Origin: Mariniblastus fucicola | GTDB taxonomy: Bacteria > Planctomycetota > Planctomycetia > Pirellulales > Pirellulaceae | DNA length: 64,000 nucleotides | NCBI RefSeq assembly: GCF_008087665.1 | Contig: NZ_CP042912.1 | Location: 3,968,001-4,032,000 of the forward strand | Direction: 5' to 3' | Part shown: piece by piece, positions 1 through 64,000 of the stretch | How positions within the stretch are numbered: the first letter of the stretch is position 1 | How the letters are laid out: each line of letters starts with the position of its first letter | Notes under the pieces: model-generated | Databases searched by the model: none | What the model was told of the DNA's origin: nothing | What the model saw: the letters and a program-made list of their open reading frames with translations, nothing else | Translations under genes and position numbers: made by a program

Positions 1-641
1 TCGATCGCGTTTTCGTAGTCGGCGAGATGAGTCTTGTTTGTCGTGCCGACTTCTTTCAGTTTCGCGCCGCTGCACTCCATGACGTCGGGCAAACGATAGC
101 TGCCGCCGATTTCGATCAGTTGGCCGCGAGAAACAATGACTTCCTTACCCGCCGCCATCGCGGACAGAGTCAGCATCGTTGCAGCGGCGTTGTTATTGGT
201 AACAACGGCAGCTTCAGCGCCTGTCAGTTCACAGATCAGACGTTCCACAGCCTTGACACGCTGCCCGCGTTCACCAGTCATCAGGTTGATTTCGACACTG
301 GCGTAGCTCTTGGAGTTTTCGTTCACCGCTGCCAGAGCCTCGGCGGCCAAAGGTGCTCTGCCGAGTCCCGTATGCAGCACGATGCCGGTTCCATTGATGA
401 CGCGGCGGAGATACGGTCGCTCTTCGTTGCTTAACCAGTCCGCAATTCTGTCCGCCATCTCTGTCGGCGTCGGGATCGGAACCTCTCCAGCGGCGTCGAC
501 GACTTGCGTGCGGAGATCATCCAGAAACGTGCGAACACCTTCGGCGACAACGCCATGATTGATGTTCTCGACCATCTTTTTCAGCTGCGGGCTTTCCAAA
601 AGTTGGCTGACCGAAGGGAGATTGCGAAGGATGTTTGACAT
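1..641 (-). CDS. selA: L-seryl-tRNA(Sec) selenium transferase, N-terminal part (cut by window edge)
   Basis: PLP enzyme that converts seryl-tRNA(Sec) to selenocysteinyl-tRNA(Sec) using selenophosphate. The frame opens with ATG at 641 (MSNILRNLPSVSQLLESPQL) and stays open to base 1, so about 213 residues of a family usually near 450-470 are visible; the PLP-lysine half lies outside. Seen motifs typical of SelA are RRVINGTGIVLHTGLGRAPL at about residues 79-98, SVEINLMTGERG around residue 116 and the run LTGAEAAVVTNNNAA near residue 138, which forms the start of the PLP fold. It follows the HU-like gene on the same strand, 87 bases apart. Its presence says the organism makes selenocysteine, which fits the TGA-containing thioredoxin at 7866. 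selB often sits beside selA and would be expected off the left edge. Identification is strong from sequence alone. Confidence 0.93.
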   Translation of the reverse strand, partial: MSNILRNLPSVSQLLESPQLKKMVENINHGVVAEGVRTFLDDLRTQVVDAAGEVPIPTPTEMADRIADWLSNEERPYLRRVINGTGIVLHTGLGRAPLAAEALAAVNENSKSYASVEINLMTGERGQRVKAVERLICELTGAEAAVVTNNNAAATMLTLSAMAAGKEVIVSRGQLIEIGGSYRLPDVMECSGAKLKEVGTTNKTHLADYENAI

Positions 642-728
642 GATTGGCTCTGTTTTGAGTTCGATCAATTCATTGTAGCCGCGGTGCTCCGTCTGCCCAG
701 AGTGAGGGGTTTGGATCAGTCGACCGCG

Positions 729-1121
729 TTACTCTTCCTGTTCGCGTCGCTCACGCTCAAGACCTTCTTCCCGATCTTCGCTAAGCGTTTTCGCAGAAAG
801 CCGTTTGACTCGTTCGTCCATCTCGGTCCCGGACTTGAAGGTGACCACCTTTTTGGCTGGCAGCATAATCGGTTCGCCGGTGTTTGGGTTCCGACCCTTC
901 TTGGCCGCCCGATCCTTGATCTCAAAGACACCGAACTTTCGCAGCTCGATCCGGCCATCGCTCACCAGCCCGTCAAGGATCGAGTCGAGCGTTTTCTGGA
1001 CCGCTTCCCGAGCCAGCGTCTGGGGAATATCCAGAGCCTCGGCGACTTCTTTGGCGATTTCTTTTTTCGTCTTCAAACTGCGACCAAAAAATTCGGCTTG
1101 TGTCTTAACTACTGTCGCCAC
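729..1121 (-). CDS. HU-family DNA-binding protein
   Basis: Histone-like DNA-bending protein, predicted to act as a dimer on the nucleoid. The conserved part runs from TKKEIAKEVAEALDIPQ through GRIELRKFGVFEIKDRAAKK, GRNPNTGEPI and VTFKSGTEMDERV, which is the full HU fold including the DNA-binding beta arm with the conserved RNPxTG and F/G residues. After the fold comes a charged C-terminal tail ending in ERERREQEE. The start is uncertain: the frame is open up to a GTG at 1229, a GTG at 1121 preceded by a G-run gives 130 residues, and a TTG at 1076 would begin right before the domain. I chose 1121. HU proteins are usually about 90 residues, so both a short N-terminal extension and the acidic tail are extra. 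Confidence 0.85.
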   Translation of the reverse strand: MATVVKTQAEFFGRSLKTKKEIAKEVAEALDIPQTLAREAVQKTLDSILDGLVSDGRIELRKFGVFEIKDRAAKKGRNPNTGEPIMLPAKKVVTFKSGTEMDERVKRLSAKTLSEDREEGLERERREQEE

Positions 1122-1336
1122 CCCCAGCGGACTCACTATAGGATTGCCGTGGTCGATGGTCAACGAAGACAGAACGGATCCGGACACGTTGAAGTTCGGG
1201 AACTTTTTACAAAACCGCAGAAGTCTCACAAACTATTCGCAACCGTTACCAGGAACTGAACCTGCCGGTGAGTGCGACAGCCGTAGCGGGAAAGAAAGAA
1301 TCTGGCGAACGACCATTTTGCCATCGCCTGACGGGC

Positions 1337-1612
1337 TTAAATGTCTTCAGGAGGATCGTAGCTGGGACCAGGATCGTCGTCGCTGCTGTCGTTGTAGGCC
1401 GTCTCAATCTCGTGAGGAATCTTTTTGACGTCTTCCAGTTCCCGATCCAGTTCGGATTTGATCGAAGTCTGGATATCGTTCAGTCCCTTTCGAAACTGAG
1501 TGTACGACTGGCCAACAGAGCGAGCGACCTCTGGAAGTTTGCTACCGAACAACACGACTGCGACGATCGCAATCAGAACTAATTCAGAGGTACCGATTCC
1601 GCCTGGTAACAT
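1337..1612 (-). CDS. Tat translocase TatA/TatB-type subunit
   Basis: Membrane subunit of the twin-arginine translocase that exports folded proteins. The 91-residue product starts MLPGGIGTSELVLIAIVAVV, has a single N-terminal membrane helix, the FG hinge in VVLFGSKLPEVARSVG, then an amphipathic helix and an acidic C-terminal tail (SSDDDPGPSYDPPEDI). The longer, charged amphipathic region (DIQTSIKSELDRELEDVKK) leans toward TatB, but A and B cannot be told apart safely here. ATG at 1612 lies 4 bases past the TGA of the 32-residue ORF at 1617-1715, so translation is probably coupled along the cluster. tatC is not in the window. Confidence 0.88.
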   Translation of the reverse strand: MLPGGIGTSELVLIAIVAVVLFGSKLPEVARSVGQSYTQFRKGLNDIQTSIKSELDRELEDVKKIPHEIETAYNDSSDDDPGPSYDPPEDI

Positions 1613-1616
1613 GGGG

Positions 1617-1715
1617 TCAACGCTGGATCTGACAAATGAGTAGATAAACGAAAGCGACTAAACACAGAATTGCCAAAAGAGTGACTTCCGCGAAGCCGAT
1701 GCCGCCGGGAAACAT
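1617..1715 (-). CDS. Micro-Tat ORF (32 residues, TatA-like N-terminus only)
   Basis: A 32-codon frame lying exactly between the two tat genes. It begins MFPGGIGFAEVTLLAIL, matching the start of the downstream TatA/B-type protein (MLPGGIGTSE) and the FAEV/WAEV pattern of TatA, and continues with an unbroken hydrophobic stretch (LAILCLVAFVYLLIC) ending in QIQR and TGA. It lacks the FG hinge and the whole amphipathic helix. The ATG is one base after the TAG of the upstream tatA-like gene, and its stop is 4 bases before the next ATG, so the three frames tile without gaps. Either a genuine single-helix Tat accessory peptide or a decayed third tatA copy; that it is translated is inferred from the spacing. 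Confidence 0.55.
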   Translation of the reverse strand: MFPGGIGFAEVTLLAILCLVAFVYLLICQIQR

Positions 1716-1716
1716 G

Positions 1717-1941
1717 CTAGACGTCCGCAGTTTCTTTTTCTTCGACTTTTGACTTTGAATCTGAAGTCGATTCTTCCTCTGAATCCTCTTCGAGCGACTT
1801 TGGTTTCTGAGCCATTCCGGCTTTGAATTCGTTGACGCTTCTGCCCATGTTGCGCATCAGCGAAGGCAGCTTTGCTCCACCGAACAACAGCACGAAAATT
1901 CCAGCGATGAGGGCGACTTCGGCCCAGCCTAAACCAAACAT
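1717..1941 (-). CDS. tatA: Sec-independent translocase TatA
   Basis: Pore-forming subunit of the twin-arginine export system. The 74-residue protein opens MFGLGWAEVALIAGIFVLLF, then GGAKLPSLMRNMGRSVNEFK: one membrane helix, the glycine hinge and the conserved amphipathic helix with LP and R-N-G-R-S. The tail is very acidic and serine-rich (SLEEDSEEESTSDSKSKVEE). Length is usual for TatA. A purine-rich AAGGG lies about 6 bases before the ATG. It is first of three closely packed frames on this strand. A substrate within the window is the twin-arginine protein at 30592-31857. Confidence 0.9.
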   Translation of the reverse strand: MFGLGWAEVALIAGIFVLLFGGAKLPSLMRNMGRSVNEFKAGMAQKPKSLEEDSEEESTSDSKSKVEEKETADV

Positions 1942-2219
1942 GTTTTTTCCCTTAAGCAGAGTTCTTTCTGTTCTGCGACAGCAGCCTCAAAAATCAGATC
2001 CGAGACGTGTCTAGGTATCTTAGAATCGGCCCTGATACTGGTCAAACCCTGAAACACGCTGCGGGTGCTGAGAATAAGGTAATTGTGAGCCGGATTGTCG
2101 CGAATGGGAGGGTGCCAAGGCGGAAAGCCAGCTTTCCATGGTGACCTCAAGCGGCCACAACGATTCGGACTGCAGACCTGAACACATTACCAAATCCTTC
2201 AACGAGAGCTAACCAGCAC

Positions 2220-3233
2220 TCACGGAGATTCGCCCACAGCCGAGTCTTCCGCGCGAATCTTGATGGCTTCGCCGATCACCTGCTCGACAGACCAGTGGGC
2301 TGCTTCTTCATCGAGCGGATTGAAAGCAGCCATCTCTGCGTTGACGATGTAAGCAGCTCGCGGAGCCATGCACTCGAGAACCCGTTTGGCGACCGAAGGC
2401 AGCGTCGACCGAAGAGCGCCTGCCCATGCCGACGTGTCGACGCGCTTGAGCAGTTTTGCGATTTGCGAGTCGCTAAAATTCGCGATGTCGTTCATCGTCA
2501 AAATTCGCTGCGTCAGTTCCTCAGCCAACTCATTGTCGCGGTCCCTCAACCACGCCAACACGCCGTCCCGAGTCTTTCGATCCGACAGGCTGAGCAAATC
2601 AGCCGCGACCGCGAATCCCTGCTTCGTACAATGCTCAATCGCCAGCATTCGTTTGGCACGCATCCGCAGTTCGTAGCGAAGCCCCATCAATTTGGCATCA
2701 TCAATGATATCCAACTCGCACAGGCGACGAATCACCGACATGCGAAATGCCGGATCAAGATCGCGAGTGATCGACGAAGCGAACTCTGGCGATAGAGACG
2801 ACATCACCATGGCCACATTGAGCGGATGTTCAGTTTCCAGCAACTGTCGCCGAGCCCGCGAATCCATGTACTTCAAAAAAGCAAACGGCTCCGTGTTCGG
2901 CCCCAGCGAATCCTGCGGCCACAGCCACGTTTCATCGTACTGAAACGTTTCCCTCGCCGCTGGCTGGACTGACGGTTCGACATCGGACTCAATCAGATTA
3001 GCCGACGCCGGGCGATGATGCCCGGCGGAGCCAAACGTCTGCTCGCGAAACCGCCGAGAGATCTGATGCAGTTCTTGTCCAGAAATCTTGTTCAACGATT
3101 CGAGCGAATCCATTGAGTCCATCAGCTGATGTTGGCTCTGGTCGTCCAGACGCGAGAGCACGTCCGAGACCATTTCATCCGGCAGACTGTTGAGCACAAT
3201 CGCAGCGTCACGAAGTTGTTGTGATGGACTCAT
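2220..3233 (-). CDS. FliG-like protein (flagellar rotor-switch fold)
   Basis: 337 residues with FliG-type helical repeats. The N-terminal part (AAIVLNSLPDEMVSDVLSRL) resembles the FliG start, the middle domain carries the EHPxxxA signature as TEHPLNVAMVMSSLSPEFAS near residue 140, and the C-terminal half has LAEELTQRILTMNDIANFSD and QIAKLLKRVDTSAWAGALRS followed by KRVLECMAPRAAYIV, aligning by eye with FliG-C. The FeDl-type motif is weakened and I cannot see the full set of torque-generating charged residues. No signal peptide or membrane segment. It is the last gene of a probable operon behind the secretin (4193-7372) and the lipoprotein (3260-4189), with 26 bases to the latter. True FliG sits with fliF/fliM; here no flagellar gene is near, so a paralogue with a different partner is likely. 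Confidence 0.75.
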   Translation of the reverse strand: MSPSQQLRDAAIVLNSLPDEMVSDVLSRLDDQSQHQLMDSMDSLESLNKISGQELHQISRRFREQTFGSAGHHRPASANLIESDVEPSVQPAARETFQYDETWLWPQDSLGPNTEPFAFLKYMDSRARRQLLETEHPLNVAMVMSSLSPEFASSITRDLDPAFRMSVIRRLCELDIIDDAKLMGLRYELRMRAKRMLAIEHCTKQGFAVAADLLSLSDRKTRDGVLAWLRDRDNELAEELTQRILTMNDIANFSDSQIAKLLKRVDTSAWAGALRSTLPSVAKRVLECMAPRAAYIVNAEMAAFNPLDEEAAHWSVEQVIGEAIKIRAEDSAVGESP

Positions 3234-3259
3234 GGAAGTGGTCCTTTCGGTAGCGACGA

Positions 3260-4189
3260 TTAGAGCTGCCCTGGCATTCCGAAGACGTTGCCTTCACCGA
3301 TTGCTTCCCGACGTTTCTTGCGAGCCTCTTCGAGTCTCGTGAGCGGTCGGTTCGGCATCGAATCTGAAACAGCGGCTTTCTCTGTCAAAGTCGCCGACGA
3401 CTTTTTCGACGAGGAAGCGTTTCCTGTTTCTTGCAAACGTTTTTGGGTTGCCATAGGGACACGAATGGTCGTCGTGCGGACACTTTTATCCTGCGACGCT
3501 TCATCGACCCCACCAGCAGCGACGACTTTCGACGCATCGCCTGTGGATTGGATGAAGTTGGCCTGAGACACCGGATCTGAGTCTCCGTCCGATGAAATTT
3601 CGTCGTGCGAAACCAGTTTCTCTTTGTACAACTTCTCTTCCTTGGACGGCGTGTGCAGCGTATAGATTGCCTGACCCGCCTTCACGATCTTTCCTTCCGG
3701 TGTGCGGAAGAAAGGAATCAGCGTCACGCTTTTGTCAGGCGCCCCAACTTCATCCCAGTCAATCCAGACGCTGTAGGAGTCTCCCAGTCCGGACTTGCTG
3801 TACCGTCGTTGCAGCTTGCTGTTTTCAAGCACGATCTTTTGATCCGCTTTACTGCCTTGACGTTCCGTATTGGAATCGTCGAAGCCGTAGATCACGAGTT
3901 CGCCTTCGGCACGAATCGGAGCACCGCTCTGATCGTAGAGGAAAATTCTTCCGCCAAAACCACGCATCGCAGGCTTTCCAGGGTGAGTCCGAACGGAATC
4001 TTTCCAGATGGCCAGCATCTTTTCCGGCGTCCCATACGTCGGTAGTTCCGCTTCGGGCTTCGCCGTCTCTGCCTTGTCACCATTGCTGCGAGTCAGCGAT
4101 GGCATCTTCGGCATGTGTGGTTTGAAGACTGAACATCCAGTCGAGAGGACGACTGCAACCAACACCATTGTCAAAATTCGAGTCTTCAT
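3260..4189 (-). CDS. Lipoprotein in secretin operon, function unknown
   Basis: 309 residues. N-terminal lipoprotein signal ILTMVLVAVVLSTGCSVF with the lipobox LSTGC at residues 15-19. A low-complexity linker (PKMPSLTRSNGDKAETAKPE) leads to a beta-rich domain containing GGRIFLYDQSGAPIRAEGEL and VTLIPFFRTPEGKIVKAGQA, then a Ser/Lys-rich tail ending KKRREAIGEGNVFGMPGQL. I do not recognise a named family. The gene starts 3 bases after the stop of the secretin and is followed after 26 bases by the FliG-like gene, so a role at the secretin, for example as an outer-membrane pilotin or periplasmic partner, is a reasonable inference but nothing in the sequence proves it. Confidence 0.75.
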   Translation of the reverse strand: MKTRILTMVLVAVVLSTGCSVFKPHMPKMPSLTRSNGDKAETAKPEAELPTYGTPEKMLAIWKDSVRTHPGKPAMRGFGGRIFLYDQSGAPIRAEGELVIYGFDDSNTERQGSKADQKIVLENSKLQRRYSKSGLGDSYSVWIDWDEVGAPDKSVTLIPFFRTPEGKIVKAGQAIYTLHTPSKEEKLYKEKLVSHDEISSDGDSDPVSQANFIQSTGDASKVVAAGGVDEASQDKSVRTTTIRVPMATQKRLQETGNASSSKKSSATLTEKAAVSDSMPNRPLTRLEEARKKRREAIGEGNVFGMPGQL

Positions 4190-4192
4190 GGT

Positions 4193-7100
4193 TTAGTCCT
4201 GCTGTTGGCTGCGAAGTTCTTTGAGTTCCTCGAAGTCGCGACGATTGCGATCGTTGCGGTTCGAAGGATTGTTGCCGCGGATACGGTCCGCGATTTTGGC
4301 AACCGGCGACTCTTTCAGGCTCAGCTTCATTTTGTCCATAAAGCCAACCTGCTTGACCGACTGGGACGTACTTACCGTTCGCGAAACAGGATCGATCTGC
4401 TGTTGGTCAGCGTTCGTGTTTTCGCTGTACCAGTCGATCTCTCCTTCTCCGCCCGGGTAAACGGTTCGGGAAGCATCCAGATCAGCGTGTGCAGGATCGA
4501 AATCCGTGTTGCCATAGACTTCGGCGACGTCACACAGACACCAGTGCATCCGTTCCATTTCATCGGCGTTCTGGGCGTCGACGATTCCTTCGGCATCAAC
4601 GAGGTAAGGTGTCATGATGATCAGCAACTCGGTTCGAGCAGCTTGATCGGATTCGAACTTGAAAAGTGGGCCGATGAAAGGCAGGTCCGAAAGGATCGGA
4701 GCACCTCGCTCTGCGTGCTGTTTCGACTCCTGAATCAGGCCAGAGAACACAATCGTTTGTCCCGAGCGTGAAATGATGGTCGTCTGAGCTTCAGTCGCGT
4801 TGATCGGAGCCTGACGAACAACGTTACCGTTGTTGTCGACCGCGACCGCGACTCCGTCTTCTTCCTGGCCAAGGCTTGATTTCACAATGTTGACGAACAT
4901 GGTGATCATTCCGTCAGGACTGACGCGAGGCGTGATCTCAAGGATGACACCGACATCTTTTTCCTCGACTCCGTTGGAAATTCCACCGAAGTTCGTTTGC
5001 GTACTGCTTGTGATTCGCGGCACCGATTGTCCGACCGACACACGGCCCTGAAGGTTCTCCAGAGTCATGATGTGCGGACGGCTGAGAACGCGAAGACAAT
5101 TACGATCTTTCAGGGCTCGCAGCAGAACGTTGATCGATTCGTTTCCTGCCGACAGCACCAATCCACCATAACCCAACTCCGCATTGGTCTGCCCGATGTT
5201 CAGGTTCGAAAGAGCACTTGCGGCCAGATTTCTAGGAGAGACCGAGTTCTGGTTTGCAATGCCTGCCCCGTTGAAGTCAAAGCCAGTACCTGTAATTGCT
5301 CCGTCAGCTCCAACCGTGGTGCTTCGATCGAACAACAGTGAGTCCTGAATTCCAAGCTCGACGCCGAATTCTTCCAACGAGCCAAGGCTGACTTCCGCCA
5401 TCATGACTTTGACTTTGACCATAGGCGGTCTGCGATCCAGACGGCGAATGATATTTTCGATCTCCGGAAAGTTCTCTGGCAACGTGCTGATGATCAGACT
5501 GTTGCTACCAAGCTCGGGGACGATCACGATTTCCTGATCGGCCAAAACGGCTCCACCAGCAGTCCGCGGGTCCTGAGCCAGCACGTCAGAACGAGAGTCC
5601 AGCAAGTTGTTGAGAGCTTCCTCGACGTCCAGCACGTTTGAATTGCTAAGCCGATAGACAACCGTCTCGCGGCGTGAACGCAGGTCTTCGTCAAGACGGT
5701 TGAGCAAGTCTTCGACGACTTGCAAGTCTCCGCCCGGCCCAGTCGCGATGATCGAGTTCGTTCTCTGGTCGATCGCAAAACGAAGGTTGATCAACGCGGC
5801 ACCCGGAGTCGTTGACACCGTCTGCAACGGCAACTCGGCAAGAGCACCGGTTTGGTTTTGCTGGCCCTGAGCATCGTCGGCACCGAAGATGGATTCGAGC
5901 ATGGTCAACAGTTGCTCCGCGTCGCCGTTGACGATCTGGAACACCTTGATCATTGTCTCAGCGTTGGGTAATCGATCCAACTGTTTAATCAGTTCTGCGA
6001 CCAACGGCATTGCACTGGCCGGACCGCGAACGATGATCGAGTTGGATGCCGAATCTGGGGTTACGCGAACGTTGAACAGCAAACCGGTAGTGACGACTTT
6101 GCCATCGGCTCCAACAGTTTCCAGTTGAAGTTTCGAAGGCGTGATCTCAGATGAGAATTCGTTTCCATCCTGACCAGGCTGGCTTGGCTGAATCCCGCCG
6201 CCCTGAGAGTTGGATTGAATCGGAGTCGGAACATTCTTCAGAGCACCGTTGATGGCGTCCTGCAGGATAATGGCAAGGTCACCGGCAATCGCGTTTTGCA
6301 ACTGGAAAACGCGAACGCTTTTCGTCGACAAAACTTCGTCCTCGTCGATGTCGATCGCACTAATCAACAGTTTCGCCTGCTGAATCACCTGTGCGTTTCC
6401 GCGAACCACAATCACATTGCTGCGATAGTCCGCGACCACAGTCCATGCTCCGACAGGAAACGCTTCTCCGTCCTGATTGCCACGGAAGAACTCTTCGAGG
6501 CGACGTTTGGCATCTGGTGCCGAAACGTGTTTCAGATTGAAGGAAGCGAAGTCCTTTGCGTCCTCAGGTTGGACGTCGGACTCAATTTTGTTGACGATGT
6601 CGCGAACGGCATCAATCGCGGGCTGGCTACCAAAGACAAGCAACGCGTTCGGCGATTTCAGCGGAACGATCTCTGCTTTTCCGACTTTCGATTCGTAGTT
6701 CGCGTCGTAGATTTGACGGATCGATTCCGAAATCGTTTCACTGTTGGAGTAACGCAGCGGAATTCGTTCCGGCACCCGAACTTCTTCTTCGGTGGACTGG
6801 CGAATCTCGTCAAGCTTTCGCTCGACGATCAGGACATCGGCGGGAGCACCAATCACGGTCAACTTGTTCGTCTTTTCGTCGACGACAATCTTTACCGTGC
6901 CTGAAAGCCCCTGGAACAAAGGATTGTCCGGCTCGATCTGGGCAACCTCGCCAGGCTGTTGTTGGTCCTGCCCTGGAATCTGTCGAATCGCAGGCATCAT
7001 TGCAGGAACGTTTCCGGTCGCTGGTGCTTCCCAGGCGACGGGAGCCACCATCCCCTCAGCAGGCTGGGGCTCAACCGCAACAGGTTGTTGCGATTTCTCA

Positions 7101-7372
7101 AACTTGGGGAATTTGTCGAAACGCGAATCAAGCAGCGAACCATTCGCGCTCTTCCCATTGATCGCCGGGACCGGTGAGAACTGAATGTCTCCAGCATCAG
7201 AAAGACTTTGCTGAGCGTCCGTTCTAAGTCGAATGCGAGCTTCGTTCGAACTCTGCTCGGTGGGTGCCGTTGATTCGCTCTGCTGTGCCAGGCCCGTTTG
7301 GGTCAACGCCAGGAAAGCAAAAGAGGTTGTCGCCGCGATCTTGCGGAGCAACGTCCAGTCTTGGGATTTCAT
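4193..7372 (-). CDS. Secretin (GspD/PilQ superfamily), outer-membrane channel
   Basis: 1059-residue secretin, the ring-forming outer-membrane channel of type II secretion or pilus-type systems. Signal peptide at the start (LLRKIAATTSFAFLALTQTG ending LAQ). Several N-type ring domains follow, recognisable by repeats such as NALLVFGSQPAIDAVRDIV, SNVIVVRGNAQVIQQAKLLI, NSIIVRGPASAMPLVAELIK and NSLIISTLPENFPEIENII. The secretin core spans roughly residues 690-950: RVLSRPHIMTLENLQGRVSV, VGVILEITPRVSPDG, SGQTIVFSGLIQ and ILSDLPFIGPLFKF, ending LLIIMTPYLVD. It is long for the family (usual 600-750) because of extra N-domains. ATG at 7372 chosen since AAGGA lies 8 bases before it and the signal peptide begins there; the frame is open further upstream. 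No GspE/GspF-type genes are present nearby. Confidence 0.92.
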   Translation of the reverse strand: MKSQDWTLLRKIAATTSFAFLALTQTGLAQQSESTAPTEQSSNEARIRLRTDAQQSLSDAGDIQFSPVPAINGKSANGSLLDSRFDKFPKFEKSQQPVAVEPQPAEGMVAPVAWEAPATGNVPAMMPAIRQIPGQDQQQPGEVAQIEPDNPLFQGLSGTVKIVVDEKTNKLTVIGAPADVLIVERKLDEIRQSTEEEVRVPERIPLRYSNSETISESIRQIYDANYESKVGKAEIVPLKSPNALLVFGSQPAIDAVRDIVNKIESDVQPEDAKDFASFNLKHVSAPDAKRRLEEFFRGNQDGEAFPVGAWTVVADYRSNVIVVRGNAQVIQQAKLLISAIDIDEDEVLSTKSVRVFQLQNAIAGDLAIILQDAINGALKNVPTPIQSNSQGGGIQPSQPGQDGNEFSSEITPSKLQLETVGADGKVVTTGLLFNVRVTPDSASNSIIVRGPASAMPLVAELIKQLDRLPNAETMIKVFQIVNGDAEQLLTMLESIFGADDAQGQQNQTGALAELPLQTVSTTPGAALINLRFAIDQRTNSIIATGPGGDLQVVEDLLNRLDEDLRSRRETVVYRLSNSNVLDVEEALNNLLDSRSDVLAQDPRTAGGAVLADQEIVIVPELGSNSLIISTLPENFPEIENIIRRLDRRPPMVKVKVMMAEVSLGSLEEFGVELGIQDSLLFDRSTTVGADGAITGTGFDFNGAGIANQNSVSPRNLAASALSNLNIGQTNAELGYGGLVLSAGNESINVLLRALKDRNCLRVLSRPHIMTLENLQGRVSVGQSVPRITSSTQTNFGGISNGVEEKDVGVILEITPRVSPDGMITMFVNIVKSSLGQEEDGVAVAVDNNGNVVRQAPINATEAQTTIISRSGQTIVFSGLIQESKQHAERGAPILSDLPFIGPLFKFESDQAARTELLIIMTPYLVDAEGIVDAQNADEMERMHWCLCDVAEVYGNTDFDPAHADLDASRTVYPGGEGEIDWYSENTNADQQQIDPVSRTVSTSQSVKQVGFMDKMKLSLKESPVAKIADRIRGNNPSNRNDRNRRDFEELKELRSQQQD

Positions 7373-7865
7373 ATCGGAATTCCTTGAGTGAGTTTTGAGT
7401 CCCACAGCAACGAACCAACAGCGCCGTCCACGTACACCCCTGCGCGGGCACGGACACATAATCACCAATCGTGACAACGTCACTGAGGTAAAGAAGTTGG
7501 GTCGAAATTGAATGCGGGATAGCCAAGCAGTTTTGCGGAAACTGTCCTTAGCCGTCCTATTTTTCGGCAAACTGAACGTGCGCATTAGAATAATTTCGTT
7601 CGATACAAACGGGAAATCTGGAAAACTTCCACACGGTTTGTGAAGCTGGGGAACGCGGGGCGAGCTTGCCGTTACGACTTTGCGGGCAAGGCAATTGGTG
7701 ACGCTGGCACGTCGATTTGCCCGAAAAATTGAGCTCCAGGACGTGGATCAAAATCTAGCTGGTAAACACAAAGCAAGCCGCTGACTTTGGGCGACGACTC
7801 CCCGCCTGCGTTGTGATGGCAGATGATTCATTACATTCGCCGCAAGCACGAACTACAATTCTGCG
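7373..7865. other. Intergenic region between divergent secretin and selenoprotein genes
   Basis: About 490 bases with no convincing gene. It must hold the promoters of the minus-strand secretin operon and of the plus-strand thioredoxin. The only structure I noticed is a short CTTGCC/GGCAAG stem at 7665-7690, too small to interpret. I found no clear sigma-70 boxes by eye. Confidence 0.6.
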
Positions 7866-8447
7866 ATGTCGCCAACTTTCACATTTGGGATCCTCACGTG
7901 CTTGCTCGTGGCCGCTGCGTTCTGGCGTTTAACGGCCAGCCAAAGGCACGCTTTCGCTTGCGCCGCGGCGATGCTGGTCCTTTTCGTCGGATGCGACTCA
8001 AAGCAAGCCACCCAAATCAATCTGAACAGCCAATTGAAAGTCGGATCAGCGTTCCCGGACATTTCAGGCACTGACATCGACGGCGAATCCATTTCGATTT
8101 CGGAGTTCAAAGGCAAAGTTGTCTTATTGGATTTTTTCGGCGACTGGTGACCGTCGTGCAAGAGCTTCTATTCGACCGGGCGGTCGCTCGTTGAAAAATA
8201 TCCCGAATCCGATTTCGCGATCGTCGGCATGAATGCTGGTGATCGGCGTGACCACATTCAGCAGGTGTTTTCGTTGCGGAAACTGCCATGGCGAAGCTTT
8301 TACTTCGGTCAGGATTACACGATCCCGGATTCCGTCGGCGTGAATTCATGGCCGGTTTACATCGTGCTGGACCGAGACCAGAACATTCGCTCAATCTCAC
8401 ATCAAGTTGACCATCGGGCTCTCGAAGAACTGCTGTCATCCCGCTAA
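7866..8447 (+). CDS. TlpA/ResA-like thioredoxin, predicted selenoprotein (in-frame TGA at 8148)
   Basis: 193 residues if the TGA at 8148-8150 is read as selenocysteine (residue 95). Thiol-disulfide oxidoreductase of the TlpA type, exported: a hydrophobic N-terminus leads to a possible lipobox LFVGC at residues 39-43. The fold is intact on both sides of the TGA: VGSAFPDISGTDIDGESISI, then FKGKVVLLDFFGDW, the TGA, and PSCKSFYSTGRSLVEKYPES, then the cis-proline loop VNSWPVYIVLDRDQN near the end. Thioredoxins of this type carry GxWCxxC here, so the TGA falls exactly on the first active-site cysteine, giving W-U-P-S-C. A hairpin starts at the TGA (see 8146-8188), and selA is in the same window. 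The alternative, a nonsense mutation, is less likely given full conservation downstream. Start at 7866 has no strong ribosome site. Confidence 0.85.
8146..8188 (+). promoter_or_regulatory. Candidate bacterial SECIS hairpin overlapping the TGA codon
   Basis: Bases 8146-8155 (GGTGACCGTC) pair with 8179-8188 (GGCGGTCGCT) as ten consecutive pairs including three G-U pairs; the TGA itself sits inside the lower stem. The 23-base interior can form a smaller AGA/TCT stem with loop GCT at 8164-8166, putting the apical loop 14 bases after the TGA. Known bacterial SECIS elements also begin at the UGA and place their loop about 15-25 bases downstream for SelB binding. Pairing was done by hand and not folded by program. 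Confidence 0.5.
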
Positions 8448-8495
8448 GCTTGCGGTTTTGCGAACTCAGCCCCAACTCAGCCTGAAGGTTTTTCG

Positions 8496-9215
8496 ATGTC
8501 TAATATTCGTGTCGTTGTCATCGGCGGTGGTTCCGGAATGGGTCGATCGACAGCAAGACTGCTCGCCGCGAAAGATGGCTTCGACGTTGCAATCGGTGGA
8601 CGGACTCTCGAAAAACTGGCGGAAGCCGCTGAAGGAACTTCGATCCGAACTCACGCGATCGACGTCGCGGATCGAGCCAGCGTCAACGAATATTTTCAGT
8701 GGGCCGAGTCCGAGCTTGGCGGTCCGATCGACGTGATGGTCAACGCTGCCGGGATCAACATTCCCGACCGCAGCATGCAACAGATGTCTCCCGAGCAATG
8801 GGATCAGATGATCGCAGTGAATTTGACAGGAGCCTACAATTGCATGCACGCTGTGTTGTCCGACATGCGTTCGCGGAAAGATGGCCTGATCATCAACATT
8901 TCGTCGGTCGCCGGGAAACGTGCGATCGCACTTGCCGGAGTCGCTTACTCGGCCTCGAAGTTTGGCATGACTGCGCTGGGAACATGTGTTTCAAACGAAG
9001 CCGCCGACGACGGAGTCCGAGTCACAAACGTCTATCCCGGCGAAGTCGATACTCCGCTGTTGAAACAACGGCCGACGCCTGTCACCGAAGAACATCGCGG
9101 TCGGATGTTGCAAGCCGATCATGTTGGCGAGTTGGTCGTTTCGCTGATTGAGCTGCCGCGAGAGGTCCACGTTCCGGAAGTTGTTGTGAAGCCGCTTACG
9201 CAAGAGTGGTGTTAG
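8496..9215 (+). CDS. Short-chain dehydrogenase/reductase (SDR)
   Basis: 239-residue classical SDR, NAD(P)-dependent oxidoreductase, cytoplasmic. Cofactor motif VVIGGGSGMGRSTA at the N-terminus (GGGxGxG), NAAG in VDVMVNAAGI-like context (DVMVNAAGINIP), catalytic Ser in IINISSVAGKRAIA and Tyr/Lys in AYSASKFGM (YxxxK), then VYPGEVDTPL. Complete length. It begins 49 bases after the predicted selenoprotein and may be cotranscribed. Substrate cannot be deduced. Confidence 0.92.
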   Translation: MSNIRVVVIGGGSGMGRSTARLLAAKDGFDVAIGGRTLEKLAEAAEGTSIRTHAIDVADRASVNEYFQWAESELGGPIDVMVNAAGINIPDRSMQQMSPEQWDQMIAVNLTGAYNCMHAVLSDMRSRKDGLIINISSVAGKRAIALAGVAYSASKFGMTALGTCVSNEAADDGVRVTNVYPGEVDTPLLKQRPTPVTEEHRGRMLQADHVGELVVSLIELPREVHVPEVVVKPLTQEWC

Positions 9216-9494
9216 GCGCCGACTCAGCCCGCAGTTGCGATTTATTGTTCGCGGAATGCGAGGCGTAATCTGTTGAGTGCATTGCCTCGCGACTTCGGCG
9301 ACTTTCTCGAACCAGCACTGCTTCAGCCACAAACCGGGCTTAACGGCAGCGATCTCCACGCCATGCAGTGCTGCTTCGCAAAACTTGCAACGTGTCTTGA
9401 AAAACCACCGGTGGCGACAAAAATGCTTGCTCCACATGGAGGATGTTTGCTCCAACCACCATCATCCAACCACATCTTTAAAAGGAATCATTAA

Positions 9495-10799
9495 GTGGCA
9501 AATACTCTTTCACCTCCGGCTCGTCCTGACCACGCTTTCAAGCGTGTGGCCATTCTTTTCGCCGGCGGACCTGCTCCGGCGGCCAACGCCGTCATCTCCG
9601 CTGCAGCTCACTCGTTTTTGCGAGCTGGAGTTGAAGTCGTCGGTATCAAGCACGGCTATTCCAGCCTGATCGATTTCGATGGCACGGAACTGGTCGAGGA
9701 CAAGGACTATATCCTGTTGACTCATCGCAAGCTTCGTCGCACGCGAAACTCGCAGGGAATCATGATCGGAACCGCTCGCAGCAACCCTGGCAAAATGATC
9801 GGCCATCCGTCAGATTTGGACGACGCTGAAAAAGTTGCTCCGATGAAACGCGTTTCGGACGCCCTTAAGTCACTCGGTGTCGACGCGTTGATTTCGATCG
9901 GCGGCGACGACACGCTCAAGACCGCCAACAAGTTCAAGCTGTTTCAGGAAAAGTACAATTCGGAAAACATCATTCCGGTTGTTCATCTTCCGAAAACAAT
10001 CGACAACGATTACCACGGCATCGATTTCACGTTTGGCTTTTTCACAGCCGTCGACTTTCTGGCAACAGAGATTCGCACGTTGCTGCATGATGCAGAGGCG
10101 ACTCGCTCTTACTTCCTGACCGAGACGATGGGCCGCAGTGCGGGCTGGTTGTCCTACGGTGCAGCGATCGCGGGCGAAGCCAGTCTGGTCATCAGCGTTG
10201 AAGATGTAATCGCGGGCTATCTGGTGGAAGAAGAATTCACCGATGCCAACGGCGAAAAGAAAACGCGAAAGTGCATGGACATGGATCGGGTTTGCGATCG
10301 AATCGTGAAAACGATTTTGGCTCGCGAAAGCGAAGGCAAGGAGTACGGTGTGATCGTGATGGCGGAAGGACTGGCTGAGTACCTGCCGTTCAGCTTCGTC
10401 GAAGGAATCGAGCGCGACGATCACGGACACATCAACATTTCGCAAGTCAGCCTGTTTTCGATCATGTCGAAGGCCGTTCAAGCGAAATATGCTTCAAAAA
10501 CCAACGGTCGCACGCGTTTGATCAAGGGATTGCAATTGGGTTACGAAGCCCGTTGTGCACAGCCGCACGCGTTTGATGCGATGCTCGGCAGCCAACTTGG
10601 CGTGGGTGCTTTCCGTGCCTTGGCGGAAAAGAAGCTCAACGGCGTGATGGTCAGCGTTTCTGGCCAGCTTGACTTGATGTACGTTCCGTTTGAAAAACTG
10701 GTTGACCCAGAAACGCTCGTCACCGTCGTTCGCTACATTGATGCCGACAGCGATTTCCATCGTCTGGCGCGCTTCCTTGAAACGCATGTAAACGACTAG
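9495..10799 (+). CDS. 6-phosphofructokinase, PPi-dependent type
   Basis: 434-residue phosphofructokinase-family enzyme phosphorylating fructose 6-phosphate to the 1,6-bisphosphate in glycolysis. The phosphoryl-donor loop reads ISIGGDDTLKTA and the catalytic loop HLPKTIDNDYHG. GGDD with PKTIDND, instead of GGDG with PGTIDND, is the established signature for pyrophosphate rather than ATP as donor, and makes the reaction reversible. Fructose-6-phosphate site TETMGRSAGWLSYGAA and VIVMAEGLAEYL are also present. ATG follows AAGGAATCATTAAG-type purine-rich sequence about 8 bases upstream. Stand-alone; donor specificity is by motif, not tested. Confidence 0.92.
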   Translation: MANTLSPPARPDHAFKRVAILFAGGPAPAANAVISAAAHSFLRAGVEVVGIKHGYSSLIDFDGTELVEDKDYILLTHRKLRRTRNSQGIMIGTARSNPGKMIGHPSDLDDAEKVAPMKRVSDALKSLGVDALISIGGDDTLKTANKFKLFQEKYNSENIIPVVHLPKTIDNDYHGIDFTFGFFTAVDFLATEIRTLLHDAEATRSYFLTETMGRSAGWLSYGAAIAGEASLVISVEDVIAGYLVEEEFTDANGEKKTRKCMDMDRVCDRIVKTILARESEGKEYGVIVMAEGLAEYLPFSFVEGIERDDHGHINISQVSLFSIMSKAVQAKYASKTNGRTRLIKGLQLGYEARCAQPHAFDAMLGSQLGVGAFRALAEKKLNGVMVSVSGQLDLMYVPFEKLVDPETLVTVVRYIDADSDFHRLARFLETHVND

Positions 10800-11055
10800 G
10801 GCGACGGGTTCGCGTTTCCGTCTGGGCCGTCGAACCGGTTTCAGACAACGATGCACAAGCCACAAAGCGATGGTCGCGCTGATCATCGCTGGCTTGCAGT
10901 CGCAATGTGATCGATTCTCGCTGCCAACAACGGACCGCGAGGCAGCGACGATCATACTTCCGTGTTAGCATGGCGATCGGATTGAGGGCGTCGAAGTTCG
11001 GCGTCTTTCTTCTGAGTGTCCTTTTCACGAATCAACTCTGCTCGGAGAGACTGCG

Positions 11056-12402
11056 ATGCGACTTCCCAAACTGGAATTGGGTTTCTTTGGCGACATGCCT
11101 GGCCGCAAGTTCGGTATCCTGTTCGTCGTTTTTGCCATGCTATTGTCAGGGCTGACGGAACCGCGGTGCGTTGCCCAGATTTCATCCGACCAGACCAGGA
11201 CGGGTCTTGCCAATCGCGAGGCACGTTGGTGGAAAGGCAATCTGCACACGCATTCTTTGTGGAGCGACGGCGACGATTTTCCGGACATGATCGCCAGTTG
11301 GTATGCCGAGCGGGACTACAACTTTCTGGCTCTCTCCGACCACAACATCCTCAGCCGCGGCGTTCGCTGGATGAAGTTGGCTGACATCAAGGAACGTGCT
11401 GAACCCGATGTTCTTGAAAAATACATCGACAAGTTTGGAGAAGACTGGGTCGAAGTTCGAGGCGATTCGGAAGCGACTCGCGAAGTCCGGCTCAAGCCTC
11501 TGGACGAGTTCGCTCCGCTGCTTGAAAAAGCCGGCAAGTTCATCCTGATTCCGGGAGAAGAAATCAGCGATCGCGCCGCCGGAAAACCGGTTCACATGAA
11601 CGCGACCAATGTTGCGGAACTGATCGATCCAGTCGGCGGTTCTACGGTCAGAGAGGCGATGCAGAACAACTTGCGGCTGGTTCTGGAGCAGGAAAAGCGA
11701 CTGGGACGACAGATTCTTCCGCATCTGAATCATCCCAACTTTGGGTACGCAGTCACCGCCGAAGATTTGGCGTCTGTGGTCCAGGAACGTTTTTTTGAGG
11801 TCTACAACGGGCATCCTTCGGTGGGTCACCTCGGAAATGACAAGAACATTTCGATCGAGCGAATGTGGGACGTGGCCAACGCAATTCGAATGGCTCAACT
11901 GGGCGCGGCTCCTCTGTACGGCGTCGCGACCGATGACAGCCACGAATATCACGGCCGGCCTGGCTCCCGTCCCGGTCGAGGCTGGGTGATGGTCCGCTCG
12001 AAGTTCCTGAGCCCTGACCATTTGATTATGGCAATGAAGCGAGGTGACTTTTACGCTTCGTCGGGCGTTGTCCTGAACGACGTCCAGTTCGACAAAGCGA
12101 CACAGACGCTAAGCCTGCAAGTCGAAGACGATTCGGACGCGGAATTCAAAATCGATTTCGTCGCGACTCTGAAACCGTCCAAGGATGGAGAGTTGCCGCC
12201 GAATGAGTCGATTGGCAAAATCGTGTCCAGCGTCGAGGGCAAGGTTGCCAGTTACAAATTTACCGGGAACGAACTGTATGTTCGAGCCGTCGTGACCAGC
12301 AGTCTTCCGGCTGACGATCCTTCCTTCAAAAATCAGATGCAGCAAGCGTGGACTCAGCCTGTGGTGGCTGTCGACAAGGCCGCAACAGATTCCAACAATT
12401 GA
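11056..12402 (+). CDS. Secreted PHP-domain metal-dependent hydrolase-like protein
   Basis: 448 residues. After a membrane signal (FGILFVVFAMLLSGLTEP, mature part beginning near AQISS) comes a PHP-type metal site: KGNLHTHSLWSDGDDFPD, FLALSDHNIL, IPGEEISD, ILPHLNHPNFG and GVATDDSHEYHG, covering the His, Asp and Glu ligands of the polymerase-and-histidinol-phosphatase fold. A beta-rich C-terminal domain (VEDDSDAEFKIDFV) follows from about residue 350. PHP proteins are phosphoesterases; export to the periplasm suggests scavenging, substrate unknown. GGAGA lies about 8 bases before the ATG, which supports this start over the internal ATG at 11095. Confidence 0.85.
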   Translation: MRLPKLELGFFGDMPGRKFGILFVVFAMLLSGLTEPRCVAQISSDQTRTGLANREARWWKGNLHTHSLWSDGDDFPDMIASWYAERDYNFLALSDHNILSRGVRWMKLADIKERAEPDVLEKYIDKFGEDWVEVRGDSEATREVRLKPLDEFAPLLEKAGKFILIPGEEISDRAAGKPVHMNATNVAELIDPVGGSTVREAMQNNLRLVLEQEKRLGRQILPHLNHPNFGYAVTAEDLASVVQERFFEVYNGHPSVGHLGNDKNISIERMWDVANAIRMAQLGAAPLYGVATDDSHEYHGRPGSRPGRGWVMVRSKFLSPDHLIMAMKRGDFYASSGVVLNDVQFDKATQTLSLQVEDDSDAEFKIDFVATLKPSKDGELPPNESIGKIVSSVEGKVASYKFTGNELYVRAVVTSSLPADDPSFKNQMQQAWTQPVVAVDKAATDSNN

Positions 12403-12442
12403 TTTTTTGCCAAGCTCTCCCTGCTGATTTTGCAAGCTGACC

Positions 12443-13468
12443 ATGATCGACCTGAGAAGCGACACTCTGACGAAACCCTGCGCCGACATGCGACAGGCGA
12501 TGGCTAACGCTGAAGTCAACGACGACGTAATTGACGTTGATCCAACTGTCGCGGCGCTTGAAGAACGCATTGCTGACATTTTGGGAATGGAAACCGCAGT
12601 CTTCATGCCGTCGGGCACGATGACGAATCAGGCGGCGCTACGGGTTCACTGTCGGCCTGGCGATGAGTTCATCTGCGAATCCGGTTGCCACATCTACAAC
12701 TATGAGCAGGGCGCGTTTGCCCAGCTTTCTGGTCTGGTGGCGAAAACCGTGACTGCTCCCGGGCGAAATTTGAGACTGGAGCACGTGCGTAACCTGATCA
12801 ATCCGGACAACGAGCACGCGGTTTACACTCGACTGCTTTGCCTGGAGAACACGCACAACAAGGGCGGCGGTATCATCCTGCCGCTGGAAGACGTGCAGTC
12901 CGTTTGCGGTTGGGCACGCGAAAACGGGTTGGCAACGCACCTCGACGGAGCTCGCTTTTTTAACTGTGTTGTGGCTTCCGGCATCGAAGCAAAAACATGG
13001 GCTGAGAATTTCGACACGGTTAGCATTTGCTTCTCCAAAGGACTCGGCGCACCCGTCGGATCCTGTCTTGCTGGTGACTCATCGATGCGAAAGTCAATGA
13101 TTCGGCATCGAAAAGTGCTCGGCGGCGGCATGCGTCAGTCCGGCATCATCGCCGCCGGGGCACTCTACGCACTCGACAACAATATTGACCGACTTGCGGA
13201 CGATCACCGCAACGCGAAACGTTTTGCCGAGGTTGTTTCGCAGCACCCGAAACTGTCGATTGATATCGATTCGGTTCACACAAACATTGCGATCTTCCAC
13301 GTTGATCCATCGATCGGCACGGCTGCTGAAATGGTCGAGCGTTGCGGCGCGGCGGGTGTTGGCATGTATCCGTTTAGCCACGACACCGTCCGGGCGGTGA
13401 CGCATATGCATATTGACGAAGCTGATGCTGTGAAGGCAGCCGAGCGAATCTGCGAAGTGGCAGGCTGA
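12443..13468 (+). CDS. ltaE: Low-specificity L-threonine aldolase
   Basis: 341-residue PLP enzyme cleaving L-threonine (and allo-threonine) to glycine and acetaldehyde. Starts MIDLRSDTLTKPCADMRQAM, the hallmark N-terminus. Other family motifs are NDDVIDVDPTVAALEER, FMPSGTMTNQAALRVH, LENTHNKGGG, THLDGARFFN and SICFSKGLGAPVGS, whose lysine should bind PLP. Full length. It begins 40 bases after the PHP gene and is followed after 28 bases by the frameshifted membrane protein, so all three may share a transcript. Confidence 0.94.
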   Translation: MIDLRSDTLTKPCADMRQAMANAEVNDDVIDVDPTVAALEERIADILGMETAVFMPSGTMTNQAALRVHCRPGDEFICESGCHIYNYEQGAFAQLSGLVAKTVTAPGRNLRLEHVRNLINPDNEHAVYTRLLCLENTHNKGGGIILPLEDVQSVCGWARENGLATHLDGARFFNCVVASGIEAKTWAENFDTVSICFSKGLGAPVGSCLAGDSSMRKSMIRHRKVLGGGMRQSGIIAAGALYALDNNIDRLADDHRNAKRFAEVVSQHPKLSIDIDSVHTNIAIFHVDPSIGTAAEMVERCGAAGVGMYPFSHDTVRAVTHMHIDEADAVKAAERICEVAG

Positions 13469-13496
13469 CGTCTTTTGAGATTTGTTGAGGTTCCGC

Positions 13497-13857
13497 ATGT
13501 CGACGAAAGCACGCAAAATCCAGCTTTCATTGAGAGCCATGTTGCTTGTGGTCACGCTTGCCATCATCGCGCTCGCCGTTTTTTTGGCCCAAGGCGAAAT
13601 GGATCGCCATCAAACATGACGACGGCGCCTACGTCGGTGGGGTTCCCGCCCCGGGCGATCATGTCGAAGTCTTTGCGACGACAGACACGGGAGAAATCAA
13701 GTCTCTCGCCAGGGACCTGGTTGTCCTGGAACATCCGGACTGGAAGTTTACCGACGGGATAGCAATGAGACTGAAGTTACAAATCAACTGGCGTCAACAA
13801 TGGTCGATCAGCGGATACAAACACTATCGCATCGCGATCAGTTCAGACTCGCACTAA
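13497..13857 (+). pseudogene. Small membrane-anchored protein, frameshifted at a T7 run
   Basis: A well-placed ATG at 13497 with GAGG six bases upstream opens MSTKARKIQLSLRAMLLVVT followed by a membrane helix (LAIIALAVF), but this frame stops at 13617-13619 after 40 residues. The +1 frame carries a plausible soluble domain: WPKAKWIAIKHDDGAYVGG, VPAPGDHVEVFATTDTGEIK and VVLEHPDWKF, ending at 13857. Joining the frames at T7 (13579-13585) by skipping one T gives a coherent 119-residue protein with one N-terminal helix. So either a one-base insertion has broken the gene, a sequencing error, or slippage restores the frame. The PGDHVEV segment weakly recalls CpaB-type pilus proteins, not enough to name it. 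It overlaps the end of tsaE by 20 bases, tail to tail. Confidence 0.6.
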
Positions 13858-14338
13858 GAGCCGCCACGAGGCTCTGCCCCAGTTCGGATCTCGCCTGCGC
13901 TTCAAACACGCGCGTTTGCTCGCCGGTCGGCGCCATTTGGATCCACACATCGATATCAGGGAGCTGAGCTTCGATGCGGTCCGCCCATTCAATGATTAAT
14001 ACTTCTCCGTCGTCGACGCGTTCAAACAGATCCAACTCGTCGACCTCCTCAGCATGCGCAATGCGATAGGCATCCATGTGCAGCAGTTTCAAACGCCCGA
14101 CATATGGCACGCACAACGTATAGGTCGGGCTGACGACAGGCTGATCAATCTTTAGTCCGCGAGCAATGGCTTGCGTTAAACGCGTCTTGCCACTGCCGAG
14201 CGTTCCGCAGAGTCCAATGACCATGCCTGGCTGCAACTGTTCTCCAATCGCAAGCCCGAGAGCTTCGGTTTCCGATTCAGAATCGAGATTAATAGAAAGC
14301 GACGCTGTGATCTTCAAGTCTCCATATTTCAAAACCAA
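13838..14338 (-). CDS. tsaE: tRNA threonylcarbamoyladenosine biosynthesis ATPase TsaE
   Basis: 166-residue P-loop ATPase needed, with TsaB and TsaD, to make t6A at position 37 of ANN-decoding tRNAs. Walker A is LCGTLGSGKTRLTQAIA near residue 45, the family motif VVSPTYTLCVPY follows, then LLHMDAYRIAHAEE and the C-terminal LIIEWADRIEAQLP. These are the standard TsaE landmarks in order and spacing. Length matches the family. It lies downstream of the phosphoglucomutase on the same strand (59 bases) and converges on the frameshifted gene. Confidence 0.93.
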   Translation of the reverse strand: MVLKYGDLKITASLSINLDSESETEALGLAIGEQLQPGMVIGLCGTLGSGKTRLTQAIARGLKIDQPVVSPTYTLCVPYVGRLKLLHMDAYRIAHAEEVDELDLFERVDDGEVLIIEWADRIEAQLPDIDVWIQMAPTGEQTRVFEAQARSELGQSLVAALSASLN

Positions 14339-14397
14339 AACTGCCTTGCTGAATTCGTGTGAAATTCAGCAACAGCCATTCATTGGACCGAATCGGA

Positions 14398-16218
14398 TTA
14401 GACAGAATCGGCAAACGCTTCCATGTCCGCCGCGAACGCATCCAGGCGGGCTTCCATTTCGCCGCGACATTTTTCGACGTCAGACGACTCCTCGGGAGCG
14501 ACCGTTGTGAACATGTAGAACTTGATTTTAGGCTCCGTTCCGGAAGGTCGAGCCGCGACGTAGTTGCCTTCGATTTCGGTTTCAAAAAAGATCAAATCTC
14601 CGACCGGCCCTTCAAATGACTCCTCGGATCCGTCAGCGAACTTACGTTTCAGTGATCCATAGTCGGCGACAGACTTGATCGCCAACCCGCCCATCGTCTT
14701 CGGCGGAGCACTGCGGAATGTGGCCATCAGTTCTTTCATCTTCTTCATGCCATCCGAGCCCTCCATGCGAACGTTGATCAAACGCTCGGCGTGGTAACCG
14801 TATTTTTTATAGAGCGACTCCAAATGCTCGTGCAACGAAATGCCTTTCGCCTTCACCATCGCCGCCAGTTCACACATCAGCAAACAGGCGATCGCACCGT
14901 CTTTGTCGCGACAGTACTGGCCAACCAGAAATCCGTGTGACTCTTCGGTACCGTAAAGGAAATTATCAGGTCCTTCGACATCCATCACGTTGCAGATCCA
15001 TTTGAATCCGACCAGGTTTTCATCGTTACACTTGATGCCGTAGGCTTCGCAAACGCGGCGAAGCATTCGGGTCGTGACCAGCGTTGAAACAATGTACTTC
15101 TCAGGCGTCAGATTTCCGGCGGCCTGATGTTGCGAAACTACAAAGTCACCCAGCAAGGCGCACAACTGGTTGCCATTGAACGTTTTCCATTCACCAGCCG
15201 GATCCATGGATACCGGTGCCGCAGCGCCCATGCGATCGCAGTCAGGATCGGTCGCCAGAATCAGATCTGCACCGCTCTTTTTTGCTTCCTCGATGATCGA
15301 TTCGAACACAACGGCTCGCTCCGGATTGGAAACGTGACCGGGAACGTTCGGGAAATCACCGCTCGGCTCGCGGTGCGGACCGTAAATCTCAAGGTCGGTA
15401 AAGCCTTCAGTTTCCAGCAGAGACTTGACGTTAAACTCACCCACACCGTGCAACGGCGAGTAGATGACTTTCAGATCACGCGGGCCAGCAAAAGAAACGT
15501 TCAGATGTTCCTTCATCAACGCCGCATCAGTCTCTTCCATCACCATGTGAATCTTGCCGTCGGCTACCGCTTGGTCGAAATCGGCTTTCGGAATCTCATC
15601 GACATCTGCAACTTTCGCGATCACGGCTTTGTCATGCGGCGGAATCAACTGAGCCCCGTTGGACCAGTAAACCTTGACCGCATTGTCGCTTGGCGGGTTG
15701 TGGCTGGCGGTGACCATGATGCCACAGTCGCATTCCTTGTGGCGAATCAGATACGAAAGTTCCGGCGTGCTGCGGAAGTCATCGATGAAGAAAACCTCAA
15801 AGCCATTGGCGACCATAATGCTTGCGCAGAGTTCGGCAAACTCCCGCGATCGATGCCGCGTGTCGTACGCGATCGCGAACTTCCATGGGCTGTCGGGCTT
15901 GATCTCTTTTATATAGTCGGCCAAGCCTTGAGCACTTTCGCCGATAGTTCGCTCGTTGATCGAGTTACTGCCGAAGGGATACATTTTCCCGCGACGACCT
16001 CCGGTACCGAACGGAATCACGGTCCAGAACGCATCGTCCAGCTCTTGCCATTTTTCGTTTTCAACGTGTTCAATAATTTGCGGCACGTACTGCGAATAGC
16101 GGGACTCAGTCAGCCAAGATTGAATATTTCCAACGACCGAATCGGTCATCTTTCCGGCTGCTACAGCATCACGGACTTTTTGGAGGCAATCGTCAACGGA
16201 AATGGAGGGATCTGACAT
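14398..16218 (-). CDS. Phosphoglucomutase/phosphomannomutase family protein
   Basis: 606-residue alpha-D-phosphohexomutase interconverting hexose 1- and 6-phosphates. The phosphoserine loop is GIMVTASHNPPSDNAVKVYW, the Mg loop LILATDPDCDRMGAAAP, the sugar-specificity loop LYGTEESHGFLVGQ and the phosphate-binding loop AARPSGTEPKIKFY. The N-terminal region before IPFGTGGRRGKMYPFGSNSI is longer than in GlmM-type enzymes and fits the PGM2-like branch. ATG at 16218 taken as start since the family N-terminus follows it; the frame is open to 16275. Divergent from a second mutase at 16396 with about 180 bases between. Confidence 0.93.
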   Translation of the reverse strand: MSDPSISVDDCLQKVRDAVAAGKMTDSVVGNIQSWLTESRYSQYVPQIIEHVENEKWQELDDAFWTVIPFGTGGRRGKMYPFGSNSINERTIGESAQGLADYIKEIKPDSPWKFAIAYDTRHRSREFAELCASIMVANGFEVFFIDDFRSTPELSYLIRHKECDCGIMVTASHNPPSDNAVKVYWSNGAQLIPPHDKAVIAKVADVDEIPKADFDQAVADGKIHMVMEETDAALMKEHLNVSFAGPRDLKVIYSPLHGVGEFNVKSLLETEGFTDLEIYGPHREPSGDFPNVPGHVSNPERAVVFESIIEEAKKSGADLILATDPDCDRMGAAAPVSMDPAGEWKTFNGNQLCALLGDFVVSQHQAAGNLTPEKYIVSTLVTTRMLRRVCEAYGIKCNDENLVGFKWICNVMDVEGPDNFLYGTEESHGFLVGQYCRDKDGAIACLLMCELAAMVKAKGISLHEHLESLYKKYGYHAERLINVRMEGSDGMKKMKELMATFRSAPPKTMGGLAIKSVADYGSLKRKFADGSEESFEGPVGDLIFFETEIEGNYVAARPSGTEPKIKFYMFTTVAPEESSDVEKCRGEMEARLDAFAADMEAFADSV

Positions 16219-16395
16219 GAATTTACGTTTACCAGAGACAGTATTAAAAGGCAGTAAGTTTACTAAACGGGGCACCGGATCAGCGAATACATCACGTTTG
16301 CGCTGTCCAGTTTGTGTCGCTTGATTCTAGCCAGATAACGCTTTGGCGGGTACAACCTTGGCAAATTTTTAACATCCTCCCTATCTTCCAAAACC

Positions 16396-17757
16396 ATGAA
16401 CACTTCGGCGAAAAGCGAACCCATCATCAGCGTCTCTGGCTTGCGTGGCATTGTTGGAGAAAGCCTCGACCCTCTGCTGGCGATCAAGTTCACAACCGCT
16501 TACGTCCAATTGCTCGACGCCGAAGGACCGATTGTCGTCACGCGAGACGGACGCACGACCGGTCCGATGCTGGCTCAGGCGATCTGTAGCGGACTGGCTT
16601 CGATCGGTCGCGACGTGATTTACGGAGACGTTGCTGCCACGCCGACAACGGGAATTTTGGTTCGTGAGCACAATGCGGCGGGCGGGATTCAGATTTCGGC
16701 CAGCCATAACCCGCCTCCTTACAACGGCATCAAGCTTTTCGACGCGACGGGCCGAGTCATCAATGCCGAGGCGGGCGAAAAAGTCATCGCAGCGTATCGT
16801 GACTATCAGCTTCAATCGGTCACGTGGGAACATGTCGGAACCGTGACGAACCTGGAAGACACCACGTCCGCCCATTTGGCTTCGGTATTGGCGACGGTAA
16901 ATGCGGAAGCAATCCGCTCGAAAAAATTCAAGGTTGTTCTCGACAGCCACCACGGCGCGGGCTCAGTCCTGGGCCAACAACTTCTGGAAGCGCTCGACTG
17001 CGAATATCAATGCCTCGGAGCAGAACCCGACGGGCTGTTTGAACATCCGCCAGAACCGACCGAAGCGAACTTGCAGGACACGGCGAAAAAGAGTGTCGAC
17101 TTTGGTGCCGATGCGGTGTTCTGTCAGGACCCGGACGCGGATCGGTTGGCAATCATTGACGGCAGCGGAAGCTACATCGGTGAAGAATACACGCTGGCGA
17201 TCACGCTGAACCATCGCTTGCAACAAACGCCTGGCGACGTGGTGATCAACTGCTCGTCCAGTCGCATGTCGGCTGATATTTGCGATGCGAACGGAAGCAC
17301 GTTGCATTTGAGCGCGGTCGGAGAAGCCAACGTGACGGGCAAAATGAGTGAACTGAACGCGGTCTACGGCGGCGAAGGAAACGGCGGACCGATCGACCCG
17401 AAAGTGGGCTATGTGCGTGACAGTTTTGTAGCGATGGCTCAGGTTTTGGACGCGATGGCGGCGACAGGCAAATCGGTCGCGGAGTTGAAAGCTGATATTC
17501 CGTCTTACGAAATCTGCAAAACGAAAGTTGCGATTGATCGGGACAAGGTTCCATCGCTCTACGCCAAATTGCAAGAGAAGTTTTCGGACGCCGAGCACGG
17601 AACGATGGACGGATTGCGTTTGGATTGGTCAGACAAATGGATGCTCGTTCGTCCGAGCAATACCGAACCGATTGTGCGTGCGATTGCCGAAGCCACGTCG
17701 ATGGACGAGGCGAAGAAGCTTTGTGATGCGGCGGCAGAAATCGCGGCCAGTTTGTAG
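16396..17757 (+). CDS. glmM: Phosphoglucosamine mutase-type phosphohexomutase
   Basis: 453-residue phosphohexomutase, most like GlmM, which turns glucosamine 6-phosphate into glucosamine 1-phosphate for peptidoglycan and LPS precursors. Motifs: ISVSGLRGIVGESLDP at the start, phosphoserine loop GIQISASHNPPPYNGIKLF, metal loop FCQDPDADRLAIIDG, specificity loop VYGGEGNGGPIDP and phosphate loop LVRPSNTEPIVRAIAE. GEGNGG in the specificity loop is nearer to archaeal-type GlmM/PMM enzymes than to the GEQSGH form common in E. coli-like GlmM, so the exact sugar is open. Complete. Confidence 0.85.
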   Translation: MNTSAKSEPIISVSGLRGIVGESLDPLLAIKFTTAYVQLLDAEGPIVVTRDGRTTGPMLAQAICSGLASIGRDVIYGDVAATPTTGILVREHNAAGGIQISASHNPPPYNGIKLFDATGRVINAEAGEKVIAAYRDYQLQSVTWEHVGTVTNLEDTTSAHLASVLATVNAEAIRSKKFKVVLDSHHGAGSVLGQQLLEALDCEYQCLGAEPDGLFEHPPEPTEANLQDTAKKSVDFGADAVFCQDPDADRLAIIDGSGSYIGEEYTLAITLNHRLQQTPGDVVINCSSSRMSADICDANGSTLHLSAVGEANVTGKMSELNAVYGGEGNGGPIDPKVGYVRDSFVAMAQVLDAMAATGKSVAELKADIPSYEICKTKVAIDRDKVPSLYAKLQEKFSDAEHGTMDGLRLDWSDKWMLVRPSNTEPIVRAIAEATSMDEAKKLCDAAAEIAASL

Positions 17758-17762
17758 CAGGT

Positions 17763-17808
17763 GCGTCTGTCTCAGACGCTGTAGTAGGTGAGTCTGTCCC
17801 AGACTCAC
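17763..17808. repeat. Two tandem short palindromes after the mutase gene
   Basis: GCGTCTG-TCT-CAGACGC (17763-17779) is followed by GTGAGTCTG-TCC-CAGACTCAC (17788-17808). Both have perfect arms around a 3-base loop, share the core GTCTGTCyCAGAC and are each preceded by GTAGcAGGTG/GTAGTAGGTG, so this looks like a duplicated unit of about 25 bases. Function could be a terminator-like hairpin for the gene ending at 17757 or a dispersed REP-type repeat; there is no T-run. Confidence 0.7.
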
Positions 17809-17958
17809 ACTCACACCCCGCCCAACCACTGGCTATCGCCAAACAAATTCGCGATTTCGAAACAGCTTGGCTTTTCCATTCGACGCACATCCGACGTCTC
17901 AGCCTGAAACAGACTGAACTACTTTTACCGACTTCCCGTGGGCACCTTTCCTACTCAA

Positions 17959-18951
17959 ATGCAACACATCATCGCAACCGACGAAGCCGGATATGGCCCG
18001 AATCTTGGGCCGCTGGTGATCGGCGCGACACGATGGAAATGCTCGGACACAAACTTCGATTTCCAGAACGCTCTTTCGGATTTCGTGTTCGATCAAAAAA
18101 GCAAATTGGCCAAGTACGAGAAACGCACATCTCAACCTGGGCTCATGATCGCCGACTCAAAAGCGGTTTACGCGTCCGGGAAAATTGAACTGCTGGAGCG
18201 TGGTGTTTTAGCGAGCCTGCACGCCATTCACGGCACGGTTCCGCGGACAGGCAACGAACTGATGTCGCTTCTGGGAATCGACAACGACTCGAATCATCAC
18301 GCGGAGTACTGCCACCTTGAGTACTTCCAATCCAACGAAATCGAACTGCCGTTTCAATGCGAACTTGCTTCGATCCAGGCCCTCGGAAATCAAATCCGAG
18401 AATCACTTTCGACAAACGACGCGGCGATTGAGCAACTGTCGGTGGCAACCGTGTTCCCCAAACGTTTTAACGAGAGCATCGATGCGTTGGGCAACAAAGC
18501 CAGTTGTCTGACGGCGGAATCATTGAGCCTGATCAGATCGATAATGGATATAACGGACAGTTGCACCGGTGACTGTTTCGACATCCGTTGCGACAAACAT
18601 GGCGGGCGAAATCGCTACGCTGATTCGCTCAGGGAACATTTTTCAGACCCTTCCGTCATTGTCGAAATCGAAAGCCGTCCCAGCAGCCGGTATCGAATTC
18701 AAAACGGAACGTCGTCGATCGAATTTAACGCCAAGGGCGAATCGTGGTTGCCGATCGCGTTGGCGTCGATGGCCGCGAAGTACGTTCGCGAAATGTTTAT
18801 GCTGCAATGGAATCGATACTGGCAAACACACCTGCCGCAATTGAAACCAACCAAGGGCTATCCGGTCGACGCAAAACGTTTCAAAAAAGACATCGACTCG
18901 ATGCAAAGGAAGCTGGGCATCGCGGACGCGGACATTTGGCGAATGCGCTAA
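17959..18951 (+). CDS. Ribonuclease HII-like protein (divergent)
   Basis: 330 residues from ATG 17959 (a GTG at 17938 is the alternative). RNase HII enzymes nick the RNA strand of RNA/DNA hybrids and remove misincorporated ribonucleotides. The landmarks are present in order: ATDEAGYGPNLGPLVIGA (Asp-Glu catalytic pair), MIADSKAVYASGK with LLERGVLASL (the DSK motif), CDKHGGRNRY (third acid) and AKGESWLPIALASMAAKYVR, which matches KGDxxxxxIAAASIxAKV except that the fourth acid is Glu, not Asp. TKGYPVDAKRF corresponds to the C-terminal GY motif. It is about 100 residues longer than usual RNase HII and probably forms its own branch; activity is inferred. Confidence 0.72.
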   Translation: MQHIIATDEAGYGPNLGPLVIGATRWKCSDTNFDFQNALSDFVFDQKSKLAKYEKRTSQPGLMIADSKAVYASGKIELLERGVLASLHAIHGTVPRTGNELMSLLGIDNDSNHHAEYCHLEYFQSNEIELPFQCELASIQALGNQIRESLSTNDAAIEQLSVATVFPKRFNESIDALGNKASCLTAESLSLIRSIMDITDSCTGDCFDIRCDKHGGRNRYADSLREHFSDPSVIVEIESRPSSRYRIQNGTSSIEFNAKGESWLPIALASMAAKYVREMFMLQWNRYWQTHLPQLKPTKGYPVDAKRFKKDIDSMQRKLGIADADIWRMR

Positions 18952-19422
18952 CTTTAGCGGCCCAGATCAGCTGCGCGAACAAGCCCGAGCCTCAATGAAT
19001 TGACGCTTTCGGTAGATTGCTGTCTTCCCGCAATGACATCGCACCGGCACGATGATGCAGACTCAATCGCTGGAAACGTGGCTCCACGATAAAAGCCCGG
19101 AAGTACAGGATGTCAAACCTTATTGACGTAAGACCACCAAGGGGCAAGGTGGTGGTCAAACAAAGTCCTGAGCTTCGCGGGCCTTATTCCAACGAAGCAA
19201 CTGTCATGCCAGTCGAAGACAAAGCTTTCGCTCAACGATATGCGGCGCGCGACAAATCAACTCGCATTCCACTGTTGCGATTTGGGACACGCGCAGTTTA
19301 ACAACTGTGCCACGTTGCAACATGAAGATTTACAACCTGTTGCGTCGCAATGCAGCGTACTACAATGGACGCTGATTCCACTTCCCGTTGCCAGAAACAG
19401 AACTTATATGCGGAGACCAGAA
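18952..19422. other. Intergenic region upstream of DUF1559 gene
   Basis: About 470 bases without a gene I can support. It contains one clear hairpin, GACCACCA (19132-19139) with TGGTGGTC (19150-19157) around a 10-base loop, not followed by a T-run. The position, some 265 bases before the next ATG, would suit a leader structure or the end of a processed transcript. Confidence 0.55.
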
Positions 19423-20430
19423 ATGGGTGTTCGACATTCAACGCTGAAACGGTTTGCTTTCACGCTGGTGGAATTGCTGGTCGTTATCGCGATCATTGGC
19501 ATCCTGATTGCAATGCTTCTGCCGGCCGTCCAATCAGTCCGCGAGGCCGCAAGGCGCATCGAATGTGCCAACCAGATCCGGCAGCTTGGTCTGGCCGTAA
19601 TCAATCATGAATCGGCCCACATGCACTTTCCGTCGGGATGGATCGGCGGCAAGGATCTGCCAACGGAAACGGGCTGGGGCTGGACCGCACAAATCCTTCC
19701 GTTCTTTGAACAGAATGCAATTTATTCCCGGTTCACTCAGACAGAAAATCTGGTGGACAGAAAATACGACGAGGTGGTCGTTCAGCGAATCCCAAATCTG
19801 TTCTGTCCCAGTTCGACACACGACACTCCAACGTTCGAGTTGGAAACGATGAGGCTGCCGGAGAGTTCGAGCACATCCGGTTCAGAGGAAATGCTGCACG
19901 ATGTTCCTGTCTCGGTTCCGTATCACATCGGCCGGACGCATTACGTCGGGTGCATCGGTTCTTCGGTGCGTCAAATTGAGATGTCAGCCAACGACGACGG
20001 TGATGGAGAAGGCGAGATGTGCCCCGATCCGGACTTGCTGGAGTCGGGCGACACCAACATAAACGGCGTGTTTTATCAAAACAGCGACACCGGCTATCGT
20101 GATCTGCTCGACGGATCAAGCAACACGGTACTGCTGGGCGAACGCAGTTCAGACTCCTTTGATTCGGCATGGGCTGGAGTTGTGACAGGGTCGGAGTATC
20201 CGGGCTGGCGAGTTGTTGGTTGGACTGGCGAGCCACCGAACAACAAGGGCGGCATCGACGCTCATTTCCATGGGTTCGCTCAATTCAACAGCATGCATAC
20301 CGGCGGCATCACCGTTTTTGCTTTCGCGGACGGTTCGGTGCATATGATTGACGAAAACGTAACCGCAGATTTGTTTTACGCCTTGGGGACGATTCGAGGC
20401 GGTGAAGTTATTCCGCACGAAGATTTTTAA
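19423..20430 (+). CDS. DUF1559 prepilin-like protein
   Basis: 335 residues. N-terminal type IV prepilin-type signal: basic leader VRHSTLKR then [20 protein letters not shown] with the conserved Glu at +5 of the mature form, and [23 protein letters not shown]1559 C-terminal features are present: [18 protein letters not shown] and the closing box with [19 protein letters not shown]. These proteins occur in many copies in planctomycetes and are thought to be pseudopilin-like cell-surface components; no function is proven. ATG 19423 chosen because GGAG lies 7 bases upstream; ATG 19408 is in frame too. Confidence 0.93.
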
Positions 20431-20460
20431 AGCCACAGCGGCACGTTTCAAACGGCGAAG

Positions 20461-21402
20461 ATGAATTCACAACCAGACATTTCCAGTTCGCCAGCTCGAA
20501 CAATCATCTTCGCGATCAATCCGAATTCCGGAGCCACCGACAGAAGGTCACTTTGCGAATCGATCGCCCGACGGCTTGGCGATGAAGGCTTCGCACCAAT
20601 TCTGCTGACGGATCTTTCGGAAGTTCGACAGCAAACTCAGGAACACCTTGACGCAGGCACGCTTCGTGCGGTCGTCGCTGCTGGAGGCGATGGCACGATT
20701 GCGGTATTGGCCAATTTGCTTCCACGAGAAACTCCGTTCGCCATTCTTCCGCTGGGAACCGAAAACCTGCTAGGTCGGCACCTCGGACTGATCGCCGATG
20801 AAGACTTTTTCGTCTCCCTGATCAAAACCGGCGAGGAACATCGCATCGACGCAGGTCGCGCGAACGGAAAACTGTTCTTCGTTGTCGCCAGTTGCGGATT
20901 CGATGCGGCGGTAGTGAAACGACTGGACGAAGTTCGCACCGGACACATCAATTACTTTTCGTGGCTCAAACCGATTTTTCAAACGATCGTTAGCTATCGA
21001 TTTCCGAAACTCAACTTCTTTGTCGACGGCACAGAAACCGCGTGGTCGGCTCGATGGGCTTTTGTTTTCAACATCCCGCGCTACGCGATTAACTTGCGAA
21101 TCACACCAGAGGCCGATGATCGCGACGGCAAACTGGACATGTGCACCTATCGCGACGGCGGAATTCTGCGAGGCGTTTGGTATCTGATCACGACGTTCGT
21201 TGGCGGCCACCCAAGGCTCAACTCGACCCGGTTCGCCCAGTTTCGATCGCTGCGAGTCGAAGCCGAAGGCGATGAACCGGTGCACTTCGAGCTTGACGGA
21301 GACCCGGGAGGAGTTTTACCGCTGGAGATTGTGGTCGTGCCAGAAGCACTGCGAGTGCTTGTGCCGAACAGGCCCAATGTCTCGGCCACCCCTTGCGATT
21401 GA
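20461..21402 (+). CDS. Diacylglycerol/sphingosine kinase-family lipid kinase
   Basis: 313-residue protein of the DAGK catalytic fold. Seen: FAINPNSGATDRRSL (substrate/nucleotide N-terminal motif), VVAAGGDGTIAVLANLL (GGDGT nucleotide loop) and AILPLGTENLLGRHLGL (PLGTxN). The second domain includes VASCGFDAAVVKRLDEVRTG and ends with FELDGDPGGVLPLEIVVVPEA. Members phosphorylate lipids such as diacylglycerol or undecaprenol-like substrates, or are YegS-like of unknown substrate. It starts 30 bases after the DUF1559 gene. Confidence 0.9.
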   Translation: MNSQPDISSSPARTIIFAINPNSGATDRRSLCESIARRLGDEGFAPILLTDLSEVRQQTQEHLDAGTLRAVVAAGGDGTIAVLANLLPRETPFAILPLGTENLLGRHLGLIADEDFFVSLIKTGEEHRIDAGRANGKLFFVVASCGFDAAVVKRLDEVRTGHINYFSWLKPIFQTIVSYRFPKLNFFVDGTETAWSARWAFVFNIPRYAINLRITPEADDRDGKLDMCTYRDGGILRGVWYLITTFVGGHPRLNSTRFAQFRSLRVEAEGDEPVHFELDGDPGGVLPLEIVVVPEALRVLVPNRPNVSATPCD

Positions 21403-21474
21403 CGAACCCGAACGGACGCCATTGAAGGCACCAGAGGCCTATGCTGCTTTCTGCCGATCGGTCACAATAGAGCC

Positions 21475-22332
21475 ATGACAAAAACTCCTCGAAATCCGGT
21501 CCAAATCGAAGGTCCTTCTGGCGCATCGCCGGTGCTCATCGGTACAGGTTGTCCGCTGGCGATTATTGCCGGCCCTTGCGTCATCGATCGCGAAGAAACA
21601 TTGCTTGAGATCGCGGAAACCATCGTTCCAGTGTGTCAAAAGCTGGAACTTCCACTGATTTTCAAAGCTTCCTTTGATAAAGCGAACCGAACGCGAATTG
21701 ATTCGTACCGGGGAGTAGGCCTGTCCCAGGGGATGGAAATTCTCGGTCGAATCGGTGACAAATATCGCGTCCCGGTCACGACTGACATTCACCTCCCGGA
21801 GCAGGCTGAAATTGTTGCTCAGACCTGTGATCTGCTGCAGATTCCAGCCTTTCTTGCGCGGCAAACGGACCTATTGGTTGCCGCCGCGAAAACGGGAAAG
21901 CCGGTAAACGTCAAGAAGGGCCAGTTTATGGCACCATGGGACATGAACCATGTTGTTGGTAAACTGTTAGATGCTGGTTGTGACCAAACGATGCTGACCG
22001 AAAGAGGCACTTTTTTTGGTTACGGTCGACTGGTCAACGATATGCGATCGATCGTCGAGATGGGATCGCTTGGCGTGCCAGTGATTTTCGATGCGACGCA
22101 CAGCGTACAGCAACCGAGTGCCGCCAACGGAGTCACCGGTGGTCAGCGTGAGATGGTTCCTCATCTCGCCCGTGCCGCCGTTGCCTGTGGTTGCGATGCG
22201 GTCTTTCTGGAGACTCATCCCCGTCCGGAAGAATCGCCCAGCGACGGTGCCAACATGGTACCGCTCGATGAATTTGAATCGTTGCTGACGTCGCTGAAGC
22301 AGATTGCTGCTTGTGTGCGAGCGTCGTCATAA
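21475..22332 (+). CDS. kdsA: 3-deoxy-8-phosphooctulonate synthase (KDO-8-P synthase)
   Basis: 285-residue enzyme condensing phosphoenolpyruvate with arabinose 5-phosphate to KDO 8-phosphate, the first committed step to the KDO of LPS. Motifs: [102 protein letters not shown] and [17 protein letters not shown]. Complete. Its presence supports an outer membrane with KDO-containing LPS. Confidence 0.96.
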
Positions 22333-22365
22333 CAAACTTACTGATTTCAAACCGAAACGAAGAAC

Positions 22366-24216
22366 ATGCGTCAAGCTCTCACCTTCTCCACACTCTCTCT
22401 TGCATTTCTGTTTGCTGTTTCGGGCTGCGAACGTCCAGAAGATCCGATGTTGAAGATTCTCGAATCAACAGCTTCGCAAACTCGCGTCGATGACCTGTCG
22501 CGAACGATGGACTTCGTTTTTAGCGAACGCCAATTCGATCAAACTGAATTCAACAACAGCATTTCCCAGGGCCTCAACCGGTGGGCCGGATATTCAGCGG
22601 CACAGTTTGAAAAAACCGACTGGAAAGAAGACGCGACGATCAACGAAGTGCTTGAGCCTTACGGCACTCGTATTCCGACCGTCAACCGAATCGAAGGCTC
22701 AAGCTTCATTTCTTCTGACGGACAATATCTACAGTCGATGGCGTGGCTGGGCCAGATTGCCGAACGGGTCGAGGAAAATCCTTACCTTGGTCAGTTCGAA
22801 CTGTTTCGATTGATGGCTGACAATTACGAACCAACTGACGAAGACGAATCACCGGTCGACACCGTGTTTCAAAAACTGAATCCCGACATGGAAAAAGCAG
22901 ACGCGGAAAAGCTTGCTCTGGCGGTTCAACTTTTCGACTGGGTAACACGGAACATTCAGTTGGACGAAACACCAAGCTACACCGAAGACGAAATCGAAGA
23001 GAAGCGTCTGGTCGAAGCAGACACACTTTCTGCTTCAGGTCTGGCTGCTCCGGGCGCCAAACGTACGGCCTGGCAGTTGCTGATGTTCGCTCGCGGAGAC
23101 TACATCGAGAAAGCCAAGCTCTTCATGATGCTGTGCCATCAGGCGGACTTGCCAGCGGTCATGTTTGCGACCGGCGATGACGAAACACCGTGGGCGGTTG
23201 GCGTGCTGATCGGCGAGGAGTACTACCTCTTTGACAGCAAAATGGGGCTGCCGATTCCGGGCAAGAACAACCAGAACATTGCGACGCTTTCGGACGTTAC
23301 CGCGGATCCGAGCCTTCTTTCATCGCTTGACTTGAGCGTTAAAGAGTCGCTGGCGGAGAATACAAAGTACTGGGTCACCGCTGAGGATCTTGAGTCGATT
23401 ACGGGGCTTGTTTATTGGAATCCACTGGGAGTTTCTCAACGGATCGCGGTGCTGGAAGAGAACCTTGTCGCTGATCAACGCCTGCTGCTGGTTCAGCGAG
23501 CCGACGAAACGATGGCTCAGTTGCCGAAGATCGAGAACGTGGAATACAAGCCATGGGATATCAGTTTGCAAACGGCCGAATTCCGTCAGGTTTTGCGGGA
23601 GGCTCTTCCCAAGGCCGTTACCGATGATGCTTTGGCAGAACGAATTCGCTGGTATTTCTCCGAAGAAGCCTACGTGATGCAATTCCCGAATTATCGAACC
23701 GGACGGACTCGATTTCTTTTGGGGAAATTTGAGCGTCCACGCGAAAGTCGAACTCGCGACGCGATCGAGAGTTTCGCGATGCTGATGTACGAGGACGAAA
23801 TCATTGACGGGCTGAAGTCCGATCGAAGTTTGCAAACGATGATTGGAATCAGAAGTGCCGGTCAAACAGAAGGCGAATTCGAACGCGAAATCAGATCTCG
23901 CCAGGCACAGATGCGTCTGGTTCGTCGCGACGCTGGTTTGTTCATGTGCCAGGCTCACTTCGATAACGGAAGCATGTCGACGACGGCGAACTGGGTTCCA
24001 AAACTTTTGGAAGAGCAGGACGTTGAACGCTGGGAGCCAGGTTTGAAATACCTCAATGCCCGGTCTCTTGAGGCTCGTCATCAGTACGATGAAGCGATTG
24101 AGCAACTGAAGGCGGAAGGCCCTCAGCAACACGGAAACCTGATTCGCGCCCGTTTGCTGAAGCAGCAAATTGAGACTCAGTACGCGAGCAAGGCTGACAA
24201 GTCAAACGAGCAATAG
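22366..24216 (+). CDS. Large lipoprotein, possible transglutaminase-like fold
   Basis: 616 residues. Lipoprotein signal FSTLSLAFLFAVSGCERPED with lipobox AVSGC. The body is acidic and helical. Between about residues 185 and 310 the string FDWVTRNIQLDE, AWQLLMFARGDYIEKAKLFM, MLCHQADLPAVMFAT and VGVLIGEEYYLFDSKMGLPI resembles the layout of transglutaminase-core proteins (a cysteine-containing helix, then strand-borne His/Asp), but the expected His is not obvious, so catalysis is doubtful. A C-terminal tail has repeat-like helices (GLKYLNARSLEARHQYDEAI). Likely a periplasm-facing protein of unknown role; it is followed after 6 bases by the peptidase gene. Confidence 0.7.
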   Translation: MRQALTFSTLSLAFLFAVSGCERPEDPMLKILESTASQTRVDDLSRTMDFVFSERQFDQTEFNNSISQGLNRWAGYSAAQFEKTDWKEDATINEVLEPYGTRIPTVNRIEGSSFISSDGQYLQSMAWLGQIAERVEENPYLGQFELFRLMADNYEPTDEDESPVDTVFQKLNPDMEKADAEKLALAVQLFDWVTRNIQLDETPSYTEDEIEEKRLVEADTLSASGLAAPGAKRTAWQLLMFARGDYIEKAKLFMMLCHQADLPAVMFATGDDETPWAVGVLIGEEYYLFDSKMGLPIPGKNNQNIATLSDVTADPSLLSSLDLSVKESLAENTKYWVTAEDLESITGLVYWNPLGVSQRIAVLEENLVADQRLLLVQRADETMAQLPKIENVEYKPWDISLQTAEFRQVLREALPKAVTDDALAERIRWYFSEEAYVMQFPNYRTGRTRFLLGKFERPRESRTRDAIESFAMLMYEDEIIDGLKSDRSLQTMIGIRSAGQTEGEFEREIRSRQAQMRLVRRDAGLFMCQAHFDNGSMSTTANWVPKLLEEQDVERWEPGLKYLNARSLEARHQYDEAIEQLKAEGPQQHGNLIRARLLKQQIETQYASKADKSNEQ

Positions 24217-24222
24217 TCTGCG

Positions 24223-25356
24223 ATGGCTTCCGAACCGATAGACGATGCCGCTCCAACTGAGCGTGCAACATCAACAGCCAAGCATTCGCCGTTTCCGGCA
24301 CGTCGTTCGCGACTGATCGAGCGGCTTGACGGTGCGACGCTTTTGGTTTCGAACCTCGTTAACGTTCGCTACCTGACCGGGTTCACAGGAAGCAATGCTT
24401 TTCTGCTTGTCCGCGATGGGATGACGCTGCTGTTGACTGACGGCAGATATGTAACTCAAGTCGCCAGCGAATGCCCGGACGTGGAAACGGCGATCCGCAG
24501 CGTTGACTCCACGATGCTCGACTTGCTGATTGCAGCTTTGCAGGACCATGGCGTTTCGAACTGCTTGATCGAATCCGATACGATGACAAGGGCTTTGTGG
24601 CGCGACCTGACTGCGGCGGCGGACAATGTTGACTTTGAAGACTCGACAGGCATCGTCGCACAGATTCGGGCGATCAAAGATCAAGGTGAGCTTGTACAGA
24701 TTCGTCGTTCGGTCGCGATCAACGAAGACGCGATTCGGGCCACGCTCTCAAAATTTTGCTCGTCATGGACAGAACTCGAATTCAGTTGGCAGCTGGAACG
24801 GGAAATTCGCGAACGCGGCGGCGAAGGCTATTCCTTTGATCCGATTGTCGCTGCAGGTCCGGCATCGGCGCTGCCGCATTACCATCCCGGAAGCGTCGTG
24901 ATTTCGGATCACTCGTTGCTGCTGATTGACTGGGGGACTTCTTTTGAGGGCTATGCGAGCGACTTGACGCGTGTGGTTGCGATCAGGAGCGTGCCCGAGA
25001 AATTGTTGCAGATTCATCAGATTGTCGCCGATGCCAAACAGGCTGCGATGGAAACAGTGCGAGACGGAGCCGAGTTGCGAACGGTAGATACTGCGGCTCG
25101 ACAATTAATCGCGGATGCCGGTTTTGCGGAGCAGTTCAATCACGGGCTGGGACACGGTTTCGGGCTGGAAATTCACGAAACTCCGTTCTTGTCCCCCGCT
25201 TACGACGGGCAACTCAGGTCTGGCATGGTGATCACGATCGAACCGGGAATTTATTTACCGGGAATCGGTGGGGTTCGGCTGGAAGACAACATCCTTGTTA
25301 CGGCTGATGGATGCGAGCGTCTGAATGCTCTTCCCGACGATTTTTTGGCGGTGTAA
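24223..25356 (+). CDS. Xaa-Pro aminopeptidase (M24 family)
   Basis: 377-residue creatinase/prolidase-type metallopeptidase removing N-terminal residues before proline. N-terminal domain: LLVSNLVNVRYLTGFTGSNA and LLLTDGRYVTQVASECP. Catalytic domain: IDWGTSFEGYASDLTRVVAI (two Asp ligands), HGLGHGFGLEIHETP (His ligand), VITIEPGIYLPGIGG (Glu) and VRLEDNILVTADG (Glu), completing the five-ligand dinuclear metal site. Full length, no export signal. It is 6 bases after the large lipoprotein and upstream of accB. Confidence 0.94.
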   Translation: MASEPIDDAAPTERATSTAKHSPFPARRSRLIERLDGATLLVSNLVNVRYLTGFTGSNAFLLVRDGMTLLLTDGRYVTQVASECPDVETAIRSVDSTMLDLLIAALQDHGVSNCLIESDTMTRALWRDLTAAADNVDFEDSTGIVAQIRAIKDQGELVQIRRSVAINEDAIRATLSKFCSSWTELEFSWQLEREIRERGGEGYSFDPIVAAGPASALPHYHPGSVVISDHSLLLIDWGTSFEGYASDLTRVVAIRSVPEKLLQIHQIVADAKQAAMETVRDGAELRTVDTAARQLIADAGFAEQFNHGLGHGFGLEIHETPFLSPAYDGQLRSGMVITIEPGIYLPGIGGVRLEDNILVTADGCERLNALPDDFLAV

Positions 25357-25513
25357 TCCGGATAAACGGCTTGTAAAACATGGGCGTTGCGATCAATATG
25401 CCTCCCACAAATTGCCCCCAATTCAGCATCGTTGGCGATTTGTGTAGAATCTTGCGACCCGCCTAACAGGTTGGCACTGAAAACCGAATACAAGCATCGC
25501 TCGCAGAGTTGAA

Positions 25514-26011
25514 ATGAACTTCGAGAACAATATGCCAAAAGATAAAGATAAAGAGACATCCATTTTTGACATCAGTCGGCTCCGTGAATTGATCGAGCTG
25601 ATGCAAGAGCACGAACTCAACGAGGTCGACCTCAAACAGGCGGAGCAACGCATCCGTCTTCGCCGTGGCCCGGATGGCGTTCCTGTTGCCTATTCGGCGG
25701 CACCTGCGGCTGCTCCGGCGTCGGCAGCACCAGCTCCGGCTGCGGGTGATTCGGCCCCTGCGGCTGACGACAACTCGGTTTACATTCTTAGCGAAGCCGT
25801 TGGTACGTTTTACTCGAAGCCAAAACCGGACAAGCCGAATTTCGTCAAAGTTGGTGATCAGGTCACCGAAGATACGATCGTTTGTTTGATCGAAGCGATG
25901 AAGCTTTTCAACGAAGTTCCCGCTGGTCTTTCAGGCACGATCAAAGAGATTCTGGTCAAGGACGGAGACGCGGTCGATCACGGCATGAAGCTGTTTCGCG
26001 TCGAACCGTAA
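25514..26011 (+). CDS. accB: Biotin carboxyl carrier protein of acetyl-CoA carboxylase
   Basis: 165 residues. Carries biotin between the carboxylase and transcarboxylase halves of acetyl-CoA carboxylase in fatty-acid synthesis. N-terminal helix IFDISRLRELIELMQEHELN, an Ala/Pro-rich linker, then the biotinyl domain with GTFYSKPKPDKPNFVKVGDQ and the biotinylation site CLIEAMKLFNEVPAG (Lys in EAMK). C-terminus KDGDAVDHGMKLFRVEP. A second in-frame ATG at 25532 would remove six residues. accC follows after 138 bases. Confidence 0.96.
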   Translation: MNFENNMPKDKDKETSIFDISRLRELIELMQEHELNEVDLKQAEQRIRLRRGPDGVPVAYSAAPAAAPASAAPAPAAGDSAPAADDNSVYILSEAVGTFYSKPKPDKPNFVKVGDQVTEDTIVCLIEAMKLFNEVPAGLSGTIKEILVKDGDAVDHGMKLFRVEP

Positions 26012-26149
26012 CGACGGTTGCGACCAATTTCGCGCCGCCTCATTTGCAGCAACGTAGCCCTGGACAGATGAAGGGCTAAAACTACGCGCTATGCACAACG
26101 CGCCAACTACAACGCGCCATCCGAACCTTCAACTTTCCGGACGTTTTCC

Positions 26150-27493
26150 ATGTACAAGAAAATCCTTATCGCCAACCGTGGTGAAATCGCGCTCCGTGTC
26201 ATTCGCGCCTGCAAAGAGATGGGCATCGAAACGGTCGCCGTTTTCAGCGAAGGAGATCGCGGATCGCAGTACCTGGAACTGGCTGATCAGGCTTTCTGCA
26301 TCGGCGGCGTCAAATCGAACGAAAGCTATTTGAAATTCGATCGGATCATCAGCGCCGCAGAAGTTGGCGAAGCCGAAGCCATCCATCCGGGCTATGGCTT
26401 CCTGGCCGAGAATGCCGAATTCAATCAGGTCTGCCGCGACAGCGATTTCGACTTCATCGGGCCGACGCCAGAAGCGATGGAAATGCTGGGCGACAAAAAC
26501 CGGGCTCGTGATCTGGCTCGCAAAGCAGACGTGCCAGTTGTTCCCGGAAGCGCCGGGCTTGTTACCGACACAGACCAGGCGGTAAAGGACGCCAAAGACA
26601 TCGGCTACCCAATTCTGATCAAAGCGACTGCCGGCGGTGGCGGCAAAGGTATGCGGATCGCGGAAACGGAAGCAGATCTCAAGCACGCTATCGAACAGGC
26701 AGCTCAGGAAGCAGAAGCTGCGTTCGGAAACGCTGGCGTTTACCTGGAAAAGTTCATCGACAAACCGCGACATATCGAAGTCCAGGTTCTGGCCGATCAC
26801 CACGGAAACGTGGTTCATCTCTGGGAACGCGATTGTTCGACGCAACGTCGTCACCAGAAACTGATCGAAGAAAGTCCATCCAGCACGCTGCCTGAAGATG
26901 CTCGCGCAGCGATTTGCGAAGCCGCGGTGCGGATGGTCAAAACGGCGAATTACCACAACGCTGGAACCGTCGAGTTCATCGTCGACAAGGACAACAATTT
27001 CTACTTCATCGAAGTCAACGCTCGGATTCAGGTTGAGCATCCGGTTTCCGAAATGGTGACAGGCATCGACCTGATTCAACAGCAAATCCGAGTTGCCGCC
27101 GGCGAGAAACTTGCTTTTACGCAAGACGACATTCCATGCAACGGAGCAGCGATCGAGTGTCGCATCAATGCGGAAAACCCGGACAAAAACTTCATGCCGT
27201 CTCCGGGCGAGTTGAAGCAAATCTACATCCCGGGTGGGCTGGGCGTTCGCTGGGATTCGCACGTCCATCAAGGATACCGGGTTCCGCCACATTACGATTC
27301 GATGATTGGTAAACTGATCGTTCATCAACCAACGCGTGAGAAAGCCATCGCCTGTATGGTTCGGGCCTTGGACGAACTTCGAATTCAGGGCATCCACACA
27401 ACAGCGGGCTTCCTGAAAGACGTGTTGCTGACTGATGCGTTTGCAGATGGAACGATTGACACCAAATGGGTCGAACGCGAAATGCTGTCTTAG
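26150..27493 (+). CDS. accC: Biotin carboxylase subunit of acetyl-CoA carboxylase
   Basis: 447-residue ATP-grasp enzyme carboxylating the biotin of AccB with bicarbonate. N-terminus [20 protein letters not shown], then [15 protein letters not shown], the glycine-rich ATP loop [34 protein letters not shown], the [16 protein letters not shown] block, [20 protein letters not shown] (metal and bicarbonate residues) and [13 protein letters not shown]. Complete and of standard length. Forms an accBC unit with the upstream gene; the carboxyltransferase genes are elsewhere. Confidence 0.97.
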
Positions 27494-27559
27494 CGTTTCG
27501 GCGCGTCGCGCACCCAAACTTTCTTGACGACGACTGTTTGACTTAACCAGAGATTCCAA

Positions 27560-28081
27560 ATGAAAATGTTCTCGATTGCTTCTGTTGTTTGCTGTGTCGT
27601 TGTTGGAGTCTCGTTTGCGTATGCGACGACTCAGGATCCGCAGGAGAAATCCGATTCGAAACCAGTGGTTCAGGAGTCGAAAGAGGACAGCGATGAGTCC
27701 GCCGACGCAGTGACGTTTGAGCCGGTGGACAACATGCATCATTTCATGGAATACATTTGCCAGCCTTGCTATCGATCCCTTAAGGAGTCTTTTGCTGGCG
27801 AACCACCGGAAAACCGAAGAGCCTGGAAATCGATCAAATCGAACGCGCTCATTCTGACTGAAACGACTGCTCTGTTGGCAGATCGGGTTCCGAAAAACAG
27901 CTCGGATGAGCAAGCCGCTCTTTGGCGTGAGATTTCGCACGACGTTTACACTTCAGGCAAAGCCCTCTACAAGTCAGCAGGCGACTTTGAAGCCGCAACC
28001 AGGAACTACGGCGCGATGATTGAAAGCTGCAACAAGTGCCATCAGGAATTTGCCAAAGGCAAGTACCAACTTAAAAAGTAG
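27560..28081 (+). CDS. Cytochrome c'-like periplasmic haem protein
   Basis: 173 residues with an N-terminal signal (IASVVCCVVVGVSFAYA) and an acidic linker, then a helical domain. A haem-binding CxxCH, ESCNKCHQEFAKGKYQLKK, lies at the very C-terminus, the arrangement typical of four-helix cytochrome c'/c556 proteins. An additional CQPCY pair near residue 72 lacks the histidine. The gene sits 64 bases before the DUF1592-type cytochrome gene, so it may serve the same electron-transfer module. Family assignment rests on haem position and helical character. Confidence 0.75.
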   Translation: MKMFSIASVVCCVVVGVSFAYATTQDPQEKSDSKPVVQESKEDSDESADAVTFEPVDNMHHFMEYICQPCYRSLKESFAGEPPENRRAWKSIKSNALILTETTALLADRVPKNSSDEQAALWREISHDVYTSGKALYKSAGDFEAATRNYGAMIESCNKCHQEFAKGKYQLKK

Positions 28082-28144
28082 GCGTTTTGCTGCGGTGCAT
28101 GCTACAATTTGAACACACGTTCGAATTACTTTAGCGTCGCCACC

Positions 28145-30583
28145 ATGACATATTCCTCGATAAAAGGCGCCTGGCTGGCCGTTGCGGTGGCAATCGCTTG
28201 GCTACCTGCCGGCTTCGTTTCGGCGCAGGTCAAAACGTTGATCGCGGATTCCTGCATTCATTGTCACGATGAATCGACCGATACCTCGCTGGATTTTGAC
28301 GCACTCGACTTCGACTTGAAGGATGAGAAGACGTTCGCCATGTGGGAGCGAGTGTACGATCGCGTTGCCGCTGGTGAGATGCCTCCCGAAGACGAAGATC
28401 GCCCTGACCAAACCACCCAGAAAAAAGCCCTCGCCCAGATTCACGACTCGCTCAGCAAACGCAGTCTGGCGATTCAAAAGGAGAACGGGCGGTCAACGAT
28501 CAGGCGTCTGACTCGGACTGAATACGAGTACTCGCTGCACGATCTACTTGGAATCAAAACCGAGTTGGCGAGATTGCTTCCCGCCGAAAACGAGTCGGGA
28601 TTCGACACCGTCGCGAAGAATCAGGGAATCTCGCAACTTCACGCGAAATCCTGGCTAATCGCGGCCGACGCAGCGATCGATTCGGCAATCAATTTGGGCG
28701 TTGAACCAGACAGCAAACCGCAGCGTTTTGAAATGCTGGAACTCGAATCGGTCAAAAACCATTTTGCGCCCGAAGGCGGTAAGAACAAGCACATCATCCT
28801 GGGAAAAGAAGACGACGGGATCGTGATCTTTGAATCCGGATCGACCTATTTGTACAGCTTGAAAAAGTCAGGGATGGATCATTCCGGCACGTTTCGAATT
28901 CGCGCCGAAGCCGAAACATTTCGCAGTGACACTCCGATCGTTGTGGCATTTTTTGCGGGCAGCTACAGCCGTGGCCAGTCCCGGATTCTCGACTATTGGG
29001 ATGCTGTTCCCGGCGAAACTCTGGAGATTGACTTCGAACCCACGCTGCGACGGGGCGAGTACATTTTTCCGCAAGCGTTTGAGCTGATGAAGTCGAAAGA
29101 CAATGCGAACATTTGGAATGTTGGCCCGGAGAAATACGAAGGTGCCGGCCTGAAATTGAAATGGGTTTCGATCGAAGGTCCGCTCCACAATTCCTGGCCA
29201 CCGGTTAGTGCAACGAATTTATTGCCCGGAGTGAAATTCAATAAACGCGAGCATCTTGCATGGCGGAACAATCGGCACATTCAATTTGACATTGAAACGC
29301 CGGAAGGAAATCCGTTGGCGACGATCCGAAAAGGCATCAGTAAACTCGCGGCCAGAGCATTTCGACGCCCGCTGCGAAAAGGGGAAGCGGACGAGTACCT
29401 CGTGATCGCGAAAAACGCACTCGATGAAGGTGCAGCGTTTGACAAGGCGTCGCGGCTGGCAATGCGAAGCGTCCTTTGCTCGCCACATTTCCTGTTTCAC
29501 TCGGGCGAACCTGGTGAACTGGATGACTTTTCCCTGGCCAGCCGACTATCGTACTTTTTTTGGAAAAGCATCCCCGATTCGACGCTGCTCAAACTCGCAA
29601 ACGCGGGAGAGCTATCCGATGACGAAGTGTTGAGGCAACAAGTCGATCGAATGCTCGACGATCAGAAAGCAAATCGGTTCTTCGGTGATTTCCTTGGCCA
29701 GTGGTTGGAACTTCGACGCATCGACGCCACCTCGCCTGATTCGCGACTGTACCCTGAGTACGATCCGGTGTTGCGGTCGGCGATGACGGAGGAAAGCGAA
29801 GCGTTCTTTGGCGAGCTGGTGAAAGAAGATCTTGGCGTCGCAAATCTGGTCGATTCCGACTTTGCGATGCTTAACCGTCGGCTTGCTGACCACTACGGCA
29901 TCAGCGGCGTCGAAGGTCAACACATTCGCCGCGTTGACACGAAAGGCACCGTTCGCGGCGGATTTCTGACTCAAGCCGCAATTCTGAAAACAACGGCGAA
30001 CGGAACGACAACTTCTCCAGTTCGACGCGGCAATTGGGTGCTGACCAGCATTCTCGGGACGCCTTCGCCTCCTCCTCCACCGAACGTCGGAGCGATTGAG
30101 CCGGACACGCGTGGCACGACAACGATTCGTGAGGAACTCACGGCTCATCGCAACTCCATGGTGTGTAACAGCTGCCACAAGAACATTGATCCACCCGGGT
30201 TCGCGTTGGAAAGCTTTGACGTAATCGGCGGATTTCGCGAGAAGTATCGTTCTGTTGAACACGGTGATGCACCGAAGACGAAACTGTTTGGACGTCACAT
30301 TTGGGAATACAAACTTAATCTGCCAGTCAATCCATCTGGCGAAACTCCTGACGGGGTTTCGTTTTCGGACATCGAGTCGTACAAGCGAATTCTGGCCAAA
30401 CGCAAACGTAATCTGGCAGAGAACCTCGTCCGGCAGTTGGTGGTTTACTCGACGGGCGCCGAAATCCAGTTCGCCGACCGAGCGAAGATCGATAACATTC
30501 TGAAGCAATGCGAAGACGATGATTATGGTGTGAGATCTCTGATTCACGCCGTTGTGCAATCCAAACTGTTCAGGCACAAATAG
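28145..30583 (+). CDS. Planctomycete-type cytochrome with DUF1587/1592/1588/1585-like domains
   Basis: 812 residues from ATG 28145 (a TTG at 28109 would extend it by 12). Signal peptide VAVAIAWLPAGFVSAQ, then a haem-type motif DSCIHCHDES. Next come family segments: STIRRLTRTEYEYSLHDLLG (DUF1587-like), RAFRRPLRKGEADEYLVI (DUF1595-like), VLCSPHFLFHSGEP with SRLSYFFWKSIPDSTLL (DUF1592-like), FLTQAAILKTTANGTTTSPV and VCNSCHKNIDPPGFALESFD (DUF1588-like, second CxxCH), ending ENLVRQLVVYSTGAEI and SLIHAVVQSKLF (DUF1585-like). The set is a hallmark of Planctomycetes and related phyla, predicted periplasmic, function unproven. It is followed after 8 bases by the DUF1552 gene, its usual partner. Confidence 0.92.
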   Translation: MTYSSIKGAWLAVAVAIAWLPAGFVSAQVKTLIADSCIHCHDESTDTSLDFDALDFDLKDEKTFAMWERVYDRVAAGEMPPEDEDRPDQTTQKKALAQIHDSLSKRSLAIQKENGRSTIRRLTRTEYEYSLHDLLGIKTELARLLPAENESGFDTVAKNQGISQLHAKSWLIAADAAIDSAINLGVEPDSKPQRFEMLELESVKNHFAPEGGKNKHIILGKEDDGIVIFESGSTYLYSLKKSGMDHSGTFRIRAEAETFRSDTPIVVAFFAGSYSRGQSRILDYWDAVPGETLEIDFEPTLRRGEYIFPQAFELMKSKDNANIWNVGPEKYEGAGLKLKWVSIEGPLHNSWPPVSATNLLPGVKFNKREHLAWRNNRHIQFDIETPEGNPLATIRKGISKLAARAFRRPLRKGEADEYLVIAKNALDEGAAFDKASRLAMRSVLCSPHFLFHSGEPGELDDFSLASRLSYFFWKSIPDSTLLKLANAGELSDDEVLRQQVDRMLDDQKANRFFGDFLGQWLELRRIDATSPDSRLYPEYDPVLRSAMTEESEAFFGELVKEDLGVANLVDSDFAMLNRRLADHYGISGVEGQHIRRVDTKGTVRGGFLTQAAILKTTANGTTTSPVRRGNWVLTSILGTPSPPPPPNVGAIEPDTRGTTTIREELTAHRNSMVCNSCHKNIDPPGFALESFDVIGGFREKYRSVEHGDAPKTKLFGRHIWEYKLNLPVNPSGETPDGVSFSDIESYKRILAKRKRNLAENLVRQLVVYSTGAEIQFADRAKIDNILKQCEDDDYGVRSLIHAVVQSKLFRHK

Positions 30584-30591
30584 GACGCAGC

Positions 30592-31857
30592 ATGAAACTT
30601 CCACTCAATCGAAGATCATTCCTCCAGGCTGCCGGCGTCGCGATCGCGATTCCAGCCATGGAAGCTCTCGCGCCCACTCGCGCACTTGCTGCGATCGCCG
30701 CCGCGCCGCCCAAGCGTCTGATCACGATCTGCACGACACTGGGTTTACACGCTCCATCGCTGTTCCCAGAAACTGCTGGCACAGATTACGAGATGACACC
30801 TTATCTGAAACATCTGGCTGAGCATCGGGACAAGTTCACTTTGTTCGCCGGATTGTCTCACCCAAACCAGGCGGGCAAGGATGGTCACTCCTCACAGATG
30901 ACCTGGCTAACCGCGGCCGAGAATCCGGGACTTTCGGGATTCCAAAATTCGATCTCCATCGACCAGTTGGCCGCGGAAAAACTGGGCTACGTCACGCGGT
31001 TTCCGTCGATCACGCTTAGCTCCGACGGCGGCAGCAGCCAGTCCTACAACCGCAGCGGCGTCATGGTTCCGGCCGAGCATCGTCCGTCAAAGGTTTTCGC
31101 GGACATGTTCCTGCAAGGAAAAGAATACGAGATCAAAAAACAGAAACAGTTGCTGGGAGAAGGCCGCAGCATCCTTGATCTGGTTGGAGGACAGGCAAAT
31201 CGCCTCAAGCGTAACGTGTCGGCGAACGATCGCGAGCGACTGGAGGAGTACTTCAATTCGATCCGCGAAGCCGAACGAAACCTGGGCGAAGCTGATGCGT
31301 GGGTGGATCGCCCCAAACCAAAGGTTGACGCCGAATTGCCGCCGGACATCGCCAAGGACAATGATCTGATCGGCAGAACAAACCTGCTGATGAAGCTATT
31401 GCCGCTAATCGTGCAATCGGATTCATCACGAGTGATCACGGTCACGCTGCATGGACGAAATGATGTTCCCGTGGTCGACGGCGTGAAGGACGACCACCAC
31501 AACCTGTCGCATCATGGACAGGACGAAACAAAGATCGCTCAGCTGATGCGCATTGAGACCGAGCTGATGAAATCGTTCGCTGGCTTGCTGGGCGGACTGT
31601 CGGAAAAGAAAGAAGCCGGCAGTTCTCTGTTGGACAACACGATGATTGTGTTCGGCAGCAATCTTGGAAACGCGAACGCGCACGACTGGAGAAACTTGCC
31701 CATCATCGCGGCAGGCGGAAAGTTCAAGCATGGCCGGTTTGTGAAGCACGACGCGGAAAAGAACGTACCGCTGAGCAATCTTTACCTGACGATGTTGCAG
31801 AATCTGGGAATCGAATCCGACAAATTCGGCACCAGCAGTTCGACGCTGACGTGGTAG
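30592..31857 (+). CDS. DUF1552 protein with twin-arginine signal
   Basis: 421 residues. N-terminus LNRRSFLQAAGVAIAIPAME is a classic twin-arginine signal, so the protein is predicted to be exported folded by the Tat system whose subunits lie at 1.3-1.9 kb. The mature part has the DUF1552 landmarks LHAPSLFPETAGTDYEMT, FAGLSHPNQAGKDGHSSQM and LSHHGQDETKIAQLMRIETE plus IVFGSNLGNANAHDWRNLPI, similar in layout to sulfatase/phosphatase-like DUF1501 proteins. It is the standard partner of the preceding multi-domain cytochrome (8-base gap), implying one functional unit. Function unknown. Confidence 0.92.
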   Translation: MKLPLNRRSFLQAAGVAIAIPAMEALAPTRALAAIAAAPPKRLITICTTLGLHAPSLFPETAGTDYEMTPYLKHLAEHRDKFTLFAGLSHPNQAGKDGHSSQMTWLTAAENPGLSGFQNSISIDQLAAEKLGYVTRFPSITLSSDGGSSQSYNRSGVMVPAEHRPSKVFADMFLQGKEYEIKKQKQLLGEGRSILDLVGGQANRLKRNVSANDRERLEEYFNSIREAERNLGEADAWVDRPKPKVDAELPPDIAKDNDLIGRTNLLMKLLPLIVQSDSSRVITVTLHGRNDVPVVDGVKDDHHNLSHHGQDETKIAQLMRIETELMKSFAGLLGGLSEKKEAGSSLLDNTMIVFGSNLGNANAHDWRNLPIIAAGGKFKHGRFVKHDAEKNVPLSNLYLTMLQNLGIESDKFGTSSSTLTW

Positions 31858-31864
31858 TGGCCGT

Positions 31865-34800
31865 CTATTGTTCCGTGATGCTTACTTCCCGGATAAAGTC
31901 GACGCTTGAAAACAGATCATTGTCCAAAACGTTGACGTCTCTGCTGAACTGAACGTCAATCGCAAACCACTGGCCGGATGACGACGAAACCGGATAGCCT
32001 AACGGGCTGAAGATTTCGTTATTCTCAATCGTCAAGCCAGATACGTTTCGAGCCGCGATCGCTGTTTTTCCCCAGCCTCGAAACACGTTGTCTACGATTT
32101 CGATTCTCGAGAGCCCATATTCGTCGCGTTCCACGAACTCATGGCCGAGTCGATCCATGTTGAAAGCCACGACTCCGGCGAGATAGTCGTTTCCAAAGTA
32201 TCGGCTGCTGAAACCGTTTCGCAGGAACCGATTGTTCTGCACCAGAACATTGCTGGAATACAAACCGACCGGCCAATTGGACTCGTTGTGACCAGCGATC
32301 GCCGAATCGGTCAGTCCGTGATAGGTGCTGTCTACCAGTTGAACGTCATCGGCCATCACGAATTGCCCGTAGCGACGAGCGTTCGACAAAGTCGCACCCT
32401 GCACCAAGAATCCTTGAGAAGTCGATGCGTTGTAAACGGCCGTATCGTTTTTGAAACCATCGCTGTCGATCGTACTGGGTCCCGTCGCGAAACGAATTTC
32501 GGTAATCGGCCTGTCGAAAGTCAGTGATTGGGTCGAGAGAACTCCGAACTGAGGATGGCCAAACTCAATCTGCTCGACCGCCACGACTCGAGACTGATAA
32601 AGTGTTTTTCCTTCGGTCGGATCGACGAATGTTGCCAGATCCCCGACTCTCCAAAGCTGTTCACTGACTCCGGCCAGCACATCGACATTCACTGCGGCAA
32701 CCGTGATCGTGTTTGTCACAGGCTTTCCAACGATCACCGAAGGCACCGTGTAAAAGTTCATCACATCATCGCCAACCGCATCGAAACTCGAATCTTCGAC
32801 CCAAAACCCGGTCCGCAGCGATTGCCCATGAACCGCGTCTGCGTTGATCGAACGCCAGCGACCGTCAAGAACTTCCGCGTTCGAGCGAATTACGTTGACA
32901 TATGCAGCTTCCTTCGCCGTCAGAAAAGCCGATGGAGAAGAATAAATGGTGACGTCGATCACACTCACGTGCTCTGCACCAGCGAACACACCAATCGCAC
33001 CGACATTGGTCCGTCGCTGAAGCACGTAGCGATCGCCCGATTCAATATTCGTAAAATCGTCTACTGAAATTCGATAGCGGCGATTGCCTAACGATTCGAT
33101 GGCTGTGGTTCGATAGTGCCAGCGACTGTTGTATTTCAGCCGCGAACCGGTATCGCCTTCCAGCAAGAATCCCCAAGCCTGGACGCCGTCTACATTTCCC
33201 GACACAAATGTATCGTCCGGTTCAATCGTGGCACCCGAATCTACTTCGAACACAAAACTTTTGGAGCTTTCATCCACCGAGACGATGTTGCCCTGGGAAA
33301 ACGTGTTTGCCCGATACAGATCATCGACTGGATTGAGGGCGTCGCGGTAGAGTTCCGCGTAGTCAATCGTGAAATCTCTCAGGATAACGTTGGACGAATC
33401 GAGGACGCGAAACAGCCCCCGGTCGAAGTTCTCAACAACAAAGGTTGCCCCCTGTCCATCGATTTCAAATCGGTCCTGATTGATCAGCGTAAAAAAGTAG
33501 CGTGGGTTTCCGATCGAAGACTGGTCCGTCGAATAGAAATTGTAGATGCCATCCTCAAACACGATTCGTGTCGGCAACTCTGAGCGACGTGCTTCCAGAA
33601 TCGCATCCGTCAGGCCCTGGACGTCGCTATTTCGATCGTTCGGAATCGCCCCAAAATCACGGACGTAAAGCACTTGCTCGGCCTCGATCGCACGCAGCGG
33701 TTCGGCTCTGGGAAGCTCCCGAACCAGTGAGAAATCGGCTTCAAAGCGATCTCCTGCGTGGTTGTTGTTGGCGCCGAAGGCAACGTAGACAGTGTCGCCT
33801 TTCTGCAAATTGCCAAAATCGACATCGAAGGAACGTTGTTGGTTGGCCAGCACAATGTCGCTTGCTCTGACGTCATCAGTTCCATTAACGAACACTCGAA
33901 TTTCAATTCCGTCATGCGATGCAGAAGAGGTTTCGAGAAAACTGTCCGTCAAACTGTAGTGACCTGAACGCTCGATCGTATGAGCCGCAATGACGTAGCG
34001 ATCATTGAACCGGGAGGAATCGGTATACCCGAATCCGACATGACCGCCGGTTGACGTCAGCTTCAGATGATACTGTGGCGAGTTGCTGAACTCGGTAGAA
34101 CCTGTCGGAGTCAGTAATCCTTCGTCGACGCGGTTTAGCGGAAGATAAGAACTCACATCGTCGATCGATCCCGTGGTCAGATCGCCAGAACTTCCTTCGG
34201 CGTTCCACCCTTGAGGAGCATTCCACAGCATTCGCCAATCCGTTTGGCTAATCCGATCATGGTCGTCCAGTGACCGATCCGAGTCGGTGGTTGTTCGAAA
34301 ATTTGCCAACGATTGAACGCGATCGTGGTGGATTCGAATCGAATAGTCGACTTCAAACCGGTCGAAAGCGTGGTTTCCGTTGGACCCGAAAGCGACTCGA
34401 ATCGAATCGCCCGCGTTGAGATGGCCAATCGTCAGATCAAAAAATCCGGTGTCATCGACATCGACGACGCTCTGCTGAAGGGCCGCATTCTCATTGACGA
34501 AAACTCTGACCTCGACGCCATCGGAGGCATCGTATCCGAACGACGCTACGCCAAGAAACGAATCAGAGATCGAGTAGACTCCGCTTTCTGAAGCGGTCCA
34601 ACTGGCGATCGCGTACCGATTGGAGACTTTCCCCGGATGGCCTCCAGTTCCATTGAGCATCAACGCGCCGGTATCGTCGGTGGGATTTGACGGCCGAAGC
34701 ACGCCGCTGCTTCCCTCCAACGAAGCGATCTGAATCTGATCGTCGAGGCGGTCGGAAACGTTGAATCCGTAGCTCCATCCAGTTTCCGCGTTCGAAAAAT

Positions 34801-34918
34801 CATCTCGGTAGTCCGCGACAACAATGCCGTCGGCAGAGAGCATGGCTCGGTTTTCGAGCGTTTGGTACTGCAGCGAAACGCGAGAAAGAGATGGGGAACG
34901 TTGTTTGGTGCGCGACAT
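31865..34918 (-). CDS. Large surface protein: LEPR-like N-terminus, two sandwich modules, beta-helix
   Basis: 1017 residues from ATG 34918 (ATG 34972 also possible). The start carries LQYQTLENRAMLSADG, a variant of the LEPRxLLSA box found at the N-terminus of planctomycete surface proteins. Two related beta-sandwich modules follow: the first ends GDSIRVAFGSNGNHAFDRFE, the second GDTVYVAFGANNNHAGDRFE, showing an internal duplication. From about residue 430 a right-handed beta-helix begins (VLYVRDFGAIPNDRNSDVQG), with pectate-lyase-like turns such as GLFRVLDSSNVILRDFTIDY and AIAARNVSGLTIENNEIF. It probably binds or cleaves polysaccharide outside the cell. No catalytic triad identified. Confidence 0.82.
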   Translation of the reverse strand: MSRTKQRSPSLSRVSLQYQTLENRAMLSADGIVVADYRDDFSNAETGWSYGFNVSDRLDDQIQIASLEGSSGVLRPSNPTDDTGALMLNGTGGHPGKVSNRYAIASWTASESGVYSISDSFLGVASFGYDASDGVEVRVFVNENAALQQSVVDVDDTGFFDLTIGHLNAGDSIRVAFGSNGNHAFDRFEVDYSIRIHHDRVQSLANFRTTTDSDRSLDDHDRISQTDWRMLWNAPQGWNAEGSSGDLTTGSIDDVSSYLPLNRVDEGLLTPTGSTEFSNSPQYHLKLTSTGGHVGFGYTDSSRFNDRYVIAAHTIERSGHYSLTDSFLETSSASHDGIEIRVFVNGTDDVRASDIVLANQQRSFDVDFGNLQKGDTVYVAFGANNNHAGDRFEADFSLVRELPRAEPLRAIEAEQVLYVRDFGAIPNDRNSDVQGLTDAILEARRSELPTRIVFEDGIYNFYSTDQSSIGNPRYFFTLINQDRFEIDGQGATFVVENFDRGLFRVLDSSNVILRDFTIDYAELYRDALNPVDDLYRANTFSQGNIVSVDESSKSFVFEVDSGATIEPDDTFVSGNVDGVQAWGFLLEGDTGSRLKYNSRWHYRTTAIESLGNRRYRISVDDFTNIESGDRYVLQRRTNVGAIGVFAGAEHVSVIDVTIYSSPSAFLTAKEAAYVNVIRSNAEVLDGRWRSINADAVHGQSLRTGFWVEDSSFDAVGDDVMNFYTVPSVIVGKPVTNTITVAAVNVDVLAGVSEQLWRVGDLATFVDPTEGKTLYQSRVVAVEQIEFGHPQFGVLSTQSLTFDRPITEIRFATGPSTIDSDGFKNDTAVYNASTSQGFLVQGATLSNARRYGQFVMADDVQLVDSTYHGLTDSAIAGHNESNWPVGLYSSNVLVQNNRFLRNGFSSRYFGNDYLAGVVAFNMDRLGHEFVERDEYGLSRIEIVDNVFRGWGKTAIAARNVSGLTIENNEIFSPLGYPVSSSSGQWFAIDVQFSRDVNVLDNDLFSSVDFIREVSITEQ

Positions 34919-34993
34919 GGTAGAAAAACTTGGGGCGTTTTGATCGTCAGATCCAATCTTAACCCAATTCATTTATTGTCGCGTTTCGTTTTC

Positions 34994-35089
34994 CTAGCAG
35001 ATCGGATTTCGTGGCGTTCCAGGATGCAAGGCGATAAAAACCATCCAAAACCCTGCCATAAAACCCGCTGTGATGATGAACTGAACCAT
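34994..35089 (-). CDS. 31-residue single-helix membrane peptide
   Basis: Small frame with a strong ribosome site: AAGGAAAAAAAC directly precedes the ATG at 35089. The product MVQFIITAGFMAGFWMVFIA followed by LHPGTPRNPIC is one hydrophobic helix with a short polar tail ending in cysteine and TAG. It lies just upstream of the beta-helix gene on the same strand (75 bases from its stop to ATG 34918). No family recognised; I accept it because of the ribosome site and clean helix. Confidence 0.5.
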   Translation of the reverse strand: MVQFIITAGFMAGFWMVFIALHPGTPRNPIC

Positions 35090-35247
35090 GTTTTTTTCCT
35101 TACAGATATTTTGCTCTGTAATTGAAATCGCAGTTCGATGGACAAAGCTGGTCCATGGTCGTCGAAAAATCCGACAGCCCGCAAAGTTTAACATTTCCGA
35201 TACGCGGGCTGAATGATAATGCGCAGTTCAGCAGCTTCGGCCGAAGT

Positions 35248-35934
35248 CTAGCGATAGAGAGCCGAACCGACGCGAACGATTGTCGCGCCTTCTTCGATCG
35301 CGATTTCAAAATCGCCGCTCATCCCCATCGAAAGCTCCCGCAAGGCAACGTTGTCCGTTTGCACATCGGAATGCGCGTCGCGAATTTCGCGAAGCAAAGC
35401 AAACTCTCCCCGCGCATCGTTCTCATCGCCAGCAAGTCCCGCCATGCACATCAGCCCCTCCAGTCTGATCGAGGGCAGGGCAACGATCCGCTCAATGGCA
35501 GACGCAACTTCGTCCGCTGAAAATCCGTGCTTCGATTCTTCGCCTGAAACATTGACTTCCAACAGGCATCGAACCGTTTTGTCCTGGGCGGCGGCCTCTT
35601 TGGCGACCGCGTCAATCAGGGAGTCGCGATCAAGGGCGTGAATCAGCGTCGCGTGAGCCAACGTTCGCTTGACCTTGTTGCGTTGCAAGTTCCCGATCAT
35701 GTGCCACTCAATGTCCAAATCGGAAAGCTGACGGGCTTTCTCCTCAAGCACCTGAGGCCGATTCTCACCAAGAACCGTCGCTCCTGCGTTGAACAGTTCG
35801 CGAGTCGTTGCGGCATCGACATACTTCGTGACGGCAACCAGCGTGACGTCACCAGCGTTTCGCCCACTTCGCTGTGCCGCATCCGCGATCCGTTGACGGA
35901 CTTCGGCAAGTCTGGTTTTGAAATTGTCTTCCAT
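35248..35934 (-). CDS. YggS-family pyridoxal phosphate homeostasis protein
   Basis: 228 residues. PLP-binding TIM-barrel protein of the YggS/PLPBP family that buffers free PLP and affects amino-acid balance; no enzymatic activity known. Motifs: VTLVAVTKYVDAATTRELF (PLP lysine in VTK), LGENRPQVLEEKA, IEWHMIGNLQRNKVK, LLEVNVSGEESKHGFSADEV, GLMCMAGL and LSMGMSGDFEIAIEEGATIV, ending RVGSALYR. ATG 35934 fits the family N-terminus; the frame extends further upstream into the neighbour. 25 bases downstream of the preceding gene's stop. Confidence 0.94.
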   Translation of the reverse strand: MEDNFKTRLAEVRQRIADAAQRSGRNAGDVTLVAVTKYVDAATTRELFNAGATVLGENRPQVLEEKARQLSDLDIEWHMIGNLQRNKVKRTLAHATLIHALDRDSLIDAVAKEAAAQDKTVRCLLEVNVSGEESKHGFSADEVASAIERIVALPSIRLEGLMCMAGLAGDENDARGEFALLREIRDAHSDVQTDNVALRELSMGMSGDFEIAIEEGATIVRVGSALYR

Positions 35935-35959
35935 GTGATGCTTCCTGACCGTCCCTGAG

Positions 35960-37858
35960 CTATTCGACTTCGACCAATTCGGAAACCTGCCCGGCGGCAT
36001 TGAACCTGGCGGCGAAGAAATCACCGGCGAAGTTCTGGCCAAGGAACGTCCGGTTGCCAATCGACTGGAGGGCTCGATAGAAAACCCATTGCTGTTCGTC
36101 GACTTGGACGCGAAATGCAGCAGCAACTTCCGGGCGAACGATCTGCAATCCTTCGGCGACGGTCAGCGATCGCCAAGTCCGCTTTTTGTGACTGCGTTTC
36201 GGGTCGAGATCGATAAACATCGGGCTGTAAAGTGCTCCGCCAGACGACTGCAACTGAACCGCACGCTCAAGTCGCAGTTCGTGAACATTCCGCGTTTCAT
36301 CCTTGGATGCCGACAGTAAACCGCGGCATCGTTCGCTGGACCACTCGGGAAGCGAGATCGGCAATACAAGCGATTGAATGCCTTTGCCGTCAAGGCTGAG
36401 ATACAACTCTCGCGTCCCGTTCTCGCGGACCACATCGACACCTTTCGCCAGCGGAACCTTAAGGCGATAGTCGAGCTCGCCGGCACCGCTTTTGAATACC
36501 GCGTCGGCGAAGAACAGAAAGTGTTCCTGCTTGGAAAGCAGCAACTGTCGATACAACTTGAGATCTCCGCATTTGAGTTCGAGCTCCAAATAGCTGACCT
36601 CTTCATTGGAAAGTTCGCAGACGACTTCGAAGCTTGCGTCGCTCAGATCGACAGGCTGACCGTCGTCGCGAATTTCAAGAGCAAGTGCCCCCTGGATCAA
36701 TCGTTCGCGAGTCGAAACTTCCATCAAGCTATGCGGCGTGGAAAAATCGAGCGCCACCAACGGCGACTTTGGCAGCCATGAGCTTTTCAAAATCGCAGAT
36801 TCCGCCCACTCTGACACGCATCCCGGTTCGACAAAATCAACATCCCTGACCGACGCCTTCTTTTTCCCTTGTCGCTGCGTCAGGCCGCTGATCTCAGCGA
36901 GCCGGCGGGCACGTCCATCGGGATCGAGCTGCAGGACGAATTCGACGAACGATCGCTCGGACCGGGTCTGCGGCGACGCCCCGAGGACAGGGCGATGTTT
37001 GGGACCGTGCAGCCGAACGAACTGTTCAGGCACCCATTCCATCTGAGCGTAAAAGCTGGACCCGAGTTTGAAGTTGCAGGACTTGGCGAGCTGAATGCAG
37101 CGGGTCCATGACGCGGCCAAGGGAGCAAAATGCCTCAAGCAACACGCGTTCGGCCAGGCGTCCGAATCCAGCAACTCTCGAGTGACTTCGACAAACCGCT
37201 TCGCGGCCAGCTTGCCTTCTTTCTTGAACGGCTTGATCGCAATCAGCTGTGATGCAATCGTTAACGGCAGCTCAATCGCCAACCACTGATAAAGCAAAAC
37301 GGAATCCGGTTCGTCGGGATCGACGACATGCTCGATACTCTGCAACGACCGAATCACACGCTCGAAATGTTGATCGTTTCCGTCAAGGACGATGCTGCGC
37401 AGTCGACTTGCCACCAGCAACGCAGACAATGCAGCCAACAGCGGCAACTCGTTTGCACTTTCGGCGTCGGAAACTTCCTGAGTAAACGACTCCAGCCCAC
37501 TTTGCCGAAACGCATGGGCACTCGATGCGATTGATTCAGACAAGCTGGCTAACTGCTCAAACTCATGGTCGCTGGAGCCGCGTGAAACGACGTGCTCGAT
37601 CAGCGGCGCAACGTTTGAGACTAACTGATCGTCGAGTCCATAACAAAGCTGTTGAACAGACTTTTTCGATGTCCTGGCCAGCGGTTCTGTCTTGCGGACC
37701 TTTTTGGCTGTCTTGTGCCAATTCTCAGAAACGTCGTCGAGCCACTGATTCATTTGCGCATCATGATCCGCATTGGCTTCAGAGTCGATTCTCGACGGCT
37801 CGCTGAGCAATCGTTCAGTGGAAGATTGAGCCATATTTTGTGGTGAATTGGAGATCAT
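35960..37858 (-). CDS. Large cytoplasmic protein, weakly heparinase II/III-like C-terminus
   Basis: 632 residues from ATG 37858 (ATG 37834 is an alternative). No signal peptide. A charged N-terminal segment (WHKTAKKVRKTEPLARTSKK) precedes a helical middle part (LLAALSALLVASRLRSIVLD, CCLRHFAPLAASWTRCIQLA). The C-terminal 250 residues are beta-rich, with LYRQLLLSKQEHFLFFADAV, ALYSPMFIDLDPKRSHKKRT and YRALQSIGNRTFLGQNFAGD followed by FFAARFNAAGQVSELVEVE. The final segment recalls the closing strands of heparinase II/III sandwich domains, but the catalytic alpha-toroid motifs were not recognised. It is upstream of the YggS-type gene and probably cotranscribed. Confidence 0.6.
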   Translation of the reverse strand: MISNSPQNMAQSSTERLLSEPSRIDSEANADHDAQMNQWLDDVSENWHKTAKKVRKTEPLARTSKKSVQQLCYGLDDQLVSNVAPLIEHVVSRGSSDHEFEQLASLSESIASSAHAFRQSGLESFTQEVSDAESANELPLLAALSALLVASRLRSIVLDGNDQHFERVIRSLQSIEHVVDPDEPDSVLLYQWLAIELPLTIASQLIAIKPFKKEGKLAAKRFVEVTRELLDSDAWPNACCLRHFAPLAASWTRCIQLAKSCNFKLGSSFYAQMEWVPEQFVRLHGPKHRPVLGASPQTRSERSFVEFVLQLDPDGRARRLAEISGLTQRQGKKKASVRDVDFVEPGCVSEWAESAILKSSWLPKSPLVALDFSTPHSLMEVSTRERLIQGALALEIRDDGQPVDLSDASFEVVCELSNEEVSYLELELKCGDLKLYRQLLLSKQEHFLFFADAVFKSGAGELDYRLKVPLAKGVDVVRENGTRELYLSLDGKGIQSLVLPISLPEWSSERCRGLLSASKDETRNVHELRLERAVQLQSSGGALYSPMFIDLDPKRSHKKRTWRSLTVAEGLQIVRPEVAAAFRVQVDEQQWVFYRALQSIGNRTFLGQNFAGDFFAARFNAAGQVSELVEVE

Positions 37859-38038
37859 TTTATTTTGACCGTTACAAGGCAGGAGGGCCAATCATAACAA
37901 CAGGATTCCGAAATTCAGCAACCTTCGCGACAACTTTTTTACAGCGGTCATTTTGCTGCCGCAATCGAAATGGCTCATGACGATTCTTTGGACCACGCGT
38001 ATACTTCAGGGACTCATTTTTCGCACAAGGATTCAGAA

Positions 38039-38953
38039 ATGATCGCCAAACCTTCTCACCTCGCCATCCTTTTCATCGGCTTGCTGCTGACCTCGTTTGT
38101 TGGTTGTGCTGATGCTCGCCAGGACCGAAGCGAAATCCCGGCCACAATCGGGGAGGTCCAGGACGCGGATCCAGACACTCAGGATCCGGAAGAAAAACCT
38201 GCTGCAACGGTCGACAGCGGTTCGAAGTCGAACAAACTGGAATCGGCAAAGCCACCCAAGCAGGACTTGGTGACGCTGATGAAGAAAGAGGAAGAGGAGT
38301 TTGAGAAGCAGACGATTGAAATCCCAGGAACGTGGAAGCGACTGGGCAAAAACCACATATGGGTTGACCCAAAGAACAAACGGGTGATCGTTCGGGGAGC
38401 GATTTGTTTGCAGGAAGGCTTGCTGGAGATGTTCGCCTGTCCACGTCAAACCAAGGAGCATGAGGCAATCATTTCGGTCCATGCGAAAGCTCAGGAGGCC
38501 CATGCTTCGATGTTGGCAATCGGTATCAAACCGGGTAAACCGATGACCTGGGTAGAGGAGTACTTTCCAGTTGACGGTCCAGTGATCGACATTGAAATTT
38601 GGTGGACGGACAAAGATGGAAAGCTTGTCAAGCGACGGGCCCAGGACATGATTCGCAACACGGATACGGGCAAGGCGATGGCCAGCGATTTTGTATTCGG
38701 CGGTAGCAAAGAAATTTATGATCCGCACCACAAACGCAACGACTATCTGGCTGACTACGGCCCGATGATAAATGTCGCGAACCAGCCCGATGCAATGATC
38801 GACGTTTCGATCCAGAGCAGTGCCGAGGCCCAGGGTTCTCTGTTCGAGGCTTTCACAGAAAACGTGCCGCCCGTGAACACGAAGGTCTACGTAGTGCTGT
38901 CCGACAGCGGAAAACGAATCGCAGCCAAAAAGGGCAAGCCACAAACAAAGTAG
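38039..38953 (+). CDS. YdjY-domain lipoprotein
   Basis: 304 residues from ATG 38039. Lipoprotein signal LAILFIGLLLTSFVGCADAR, lipobox SFVGC, then a Lys/Pro linker. The YdjY-type region contains NHIWVDPKNKRVIVRGAICL, EGLLEMFACPRQTKEHEAII and HAKAQEAHASMLAIGIKPGK, a set common in planctomycete proteins of unknown role. The second half has IEIWWTDKDGKLVKRRAQDM and FVFGGSKEIYDPHHKRNDYL, ending VYVVLSDSGKRIAAKKGKP. Monocistronic, converging on the alkaline phosphatase gene. Confidence 0.82.
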   Translation: MIAKPSHLAILFIGLLLTSFVGCADARQDRSEIPATIGEVQDADPDTQDPEEKPAATVDSGSKSNKLESAKPPKQDLVTLMKKEEEEFEKQTIEIPGTWKRLGKNHIWVDPKNKRVIVRGAICLQEGLLEMFACPRQTKEHEAIISVHAKAQEAHASMLAIGIKPGKPMTWVEEYFPVDGPVIDIEIWWTDKDGKLVKRRAQDMIRNTDTGKAMASDFVFGGSKEIYDPHHKRNDYLADYGPMINVANQPDAMIDVSIQSSAEAQGSLFEAFTENVPPVNTKVYVVLSDSGKRIAAKKGKPQTK

Positions 38954-39016
38954 GCTCGTCAAGGCAGCCCGCCTGGCTTCCTCTCAAGCGGGTAATGGTT
39001 TGAGCAGCTCAGCCCC

Positions 39017-39080
39017 GTCCAACCCAAGCCTTGTCCAACCCAAGCCTTGTCCAACCCAAGCCTTGTCCAATCCAAGTCCT
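39017..39080. repeat. 16-base tandem repeat, four units
   Basis: The unit GTCCAACCCAAGCCTT is repeated at 39017, 39033 and 39049 without change, with a fourth, degenerate copy at 39065-39080 (GTCCAATCCAAGTCCT). It lies between the stop of the YdjY-type gene and the inverted repeat at 39133. Confidence 0.9.
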
Positions 39081-39132
39081 CACCTCGCGGACGGTCAACG
39101 ATGCAAAGGGGCGGTCTGGTTAAAAACTAAGA

Positions 39133-39261
39133 CCAGGCACTGTTTGACAAATTGATTTTCATGTCGTCAACGCGGCAGCGGCGAGGCGCTATCCGCTGAT
39201 AAAAAGCGCAACGGACCGGCGGCTAATGCCTTGCCGGCCACATTTATCAAACAGTGCCTGG
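39133..39261. repeat. 129-base nested inverted repeat, MITE- or REP-like
   Basis: Outer arms CCAGGCACTGTTTGA (39133-39147) and TCAAACAGTGCCTGG (39247-39261) are perfect 15-base inverted repeats. Inside, CGGCGAGGCGCTATCCGC near 39179 is an imperfect inverse of GGCGGCTAATGCCTTGCCG near 39220, so the whole element can fold as one long hairpin. It occupies the gap between convergent genes, 15 bases after the alkaline phosphatase stop, and could act as a two-way terminator. No transposase gene is present. Confidence 0.75.
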
Positions 39262-39275
39262 CTCGTGCCTAGCAA

Positions 39276-40973
39276 CTACTTCTTGCCCGTCAACGCTTCC
39301 GGGTTATCCAGCACCATCATGTGGCCATGGTCGGCCGTCATGATCAGAGCCGTATCTTCCCAGCTGCTGTTTTTCTCAACCCACTGCACGATTTTGCCAA
39401 AGGCTTCATCCGCACTGAGAACCGCGCCGATCGAATCGTCAATGTTGTTGTTGTGGTTGGCCCAGTCGATATCTCCCGACTCAACCATCAGCCAAAACCC
39501 TTTCCTGGAACCACTTTGCTTGTAGCTTTCAAGAACATCCAACGCCGCGACTGCCATTTCGGCAAGCTTCGGATTCTCGCCCAGTTCTTCTTTCGAATAG
39601 CGATCAGCCTGACTTTTGCCGCGTGTCGGGTCATAATTTCCATCAGCGGTTTGATATGGAAGATGACCGCCAGACCCGCCGAAAAACCCGAACAGCCGGT
39701 TGCCGTCGGTGGCTGCCAACAGAGCCGCGTCGGCAAGCAACTGAGCACCGTCTTCTCCGGGATGCCGTTGAACGACGAAATACTTACCACCGTTGTCGAC
39801 GTCGATTTCGTTCAGGTCCGCTTCGGCCAGGTACTTGTTCCCTGGCACAAAATTGGTGCCCTGTTTTTTGAAATCGTCTTCTTTGACTTCACCCCAGCCA
39901 CCGCCGATCAGAACATCGACACCGACGAGAGGTTGCTTTCGATGTGACGCCGATCGCAAGCCCAGCAAGTCACGAGTTATGTCTTGGTAGTCGTTGCGAT
40001 TCACGTTGTGTGCGTAAGCAGCACCGGGCGTGGCGTGACTGATTGGGACGCTGCTAACAACGCCGATCGCGTACCCCTGTTCCTGGCATTCATGGGCGAT
40101 CGATGTCAGTTGTTTCCCGTCGGGTCCGACGTTGATCGAGCCGTTGAACGTTTTCTTGCCTGTCGTCATCGAAGTCGCCGACGAAGCCGAGTCTGTGTAC
40201 GCGTGCCCCTTGCTGGCGGATTTTCCCAACAGGTATCCGGGATCCGCTGGACGACTCCACGGCGTCTTTCCACCAAGCTCCGGCGAATAGCCACCGGAAG
40301 GTTCGTCGACCGAAGAAACCAACTGGCTGTCGACATCAAAGTCAGCACTTTTTGCGTACGGACTGGTCACCACATAGCCAAAGCTGGAACTCTTGGCCTT
40401 GTAATCCAGAAACGTCAACCCGCGGCCCTGGCCTTTGGTGTAGGTCACCTTTTTATTTTTATAGATCGAAGCCGCCTGAGTTGTGTTCCAGTCCATGCCG
40501 TCACAAACGAACAGGATGACGTTCTTCTTGCCAGATTCGATCGCGTCTTTCTGCAAACGATAGATATCGGTTTGATCAAAATAACTGGCCGATCGGTTAT
40601 ACGTATCTCGTGGTACGTGGCCGTAGAGTTTTTCGAGCTTTTCCTTGTTGCGATAAATGCTCTCTTTACCGCGATATTTCTTCAGTGAAATCCCGAACGT
40701 GTAAACGGGAATCAACCGATTTGAATGGTTGGTCCAGTTCGAGAATTTGTCTTTGCGATCGCCCCAGTGGATCCAGTCCGCGGACTCCGAATCTACAGCT
40801 TCGAACTGCATTTGCCGCAAAAAGTCAGTCGACTCGATTGCGTCCGGTTTGGCGGTATCTTCAACGTCCTGTTGGGCACAAACGGGTGCTGATGACAATG
40901 CAGATAACAGCAACATCAGCACGCCCAGCACGGTGAAGCGTTTGTTTTCAAAGTTTGCGGGTGCGAGTATCAT
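39276..40973 (-). CDS. Alkaline phosphatase (PhoA-superfamily)
   Basis: 565-residue secreted metallo-phosphomonoesterase releasing phosphate from organic esters. Signal sequence VLGVLMLLLSALSSAPVCAQ. Catalytic landmarks: NVILFVCDGMDWNTTQAASI (metal Asp), YTDSASSATSMTTGKKTFNG (nucleophile Ser region), MVESGDIDWANHNNN and IMTADHGHMMVLDNPEAL (metal Asp/His). ATG 40973 has AAGG about 6 bases upstream. Length is within the range of bacterial alkaline phosphatases with inserts. Likely phosphate-regulated, but I saw no clear Pho box. Confidence 0.93.
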   Translation of the reverse strand: MILAPANFENKRFTVLGVLMLLLSALSSAPVCAQQDVEDTAKPDAIESTDFLRQMQFEAVDSESADWIHWGDRKDKFSNWTNHSNRLIPVYTFGISLKKYRGKESIYRNKEKLEKLYGHVPRDTYNRSASYFDQTDIYRLQKDAIESGKKNVILFVCDGMDWNTTQAASIYKNKKVTYTKGQGRGLTFLDYKAKSSSFGYVVTSPYAKSADFDVDSQLVSSVDEPSGGYSPELGGKTPWSRPADPGYLLGKSASKGHAYTDSASSATSMTTGKKTFNGSINVGPDGKQLTSIAHECQEQGYAIGVVSSVPISHATPGAAYAHNVNRNDYQDITRDLLGLRSASHRKQPLVGVDVLIGGGWGEVKEDDFKKQGTNFVPGNKYLAEADLNEIDVDNGGKYFVVQRHPGEDGAQLLADAALLAATDGNRLFGFFGGSGGHLPYQTADGNYDPTRGKSQADRYSKEELGENPKLAEMAVAALDVLESYKQSGSRKGFWLMVESGDIDWANHNNNIDDSIGAVLSADEAFGKIVQWVEKNSSWEDTALIMTADHGHMMVLDNPEALTGKK

Positions 40974-41073
40974 GGTGGCCTTGCGGGAAAACAAATTGGC
41001 GAAACAAAACTATAGTCAATCAACTCCCTCAGTCGATGCCCTATCTTCACGTCACATTATAGCGAGCGACTCT

Positions 41074-42201
41074 GTGAGCCAAACCATCAATGCCCTCCGT
41101 CTGCACAGCAGCAATCCGATCAAGCCAGGTGCAGAAGATCTGACGGCGAATCTTGCGGTCGAATCTGTTGAACTGCCTGACCCGGGCGTCGGCGAAGTCC
41201 TTGTTCAGCCACTGTATGTCGGCATCTGCGGTTCGGATAACAGTGCCAGTCTGGCAAAGCCCAATTTTGATTGGGTCGAGCGACCACGAACGATCGGGCA
41301 CGAGTGCAGCGGACGAATTGTCGCATTCGGTCCGGACACCGAGAACGCGGTTTCACACAATCTTAAAGTCGGTGATGAAATCTGCATCGTTCCCATGCGA
41401 GGCTGTGGCGACGATCGCTGTCGTGGCTGCCGTCGCGGTCGTCCAAACTATTGCCGCAAAAAGAAAATCTTTGGCTTCCATCGGGACGGTGCGATGGCTG
41501 AAAAAATGGTCGTCAACGTCGAACGCTGCATGCCGCTGCGACACGGATTGACGCCGCTGCAGGGTGCCGTCGTCGAGCCATTGTCCGTTGCAGTGCAGGG
41601 AATTCATCGCAAATGCAACATTCAGCCCGGGATGGACGTGGTCGTTTCCGGCTGCGGAATCATTGGGATGATGACAGCCGAATTGGCGAAAGCCGCGGGG
41701 GCTCGCGTAGCCGTTACCGGACTTGAGAACGATCGCAACGTGCGTTTGAAATTGGCCGAAGAACGCGGTTTCATCCCGATCGTCGTCAGCGCCGACCAGC
41801 CGCTGCACACTCAGCTGAAAAATGGCATCGAGGACCTTAACGGCGTCCGCTTCGGCGACGAGTATGAAGACGGTACCGTCGATACGTTAATCGAGTGCTC
41901 AGGTGCGCCACCGGCACTCGGATCGGCAGGACTTTCGGTGCAACTTGAAGGCACGATCTGCGTCATCGCGACTTTCGGCAGCGACGTAACTTTCCAGGCA
42001 ACTGCTTTCGTGCGTAGCGGCCAGACGATGACCGGAGTCATGGGCTCGAATCGGGAAGACTTTGAGAACGCCCAGACGTTGCTGGCCCGCGGCGTTTTCC
42101 CAGTCGACGTTTACTCCAAAGAGTACGCTTTTGAAAATGCCATTCAGGCGATGCATGATTCAATTTCGGCTCAAACTACCAAGGCGATCCTCAAGGTTTG
42201 A
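41074..42201 (+). CDS. Zinc-dependent alcohol/polyol dehydrogenase, glucose-dehydrogenase-like
   Basis: About 375 residues from GTG 41074; the frame is open much further upstream, so the start is uncertain. Medium-chain dehydrogenase: VGICGSDNSAS (catalytic zinc Cys), RTIGHECSGRIVAFG (GHE), a structural-zinc cluster CGDDRCRGCRRGRPNYC, the proton-relay/EPLSVAVQG region and the Rossmann loop VVSGCGIIGMMTAELAKAAG. The GRPNYC-type loop and EPLSV resemble archaeal glucose dehydrogenase and related sugar dehydrogenases. Followed after 91 bases by an NAD-dependent epimerase, so a sugar substrate is plausible. Confidence 0.85.
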   Translation: MSQTINALRLHSSNPIKPGAEDLTANLAVESVELPDPGVGEVLVQPLYVGICGSDNSASLAKPNFDWVERPRTIGHECSGRIVAFGPDTENAVSHNLKVGDEICIVPMRGCGDDRCRGCRRGRPNYCRKKKIFGFHRDGAMAEKMVVNVERCMPLRHGLTPLQGAVVEPLSVAVQGIHRKCNIQPGMDVVVSGCGIIGMMTAELAKAAGARVAVTGLENDRNVRLKLAEERGFIPIVVSADQPLHTQLKNGIEDLNGVRFGDEYEDGTVDTLIECSGAPPALGSAGLSVQLEGTICVIATFGSDVTFQATAFVRSGQTMTGVMGSNREDFENAQTLLARGVFPVDVYSKEYAFENAIQAMHDSISAQTTKAILKV

Positions 42202-42292
42202 GCAACGATATCGCATTGCGTAGGCGTCGCCTCTGGCGCCTTCGGCGGCTCTCGACTTGCAAGTCAATTTCAACATTCCACTCGAATTCATC

Positions 42293-43318
42293 ATGTCAAA
42301 AATTTTCATCACTGGCGGCACCGGTTGCATTGGGGCTTCCGCGATTCACAATCTGCTAACCCACTACGGTTCGGAGATTGAGTCCATCATCATCGTCTCG
42401 CGGACCGGTGATCCCAAACTGATGAAAATTTGGCTGGGCGATTCGATCGACGAACTGGTCGAATCTGGAAAGCTACAGTTCGTCGCCGTCGATATCGGAG
42501 ACAGTGATGCGCTGGAGAAAGCACTTCAGGAGCACCAACCTACTCACATCATGCATCTTGGTGCACTCCAATCGCCCGATTGCGATTCGACGCCGGCGAA
42601 AGGCGTGGAGATCAATGTGCTGGGAACGTTGAACCTGTTCGCAGCGGTCGAAAAACTGGAAACGAAAGTCGAGCGGTTTGTGTTCGCCAGCTCTGCGGCT
42701 GTTTACGGCAAGCGTTCGATGTACGCGGGCGATATCATCCCTGAAAGCGAAACGTTGGCCCCGCCAAATTATTACGGAGTCTGGAAAGTTGCTGGAGAGC
42801 ATCTGGCGGCTTTGTTCCACGAACGCAGTGGCATCCCAACAGTTTCCTTGCGGCTGAACACAACTTACGGCCCGGGCCGCGACCGTGGAAAGACGTCGGC
42901 TCCAACGGTTGCCCTGAAGTCGATCGCACTCGGTTCGCACGACGGGAAATCAATCGCATTCAGGATGCCGTATCAGGGACGCGAGAATTATCACTACGTG
43001 GAGGATGTGGGGGCTCACTTCGCAGGCGTCTGCATGTTGCCGTTTGAAGGCTGCGAGGCGTTCAACATCAAAGGCAAGACGATTCCAGTGACTGAGTTTC
43101 TTGAGATCGCGTCGAGTGTTGCGACCGAGTTGGGAATGAACGAAATTGACCTTGGCGTGGAAGAGGATGCTTCGCCAAACCTGTTCATCTGTGATTTGGA
43201 TGACCAGAAAGTCGACGCCGCGTTTCCGGGTTTGCCCAAGACGCCGATCGAGGTCGGAGTTCGCAAATCGCTGGAGACATTCCAGAAGCATGCCGCTGCG
43301 GGCGAACTGAAACTATAA
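42293..43318 (+). CDS. NAD-dependent epimerase/dehydratase (extended SDR)
   Basis: 341 residues from ATG 42293. Rossmann motif IFITGGTGCIGASAIHNLL, adenine-pocket VAVDIGDSD, catalytic Ser/Thr region FVFASSAAVYGKRSMYAGD and YYGVWKVAGEHLAAL (Tyr-xxx-Lys). SLRLNTTYGPGRDRGKTSAP and YHYVEDVGAHFAGVCMLPF are typical of UDP-sugar epimerases and reductases. Likely modifies a nucleotide sugar or a free sugar acid; substrate not fixed by sequence. Between a sugar-dehydrogenase-like gene and a glycosyltransferase. Confidence 0.88.
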   Translation: MSKIFITGGTGCIGASAIHNLLTHYGSEIESIIIVSRTGDPKLMKIWLGDSIDELVESGKLQFVAVDIGDSDALEKALQEHQPTHIMHLGALQSPDCDSTPAKGVEINVLGTLNLFAAVEKLETKVERFVFASSAAVYGKRSMYAGDIIPESETLAPPNYYGVWKVAGEHLAALFHERSGIPTVSLRLNTTYGPGRDRGKTSAPTVALKSIALGSHDGKSIAFRMPYQGRENYHYVEDVGAHFAGVCMLPFEGCEAFNIKGKTIPVTEFLEIASSVATELGMNEIDLGVEEDASPNLFICDLDDQKVDAAFPGLPKTPIEVGVRKSLETFQKHAAAGELKL

Positions 43319-43421
43319 GCCAGCGACGGTTTGACTTCACGTGGCGTTTGCTTTTCTTCACTACTCCTGCGGACGTCGGCTGCAAATCACGTGTCCCAAA
43401 CAGGCTTGGTCAACCGCGGCT

Positions 43422-44648
43422 TCAGACCGTTTCTGGAACTGCCACTGTTCTGGATACGGGATTTTCTTCAGGCATGTCAACGGGCGCCCGGCCGGAAATG
43501 GCTCGGACCGCGTTGCAGAATTGATGAGCAGAAAACTGCGGTGAAACGTGCGACACAGCGTCTCTGGCTGCCACGCTCATCTGAGCCAACTCACTTGTTG
43601 GTGTTTCCAACGCTCGGTCGATCGCGTCCTCAACGGACAACGGCTCCCGCGGATCAAATACCCATCCGTTTTCATTGTCGGTCACCGTCGCCTCGACCGA
43701 TTGAGCCAGCACGCTGCCGAGCACCGGCAGCCCGGAACGCATCGCTTCTGTCGGCACCAATCCCCATTCGTCGCCGAGAGTCGGGAACACGCAAATGTCC
43801 GAATCGCGATACGCCTCCGACAATTGCCCCGGACCACAGTTGCCCAACATGCGGATCTGCAAACGGTCTGACTGTAGCGCCAAAACGTCTTCTGCGAGAT
43901 CACCTTCGCCAGCAATTGAAAGCGTGACCGTTTTCGCGTCATCGCAAACGTTCAAGCGATTCGCCAGCGATCTCGCGAACGGCAAAATGTTCTTTCGCTC
44001 GTTGATACTGCCGCAATAGATCATGTTGCGATGATCATCGTTTGAGAAACGCTGAACACCGTCGAAAGTTTTTTCTTCGTCGATGCAATAAGGGAAATGG
44101 AACAACTGGTTTTCATCGAAACCAATCTGATTCAAATAGCGATGACAGCTCGGACCATTGTAAGTCGCGAAATCGACTCGGCCGCGCACGAACCGTCTCA
44201 GCATTCTGCGGGCAGGTCCTCGTTCCTGTTCGATATGCTCTGCCATGTTGCCAACCATTACCAACGGCACACGACGACGCAACATTCGAAACAGCCCGCA
44301 GAGCGCCGTCCGCATTCCCATTTCATAGCTGAAAACGATGTCGGGATTGAGCCGCCGAAGTTGGCCTACCGTATCGATCGGCACATGGATGAAGTTGGGC
44401 TCTTCAAACCCGGTTGAATGTCGCGCCTTCGCCGTGTGCATCCAGTTCTTCTGGATCGTCACGTCGAGGTCTCCCCATTCTGCCGACCAGCTTCGGTCTG
44501 GTTCCATATCGGTCGAAAGCAGCAACGTAAGCTTGCCAACGTGCTTTGCAACTTCACGATACACCAATGCGTGATGCCGCCGCAGGTAATTCGTCAGCAC
44601 GACAACGTGAGCGTCTTCGATCGAAGGCAAATTTGGAAAATTGCGCAT
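43422..44648 (-). CDS. Glycosyltransferase, GT4-like
   Basis: 408-residue GT-B fold glycosyltransferase. N-terminal domain: AHVVVLTNYLRRHHALVYRE and PDIVFSYEMGMRTALCGL. C-terminal nucleotide-sugar domain: MIYCGSINERKNILPFAR, TLSIAGEGDLAEDVLAL and ICVFPTLGDEWGLVPTEAMR followed by SGLPVLGS, the EX7E-type donor loop. No membrane segment; predicted to add sugars to a glycan or lipid carrier at the inner membrane. Converges on the epimerase with 103 bases between. Confidence 0.9.
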   Translation of the reverse strand: MRNFPNLPSIEDAHVVVLTNYLRRHHALVYREVAKHVGKLTLLLSTDMEPDRSWSAEWGDLDVTIQKNWMHTAKARHSTGFEEPNFIHVPIDTVGQLRRLNPDIVFSYEMGMRTALCGLFRMLRRRVPLVMVGNMAEHIEQERGPARRMLRRFVRGRVDFATYNGPSCHRYLNQIGFDENQLFHFPYCIDEEKTFDGVQRFSNDDHRNMIYCGSINERKNILPFARSLANRLNVCDDAKTVTLSIAGEGDLAEDVLALQSDRLQIRMLGNCGPGQLSEAYRDSDICVFPTLGDEWGLVPTEAMRSGLPVLGSVLAQSVEATVTDNENGWVFDPREPLSVEDAIDRALETPTSELAQMSVAARDAVSHVSPQFSAHQFCNAVRAISGRAPVDMPEENPVSRTVAVPETV

Positions 44649-44789
44649 TGCGTTTTTGTCAAGTTTTGGGTCGGTGGGAAGTGGTGACGCAGCAGGAAGG
44701 TGTTGCGACCGTCGATGGCATCGCCGAATTCGCAGGCGTATAGTATGGCCGTTTTCGCGGGCAGGAAATGTTAAAAATCGAATATCGAT

Positions 44790-45836
44790 TCAGGAATCGA
44801 AGCGTACGACGGCTTTCCCGCATCCGTCGAGCCGTTTGGAGAAAACTTCGTAAGCCCTGACACTTTCGTCGACCGAAAATTCATGCGTCACGAAGCCCGC
44901 GAGATCAAATTCTCCCTTTGCGACGCGCGGTGTCAATTCATCCATGAAATGCCGGGCGGGGCAACGGCCGGTGCGATAAGTCAAATTTTTGTCATAGGCT
45001 GCGGCAGGGCCAAACTGGAAATTCGGACTGCAGTGACACCCGATGACCGCCATGTTTCCGCCGGGGCGAATCAGTCGGTAAGCCAGACTTTGGGCGTCCG
45101 GCAATCCGACGAGTTCCATGACGCAATCGGCGCCACGCCCGTCGGTGAGTGAGCGGATTTCTGATTCAGCGCGTTCGAGCCCGACGGCGCGAACGCCAAG
45201 AGCTTCCGCCTGTTTCCGCCGTGATTCCAGCGGATCGATCGCGACAACGATCTCAGCACCCATGGATTTCGCGGCGACGCAGCACAACTGGCCGACCGTG
45301 CCACAACCGATCACGACATGCGTTTTGCCAGGCCCGCACTCAGCCATTTGCGCACAGTAAAATCCGGTCGAAAAGTTGTCTCCAAGCAGCAACGCCGATT
45401 CATCGCTGACGTTCTGTGGAACCTTCATCATCGTTGCGTCGGCAAACGGCACCCGCACGAACTGTGACTGACAACCCTGCAAGCCAACGCCGTTCTCAAC
45501 CCAGCCAAACAGCTGCCCGACCTCGCAGCGAGACGGAAGTTCATTCTGGCAGTAGAAACAGCTTCCACAATTGGAGGAAAATGGAATGAAGACGCGATCT
45601 CCAACGAAGAAATTTGCAACGCCACTGCCGACTTCGACCACCTCGCCGACCATCTCATGGCCCATGACGGTGTTCGCATCAAATCCGGTTTCGCGGCCGA
45701 AGAATGGATGGAGATCGCTGCCGCAAAGGCCCGCAACCGAGACACGCACAATCGCATCCGAGTTCGAGACAAAGCTGGGCTCGGGCAAATCGATCGTGGC
45801 AATCGATTCGACGTCTTTGAGCGTAATGGCTTTCAA
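44790..45836 (-). CDS. Zinc-dependent medium-chain alcohol dehydrogenase
   Basis: 348 residues. Catalytic zinc site VAGLCGSDLHPFFGRETGF and VMGHEMVGEVVEVGSGV, structural zinc cluster CGSCFYCQNELPSRC with the standard CxxCxxCx7C spacing, Rossmann loop HVVIGCGTVGQLCCVAAKSM and DGRGADCVMELVGLPDAQ. Resembles S-(hydroxymethyl)/formaldehyde- and sorbitol-type dehydrogenases; the substrate is unresolved. It is 141 bases upstream of the glycosyltransferase on the same strand. The first ATG is preceded by GGAGATCCACTTT-like purine-rich sequence. Confidence 0.9.
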   Translation of the reverse strand: MKAITLKDVESIATIDLPEPSFVSNSDAIVRVSVAGLCGSDLHPFFGRETGFDANTVMGHEMVGEVVEVGSGVANFFVGDRVFIPFSSNCGSCFYCQNELPSRCEVGQLFGWVENGVGLQGCQSQFVRVPFADATMMKVPQNVSDESALLLGDNFSTGFYCAQMAECGPGKTHVVIGCGTVGQLCCVAAKSMGAEIVVAIDPLESRRKQAEALGVRAVGLERAESEIRSLTDGRGADCVMELVGLPDAQSLAYRLIRPGGNMAVIGCHCSPNFQFGPAAAYDKNLTYRTGRCPARHFMDELTPRVAKGEFDLAGFVTHEFSVDESVRAYEVFSKRLDGCGKAVVRFDS

Positions 45837-45850
45837 AAGTGGATCTCCAT

Positions 45851-45879
45851 AAAAAAAGCCAGCTCAAGATGAGCTGGCT
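45851..45879 (-). terminator. Rho-independent terminator of the DUF1559 gene
   Basis: On the minus strand AGCCAGCTCA (45879-45870) pairs perfectly with TGAGCTGGCT (45866-45857) around the loop TCT, directly followed by a T-run (seen as AAAAAAA at 45851-45857 on the plus strand). It lies about 25 bases past the stop of the gene ending at 45905 and overlaps the ribosome-site region of the next minus-strand gene, so it separates the two. Confidence 0.88.
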
Positions 45880-45904
45880 CTGAGTTGTGACGCGATATCG
45901 CGAA

Positions 45905-46981
45905 TTAGTATTCGTTGATAACCGTACCATCATCGATATTGCAGAGGTACTGCAGAGTATCGAGTGGAATGGTGTCATCAAGAAAGATAACGGAACCATC
46001 GGCACGTGCCATGTTGATACCGCCAGAGTGGCTGCTGTTCAACGGTGCAGCGTTGATCTTGTTGTAGTCTGACGCATTCTTCGAGTTAATCCGAAATGCG
46101 ATCGACTTGGTCTGATAAGTGTGAACCGGGACAAAGAAAGGACCGCGAGCAGCCGGGTTAAAGTTATTGTCATCGTCAGCACCACAAGCCCAGCCACCAC
46201 GGCGAGGAATGAAGTTGCTTACTCTGTCCTCTCCACCCGAGAATTCAGAAATCGCAAACGTGTTCGATGAACCATCGCCGATATCGCTGAACGTAACAGC
46301 GCGGTTATTGCGGAAACCTGCTGCGGTTTCCGTTGCACCTGCACTGTTCATCAGCACAACGCGGTCAGATGAGAATGGAGAAAAGACACCGTCGCAACCA
46401 ATTGGATCGGGAGTGTCCGCAGCACTCGTTGGAAAGTAAACTCGAGCTTCGATGCCGTTACTGGTGTCGGCGTCAATATCAGCGACTCCAGAACCAGAGA
46501 TGCCGACGTAGTGCGAAGACGATCCCCCGCTGTTGGTCAGATCATCACCCGCATCAGCTTGGCTCGCTGATGGGCAAACGAACAAAGGTTGCTCGAATCC
46601 TGAAGCCAGAACCAGTCCAGCTTCTGTACTACCGCTGAAAACGTCGCCCGTAGATTTGATATCGTCGAAAAGCGGCTGTTGATCCATGTAGGGCAGAACT
46701 GAAGCCAAAAGGCTACCTGCCTGATTGACCGAGTCATCGAAGTTTCGGAAAACCATCGACGCGTTGCCGCCTGAAGGGAAACGCTGGAAAGCACTTTGAT
46801 AGTTGGTGCATGCCAGCATGACTTGGCGGATGTTGTTTTGGCAGGTGGCGCGACGAGCGGCTTCACGTGCTTGCTGGACTGCTGGAAGCAACAGGCCGAC
46901 GAGAATGCCGATAATCGCGATGACGACGAGGAGTTCGACCAGCGTAAAACCACGCTTCGAATTCTTGGGTGAGATGCTCAT
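45905..46981 (-). CDS. DUF1559 prepilin-like protein
   Basis: 358 residues from ATG 46981, preceded by GGAG five to nine bases upstream. Basic leader ISPKNSKR, then [20 protein letters not shown] with the prepilin-peptidase type G/FTxxE site, and LLPAVQQAREAARRATCQNN. Later DUF1559 segments are FSDIGDGSSNTFAISEFSGG, RRGGWACGADDDNN and SSHSGGINMARADGSVIFLD. Followed by a strong terminator, hence a single-gene transcript. One of three family members in the window. Confidence 0.94.
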   Translation of the reverse strand: MSISPKNSKRGFTLVELLVVIAIIGILVGLLLPAVQQAREAARRATCQNNIRQVMLACTNYQSAFQRFPSGGNASMVFRNFDDSVNQAGSLLASVLPYMDQQPLFDDIKSTGDVFSGSTEAGLVLASGFEQPLFVCPSASQADAGDDLTNSGGSSSHYVGISGSGVADIDADTSNGIEARVYFPTSAADTPDPIGCDGVFSPFSSDRVVLMNSAGATETAAGFRNNRAVTFSDIGDGSSNTFAISEFSGGEDRVSNFIPRRGGWACGADDDNNFNPAARGPFFVPVHTYQTKSIAFRINSKNASDYNKINAAPLNSSHSGGINMARADGSVIFLDDTIPLDTLQYLCNIDDGTVINEY

Positions 46982-47171
46982 TAAAGCTCCTGTAATGTAC
47001 TTGTTCGTTGTGGGTGGAACCAACAGACCCAATGTTGAGCCAATGCTCGCCATGTGAAACTCCGTCATCCGGACCGCTGATCCAATCTTAATACACTTGA
47101 ACGACTCGTCCTAGCGGATTCGCTATCAAAGACAGCAATTTGCGGACCACTACGCCTAATTAACCTAAATA

Positions 47172-47198
47172 CGCTTTCCAAACCATTTGGAAAAAGCG
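47172..47198. repeat. Hairpin-forming inverted repeat
   Basis: CGCTTTCCAAA (47172-47182) pairs with TTTGGAAAAAGCG (47186-47198) around CCA, with two bulged A residues. Located about 190 bases upstream of the minus-strand DUF1559 ATG and 250 before the kinase ATG. Confidence 0.7.
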
Positions 47199-47263
47199 AT
47201 TAACCGGACCTTAACGCCCGGCGTCTCAAAACAAGAATAATTTCTCAGCCTGCGACGGGATTC

Positions 47264-47278
47264 ATTCTGACTCAGAAT
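47264..47278. promoter_or_regulatory. Palindromic operator-like site
   Basis: ATTCTGA-C-TCAGAAT, a perfect dyad with 7-base arms and one central base, the size of a dimeric repressor site. It lies in the divergent region about 170 bases before the kinase start. No matching regulator gene is seen nearby, so the role is inference from symmetry only. Confidence 0.35.
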
Positions 47279-47446
47279 CATACGGCTGTCGCAAGCTGGA
47301 TCAACATTTCTTATCTGTGACAACCATTTTTGAGTCTTCTTTTACTACCAGCGACCAAGCGACTTCTTCGCGTGTGATCGTAATCTGAACTGAACCAGCT
47401 ATCATGGAATAACCACCTCTAATAACAGCTGATGGAGCCTCGGGAT

Positions 47447-50263
47447 ATGCTCAACGTTGTCTGCCCAAATTGCCAGTACGGCATGAAACTGGCAAAACCC
47501 AAGACGGGCAAGTTTACGCCTAAATGTCGAAGCTGCAGCACGAAGTTCCAGTTACTTATAAAGGAACAGCCGGACCAGTCGTTCCGCTATAAGGCTACGG
47601 AGCTGCCGCAGCCAGCGTCAGGATCCAACCCAGCGTCAGGATCCAAACCGACTTCCGGCTCGAAACCGATCTCGAAAGACAGGGTGCTCCCGAACGCCAA
47701 CGACCAAACGAGGATGGACCCGGAATCTGCGCCAGCTCCGACAGCTGTTCCCGCGACGCCATCGCGAGAGAAGACGAAACCCAACGTCAGGCCAGCCAAA
47801 TCCAACTCGGCAACCGACGCAGCGACCAATCCTTCCGCGACTCGGCAGGGACAGCCGAAAGACGAACAGACCGTTGCGGCGGCCGGAGCAGTGGCTGGTC
47901 CCGGAAAACCGACCAGGGCAGGGCGGCTGGGACCTTATCGACTGATCAAGCTGCTTGGCGAAGGCGGTATGGGCTCGGTCTATTTGGCGAATCAAACGAC
48001 GCTCGATCGAAACGTGGCGCTCAAAGTCGTCCGCAGCAAGCTGGCTCGCAACCCAAAGATGTTGGCCAGGTTCACACGCGAAGCCTACGCCGCGGCTCAG
48101 TTGGTCCATCCAAATGTCGTCCAGATTTACGACATGGGCAACGACAACGGCAACAGTTACTTCAGCATGGAACTTGTCGACGGCAGCTCGCTGCATGACT
48201 TGATGAGCGAGAAAAAGAATCTCGACCCCGACCAGGCGACCAGCTACATCCTGCACGCTGCGCGCGGCTTGCAATGTGCTCACAACGCGGGGATGGTCCA
48301 CCGCGATATCAAACCCGCGAACTTGCTGGTCAATCAGGACGGGCTGGTGAAGGTCGCGGATCTGGGACTGGTCAAGGTTCCCGAACGCGAAGAAATCGAC
48401 GCAGATGTGAACGAGCTCATCGCGGCTTCGGCTTCTCAGGACATTACGCGAATTGGTTCGACGATCGGCACGCCTTATTATATGGCTCCCGAGCAAGCCA
48501 AGAGTTCCGCTGTCGATCATCGCGCCGACATTTATTCACTGGGCTGTACGTTTTACGTTTTGCTGACCGGAAAACGGCCGTTCGAAGGCAAGTCTCTTGA
48601 AGAGGTTGTTTCAAAGCACAATAGCGAGCCACTGGTTCTGCCGAGCAAGGTCGTGGAGCGCGTCCCTGGTGAGCTATCGGCGATCGTGTCGCAGATGATG
48701 GCGAAGAAGCCAGAAGATCGCTATCAAAGCATCGGCGAATTGATCGAAGACCTCGAAGCGTTTCTGGGCATTAAATCCTCGACGGCGTTCACTCCGGATG
48801 AAGCTGACGCTGAAGCCATTGAGTCCGCCTGCAAGTCGTTCAACGCTCCATCAACCGCGAAGCTCCGCGGCGTCCTGCCGTTGGCTCTATTCGCGGGCTC
48901 AATCTTGCTCGCGTTCCTGACGTTCTTCGTCAGCTGGAAATTGGCGACCGGATTTTTGCTGATGCCCCTGTTCGCCGTTGCCGCGTACTTTGTCGCCAGC
49001 GGACTGAATCACGAATCGGTGCTATTCGAAAAGTCTCGCGAGCTTTTCTATCGCAGCGGGATTTTCGCCTGGATCAAGTGGACGTTTGCCGCATTATTGC
49101 TGGTCGTCGCATCGTTTCTGGTCGGCACTTTTCCGCACTGGTTATTGCTGGGAGTGCTTGGCGCTGCACTTGGGGCCGGATTCCATTTCCTGATCGACGT
49201 GCCACTGCGGAAGGCGCGGCGGGAGCCGATCGCCAAGGCTGAGAAGCTGGTTCGAAAGATGCGAATCAAGGGCGTAGAAGAAGCGACGGTTCAGACTTTT
49301 GTCGCGAAGTATTCTGCAAATCACTGGGAAGAGTTTTTCGAGGCATTGTTTGGTTATGCGGCCAAGCGTCGAGTTCGCGATGAGCTTTCGAAGTCGGAAA
49401 CGGGCAAGAAGAAGCCAAAGTTTCGTGCCTGGCGCGACAACGTTTACGACAACCTCGAAAATCGACTGGAGTCGTTCGCCAATGCCGACGAACGAAAACA
49501 CTTGCAGAAAGTCGAACAAGCCGGACTGGTTGCCGACGGAGTCAGTGCTTCGGACGCGAAAGCCCAAGCGACCCAGATGGCAGACGCAATCGTCGATCAC
49601 GGCGACTCGATCCGGGTTGCCCAACTTGAGAAACGCCTGAAGGAAGTCGATCCGGAATTTGCAAGGGCTCAGCAACGCAAGAAAATCAAAGCCATGTTGG
49701 CGGAAGCTCGCAGCGGCAAATACAAAAAAGAGCAAACAACGCTGGAGCGAATTGGCCCGGTGCTGGATCGTTTTTTCGGCTCCTACGCTCGTTTCCTGAT
49801 CGGTAGCTGCCTGGTGGTCGCGTCTCTGATGTGGGCGAACAACAACGACTTATTGGTTTCGGTCGACCAGCTGAAAGAACTCGGACAGCAAGGAGCCTCC
49901 GTGATTCAGGAGACGGTGGTCACGGGTGAGACGGGGGATGCGTCGGTACAAGCAGCGGAATCAGCCAAAGTCGCCGGTCAGGAGATGTTGGCGTCGGCCT
50001 CGAAAACGACGACTCCTTTTCTTGGTCTGATCGACAGTTTCAATCCGTTGATTGCTGGACTGATTTTGCTGTTCTCGACGATCGTGTTCGGCTGGCGAAT
50101 GTCGATCTTTGTAATTCCCGCGGCGATCATTGCCATCTTTGGCGGCGCGTTTGGGATCCCGGACCTGATCCCTTTCGAAGTACCGCACCTCAACAAACTG
50201 ACCGCAGTGATCGCGATCGGACTTTTCCTGGTTGGGATTGTCTTTGGCCGCCGGGAAGCATAG
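47447..50263 (+). CDS. Membrane serine/threonine protein kinase with N-terminal zinc ribbon
   Basis: 938 residues from ATG 47447 (GGAG 8 bases upstream; ATG 47432 is in frame). N-terminus is a zinc ribbon, VVCPNCQYGMKLAKPK to TPKCRSC, then a Pro/Ser-rich linker with an imperfect SGS-P repeat. Kinase domain about residues 160-443: LIKLLGEGGMGSVYLA (ATP loop), NVALKVV (Lys), MVHRDIKPANLLVNQDG (catalytic loop), VADLGLVKV (DLG for DFG) and GTPYYMAPEQAKSSAVDHRA. It is followed by hydrophobic segments (LPLALFAGSILLAFLTFFVS, FAALLLVVASFLVGTF, and three more near the C-terminus, the last AVIAIGLFLVGIVFG) and a long charged region between them. Hanks-type signalling kinase at the inner membrane; target unknown. 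Confidence 0.93.
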   Translation: MLNVVCPNCQYGMKLAKPKTGKFTPKCRSCSTKFQLLIKEQPDQSFRYKATELPQPASGSNPASGSKPTSGSKPISKDRVLPNANDQTRMDPESAPAPTAVPATPSREKTKPNVRPAKSNSATDAATNPSATRQGQPKDEQTVAAAGAVAGPGKPTRAGRLGPYRLIKLLGEGGMGSVYLANQTTLDRNVALKVVRSKLARNPKMLARFTREAYAAAQLVHPNVVQIYDMGNDNGNSYFSMELVDGSSLHDLMSEKKNLDPDQATSYILHAARGLQCAHNAGMVHRDIKPANLLVNQDGLVKVADLGLVKVPEREEIDADVNELIAASASQDITRIGSTIGTPYYMAPEQAKSSAVDHRADIYSLGCTFYVLLTGKRPFEGKSLEEVVSKHNSEPLVLPSKVVERVPGELSAIVSQMMAKKPEDRYQSIGELIEDLEAFLGIKSSTAFTPDEADAEAIESACKSFNAPSTAKLRGVLPLALFAGSILLAFLTFFVSWKLATGFLLMPLFAVAAYFVASGLNHESVLFEKSRELFYRSGIFAWIKWTFAALLLVVASFLVGTFPHWLLLGVLGAALGAGFHFLIDVPLRKARREPIAKAEKLVRKMRIKGVEEATVQTFVAKYSANHWEEFFEALFGYAAKRRVRDELSKSETGKKKPKFRAWRDNVYDNLENRLESFANADERKHLQKVEQAGLVADGVSASDAKAQATQMADAIVDHGDSIRVAQLEKRLKEVDPEFARAQQRKKIKAMLAEARSGKYKKEQTTLERIGPVLDRFFGSYARFLIGSCLVVASLMWANNNDLLVSVDQLKELGQQGASVIQETVVTGETGDASVQAAESAKVAGQEMLASASKTTTPFLGLIDSFNPLIAGLILLFSTIVFGWRMSIFVIPAAIIAIFGGAFGIPDLIPFEVPHLNKLTAVIAIGLFLVGIVFGRREA

Positions 50264-50273
50264 CCTTCGGCGC

Positions 50274-50678
50274 ATGAAATTTGTCATACTCGATCATCGA
50301 CCTTCAGAATCTGACCGAACGGCCTGCACGACGGAATCGAGCCACGAAGCTCGTACGGACGAGCGGCATTTTGATTTGATGTTCGAGGTCGAAGCCAAAG
50401 ATTCGCTGCACACGATCGCTGCAGTCGAGTTGCCACTAGTGTCGTCCCAAGCGGTCGACATCACGGTGCTCGCGAATCATCGCAATGAGTATTTGAATTA
50501 CGAAGGCCCCATTTCGAACAATCGCGGAACTGTCAGTCGTTACGCGTTCGGAAACTGGTCAGGGGATTTCTCCGAGCAAGCGGTGCTGACGTTCGATACT
50601 GCTTCGCGGCATTTCGCCGGCGAGTCGTGGACGATTCGAATCGACGCGGCGAACGGCGAACTACTAAGAGTCGCCTGA
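50274..50678 (+). CDS. Stand-alone LigD 3'-phosphoesterase-like protein
   Basis: 134 residues from ATG 50274. The pattern FVILDHRPSESD, RHFDLMFEVEA and HRNEYLNYEGPISNNRGTVS follows the phosphoesterase (PE) domain of the DNA-repair ligase LigD, where H-x-DLxxE, the HxxDY-like segment and EGxI lie in the same order; known PE domains remove 3' phosphates and ribonucleotides at DNA ends. Here no ligase or polymerase domain is attached. Starts 10 bases after the kinase stop; its end overlaps a small lipoprotein gene on the other strand by 15 bases. Activity is inferred by motif. Confidence 0.65.
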   Translation: MKFVILDHRPSESDRTACTTESSHEARTDERHFDLMFEVEAKDSLHTIAAVELPLVSSQAVDITVLANHRNEYLNYEGPISNNRGTVSRYAFGNWSGDFSEQAVLTFDTASRHFAGESWTIRIDAANGELLRVA

Positions 50679-50834
50679 ATCATCTGATTCGGCGTCGTCG
50701 CCCGCCGGGCTTTCAGGAGCCGGACGATTCCTTTCTTTGAAACGTTTGTTGTAGGTTCCAAGGTCGCAACCGAGGAATCCGAACGTCATCAAAAGAATTA
50801 AAGATGTCAGTAGCCGTGGAAATTGACGGTTCAT
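50664..50834 (-). CDS. Small lipoprotein (56 residues)
   Basis: ATG 50834 opens FPRLLTSLILLMTFGFLGCD with lipobox GFLGC, followed by a short basic stretch (YNKRFKERNRPA) and an acidic Asp/Ser tail ending DDSGDS. Mature protein of about 34 residues. Nothing identifies its role. It overlaps the LigD-PE-like gene tail to tail by 15 bases and diverges from the membrane protein at 50923. Confidence 0.6.
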   Translation of the reverse strand: MNRQFPRLLTSLILLMTFGFLGCDLGTYNKRFKERNRPAPESPAGDDAESDDSGDS

Positions 50835-50922
50835 TGTCTGTACTGAACTGTTATACAAGAAAGAACAAAGTGGCGATTCGCTTTGTATCAGTCTAATCAG
50901 ATCCAATTCAACCTGGAAGGTT

Positions 50923-51723
50923 ATGCCAAATTCAGCCAACGAATCTGACATTGATCCGGAACTGGATGACTTGCAGGAATCCGGACTCGATGAGTCAGAT
51001 GTGACCGAACTGCCACCTGAGAAGCGCGGATTCGGTTTATGGAAATGGCTGAAACGAATTGCCATCGCGGCCGTTCTGTTTGTCGGACTGGCCGCGGCGG
51101 CCGTCTTTGTCTTGCTGGAATTGGCGAAAGCCGAACCGGAGTTCTACCGCAAAGCACTTCAAGTCGATCAGGACTTGCAGAAGCAAAATGGCAACGAGAT
51201 GGAGACCCGAATTCTTGATTTAAGAAACTCGGTGCTGGTTGGAGATGCGTGGACGGCGACATTCACGGAAGACCAAATCAACGGCTGGCTGGCCTGGGAC
51301 CTTGAGAACAAATTTCCAGGGCTGATTCCCCCAGAAATCACCGAGCCGAGACTGAGCGTCGAAGATCGTTCGATGACTCTGGCATTTCGCTGCAATGCGA
51401 AACCGTTTCGTGGAATCGCGGTCATTGAAGCAGACATTTTCATGACTGGGGTTCTCAACCAGGTTGGCATCCGCGTCAAATCGGTTCGATCCGGGAAGAT
51501 TCCGGTGCCACTGGCTGCATTCGCCGACCAGATCTCTCACCAGCTAAAAAAGTCAGGGCTCGACATCGAATGGAACACGGAAGAAGACGATCCGGTTGCG
51601 ATCGTGCAGTTGCCCGACGCGCTCGTAAAGCCCGAGGGCGGTAGCTATATCGAAATGCAGGAGATCGATATCGCGAAAGGCAAAGTTTCGGTATCCGGAG
51701 TCACGCATCTGCCGGACTATTGA
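50923..51723 (+). CDS. Single-pass membrane protein, function unknown
   Basis: 266 residues. Acidic cytoplasmic N-terminus (DIDPELDDLQESGLDESDVT), basic KWLKR, then one membrane helix (IAIAAVLFVGLAAAAVFVLL), and a periplasmic domain with FTEDQINGWLAWDLENKFPG, LIPPEITEPRLSVEDRSMTL and IRVKSVRSGKIPVPLAAFAD. The periplasmic part has alternating strands reminiscent of lipid-binding LmeA/DUF2993-type proteins, but I cannot assign it. No partner gene evident. Confidence 0.75.
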   Translation: MPNSANESDIDPELDDLQESGLDESDVTELPPEKRGFGLWKWLKRIAIAAVLFVGLAAAAVFVLLELAKAEPEFYRKALQVDQDLQKQNGNEMETRILDLRNSVLVGDAWTATFTEDQINGWLAWDLENKFPGLIPPEITEPRLSVEDRSMTLAFRCNAKPFRGIAVIEADIFMTGVLNQVGIRVKSVRSGKIPVPLAAFADQISHQLKKSGLDIEWNTEEDDPVAIVQLPDALVKPEGGSYIEMQEIDIAKGKVSVSGVTHLPDY

Positions 51724-51736
51724 TGAGGATGTGCGG

Positions 51737-51767
51737 CGTCCTAATCGTCCTAATCGTCCTAATCGTC
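51737..51767. repeat. 9-base tandem repeat across the moaE stop codon
   Basis: CGTCCTAAT occurs three times in a row (51737-51763), followed by CGTC. On the minus strand this is GACGATTAG repeated, and the first copy supplies the final Asp-Asp-TAG of moaE, so extra copies lie beyond the stop in frame. Confidence 0.85.
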
Positions 51768-52178
51768 CGTCTCCGGGTGCACCCAATCTGTCGAACCGTC
51801 CGCCCAGCGTTCTTTCTTCCAGATCGGCACGCTCTTTTTTAACGTGTCCATAATCCATTGGCACGCTTCGAACGACTCGGCGCGATGCGGACTGCTTACC
51901 GCGATGGCGACGCTGGCCTGTCCGTTTCCCACAACGCCAACGCGGTGCACGATCCCACAGAACTTTAGCGGCCAACGGCTTAGCGCATTTTCACGCAGGC
52001 TCTCCAACTCCGCCTTCGCCATCGGTTCATAGCAATCATATTCCAGGCTCAACGTCTCCTTACCATCCGTCATCCGTCGCGTCGTTCCGAGAAACAAAAC
52101 AACTGCCCCCGCGTTCTCATCGCCCGCAGCCTCCATCAACGCCTGCGTTTCAATTGGCTCAGCCTGGATTCGAATCAT
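51759..52178 (-). CDS. moaE: Molybdopterin synthase catalytic subunit
   Basis: 139 residues. MoaE transfers sulfur from MoaD to precursor Z to form molybdopterin. Motifs: AGAVVLFLGTTRRMTDGKET, LSLEYDCYEPMAKAELESL, VHRVGVVGNGQASVAIAVSS, HRAESFEACQWIMDTLKKSV and the substrate-binding lysines of PIWKKERWADGS. Complete. No other molybdenum-cofactor gene is in the window. Together with selA it leaves room for a molybdenum selenoenzyme such as formate dehydrogenase elsewhere, which is only inference. Confidence 0.94.
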   Translation of the reverse strand: MIRIQAEPIETQALMEAAGDENAGAVVLFLGTTRRMTDGKETLSLEYDCYEPMAKAELESLRENALSRWPLKFCGIVHRVGVVGNGQASVAIAVSSPHRAESFEACQWIMDTLKKSVPIWKKERWADGSTDWVHPETDD

Positions 52179-52267
52179 GGAACAATTTTGGTTGAAGGAA
52201 CTTCGGGCAATCGTTAGCCTGAACTGACTGAAAATAGTAACGCTCCCATCAGGAACAGGAAAGCAAC

Positions 52268-52864
52268 ATGGCTCTTACCGAATCAACAATGCTGAAGCTT
52301 GGCTCTCCCATGCCAGCCTTCGAACTGCCCAACGTACTCACCGGAGAAACGGTCACTGCGAACGACTTTGCCGGCAAGCCGCTGGTCGTCATGTTCATCT
52401 GCAACCATTGCCCCTACGTCATTCATCTCTCGGAATCGCTCGCCGAAGTAACGAGGGGATACATGGAATCTGGGGTCGGCGTGATCGCGATTTCAAGCAA
52501 CGACGTCGCAGAGTATCCCGCCGACTCGCCGGAGAAAATGAAAGAAGAGCTGAAACTGCGAGGCTATTCATTTCCCTATTTATATGACCAGACTCAGAAG
52601 GTCGCTCATGACTTTACAGCAGCCTGCACCCCAGACTTCTTCCTATTCGATGCGGACCACAAACTGGTGTATCGAGGACGATACGACGAAACGCGTCCTA
52701 CTCGAATTCGCTCTGGAGTTTACGAATCAGACAATGTGGCAACGGGCAAAGAATTGACCGCGGCGGTCAATGCGGTGCTGAACAGTGAAACCGTTCCCAA
52801 AACACAGCTTCCATCACTGGGCTGTAACATCAAATGGAAAGAGGGCAATGAGCCCCAGCACTAA
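52268..52864 (+). CDS. Thioredoxin-fold (AhpC/TSA-like) redox protein
   Basis: 198 residues. Peroxiredoxin/thioredoxin-like: LGSPMPAFELPNVLTGETVT, then FAGKPLVVMFICNHCPYVIH with an active-site CNHC pair, GVIAISSNDVAEYPADSP, FPYLYDQTQKVAHDFTAACT and PDFFLFDADHKLVYRGRYDE. The TPDFF carries the cis-Pro. Predicted cytoplasmic because no signal is visible. This branch is common in marine bacteria; exact substrate unknown. Contrast with the Sec-containing thioredoxin at 7866: here cysteine codons are used. Confidence 0.88.
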   Translation: MALTESTMLKLGSPMPAFELPNVLTGETVTANDFAGKPLVVMFICNHCPYVIHLSESLAEVTRGYMESGVGVIAISSNDVAEYPADSPEKMKEELKLRGYSFPYLYDQTQKVAHDFTAACTPDFFLFDADHKLVYRGRYDETRPTRIRSGVYESDNVATGKELTAAVNAVLNSETVPKTQLPSLGCNIKWKEGNEPQH

Positions 52865-53233
52865 GCTCTACGGGCAGTGTCCGAGGGTTTATTTGTGGAG
52901 ATTGGTACCAATTTGGTAATTTTTTTGACCATTTATCCACGATTCTGGACCGCAAAACACGGTAAAACTGGGACGTAAAAAAGTACAAGGTGAACTTAAC
53001 TTCCTGTAAAGTCAGCAACACGCGATGTTTTTCAGGTATTGATGACTTTCATGGCAACATAGCGCGATTGCGGAGCACTTTCAGCCTTATTTGTTTGAAA
53101 GAGTTGCCTAAGGGGTATGCTGCTGATAGTATTGTCAATGGAAACGGCACGAAATCATTGCCCATACCACTTTATCGGGCGCACTTTCGCTCGTGCCGAA
53201 ACTAACTTTTCTCCTTTTGCAAGAGGTCTTATT
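52865..53233. other. Leader region of the third DUF1559 gene
   Basis: About 370 bases, distinctly AT-rich, without a supported gene. It contains a perfect 12-base palindrome ATTGGTACCAAT (52901-52912) followed by a T7 run, and the promoter-like boxes at 53104-53132. Confidence 0.6.
53104..53132 (+). promoter_or_regulatory. Sigma-70-like promoter of the DUF1559 gene
   Basis: TTGCCT (53104-53109) and TAGTAT (53127-53132) are separated by exactly 17 bases, and TG one base before the -10 box gives an extended -10 (TGATAGTAT). Each hexamer matches the consensus at four of six positions. The start codon GTG 53234 would then have a leader of about 95 bases. Confidence 0.45.
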
Positions 53234-54331
53234 GTGAAATCTTCAAAGAAGGGTTTCACCCTTGTTGAATTGCTGGTCGTTATCGCGATCATCGGCATCC
53301 TTATCGGGATGCTCCTTCCAGCTGTTCAGCAGGTCCGTGAAGCCGCCCGCCGCACCGAGTGCATGAACAACATGCGTCAAATCGGTCTGGCGTCACTTAA
53401 CTTCGAGTCAGCTCACATGCACTTCCCGACTGCGGGTACGTGCACCAACGCTTGGGCATCAACAGCCACCAATAATTGGGGCGGCCCAAACCGTGCTCAC
53501 AGTGGTCGCGAAAACTGGAGCCATTTTTGGCAAATCCTGCCGTTCATCGAGCAGAACAACATGATCCAGCACCGTACTAACTTCAACTGGGGTGGTAACG
53601 GCATCGACGTTCGTAACCTCAAGGGTGTTGGAATGTCAATTCCTTTCTACGCTTGCCCGTCTCGTGGCGAACGTAGCAACATCTCACTTGCGGAAGCTCT
53701 TGAAACCATCGTTTGTGATTACGCTGGTTACAACGGCTCGCCTGACTACTACGACGAAATCGGCGATCCAATTGGTAACGTACTCGACGACTTCGATACG
53801 TTCCATTGGGATCCAAACGTTGCTTCACCTGATGGAGAGCGTACCAAGATCAATGTTGGTATCATCGGAAAAGGTGGCCACGGTGGCGACTGGAACTCAG
53901 ATGCTGCAACTATGTTCACCAAGTGGAACGAGATCTCGTTCGGTGCAGTTACCGACGGTTCTTCGAACACAATCATGTACGGTGAAAAGTCAGCTTCGTC
54001 GAAGAACTACACAACAGTCAACCAAGGTGAGCTTTGGCGTCTGAACCAGGAACACCAAGGCTTCTGGGTTGCGTCTAATACACCGACCATGAGAACGTTC
54101 ACCCGTGCTGGTATCGTTCCAGACGGTTCAATGAACTACGAAGGTTTCTTCCTTCGCTCTCTAGACGGCTACCGTGATGACCGTTCATTCGGTTCACCTC
54201 ACCCTGGTACATGTAACTTTGTACTTGGCGATGGTTCTACTCACGCGATTTCAAACGATGCTGACTGGATCATTCTGAACCAGTTCGGTATGCGTGCCGA
54301 CGGATCAGTAATCAATCCTAAAGACTTGTAG
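53234..54331 (+). CDS. DUF1559 prepilin-like protein, probably highly expressed
   Basis: 365 residues from GTG 53234, with AGAGG about 7 bases before it. Leader VKSSKK then [20 protein letters not shown] and [23 protein letters not shown]1559 landmarks near the end: [40 protein letters not shown]. Codon use differs from neighbours: many CGT, GGT, GCT and GTT codons, typical of strongly expressed genes. It has its own promoter-like boxes and a strong terminator, and is followed by a small lipoprotein gene, suggesting an abundant surface component. Function unknown. Confidence 0.93.
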
Positions 54332-54359
54332 GATTGAGATTACATTTACGAGTTATTAA

Positions 54360-54390
54360 GCCCTGCTCATTCTCTTGAGCAGGGCATTTT
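54360..54390 (+). terminator. Terminator between DUF1559 and lipoprotein genes
   Basis: GCCCTGCTCA (54360-54369) pairs perfectly with TGAGCAGGGC (54376-54385) around TTCTCT, followed by ATTTT. It sits 29 bases after the DUF1559 stop and 17 before the ribosome site of the next gene, so read-through may set the ratio of the two products. Confidence 0.85.
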
Positions 54391-54406
54391 CAGTCAGGAG
54401 TTTTCA

Positions 54407-54904
54407 ATGCTAGTGAAAAAGGTCCCGTTTTTGATCCTCTTACTTTGCGTCTGTGTTTCAGGATGCGGGGATTCAGTTGATAGTCAAATCAGTAACGCGA
54501 CGAAGCACAACATCCGGAAAGTAGCCATCATGTATATGGTTTACTCCTCCGCCAACAAGTTCGTGGGGCCCAAGGACGAAGCTGAGTTCAAAGCGTGGAT
54601 TCAGGGCGATCCATCCCGCAAGGAACGACTGGAAAGATTTGGAATCAATACTGATGAATTCGATTCTTACATGGTAAGCGATCGAACAGGGGATAAGTTC
54701 GAAATACGATGGGGTGTTAAATCAGCACCAATGGCTCCGGCCTACCCGGTTGCTTTCGAGCCGAACGCGGTCGATGGAGTTCGACATGTCGGCATGGCGG
54801 GCGGTGAAACGCGCGAAGTGTCGGACGATGATGAGTACAACGATCTCTGGGAAGGTAAAGTTACACCTGATGATTCAGAGGGTGCCGAGCGTGGCAACAG
54901 CTAA
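54407..54904 (+). CDS. Small lipoprotein behind DUF1559 gene
   Basis: 165 residues. AGGAG lies 7 bases before the ATG. Lipoprotein signal VPFLILLLCVCVSGCGDSVD with lipobox CVSGC. The mature part contains ATKHNIRKVAIMYMVYSSAN and FVGPKDEAEFKAWIQGDPSR, then FEIRWGVKSAPMAPAYPVAF and a short acidic tail. Such lipoproteins are often found directly after DUF1559 genes in planctomycetes, so a joint role at the cell surface is likely; no activity recognised. Confidence 0.82.
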   Translation: MLVKKVPFLILLLCVCVSGCGDSVDSQISNATKHNIRKVAIMYMVYSSANKFVGPKDEAEFKAWIQGDPSRKERLERFGINTDEFDSYMVSDRTGDKFEIRWGVKSAPMAPAYPVAFEPNAVDGVRHVGMAGGETREVSDDDEYNDLWEGKVTPDDSEGAERGNS

Positions 54905-55374
54905 TTGGTCGCCTGGCAACAGGCCTGATGGCGTACATTGCTAGAACGGAGCGACGCGAGTTGCTCTTTGAGCCGCAACTCCTTGTTGGTTATGCCAACA
55001 AGTTTTGCGGCTTTTTACTTTTCCGAGTCCCATTTCCAGTCGCATTCTCAGTACGGTAAAATGTTCGCCTGTCAGCGCGTCGAAATCCCGCCGAACAACT
55101 GGTCAGGGTACAGACATAGAACTGAATTGCAGGACAAACATCCGTAGCGTGAAGCAAACGTCGATGCAACTCACGCGACCAGGAAATTTTTACCCTGTGA
55201 ATTGTTTCGATCAGGTACACAACGTTTTATTGACGTTGGTCATGTCCACTGATTCGCGAAACTCGCATTTAGAGTCGGCGTTTAATACATTGTCGGAGGC
55301 ATAATTGAAAGCCGTCGGCAACCGTTTGAGGCAGCGACCTCAACACGTCACCACCTTTATTAAGGACCATTATT
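54905..55374. other. Intergenic region upstream of the FG-GAP gene
   Basis: About 470 bases. Apart from the terminator at 54971-55017 I see no gene or repeat. AAGGA lies just before the GTG at 55375. Confidence 0.55.
54971..55017 (+). terminator. Terminator after the small lipoprotein gene
   Basis: Two-part stem: AGCCGCAA (54971-54978) with TTGCGGCT (55005-55012), enclosing CTTGTTGG (54982-54989) with CCAACAAG (54995-55002), then a T5 run. A long GC-containing stem plus T-run is typical of a Rho-independent terminator. Confidence 0.88.
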
Positions 55375-58300
55375 GTGACCAGATACACAACAGCTTTGGT
55401 TTTTGGAATTGCCGGGATTGCATTGACGATACTGTCTGGCTGTGGCGACAAGGCTTCTCCGATCAAGAAAGTCGCCAACACATTACCAGCTTCGGACAGC
55501 GGTTACGTGAAAATCTCCGACAACCTGTTCGCACTTCCTCTCAAGAAAACTGATGCGGGAGGAGCTGGCTCAAAAAGGTTCTCGATGCTGAAAAACAGCG
55601 GCGTCGACTTCAAGAACTACATGGAGCGTGACATCACCAATATGCTTCTGGAGACAGGCTCTGGCGTCGCACTGGGAGACTACGACAATGATGGCCTGAT
55701 TGATATTTATCTGACCGGTTCGGATGTCGACAACAAACTCTTCCGCAACCTCGGCAACATGAAGTTCGACGACACGACTTTCAGTGCGAAGGTGGACGGG
55801 CGAATCAAAGACAACAAGATCTGGGCATCGGGTGCTTCATTCTCGGACATCGACAACGATGGAGATCTCGACCTCTACGTATGCAACATGGCCGCACCTG
55901 ATCTTCTTTACATAAATCGGGGAGACGGAACCTTTAAAGAAGAGGGCTTTACGCGAGGCGTTGCGTACAACGGAGCCAGCAAGCAAGCGAACTTTTGCGA
56001 CTATGATCACGATGGCGACATGGATTTCTACCTCGTCACCTACCAGGACATTGTCGAGATTCCGCATCAACTGATCCGGGAAAACGAAGACGGCGAAATC
56101 GAAGTCGTCCCTGGCAAAGAAGAATACGTCACGATCATCGATGGACACGTCGACTACTGGCCCGGCGAACAGGATTTGCTGTACCGCAACGATGGCAGCG
56201 GTAACTTCGAAGAGGTCGCCCGCGACTCAGGGATTGCCGGCTACGACTGCGGGTTGGCCAGTGTCTGGTTCGACTATGACAATGACGGCTGGCAAGATAT
56301 TTATGTCACGAGCGACTTCAAACAGCCCGACCATTTGTATCGCAACAACCATGACGGTACGTTCACCGATGTGCTCCCCGAAACGGTCCGCCGCACGCCG
56401 TGGTATTCGATGGGTGTCGACGCCGGTGACCTGAACAACGACGGACAGTTGGACTTCCTGGTTGCCGACATGGCTGACCAGACGCACTACGGTCAGAAGA
56501 TCAATATGGGAGACATGTCGGACTCAGGATGGTTCCTTACTTACGGGAAACCGAGGCAGTTCATGGTGAATTGCCTGTTCGTCAACGCGGGAGACAAGGA
56601 GTACTTTGAGCTTGCTCGACAAACGGGTCTGGCCAAAACAGACTGGACCTGGAGTGTTCGATTTGCGGATTTGGACCTCGATGGCAATCAGGACGTTTTC
56701 ATCACCAATGGACATGCTCGCGACAACATGAACAGCGACATCGTCAACCGACTGAACGAATTGAAAGCGAAAAAAGGTGGCGAGCCGCTGACGTTTGAGG
56801 AACGAGACAAATTTGGGATCCAGATTCCAGTGCGAGAGGAAACCAACCTGGCTTATGCGAACCGGGGGAACCTTGAGTTCGAAGCGGTCGGGGAAGACTG
56901 GGGCCTGGACTATCACGGCGTGAGTCATTCGGCCGGGTTTGCAGACCTTGATTTGGATGGCGATCTGGATTGCGTTATCAACAACTACTACACGCCTTCG
57001 CTGGTCTATGAAAACAAGACCGCGGATGGTGGCCGTTTGCTGGTCGAGCTTCGCAGTGGGCTGAATAACTTTTACGGCGTCGGTAGCAAAATCGAAATTT
57101 GGCAAGCCGACAATTACCAGCGTCGTGACCTGACGCCGGGCCGCGGCTACCTGACATCCGATCCGATGATGGTTCACTTCGGCGTCGACGAGTCGCAAAA
57201 GATTGATCGTTTGAAAGTCACGTGGCCTGGTTCACGGGTGCAAGAGTTCACCGACCTTGACCCGAACTTTTTGTACCGAGTCATCGATTCTCCAGACAAC
57301 AAACCTGAGTCACCACCGGTTGCGGCAGACACCATGTTCGCGGACGGAACGGAAGCGGCGGGGTTGGACTTTGTCTATAAGGAGTCCGAATTTGACGACT
57401 TCGAGCGAGAACCTTTGCTGCCGTTTCAGCTTTCGAGACTTGGCGCCAGTGTGTCCTGCGGTGATGTCGATGGCGACGGTGTCACAGACATCTTCTGCGG
57501 TAGTGCGGCAGGTCAACCGGCTGCTCTGTTCATGAACCGAAACGGAAAATTTGAAAAGGTCGCTGGCCCATGGGAATCGAAAGCCGTCTGTGAAGACATG
57601 GCTTGCCTGTTCTTTGACGCTGACGGAGACGGCGACACGGATCTTTACGTGACCAGCGGCAGCAACGAATTCGATTTGGAGTCAGAGAACTATCGCGACA
57701 GCCTTTACCGGAATAATGGAGACGGCAGCTTTGAGGACGTCACGGAAAGTTCGCTGCCAGACTTGAGAGACAGCTCCATGAGCGTCGCGGCGGGCGACTT
57801 TGATCGCGATGGAGACCTGGACCTGTTCGTTGGATCGCGTAGCGTTCCCGGGCAATACCCAGTGATGCCTGAGAGTCATTTGCTGATCAATGAAGGCGGC
57901 AAGTTCTCTGTCTCATCGCCCGAGATTGGCGACTTCACAAATGTGGGCTTGGTAAATTCGGCGATCTGGTCTGACTTCAATGACGACGGTTGGTTGGACC
58001 TTATCGTTGCCAGAGAGTGGGGCCCCGTCTCCATCTATCAGAACAACGAAGGCACGTTCTCCAACGAAACCGAAAACCTTGGCCTGGGCGGTCAGTCTGG
58101 CTGGTGGCATGGAATCGTCGCTGCGGATTTGGATGCTGACGGCGACATGGATTACGTCGTCACCAACCAGGGATTGAACACGAAGTATCACGCCACGGCG
58201 GAACATCCTCACCGGCTTTACTTTGAAGATTTTGACAATAATGGCACTCTCGATTTAGTTGAGTCCGAGTACGAAGGCGACATCGAGTATCCGGTGCGAG

Positions 58301-59109
58301 GCCGCAGCTGCAGCTCTCGCTGCATGCCATTCATCGCCGAAAAGTTTCCGAAATTCCATGACTTCTCTTTGGCAACTTTGGATGACATCTACGAAACTGA
58401 TTCGCAGGCCCGTCAACACGTCGAGCTGAACTACCTTGAGTCAGTGATCTTGTGGAACGATGGTGGCAATGGCTTCGAATCCGAAGCACTTCCTTCGATC
58501 GGGCAGATCAGCCCGTCGTTTGGAGTCGTCGTCAAGGACTTCGACGGCGATGGAATTCTCGACATCGTCCTGGCCAACAACTTTTTTGGATCTCAGCCAG
58601 AGACTGGATTCATGGACGGCGGTCTGGGTTTGATGCTGAAGGGAACCGGGACTCGCGATTTCGATCCGCAGTGGCCACGCGACAGCGGCATCGTTGTCAC
58701 GGGCGACGCGAATGGCCTGGTGACTGCCGACTGGGATTCCGATGGCGATGAGGACCTACTGGTTGCAGTTAACGGTGACCAGTTCAAAGTCTTCACCAAT
58801 CAAAGCGATTTCGATGCGACCAAGTTGAGCATCGAAGGTCCGTCAGGAAATGCAGAAGGAATCGGAAGCACGATCAAACTGCACTTCAAGGAAGGCGGAC
58901 AAGTTCAGTCTCATGAGATTTCGGCTGGCGGCGGGTATCTTTCGCAGTCAGCGAATTCGATTCGGGTTCCTTCGAAGCAGCTTGAACGGATCGAGAAAAT
59001 TTCGGTCCGCTGGCCTGACGGAACGTCGACAGAGAAACTGATCAACTCGGAAGGGCCTGAGTCGACTGAGATTAAGTTCAGCTACCAGAGCCAGAGCGAC
59101 GACAAATAG
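55375..59109 (+). CDS. Giant FG-GAP/UnbV (ASPIC) repeat lipoprotein
   Basis: 1244 residues from GTG 55375. Lipobox ILSGC in IAGIALTILSGCGDKASP. The body is made of FG-GAP-like calcium-binding repeats such as ALGDYDNDGLIDIYLTGSDV, SDIDNDGDLDLYVCNMAAPD, ADLDLDGDLDCVINNYYTPS and AAGDFDRDGDLDLFVGSRSV, each with the DxDxDG loop. An ASPIC/UnbV module occurs twice: GVGSKIEIWQ with HFGVDESQKIDRLKVTWPGS near residue 560-625, and GIGSTIKLHFKEGG with IEKISVRWPDGTSTEK at the C-terminus, so the protein looks like two fused copies of the usual 500-700-residue family unit. Predicted surface beta-propeller protein. truB follows after 4 bases. Confidence 0.92.
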   Translation: MTRYTTALVFGIAGIALTILSGCGDKASPIKKVANTLPASDSGYVKISDNLFALPLKKTDAGGAGSKRFSMLKNSGVDFKNYMERDITNMLLETGSGVALGDYDNDGLIDIYLTGSDVDNKLFRNLGNMKFDDTTFSAKVDGRIKDNKIWASGASFSDIDNDGDLDLYVCNMAAPDLLYINRGDGTFKEEGFTRGVAYNGASKQANFCDYDHDGDMDFYLVTYQDIVEIPHQLIRENEDGEIEVVPGKEEYVTIIDGHVDYWPGEQDLLYRNDGSGNFEEVARDSGIAGYDCGLASVWFDYDNDGWQDIYVTSDFKQPDHLYRNNHDGTFTDVLPETVRRTPWYSMGVDAGDLNNDGQLDFLVADMADQTHYGQKINMGDMSDSGWFLTYGKPRQFMVNCLFVNAGDKEYFELARQTGLAKTDWTWSVRFADLDLDGNQDVFITNGHARDNMNSDIVNRLNELKAKKGGEPLTFEERDKFGIQIPVREETNLAYANRGNLEFEAVGEDWGLDYHGVSHSAGFADLDLDGDLDCVINNYYTPSLVYENKTADGGRLLVELRSGLNNFYGVGSKIEIWQADNYQRRDLTPGRGYLTSDPMMVHFGVDESQKIDRLKVTWPGSRVQEFTDLDPNFLYRVIDSPDNKPESPPVAADTMFADGTEAAGLDFVYKESEFDDFEREPLLPFQLSRLGASVSCGDVDGDGVTDIFCGSAAGQPAALFMNRNGKFEKVAGPWESKAVCEDMACLFFDADGDGDTDLYVTSGSNEFDLESENYRDSLYRNNGDGSFEDVTESSLPDLRDSSMSVAAGDFDRDGDLDLFVGSRSVPGQYPVMPESHLLINEGGKFSVSSPEIGDFTNVGLVNSAIWSDFNDDGWLDLIVAREWGPVSIYQNNEGTFSNETENLGLGGQSGWWHGIVAADLDADGDMDYVVTNQGLNTKYHATAEHPHRLYFEDFDNNGTLDLVESEYEGDIEYPVRGRSCSSRCMPFIAEKFPKFHDFSLATLDDIYETDSQARQHVELNYLESVILWNDGGNGFESEALPSIGQISPSFGVVVKDFDGDGILDIVLANNFFGSQPETGFMDGGLGLMLKGTGTRDFDPQWPRDSGIVVTGDANGLVTADWDSDGDEDLLVAVNGDQFKVFTNQSDFDATKLSIEGPSGNAEGIGSTIKLHFKEGGQVQSHEISAGGGYLSQSANSIRVPSKQLERIEKISVRWPDGTSTEKLINSEGPESTEIKFSYQSQSDDK

Positions 59110-59113
59110 GCTT

Positions 59114-60004
59114 ATGACATTTGGCGTCATCAATGTGTTCAAGCCAGGTGGATCGACGTCGCGCGACATTGTGAATCAGGTTCAGCGAGCATGTCCGGGA
59201 AAACTGAAAGCCGGGCATGCCGGAACACTTGATCCTTTGGCAACCGGCGTACTGGTCGTTGCCGTTGGTCCGGCGACGAAGCTGATTCAATACGTTCAGC
59301 ATTTGCGAAAGACCTACGTCGGTCGATTTCGTCTGGGCTTACGTAGTGACACCGAAGACATCACCGGCGAAGTTGTTGCAGTTCCGGATGATCCGCTGAT
59401 TTCAGAATCTGAACTGCAGACCGCATTGCATTCATTCGTTGGAATGATTCAGCAGACCCCGCCGCAGTTCTCGGCGGTCAAAGTTGACGGACAGCGTGCG
59501 TACAAGGCGGCCAGACGCGGCGAAACGCTGGACATCAAAGCCCGACCGGTCGAAGTTTATTCGATTCGTTTGCTTGAGTTCAATTACCCGGATTTCGAAA
59601 TCGAGATTGTGTGCGGGAAAGGCACGTACGTCAGGACTCTTGGCAGAGACATCGCAAAATCCCTTAAGTCGGACACCGTGATGACGACGCTGACCCGAAC
59701 GGCGATTGGAGACTTCAGAATCGAAGACGCTCATCGCCTGAGCGACGTTCCGCAATGCTCATTCGAATCGATGGTCGACGACCCGCTGTCCATGGTTGGA
59801 AGTTTGCCAACCGTTCGATTGGATTCTGTGGAACTTGAAAGACTGCGACACGGCAAACGCCTGAGTTCCGCAAAGTGGCAGCTTCCGGACTCAATTACCG
59901 AAACTGCTGCAACGAATCATGATGGCCAACTCTTGGCAGTGCTCGGACGCAAATCAGAATCGGAATTTGGCAGTAAGATCAACTTTGTGCCTCAGCTCTA
60001 CTGA
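59114..60004 (+). CDS. truB: tRNA pseudouridine(55) synthase
   Basis: 296 residues. Isomerises U55 of the T-loop of tRNAs to pseudouridine. Motifs: GVINVFKPGGSTSRDIVNQV, AGHAGTLDPLATGVLVVAVG with the catalytic Asp in TLDPLATG, KTYVGRFRLGLRSDTEDITG, QTPPQFSAVKVDGQRAYKAA and IVCGKGTYVRTLGRDIAKSL. Full length. It begins 4 bases after the FG-GAP gene, so expression may depend on that transcript. Confidence 0.96.
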   Translation: MTFGVINVFKPGGSTSRDIVNQVQRACPGKLKAGHAGTLDPLATGVLVVAVGPATKLIQYVQHLRKTYVGRFRLGLRSDTEDITGEVVAVPDDPLISESELQTALHSFVGMIQQTPPQFSAVKVDGQRAYKAARRGETLDIKARPVEVYSIRLLEFNYPDFEIEIVCGKGTYVRTLGRDIAKSLKSDTVMTTLTRTAIGDFRIEDAHRLSDVPQCSFESMVDDPLSMVGSLPTVRLDSVELERLRHGKRLSSAKWQLPDSITETAATNHDGQLLAVLGRKSESEFGSKINFVPQLY

Positions 60005-60039
60005 ACAATGTAGATGCGTAGCGTCCGTAGATGCGGAAC

Positions 60040-61683
60040 TTATTCGAGCTTCGGAAACGTTTTCAGTATCGAGATCAACCGCTCGTTGGACATATCGGAG
60101 TCGTCAACTTCGTATTTCAGGACGCGTAAGTTCTGCATTCCCGCGAGCTGCTCCAGTTGCGAAACGGATACCTTGCCATCATTGAAATAAATCTCTTCGA
60201 CATTTGGCAAATCGCGAATCGAAGCAAACGCTTCCAGCGAAAGCCAGCTCGGATCTTCGAACGTCAAATACTTTATCCTCGTGTTGCCCGCGAACGCCTT
60301 GATCCCCGATCCATTCATCGTCGAATCCGCCGAGACGCACAAATTGACCAGGTTTCTCATTTCGCTCGCGGACTCAAACGCGGCGTCCGTCAAACGCGGC
60401 AGATCCGTCGCGATCAGTTTCTCAACAGATGAATCCTTCAGTTTCTCGATCGCAACATCTTCCAGCCAAAGGTTACCTCCGATGTTCAGCACCTTGAGCT
60501 TTTTCAACTGGCAAAGCAATTCCAGTCCCTCGTTCCGAATCCGAGTCTCTGCGATGTAAAGTTCTTCCAGCTGTTCAAATTTTGCCAGAACCTCAAAGTC
60601 TGGCGAATCAATTTTGCGACATTCGTTGAGGCTGAGCTTCTTACAGCCTTGAGACTTTGACAGCGCATCGATCCCGCGACCGGAAACTCGCTTACATCCC
60701 GGCAGCCAGATCATTTCAAGGGAATCGATGCCAGCGAGCAACTGCAGGTGCTGGTCGTTGATCGAAGTCTCCGGACAACTCAGCGTTTTGAGCTTTTGGA
60801 GCGACGCCAGGCATTCGAAACCTTTCCCCAGCACCGCGTGATTTCGATACATGCGGAGATGCTCGAGTGACGTGAATCGCTTGAGCTCTGACAGTCCGAG
60901 GTCGTCGATCTTCAAAGCATCCGACAGGTTGAGCTCGACCAGTTCTTCCGGGAACTGAAATTCCGCGAAGGTCTCACCTGTAATCATTTCGCAATCTTCG
61001 AGGATCAGTTTTTTCAGATTCGGCAGCGATCCCAACTCGCTCAGCCCCTCATCAGTGATGGCAGTGTTGGTAAGATCCACGGACTCCAACGACTTAATTC
61101 TGCCAAGGTCCCTGGCGGCTGAATCATTGATCGAGGAGGAGTTGAATAATTTGACTGACTTCAGATTTCGACACTCGACCAGAGGAGCAAACGACATAGC
61201 TTCGTCCGGCACCACCACCAGGTTTTCCAGCCTGCGAATCCTGACGACCTCGTGCAAACTGGTGATCTCGCTGCATTCGTGAATCTCAACGGTTTCGAGG
61301 ACGGGAGCTTCTGCCAGCATCTCCAACGTTGAACTTGTGGCGTAACGGGAATTCTTGAGCCCAAACTTTTTCAGATTCATGAGCTTGCGGATTCCCCCCA
61401 TATTTCCGTCCTCGAAGTAGTATCGTGAATCGATCGTGACGGACTCAAGCATGGGAAACACCTCCAGCTGTCCCATCAGGAAACCGGCTGGAAAGTCCTC
61501 GATAATCAACTCGGTGACAAATCCTTCGTCGCTGTAGATCAGCTCGTTGCCACGTTCCTTTTTCAGCTGCTCCGCGGCTTTCCAGGCAATGTTGGAAAGC
61601 TGCCCAGTTGCGTCAGCGTGGGGCATCAGCACCAGAAACAAGGCGAATACGGCAGAAACGAAGTAGTTGCGAGAGATAGTCAT
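60040..61683 (-). CDS. Secreted leucine-rich-repeat protein
   Basis: 547 residues from ATG 61683. Signal sequence NYFVSAVFALFLVLMPHADA. The rest is almost wholly leucine-rich repeats of about 24-26 residues, e.g. LESVDLTNTAITDEGLSELG, LKKLILEDCEMITGETFAEF, LEMIWLPGCKRVSGRGIDAL and LVNLCVSADSTMNGSGIKAF. The repeats resemble the cysteine-containing LRR type. Likely a binding protein outside the cytoplasm; ligand unknown. Converges on truB. Confidence 0.88.
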   Translation of the reverse strand: MTISRNYFVSAVFALFLVLMPHADATGQLSNIAWKAAEQLKKERGNELIYSDEGFVTELIIEDFPAGFLMGQLEVFPMLESVTIDSRYYFEDGNMGGIRKLMNLKKFGLKNSRYATSSTLEMLAEAPVLETVEIHECSEITSLHEVVRIRRLENLVVVPDEAMSFAPLVECRNLKSVKLFNSSSINDSAARDLGRIKSLESVDLTNTAITDEGLSELGSLPNLKKLILEDCEMITGETFAEFQFPEELVELNLSDALKIDDLGLSELKRFTSLEHLRMYRNHAVLGKGFECLASLQKLKTLSCPETSINDQHLQLLAGIDSLEMIWLPGCKRVSGRGIDALSKSQGCKKLSLNECRKIDSPDFEVLAKFEQLEELYIAETRIRNEGLELLCQLKKLKVLNIGGNLWLEDVAIEKLKDSSVEKLIATDLPRLTDAAFESASEMRNLVNLCVSADSTMNGSGIKAFAGNTRIKYLTFEDPSWLSLEAFASIRDLPNVEEIYFNDGKVSVSQLEQLAGMQNLRVLKYEVDDSDMSNERLISILKTFPKLE

Positions 61684-61899
61684 TCCAGATACTGTTGGCG
61701 AATTCGGCGACCGGTTCGTTGTTGCGTTGTCGGTAAGGTCGAACCTCGGTGCATCGTCCAAGTTGAAACCTGGCGTTAGCAGGTCGATTTGACCAGAAAT
61801 TCGCAAGGTGCAACTGGGGTCGCCCCAAATGTCGGTTCTCGACGCGGCACTAGAGTATAATGAAACTTTGATTCAAACTCACCCGGAGTCTTCTGTCGC

Positions 61900-62190
61900 G
61901 TGTTTTTTCGAGACCTACTTGTTGCTTGTGTCGCTGCTGGTTTAGGCTTGTCCATGATACAAGTGGCATTGATCAATCGAGGTTGGTGGTTTGACAGCTT
62001 TTTGATTCGACAGATCGAATCAACTCGCGGTCGACAGGCAGCCAGAAAAGCATTGGGCTTTGGCGGTGCCGCAATGATTTTGATTGGGGCATGGACCATG
62101 TTTGGCCCATGGTTGAAATCTGGAAACGGCGAATCCTCCGTCCCATATCCGCCAACGACTGAGCTGCAGAATCAGCAGCTTGCCAGTTAG
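61900..62190 (+). CDS. Small two-helix membrane protein
   Basis: 96 residues from GTG 61900. Two hydrophobic segments, LLVACVAAGLGLSMIQVALI and GFGGAAMILIGAWTMFGPW, joined by a basic loop (RQIESTRGRQAARKA), with a short polar C-terminus. No family recognised. It precedes the phosphatase gene by 100 bases. Confidence 0.55.
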   Translation: MFFRDLLVACVAAGLGLSMIQVALINRGWWFDSFLIRQIESTRGRQAARKALGFGGAAMILIGAWTMFGPWLKSGNGESSVPYPPTTELQNQQLAS

Positions 62191-62290
62191 TACATTACGC
62201 GTGGAAAGTTTTGGTATCCATGCGTAGAATTAGCTTACAAGGTTCACACGTTTTACTTTTCATAGACATTTTCGCTTCAATGGTGCATTG

Positions 62291-63988
62291 ATGGCCGTAC
62301 TGTCATCCTCCGACGATTCGGTAATCAAAAAGAACTATCGACTTTCGACCGATCCGGTCATCATCGGACGGCATCCGGAATGTTCGATTCAGATCGATGA
62401 TGGTTCCGTCAGTCGTCACCACGCAAAAGTGGTCAGCGTCGAAGGCGCATGGTTTCTCGAAGACCTCGATAGTCGCAACGGGACCTTTCTTAACGGTCAG
62501 GCGATCCAGAAACAGACTCGTCTGTTCGACGGTGCGATCATCAAAATCTGTGACATCGCGTTCAATTTTCACGCTGGAGACGGTGCCACGCGTGGCGATC
62601 GTCCAACCCTTGAAGAGCGGGACTACAGCAAAGGACTGTTGCCCCGCCGCAGTTCCGTGGTGCTGTCGGATGATTCCGAATCGCATGTTATGTCACAGCT
62701 CGATCCGCCGTCTCATCAGATGATTCAGACGTCGAAGGTCAGCGCGGAAGACAAACTTAATGCGATAACCAAAATCACGCACGCACTCAGTGAAGCCCTT
62801 GGTCGCGACGAGATGTTGACGCAGATTCTCGATTTCCTGTTTGATCTGTTCAGCGAAGCCGATCGTGGCTTCATTATGCTCAAGGATGCCAACGGTGTGC
62901 TTAAGCCGCTGGGATTCAAGACGCGCTATGCCCAGGATGACGAAGAGATTCGCATCAGCCGCACGATTTGCCAGAAAGTAATGGATTCGAAACAGCCCAT
63001 TCTTTCACGGGACGCGGGCAAAGACGACCGCTTTGACACCAGCCAGAGCGTGTTCGATTTCCGCATTCGCTCGATTATGTGCGCTCCGCTGCTCAACAGC
63101 AAAGACGAATCGATCGGCGTCGTGCAACTTGATTCGCTTCGTCGATCTATCGTGTTCAAGGAAGAAGACGTCGAAACTCTGGTCACGATCACGATGCAGG
63201 CTTCGCTCGCGATTCAGAAAGCCGACTTGTTCGAGCAGGCCCAGCAAAACCGCGAACTTCAGGCGGACTTGGAACTTGCTCACGAATTGCAGCAGCGATT
63301 TTTGCCGCAGCGACCACCCGAATTCCAAAACTATGAGTTCTTCTCATGGTATCGCCCGATGCAGCAGGTGGGTGGCGACTATTTCGATTACGTCCCGTTG
63401 GACAAAGATCGTTTGGGCATTGTCGTTGCCGATGTTGTTGGTCATGGTATTGCCGCGGCGATGCTAATGGCGAAAGTTTCGGCAGAGGCACGTTTCGCAC
63501 TGGCGACGTCCAGTACGCCAGAAGCAGCCGTTTGCATGATGAACAAAAGCCTGTCCAACATGAACCTCGACCGCTTCGTCACGTTGGCCGTTTGTTTGTT
63601 GGATCAGCGAAATGATTCTCTGACGATCGTCAACGCGGGCCATATGCCGCCAATCATTCGCCGTCAGGACGGCACAGTTGAAACGGTGGCAACGAAAGAA
63701 TCCGGTGTGCCGATCGGAATCCTTGAGGACTACCAGTACGAAAGTTTCACGACGTCGCTGCATGATGGCGATGTCGCGATTCTGTATACAGACGGTATCA
63801 ACGAAGCGATGAACGAATCGGATGAGCAACTTACGTCCGAAGCAATCGTCGAAGAGCTGAAGCATTGCCCGATCAAGACGCCGGTTGGCATCGGCGAAAA
63901 CCTGTGCACACTGGTCAATCAGCACATGGGATTCCGGCAGCCGATAGACGACATCTGCATGGTGTGTGTCGGGAAAAACCCTTCCTGA
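62291..63988 (+). CDS. FHA-GAF-PP2C (SpoIIE-type) serine/threonine phosphatase
   Basis: 565 residues from ATG 62291 (a TTG one codon earlier). N-terminal FHA domain: VIIGRHPECSIQIDDGSVSR, HHAKVV and DLDSRNGTFLNGQAIQ (phosphothreonine-binding residues). A GAF domain follows (about residues 160-320; GFIMLKDANGVLKPLGFKTR, IMCAPLLNSKDESIGVVQLD), a coiled linker (ELQADLELAHELQQRFLPQR) and a SpoIIE/PP2C domain with YRPMQQVGGDYFDYVPLDKD, GIVVADVVGHGIAAAMLMAK, VNAGHMPPIIRR and ILYTDGINEAMNESDEQ. Probably dephosphorylates a signalling protein in response to a GAF ligand; the FHA part could dock a kinase-phosphorylated partner such as those of the 47447 kinase, which is inference. Confidence 0.93.
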   Translation: MAVLSSSDDSVIKKNYRLSTDPVIIGRHPECSIQIDDGSVSRHHAKVVSVEGAWFLEDLDSRNGTFLNGQAIQKQTRLFDGAIIKICDIAFNFHAGDGATRGDRPTLEERDYSKGLLPRRSSVVLSDDSESHVMSQLDPPSHQMIQTSKVSAEDKLNAITKITHALSEALGRDEMLTQILDFLFDLFSEADRGFIMLKDANGVLKPLGFKTRYAQDDEEIRISRTICQKVMDSKQPILSRDAGKDDRFDTSQSVFDFRIRSIMCAPLLNSKDESIGVVQLDSLRRSIVFKEEDVETLVTITMQASLAIQKADLFEQAQQNRELQADLELAHELQQRFLPQRPPEFQNYEFFSWYRPMQQVGGDYFDYVPLDKDRLGIVVADVVGHGIAAAMLMAKVSAEARFALATSSTPEAAVCMMNKSLSNMNLDRFVTLAVCLLDQRNDSLTIVNAGHMPPIIRRQDGTVETVATKESGVPIGILEDYQYESFTTSLHDGDVAILYTDGINEAMNESDEQLTSEAIVEELKHCPIKTPVGIGENLCTLVNQHMGFRQPIDDICMVCVGKNPS

Positions 63989-64000
63989 TTGCGGCGCACT

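Follow-up and report, generated by a model that had tools for sequence, protein, structure and literature searches.

The planctomycete Mariniblastus fucicola very probably makes an exported lipoprotein with a thioredoxin fold, of the ResA/TlpA type; its catalytic CxxC motif, read from the sequence, would be U-P-S-C by insertion of selenocysteine (Sec) at an in-frame UGA. The gene lies in a window of 64,000 nucleotides (contig NZ_CP042912.1, positions 3,968,001 to 4,032,000), and all positions below refer to this window. Three observations speak for a selenoprotein: its UGA aligns with a redox Cys; relatives keep the UGA with coding sequence after it; and selA, selB, selD and tRNA-Sec are present in the genome.

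The gene and its features

The following features are discussed below:

7866..8447, + strand: Sec-TlpA-like gene of 193 codons, counting the TGA as Sec; start uncertain (7866 ATG, 7902 TTG or 7908 GTG)
7992..7994, + strand: lipobox-like Cys (LFVGC), read from the sequence by the lipobox rule
8148..8150, + strand: in-frame UGA, predicted selenocysteine 95, from the frame and comparison with homologues
8157..8159, + strand: resolving Cys 98 of U-P-S-C, read from the sequence
8171..8195, + strand: bacterial SECIS hairpin of 10 bp that carries one bulged C; folded locally, -10.0 kcal/mol
8182..8185, + strand: apical loop, GGUC, 31 nt downstream of the UGA
1..629, - strand: N-terminal part of selA (selenocysteine synthase), running off the window; the whole gene (G000:C1:3967271-3968629) scores 555.4 bits
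4193..7585, - strand: secretin-like divergent neighbour gene, a same-locus marker also found in genome G016; the name is a sequence reading only

The frame runs from ATG 7866 to TAA 8445-8447 and includes TGA 8148-8150 in frame; with this TGA read as Sec, the product has 193 residues and the motif W-U-P-S-C. The downstream half has no stop codon besides the terminal TAA. A sequence-only reading had proposed this frame, and its in-frame TGA and length of 193 residues stand. Its start at 7866 is uncertain, since three in-frame start candidates (ATG 7866, TTG 7902, and GTG 7908) lie upstream of the Cys at 7992-7994, which we take to be lipobox-like.

Fold, family and likely role

Three domain models match the joined product across the TGA: Redoxin (48.4 bits; cut-off 26.6), Thioredoxin_8 (48.3 bits; cut-off 27), and AhpC-TSA (45.9 bits; cut-off 26). 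Thiol-disulfide oxidoreductases from the PDB, including ResA, likewise align across it. These alignments agree with those to homologues in placing TGA 8148-8150 at the first Cys of the thioredoxin CxxC, just as the sequence-only reading had it. An AlphaFold2 model built from 16 sequences has a mean pLDDT of 84.2, with block means of 89-98 for residues 61 to 190 and low confidence over the first 50 residues, the start region. In the PDB, the model is most similar to 4nmu, an entry of the ResA type (E 2.6e-12), and its fold neighbours include TlpA, ResA, CcmG, and a thiol peroxidase. The protein has a thioredoxin fold with UxxC in the CxxC place at the start of a helix, as is characteristic of the ResA/TlpA family.

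The window protein falls below the curated NCBIfam cut-offs for ResA (48.7 bits against 170), TlpA (33.2 against 230), and DsbE (26.4 against 123.15), and so is best called ResA/TlpA-like rather than a curated member. Two further models, NF041054 (ResA-like WAxxUGC) and NF053656 (TUGYCR), also describe thioredoxin-fold (seleno)proteins, but with motifs unlike that of the window protein, which scores 15.2 bits (cut-off 300) and 18.7 bits (cut-off 100) against them. No model reached its cut-off in an NCBIfam scan of five proteins.

Members of the ResA/TlpA family function in the assembly of cytochrome c or copper centres. The ResA, TlpA, and CcmG thiol-disulfide oxidoreductases have the fold and the CxxC position in common with the window protein, whose N-terminus is probably anchored as well; they carry Cys at the first CxxC position, whereas the window protein has a predicted Sec there. 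The gene product would be exported and is probably a membrane-anchored lipoprotein. In the periplasm, its Sec/Cys pair may undergo dithiol/selenenylsulfide exchange. The simplest role would be that of a reductase, fed by one of the genome's two DsbD-type transmembrane carriers (two DsbD_TM genes score over cut-off).

Alternatively, Sec might be inserted into a protein whose activity is that of an oxidant, an isomerase, or a peroxidase and not of a reductase. The match to the Redoxin and AhpC-TSA models is as good as that to the thioredoxin models, and the fold neighbours include a thiol peroxidase beside TlpA, ResA, and CcmG. Retention of the UxxC pair and the presence of two DsbD-type genes speak for the reductase, neither of them decisively; we consider a non-reductase role unlikely, though a serious contender.

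Homologues and the same-locus orthologue

A search of 60 genomes (the window's own included; 28 in its genus) gave at least 150 matches; among the matches listed, 78 have an internal TGA and 72 are free of stops. From these listed matches we retrieved every TGA form except G024:C169, 77 in number, and 14 of the stop-free ones. In all 76 fetched sequences with a single TGA, it occupies the matching codon and the motif reads UxxC. The TGA forms among the matches listed are spread over 24 of the 28 genomes in the genus and three others (G034, G045, and G058); each of these genomes contributes one to six fetched copies. At this site the homologues have either Sec-TGA or Cys; close relatives with neither, which would have told against the sequence-only reading, were not among them. 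That reading had also proposed a search for TGA/Cys pairs in related genomes, and such pairs exist: L023 and L027 are a close one.

The closest relative among the matches listed, L010 in genome G016, is 66% identical and keeps the TGA, in the motif W-U-G-A-C. As in the window, a divergent secretin-like gene lies beside it (62% identical over 327 aa), and this common neighbour identifies it as the same-locus orthologue. Both have a lipobox-like site, LFVGC in the window protein and AFAGC in the orthologue. Over the 97 codons downstream of the TGA, the two genes differ at 25, 16, and 65 first, second, and third codon positions, with 69% amino-acid identity; over 40 codons upstream, the differences are 13, 4, and 24, with 68% identity. 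These are raw differences, for which dS is not estimable. Both halves look like protein under constraint. The unbroken coding across TGA 8148-8150 that was noticed at the outset is borne out by the domain models and PDB matches that span it and by the predominance of third-position changes; many disabling mutations in the downstream half would have undermined it, and that half is intact.

A tree of 90 sequences requires six Sec/Cys changes, three of them forced by well-supported branches; the tree rests on few columns and has several long branches, and the window's small clade (L009, L010, and L016) is weakly placed.

The residues before the motif vary with its form. Among the fetched genus copies, most Sec forms have GDW-U (exceptions are L016, with GHW-U, and L034, L036, L103, L109, and L108), and all seven Cys forms have GHW-C; some Sec forms beyond the genus have GHW-U. 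The one fetched TGA form beyond the 76, L108 (G015:C115:10516-11190), has TGA at both CxxC positions (U-G-P-U), with the same hairpin one codon further on. By its sequence, it is a candidate double-Sec protein, or a decaying copy. The window's own genome has a second Sec-TlpA-like gene, L051 (G000:C1:5525977-5526348), with a UGPC domain near the C-terminus of an open frame of 443 codons that itself ends with TGA.

Selenocysteine machinery

The window's genome (G000) is one contig of 6,570,840 bp. Its selA (555.4 bits; covering the first 629 bases of the window), selB (355.7 bits), and selD (265.1 bits) all score over curated cut-offs, and tRNA-Sec (70.1 bits, anticodon TCA) is also over its cut-off. 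The sequence-only reading could not have survived a genome devoid of selB, selC, and selD; the complete set was found. The selD gene sits inside a 730-residue open frame (L047 328-2520), whose N-terminal part reads like an NAD(P)H oxidoreductase, as in a fusion of the Ndh-SelD type. Such fusions are described in PMC2398784.

Among the 60 genomes, selA scores over cut-off in 41. These comprise 21 of the 27 genomes for which a TGA form is listed and 20 of the 33 for which none is. Six TGA-bearing genomes lie below the selA cut-off; among them, G022 and G024 have selA fragments of 245 and 62 bits, close to the ends of contigs, and G003, G019, and G022 have selB over cut-off. Both selA and selB are below cut-off in G002, G004, and G024, drafts that are 89, 80, and 71% complete; G024 has a 28-bit selB fragment. 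Thirteen genomes have neither selA over cut-off nor a TGA form, and selB was over cut-off in none of the six of these that were checked. Four same-genus genomes (G006, G010, G014, and G021) have selA and no TGA form among the matches listed.

The probable insertion signal

When the TGA copies are aligned from the UGA, they have in common a hairpin, ACGAGC-GGUC-GCUCGU, with its loop 31 nt after the UGA. Across 63 distinct sequences, the inner four pairs form in 62, the inner five in 58, and all six in 56; the loop is GGUC in 57. The one sequence that fails the inner-four test is the G016 orthologue (mismatch 31-42); its GGUC loop survives, closed by three pairs, as part of a longer fold with interruptions (-10.0 kcal/mol).

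Codon choice under the hairpin is nearly invariant. Arg is CGG in 73 of 73 cases, whereas in the rest of these genes CGG accounts for 23% of 471 Arg codons. By the same comparison, Ser is TCG in 65 of 65, against 17% of 551, and Leu is CTC in 73 of 76, against 18% of 689. As judged from these sequences, the codons are fixed beyond the protein's need; the copies are related, so neither the codon counts nor the hairpin counts are independent. Counting named pairs in 66 sequences (the 63 and three loci from named genomes), 98.0% of pair cells are standard, a level reached by none of 500 shuffles. Only two double changes occur, both in L016, and the covariation score of 0.061 is nearly equalled by a +3 slide (0.059); covariation therefore supports the hairpin weakly, and codon choice more strongly.

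The complete hairpin goes with the UGA. Thirteen of 14 Cys genes lack the six-pair form; L032 retains five of the six, and only L027 (G026:C166) has all six. L027 has the exact hairpin and groups with Sec copies, pairing closely with L023 (G011:C129); its full hairpin within a Sec group fits a recent Sec-to-Cys change, and the sequence looks like one with a leftover (vestigial) SECIS.

In the window gene, the hairpin at 8171-8195 is UUCGAC-(C)-GGGC-GGUC-GCUC-GUUGAA (-10.0 kcal/mol). A free 60-nt RNA prefers another fold, which pairs bases beside the UGA (-12.6 kcal/mol, versus -10.5 when the apical stem is forced to form; the stem then has a probability of 0.022 in the free RNA). Once the first 14 nt are left out, to mimic a ribosome covering them, the hairpin reaches a probability of 0.94. 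It fits the bacterial model given in PMC13188914, with its GGUC loop at 31 nt and, folded locally and containing one bulge, -10.0 kcal/mol; the stem without the bulge has -6.2 kcal/mol, so the energy limit is reached only with the bulged lower stem.

A generic scan of the bSECIS type does not discriminate, and the model alone is loose: of 2357 TGAs, 51% pass the loose form and 5% reach -6.3 kcal/mol, with the window gene at -6.2. The family-specific hairpin core at this spacing occurs at one of 2359 TGAs in the window, where 0.07 would be expected. A first fold of the UGA region alone gave a z of -1.13, with 29 of 200 shuffles as good; taken singly, the region gave no hint of special structure, and the shared hairpin emerges only when many copies are compared. 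Rfam gave no match in 7800-8500.

These observations suggest how the UGA would be read. A ribosome would reach UGA 8148-8150, and SelB carrying Sec-tRNA(Sec) would bind the GGUC-loop hairpin at 8171-8195, so that Sec is inserted instead of a stop. We infer Sec insertion because machinery, signal, and conservation coincide; the Sec machinery, the conserved TGA, and a hairpin conserved beyond the protein sequence all favour the W-U-P-S-C product that the sequence-only reading had predicted.

Decoding of the TGA as an ordinary residue (Trp or Cys), through a code change or a suppressor and without selenium, is most improbable. Homologues do carry Cys at the site. TGA nonetheless serves as a stop in this genome, as seen from L051, which ends with TGA, and from the 38 stop-to-stop frames of at least 300 codons in the window (mechanical frames, not all of them genes), of which 13 end with TGA, and a full Sec system is present, with the complete hairpin tied to TGA copies; we reject a code change on these grounds. 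That the TGA is instead a recent nonsense lesion or a sequencing error, leaving only a 94-residue fragment, can be dismissed as next to impossible: the frame is formally interrupted, but the orthologue at this locus has its TGA at the identical codon, 76 of 76 fetched single-TGA homologues have theirs at the matching one, changes after it fall mostly at third positions in a constrained downstream half, and the hairpin is conserved.

Distribution across the phylum

The Sec-containing protein had seemed unusual for a planctomycete. That impression does not hold: the family is widespread both in the genus (24 of 28 genomes, among the matches listed) and in the phylum. A covariance model of the UGA and hairpin, run with an E limit of 0.001 and with strict filters at the cost of weak matches, finds at least 76 of 392 genomes sampled evenly across the phylum: the window's own, one from its family, one from its class, and 73 that share only its phylum. 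The best-ranked 30 loci of this search all have the TGA and the exact 16-nt hairpin; being best-ranked, they favour exact copies. In the window's own genome, the hairpin model has 26 matches, two of them good (the window gene and the 443-codon paralogue) and the other 24 at E 1 or worse; with only these two TlpA-like genes found, it reveals no other selenoprotein families.

A scan of named genomes used Cys-form peptide patterns and so under-samples Sec forms; among the matches listed, it found TGA at the site in 5 of 80 loci. The remainder include two chance-like frames only (L173 and L192) and 11 loci without a motif recognisable by pattern. Three of the five Sec loci have the exact hairpin: those of Pirellulaceae M30B19, a Verrucomicrobia groundwater MAG, and Phycisphaerales UBA5793; the other two lack it. 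The Verrucomicrobia gene with its exact hairpin (L118) lies on a 7.6-kb contig of a MAG (JACQWK010000491.1), so mis-binning is possible, as is gene transfer.

This distribution favours, somewhat above even chances, a multi-copy radiation across the whole phylum, made up of Sec-containing ResA/TlpA-like lipoproteins that share one near-frozen SECIS word, ACGAGC-GGUC-GCUCGU, passed between distant lineages. Such a radiation would include at least one copy that returned to Cys with its signal kept and one with seemingly Sec at both positions (U-G-P-U), in a family that fits no curated selenoprotein model among those compared.

Relation to known selenoproteins

The GOS marine metagenome survey (2008) predicted 321 sequences of UxxC Trx-like 1 (COG0526) and 68 of Prx-like 3 (pfam08534) (PMC2398784, in its available text); neither 'planctomyc' nor 'TlpA' occurs in its main text. 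By description, Trx-like 1 is, like the window's family, thioredoxin-like with Sec in UxxC and with Cys homologues. UxxC thioredoxin-like selenoproteins were thus predicted in 2008, and this kind of protein is already known. A 2026 inventory lists, in its accessible part, a UxxC redoxin, a UxxC Prx-like thiol:disulfide oxidoreductase, and a UGC-containing TlpA family (PMC13188914). Like the window protein, these have a PF08534/PF00578-type fold with Sec in the redox motif; the TlpA family has UGC where the window protein has UPSC, and the two UxxC entries are compared by domain description.

Selenoproteins have been reported in planctomycetes for two algal isolates (PMC4807772, available text). 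The accessible portions of PMC5029168 and PMC12013277 have no passage on planctomycete or thioredoxin terms. In the open-access literature, as far as its text is available, we found no paper on a planctomycete Sec-TlpA family, which is not proof of absence. What appears to be new is the multi-copy spread and the near-frozen insertion signal.

Implications

The window holds a very likely selenoprotein in a place where the gene could be called as two fragments. The family offers a searchable signature, a UGA with a fixed hairpin 31 nt on, with up to six copies per genome among the matches listed. The near-identical signal in distant lineages makes signal constraint testable against gene transfer; Sec-to-Cys exchange is also testable, with L023 and L027 as a natural pair. 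If the radiation is real, the phylum of Mariniblastus would rank as a major reservoir of selenoproteins in the periplasm, which annotation may overlook.
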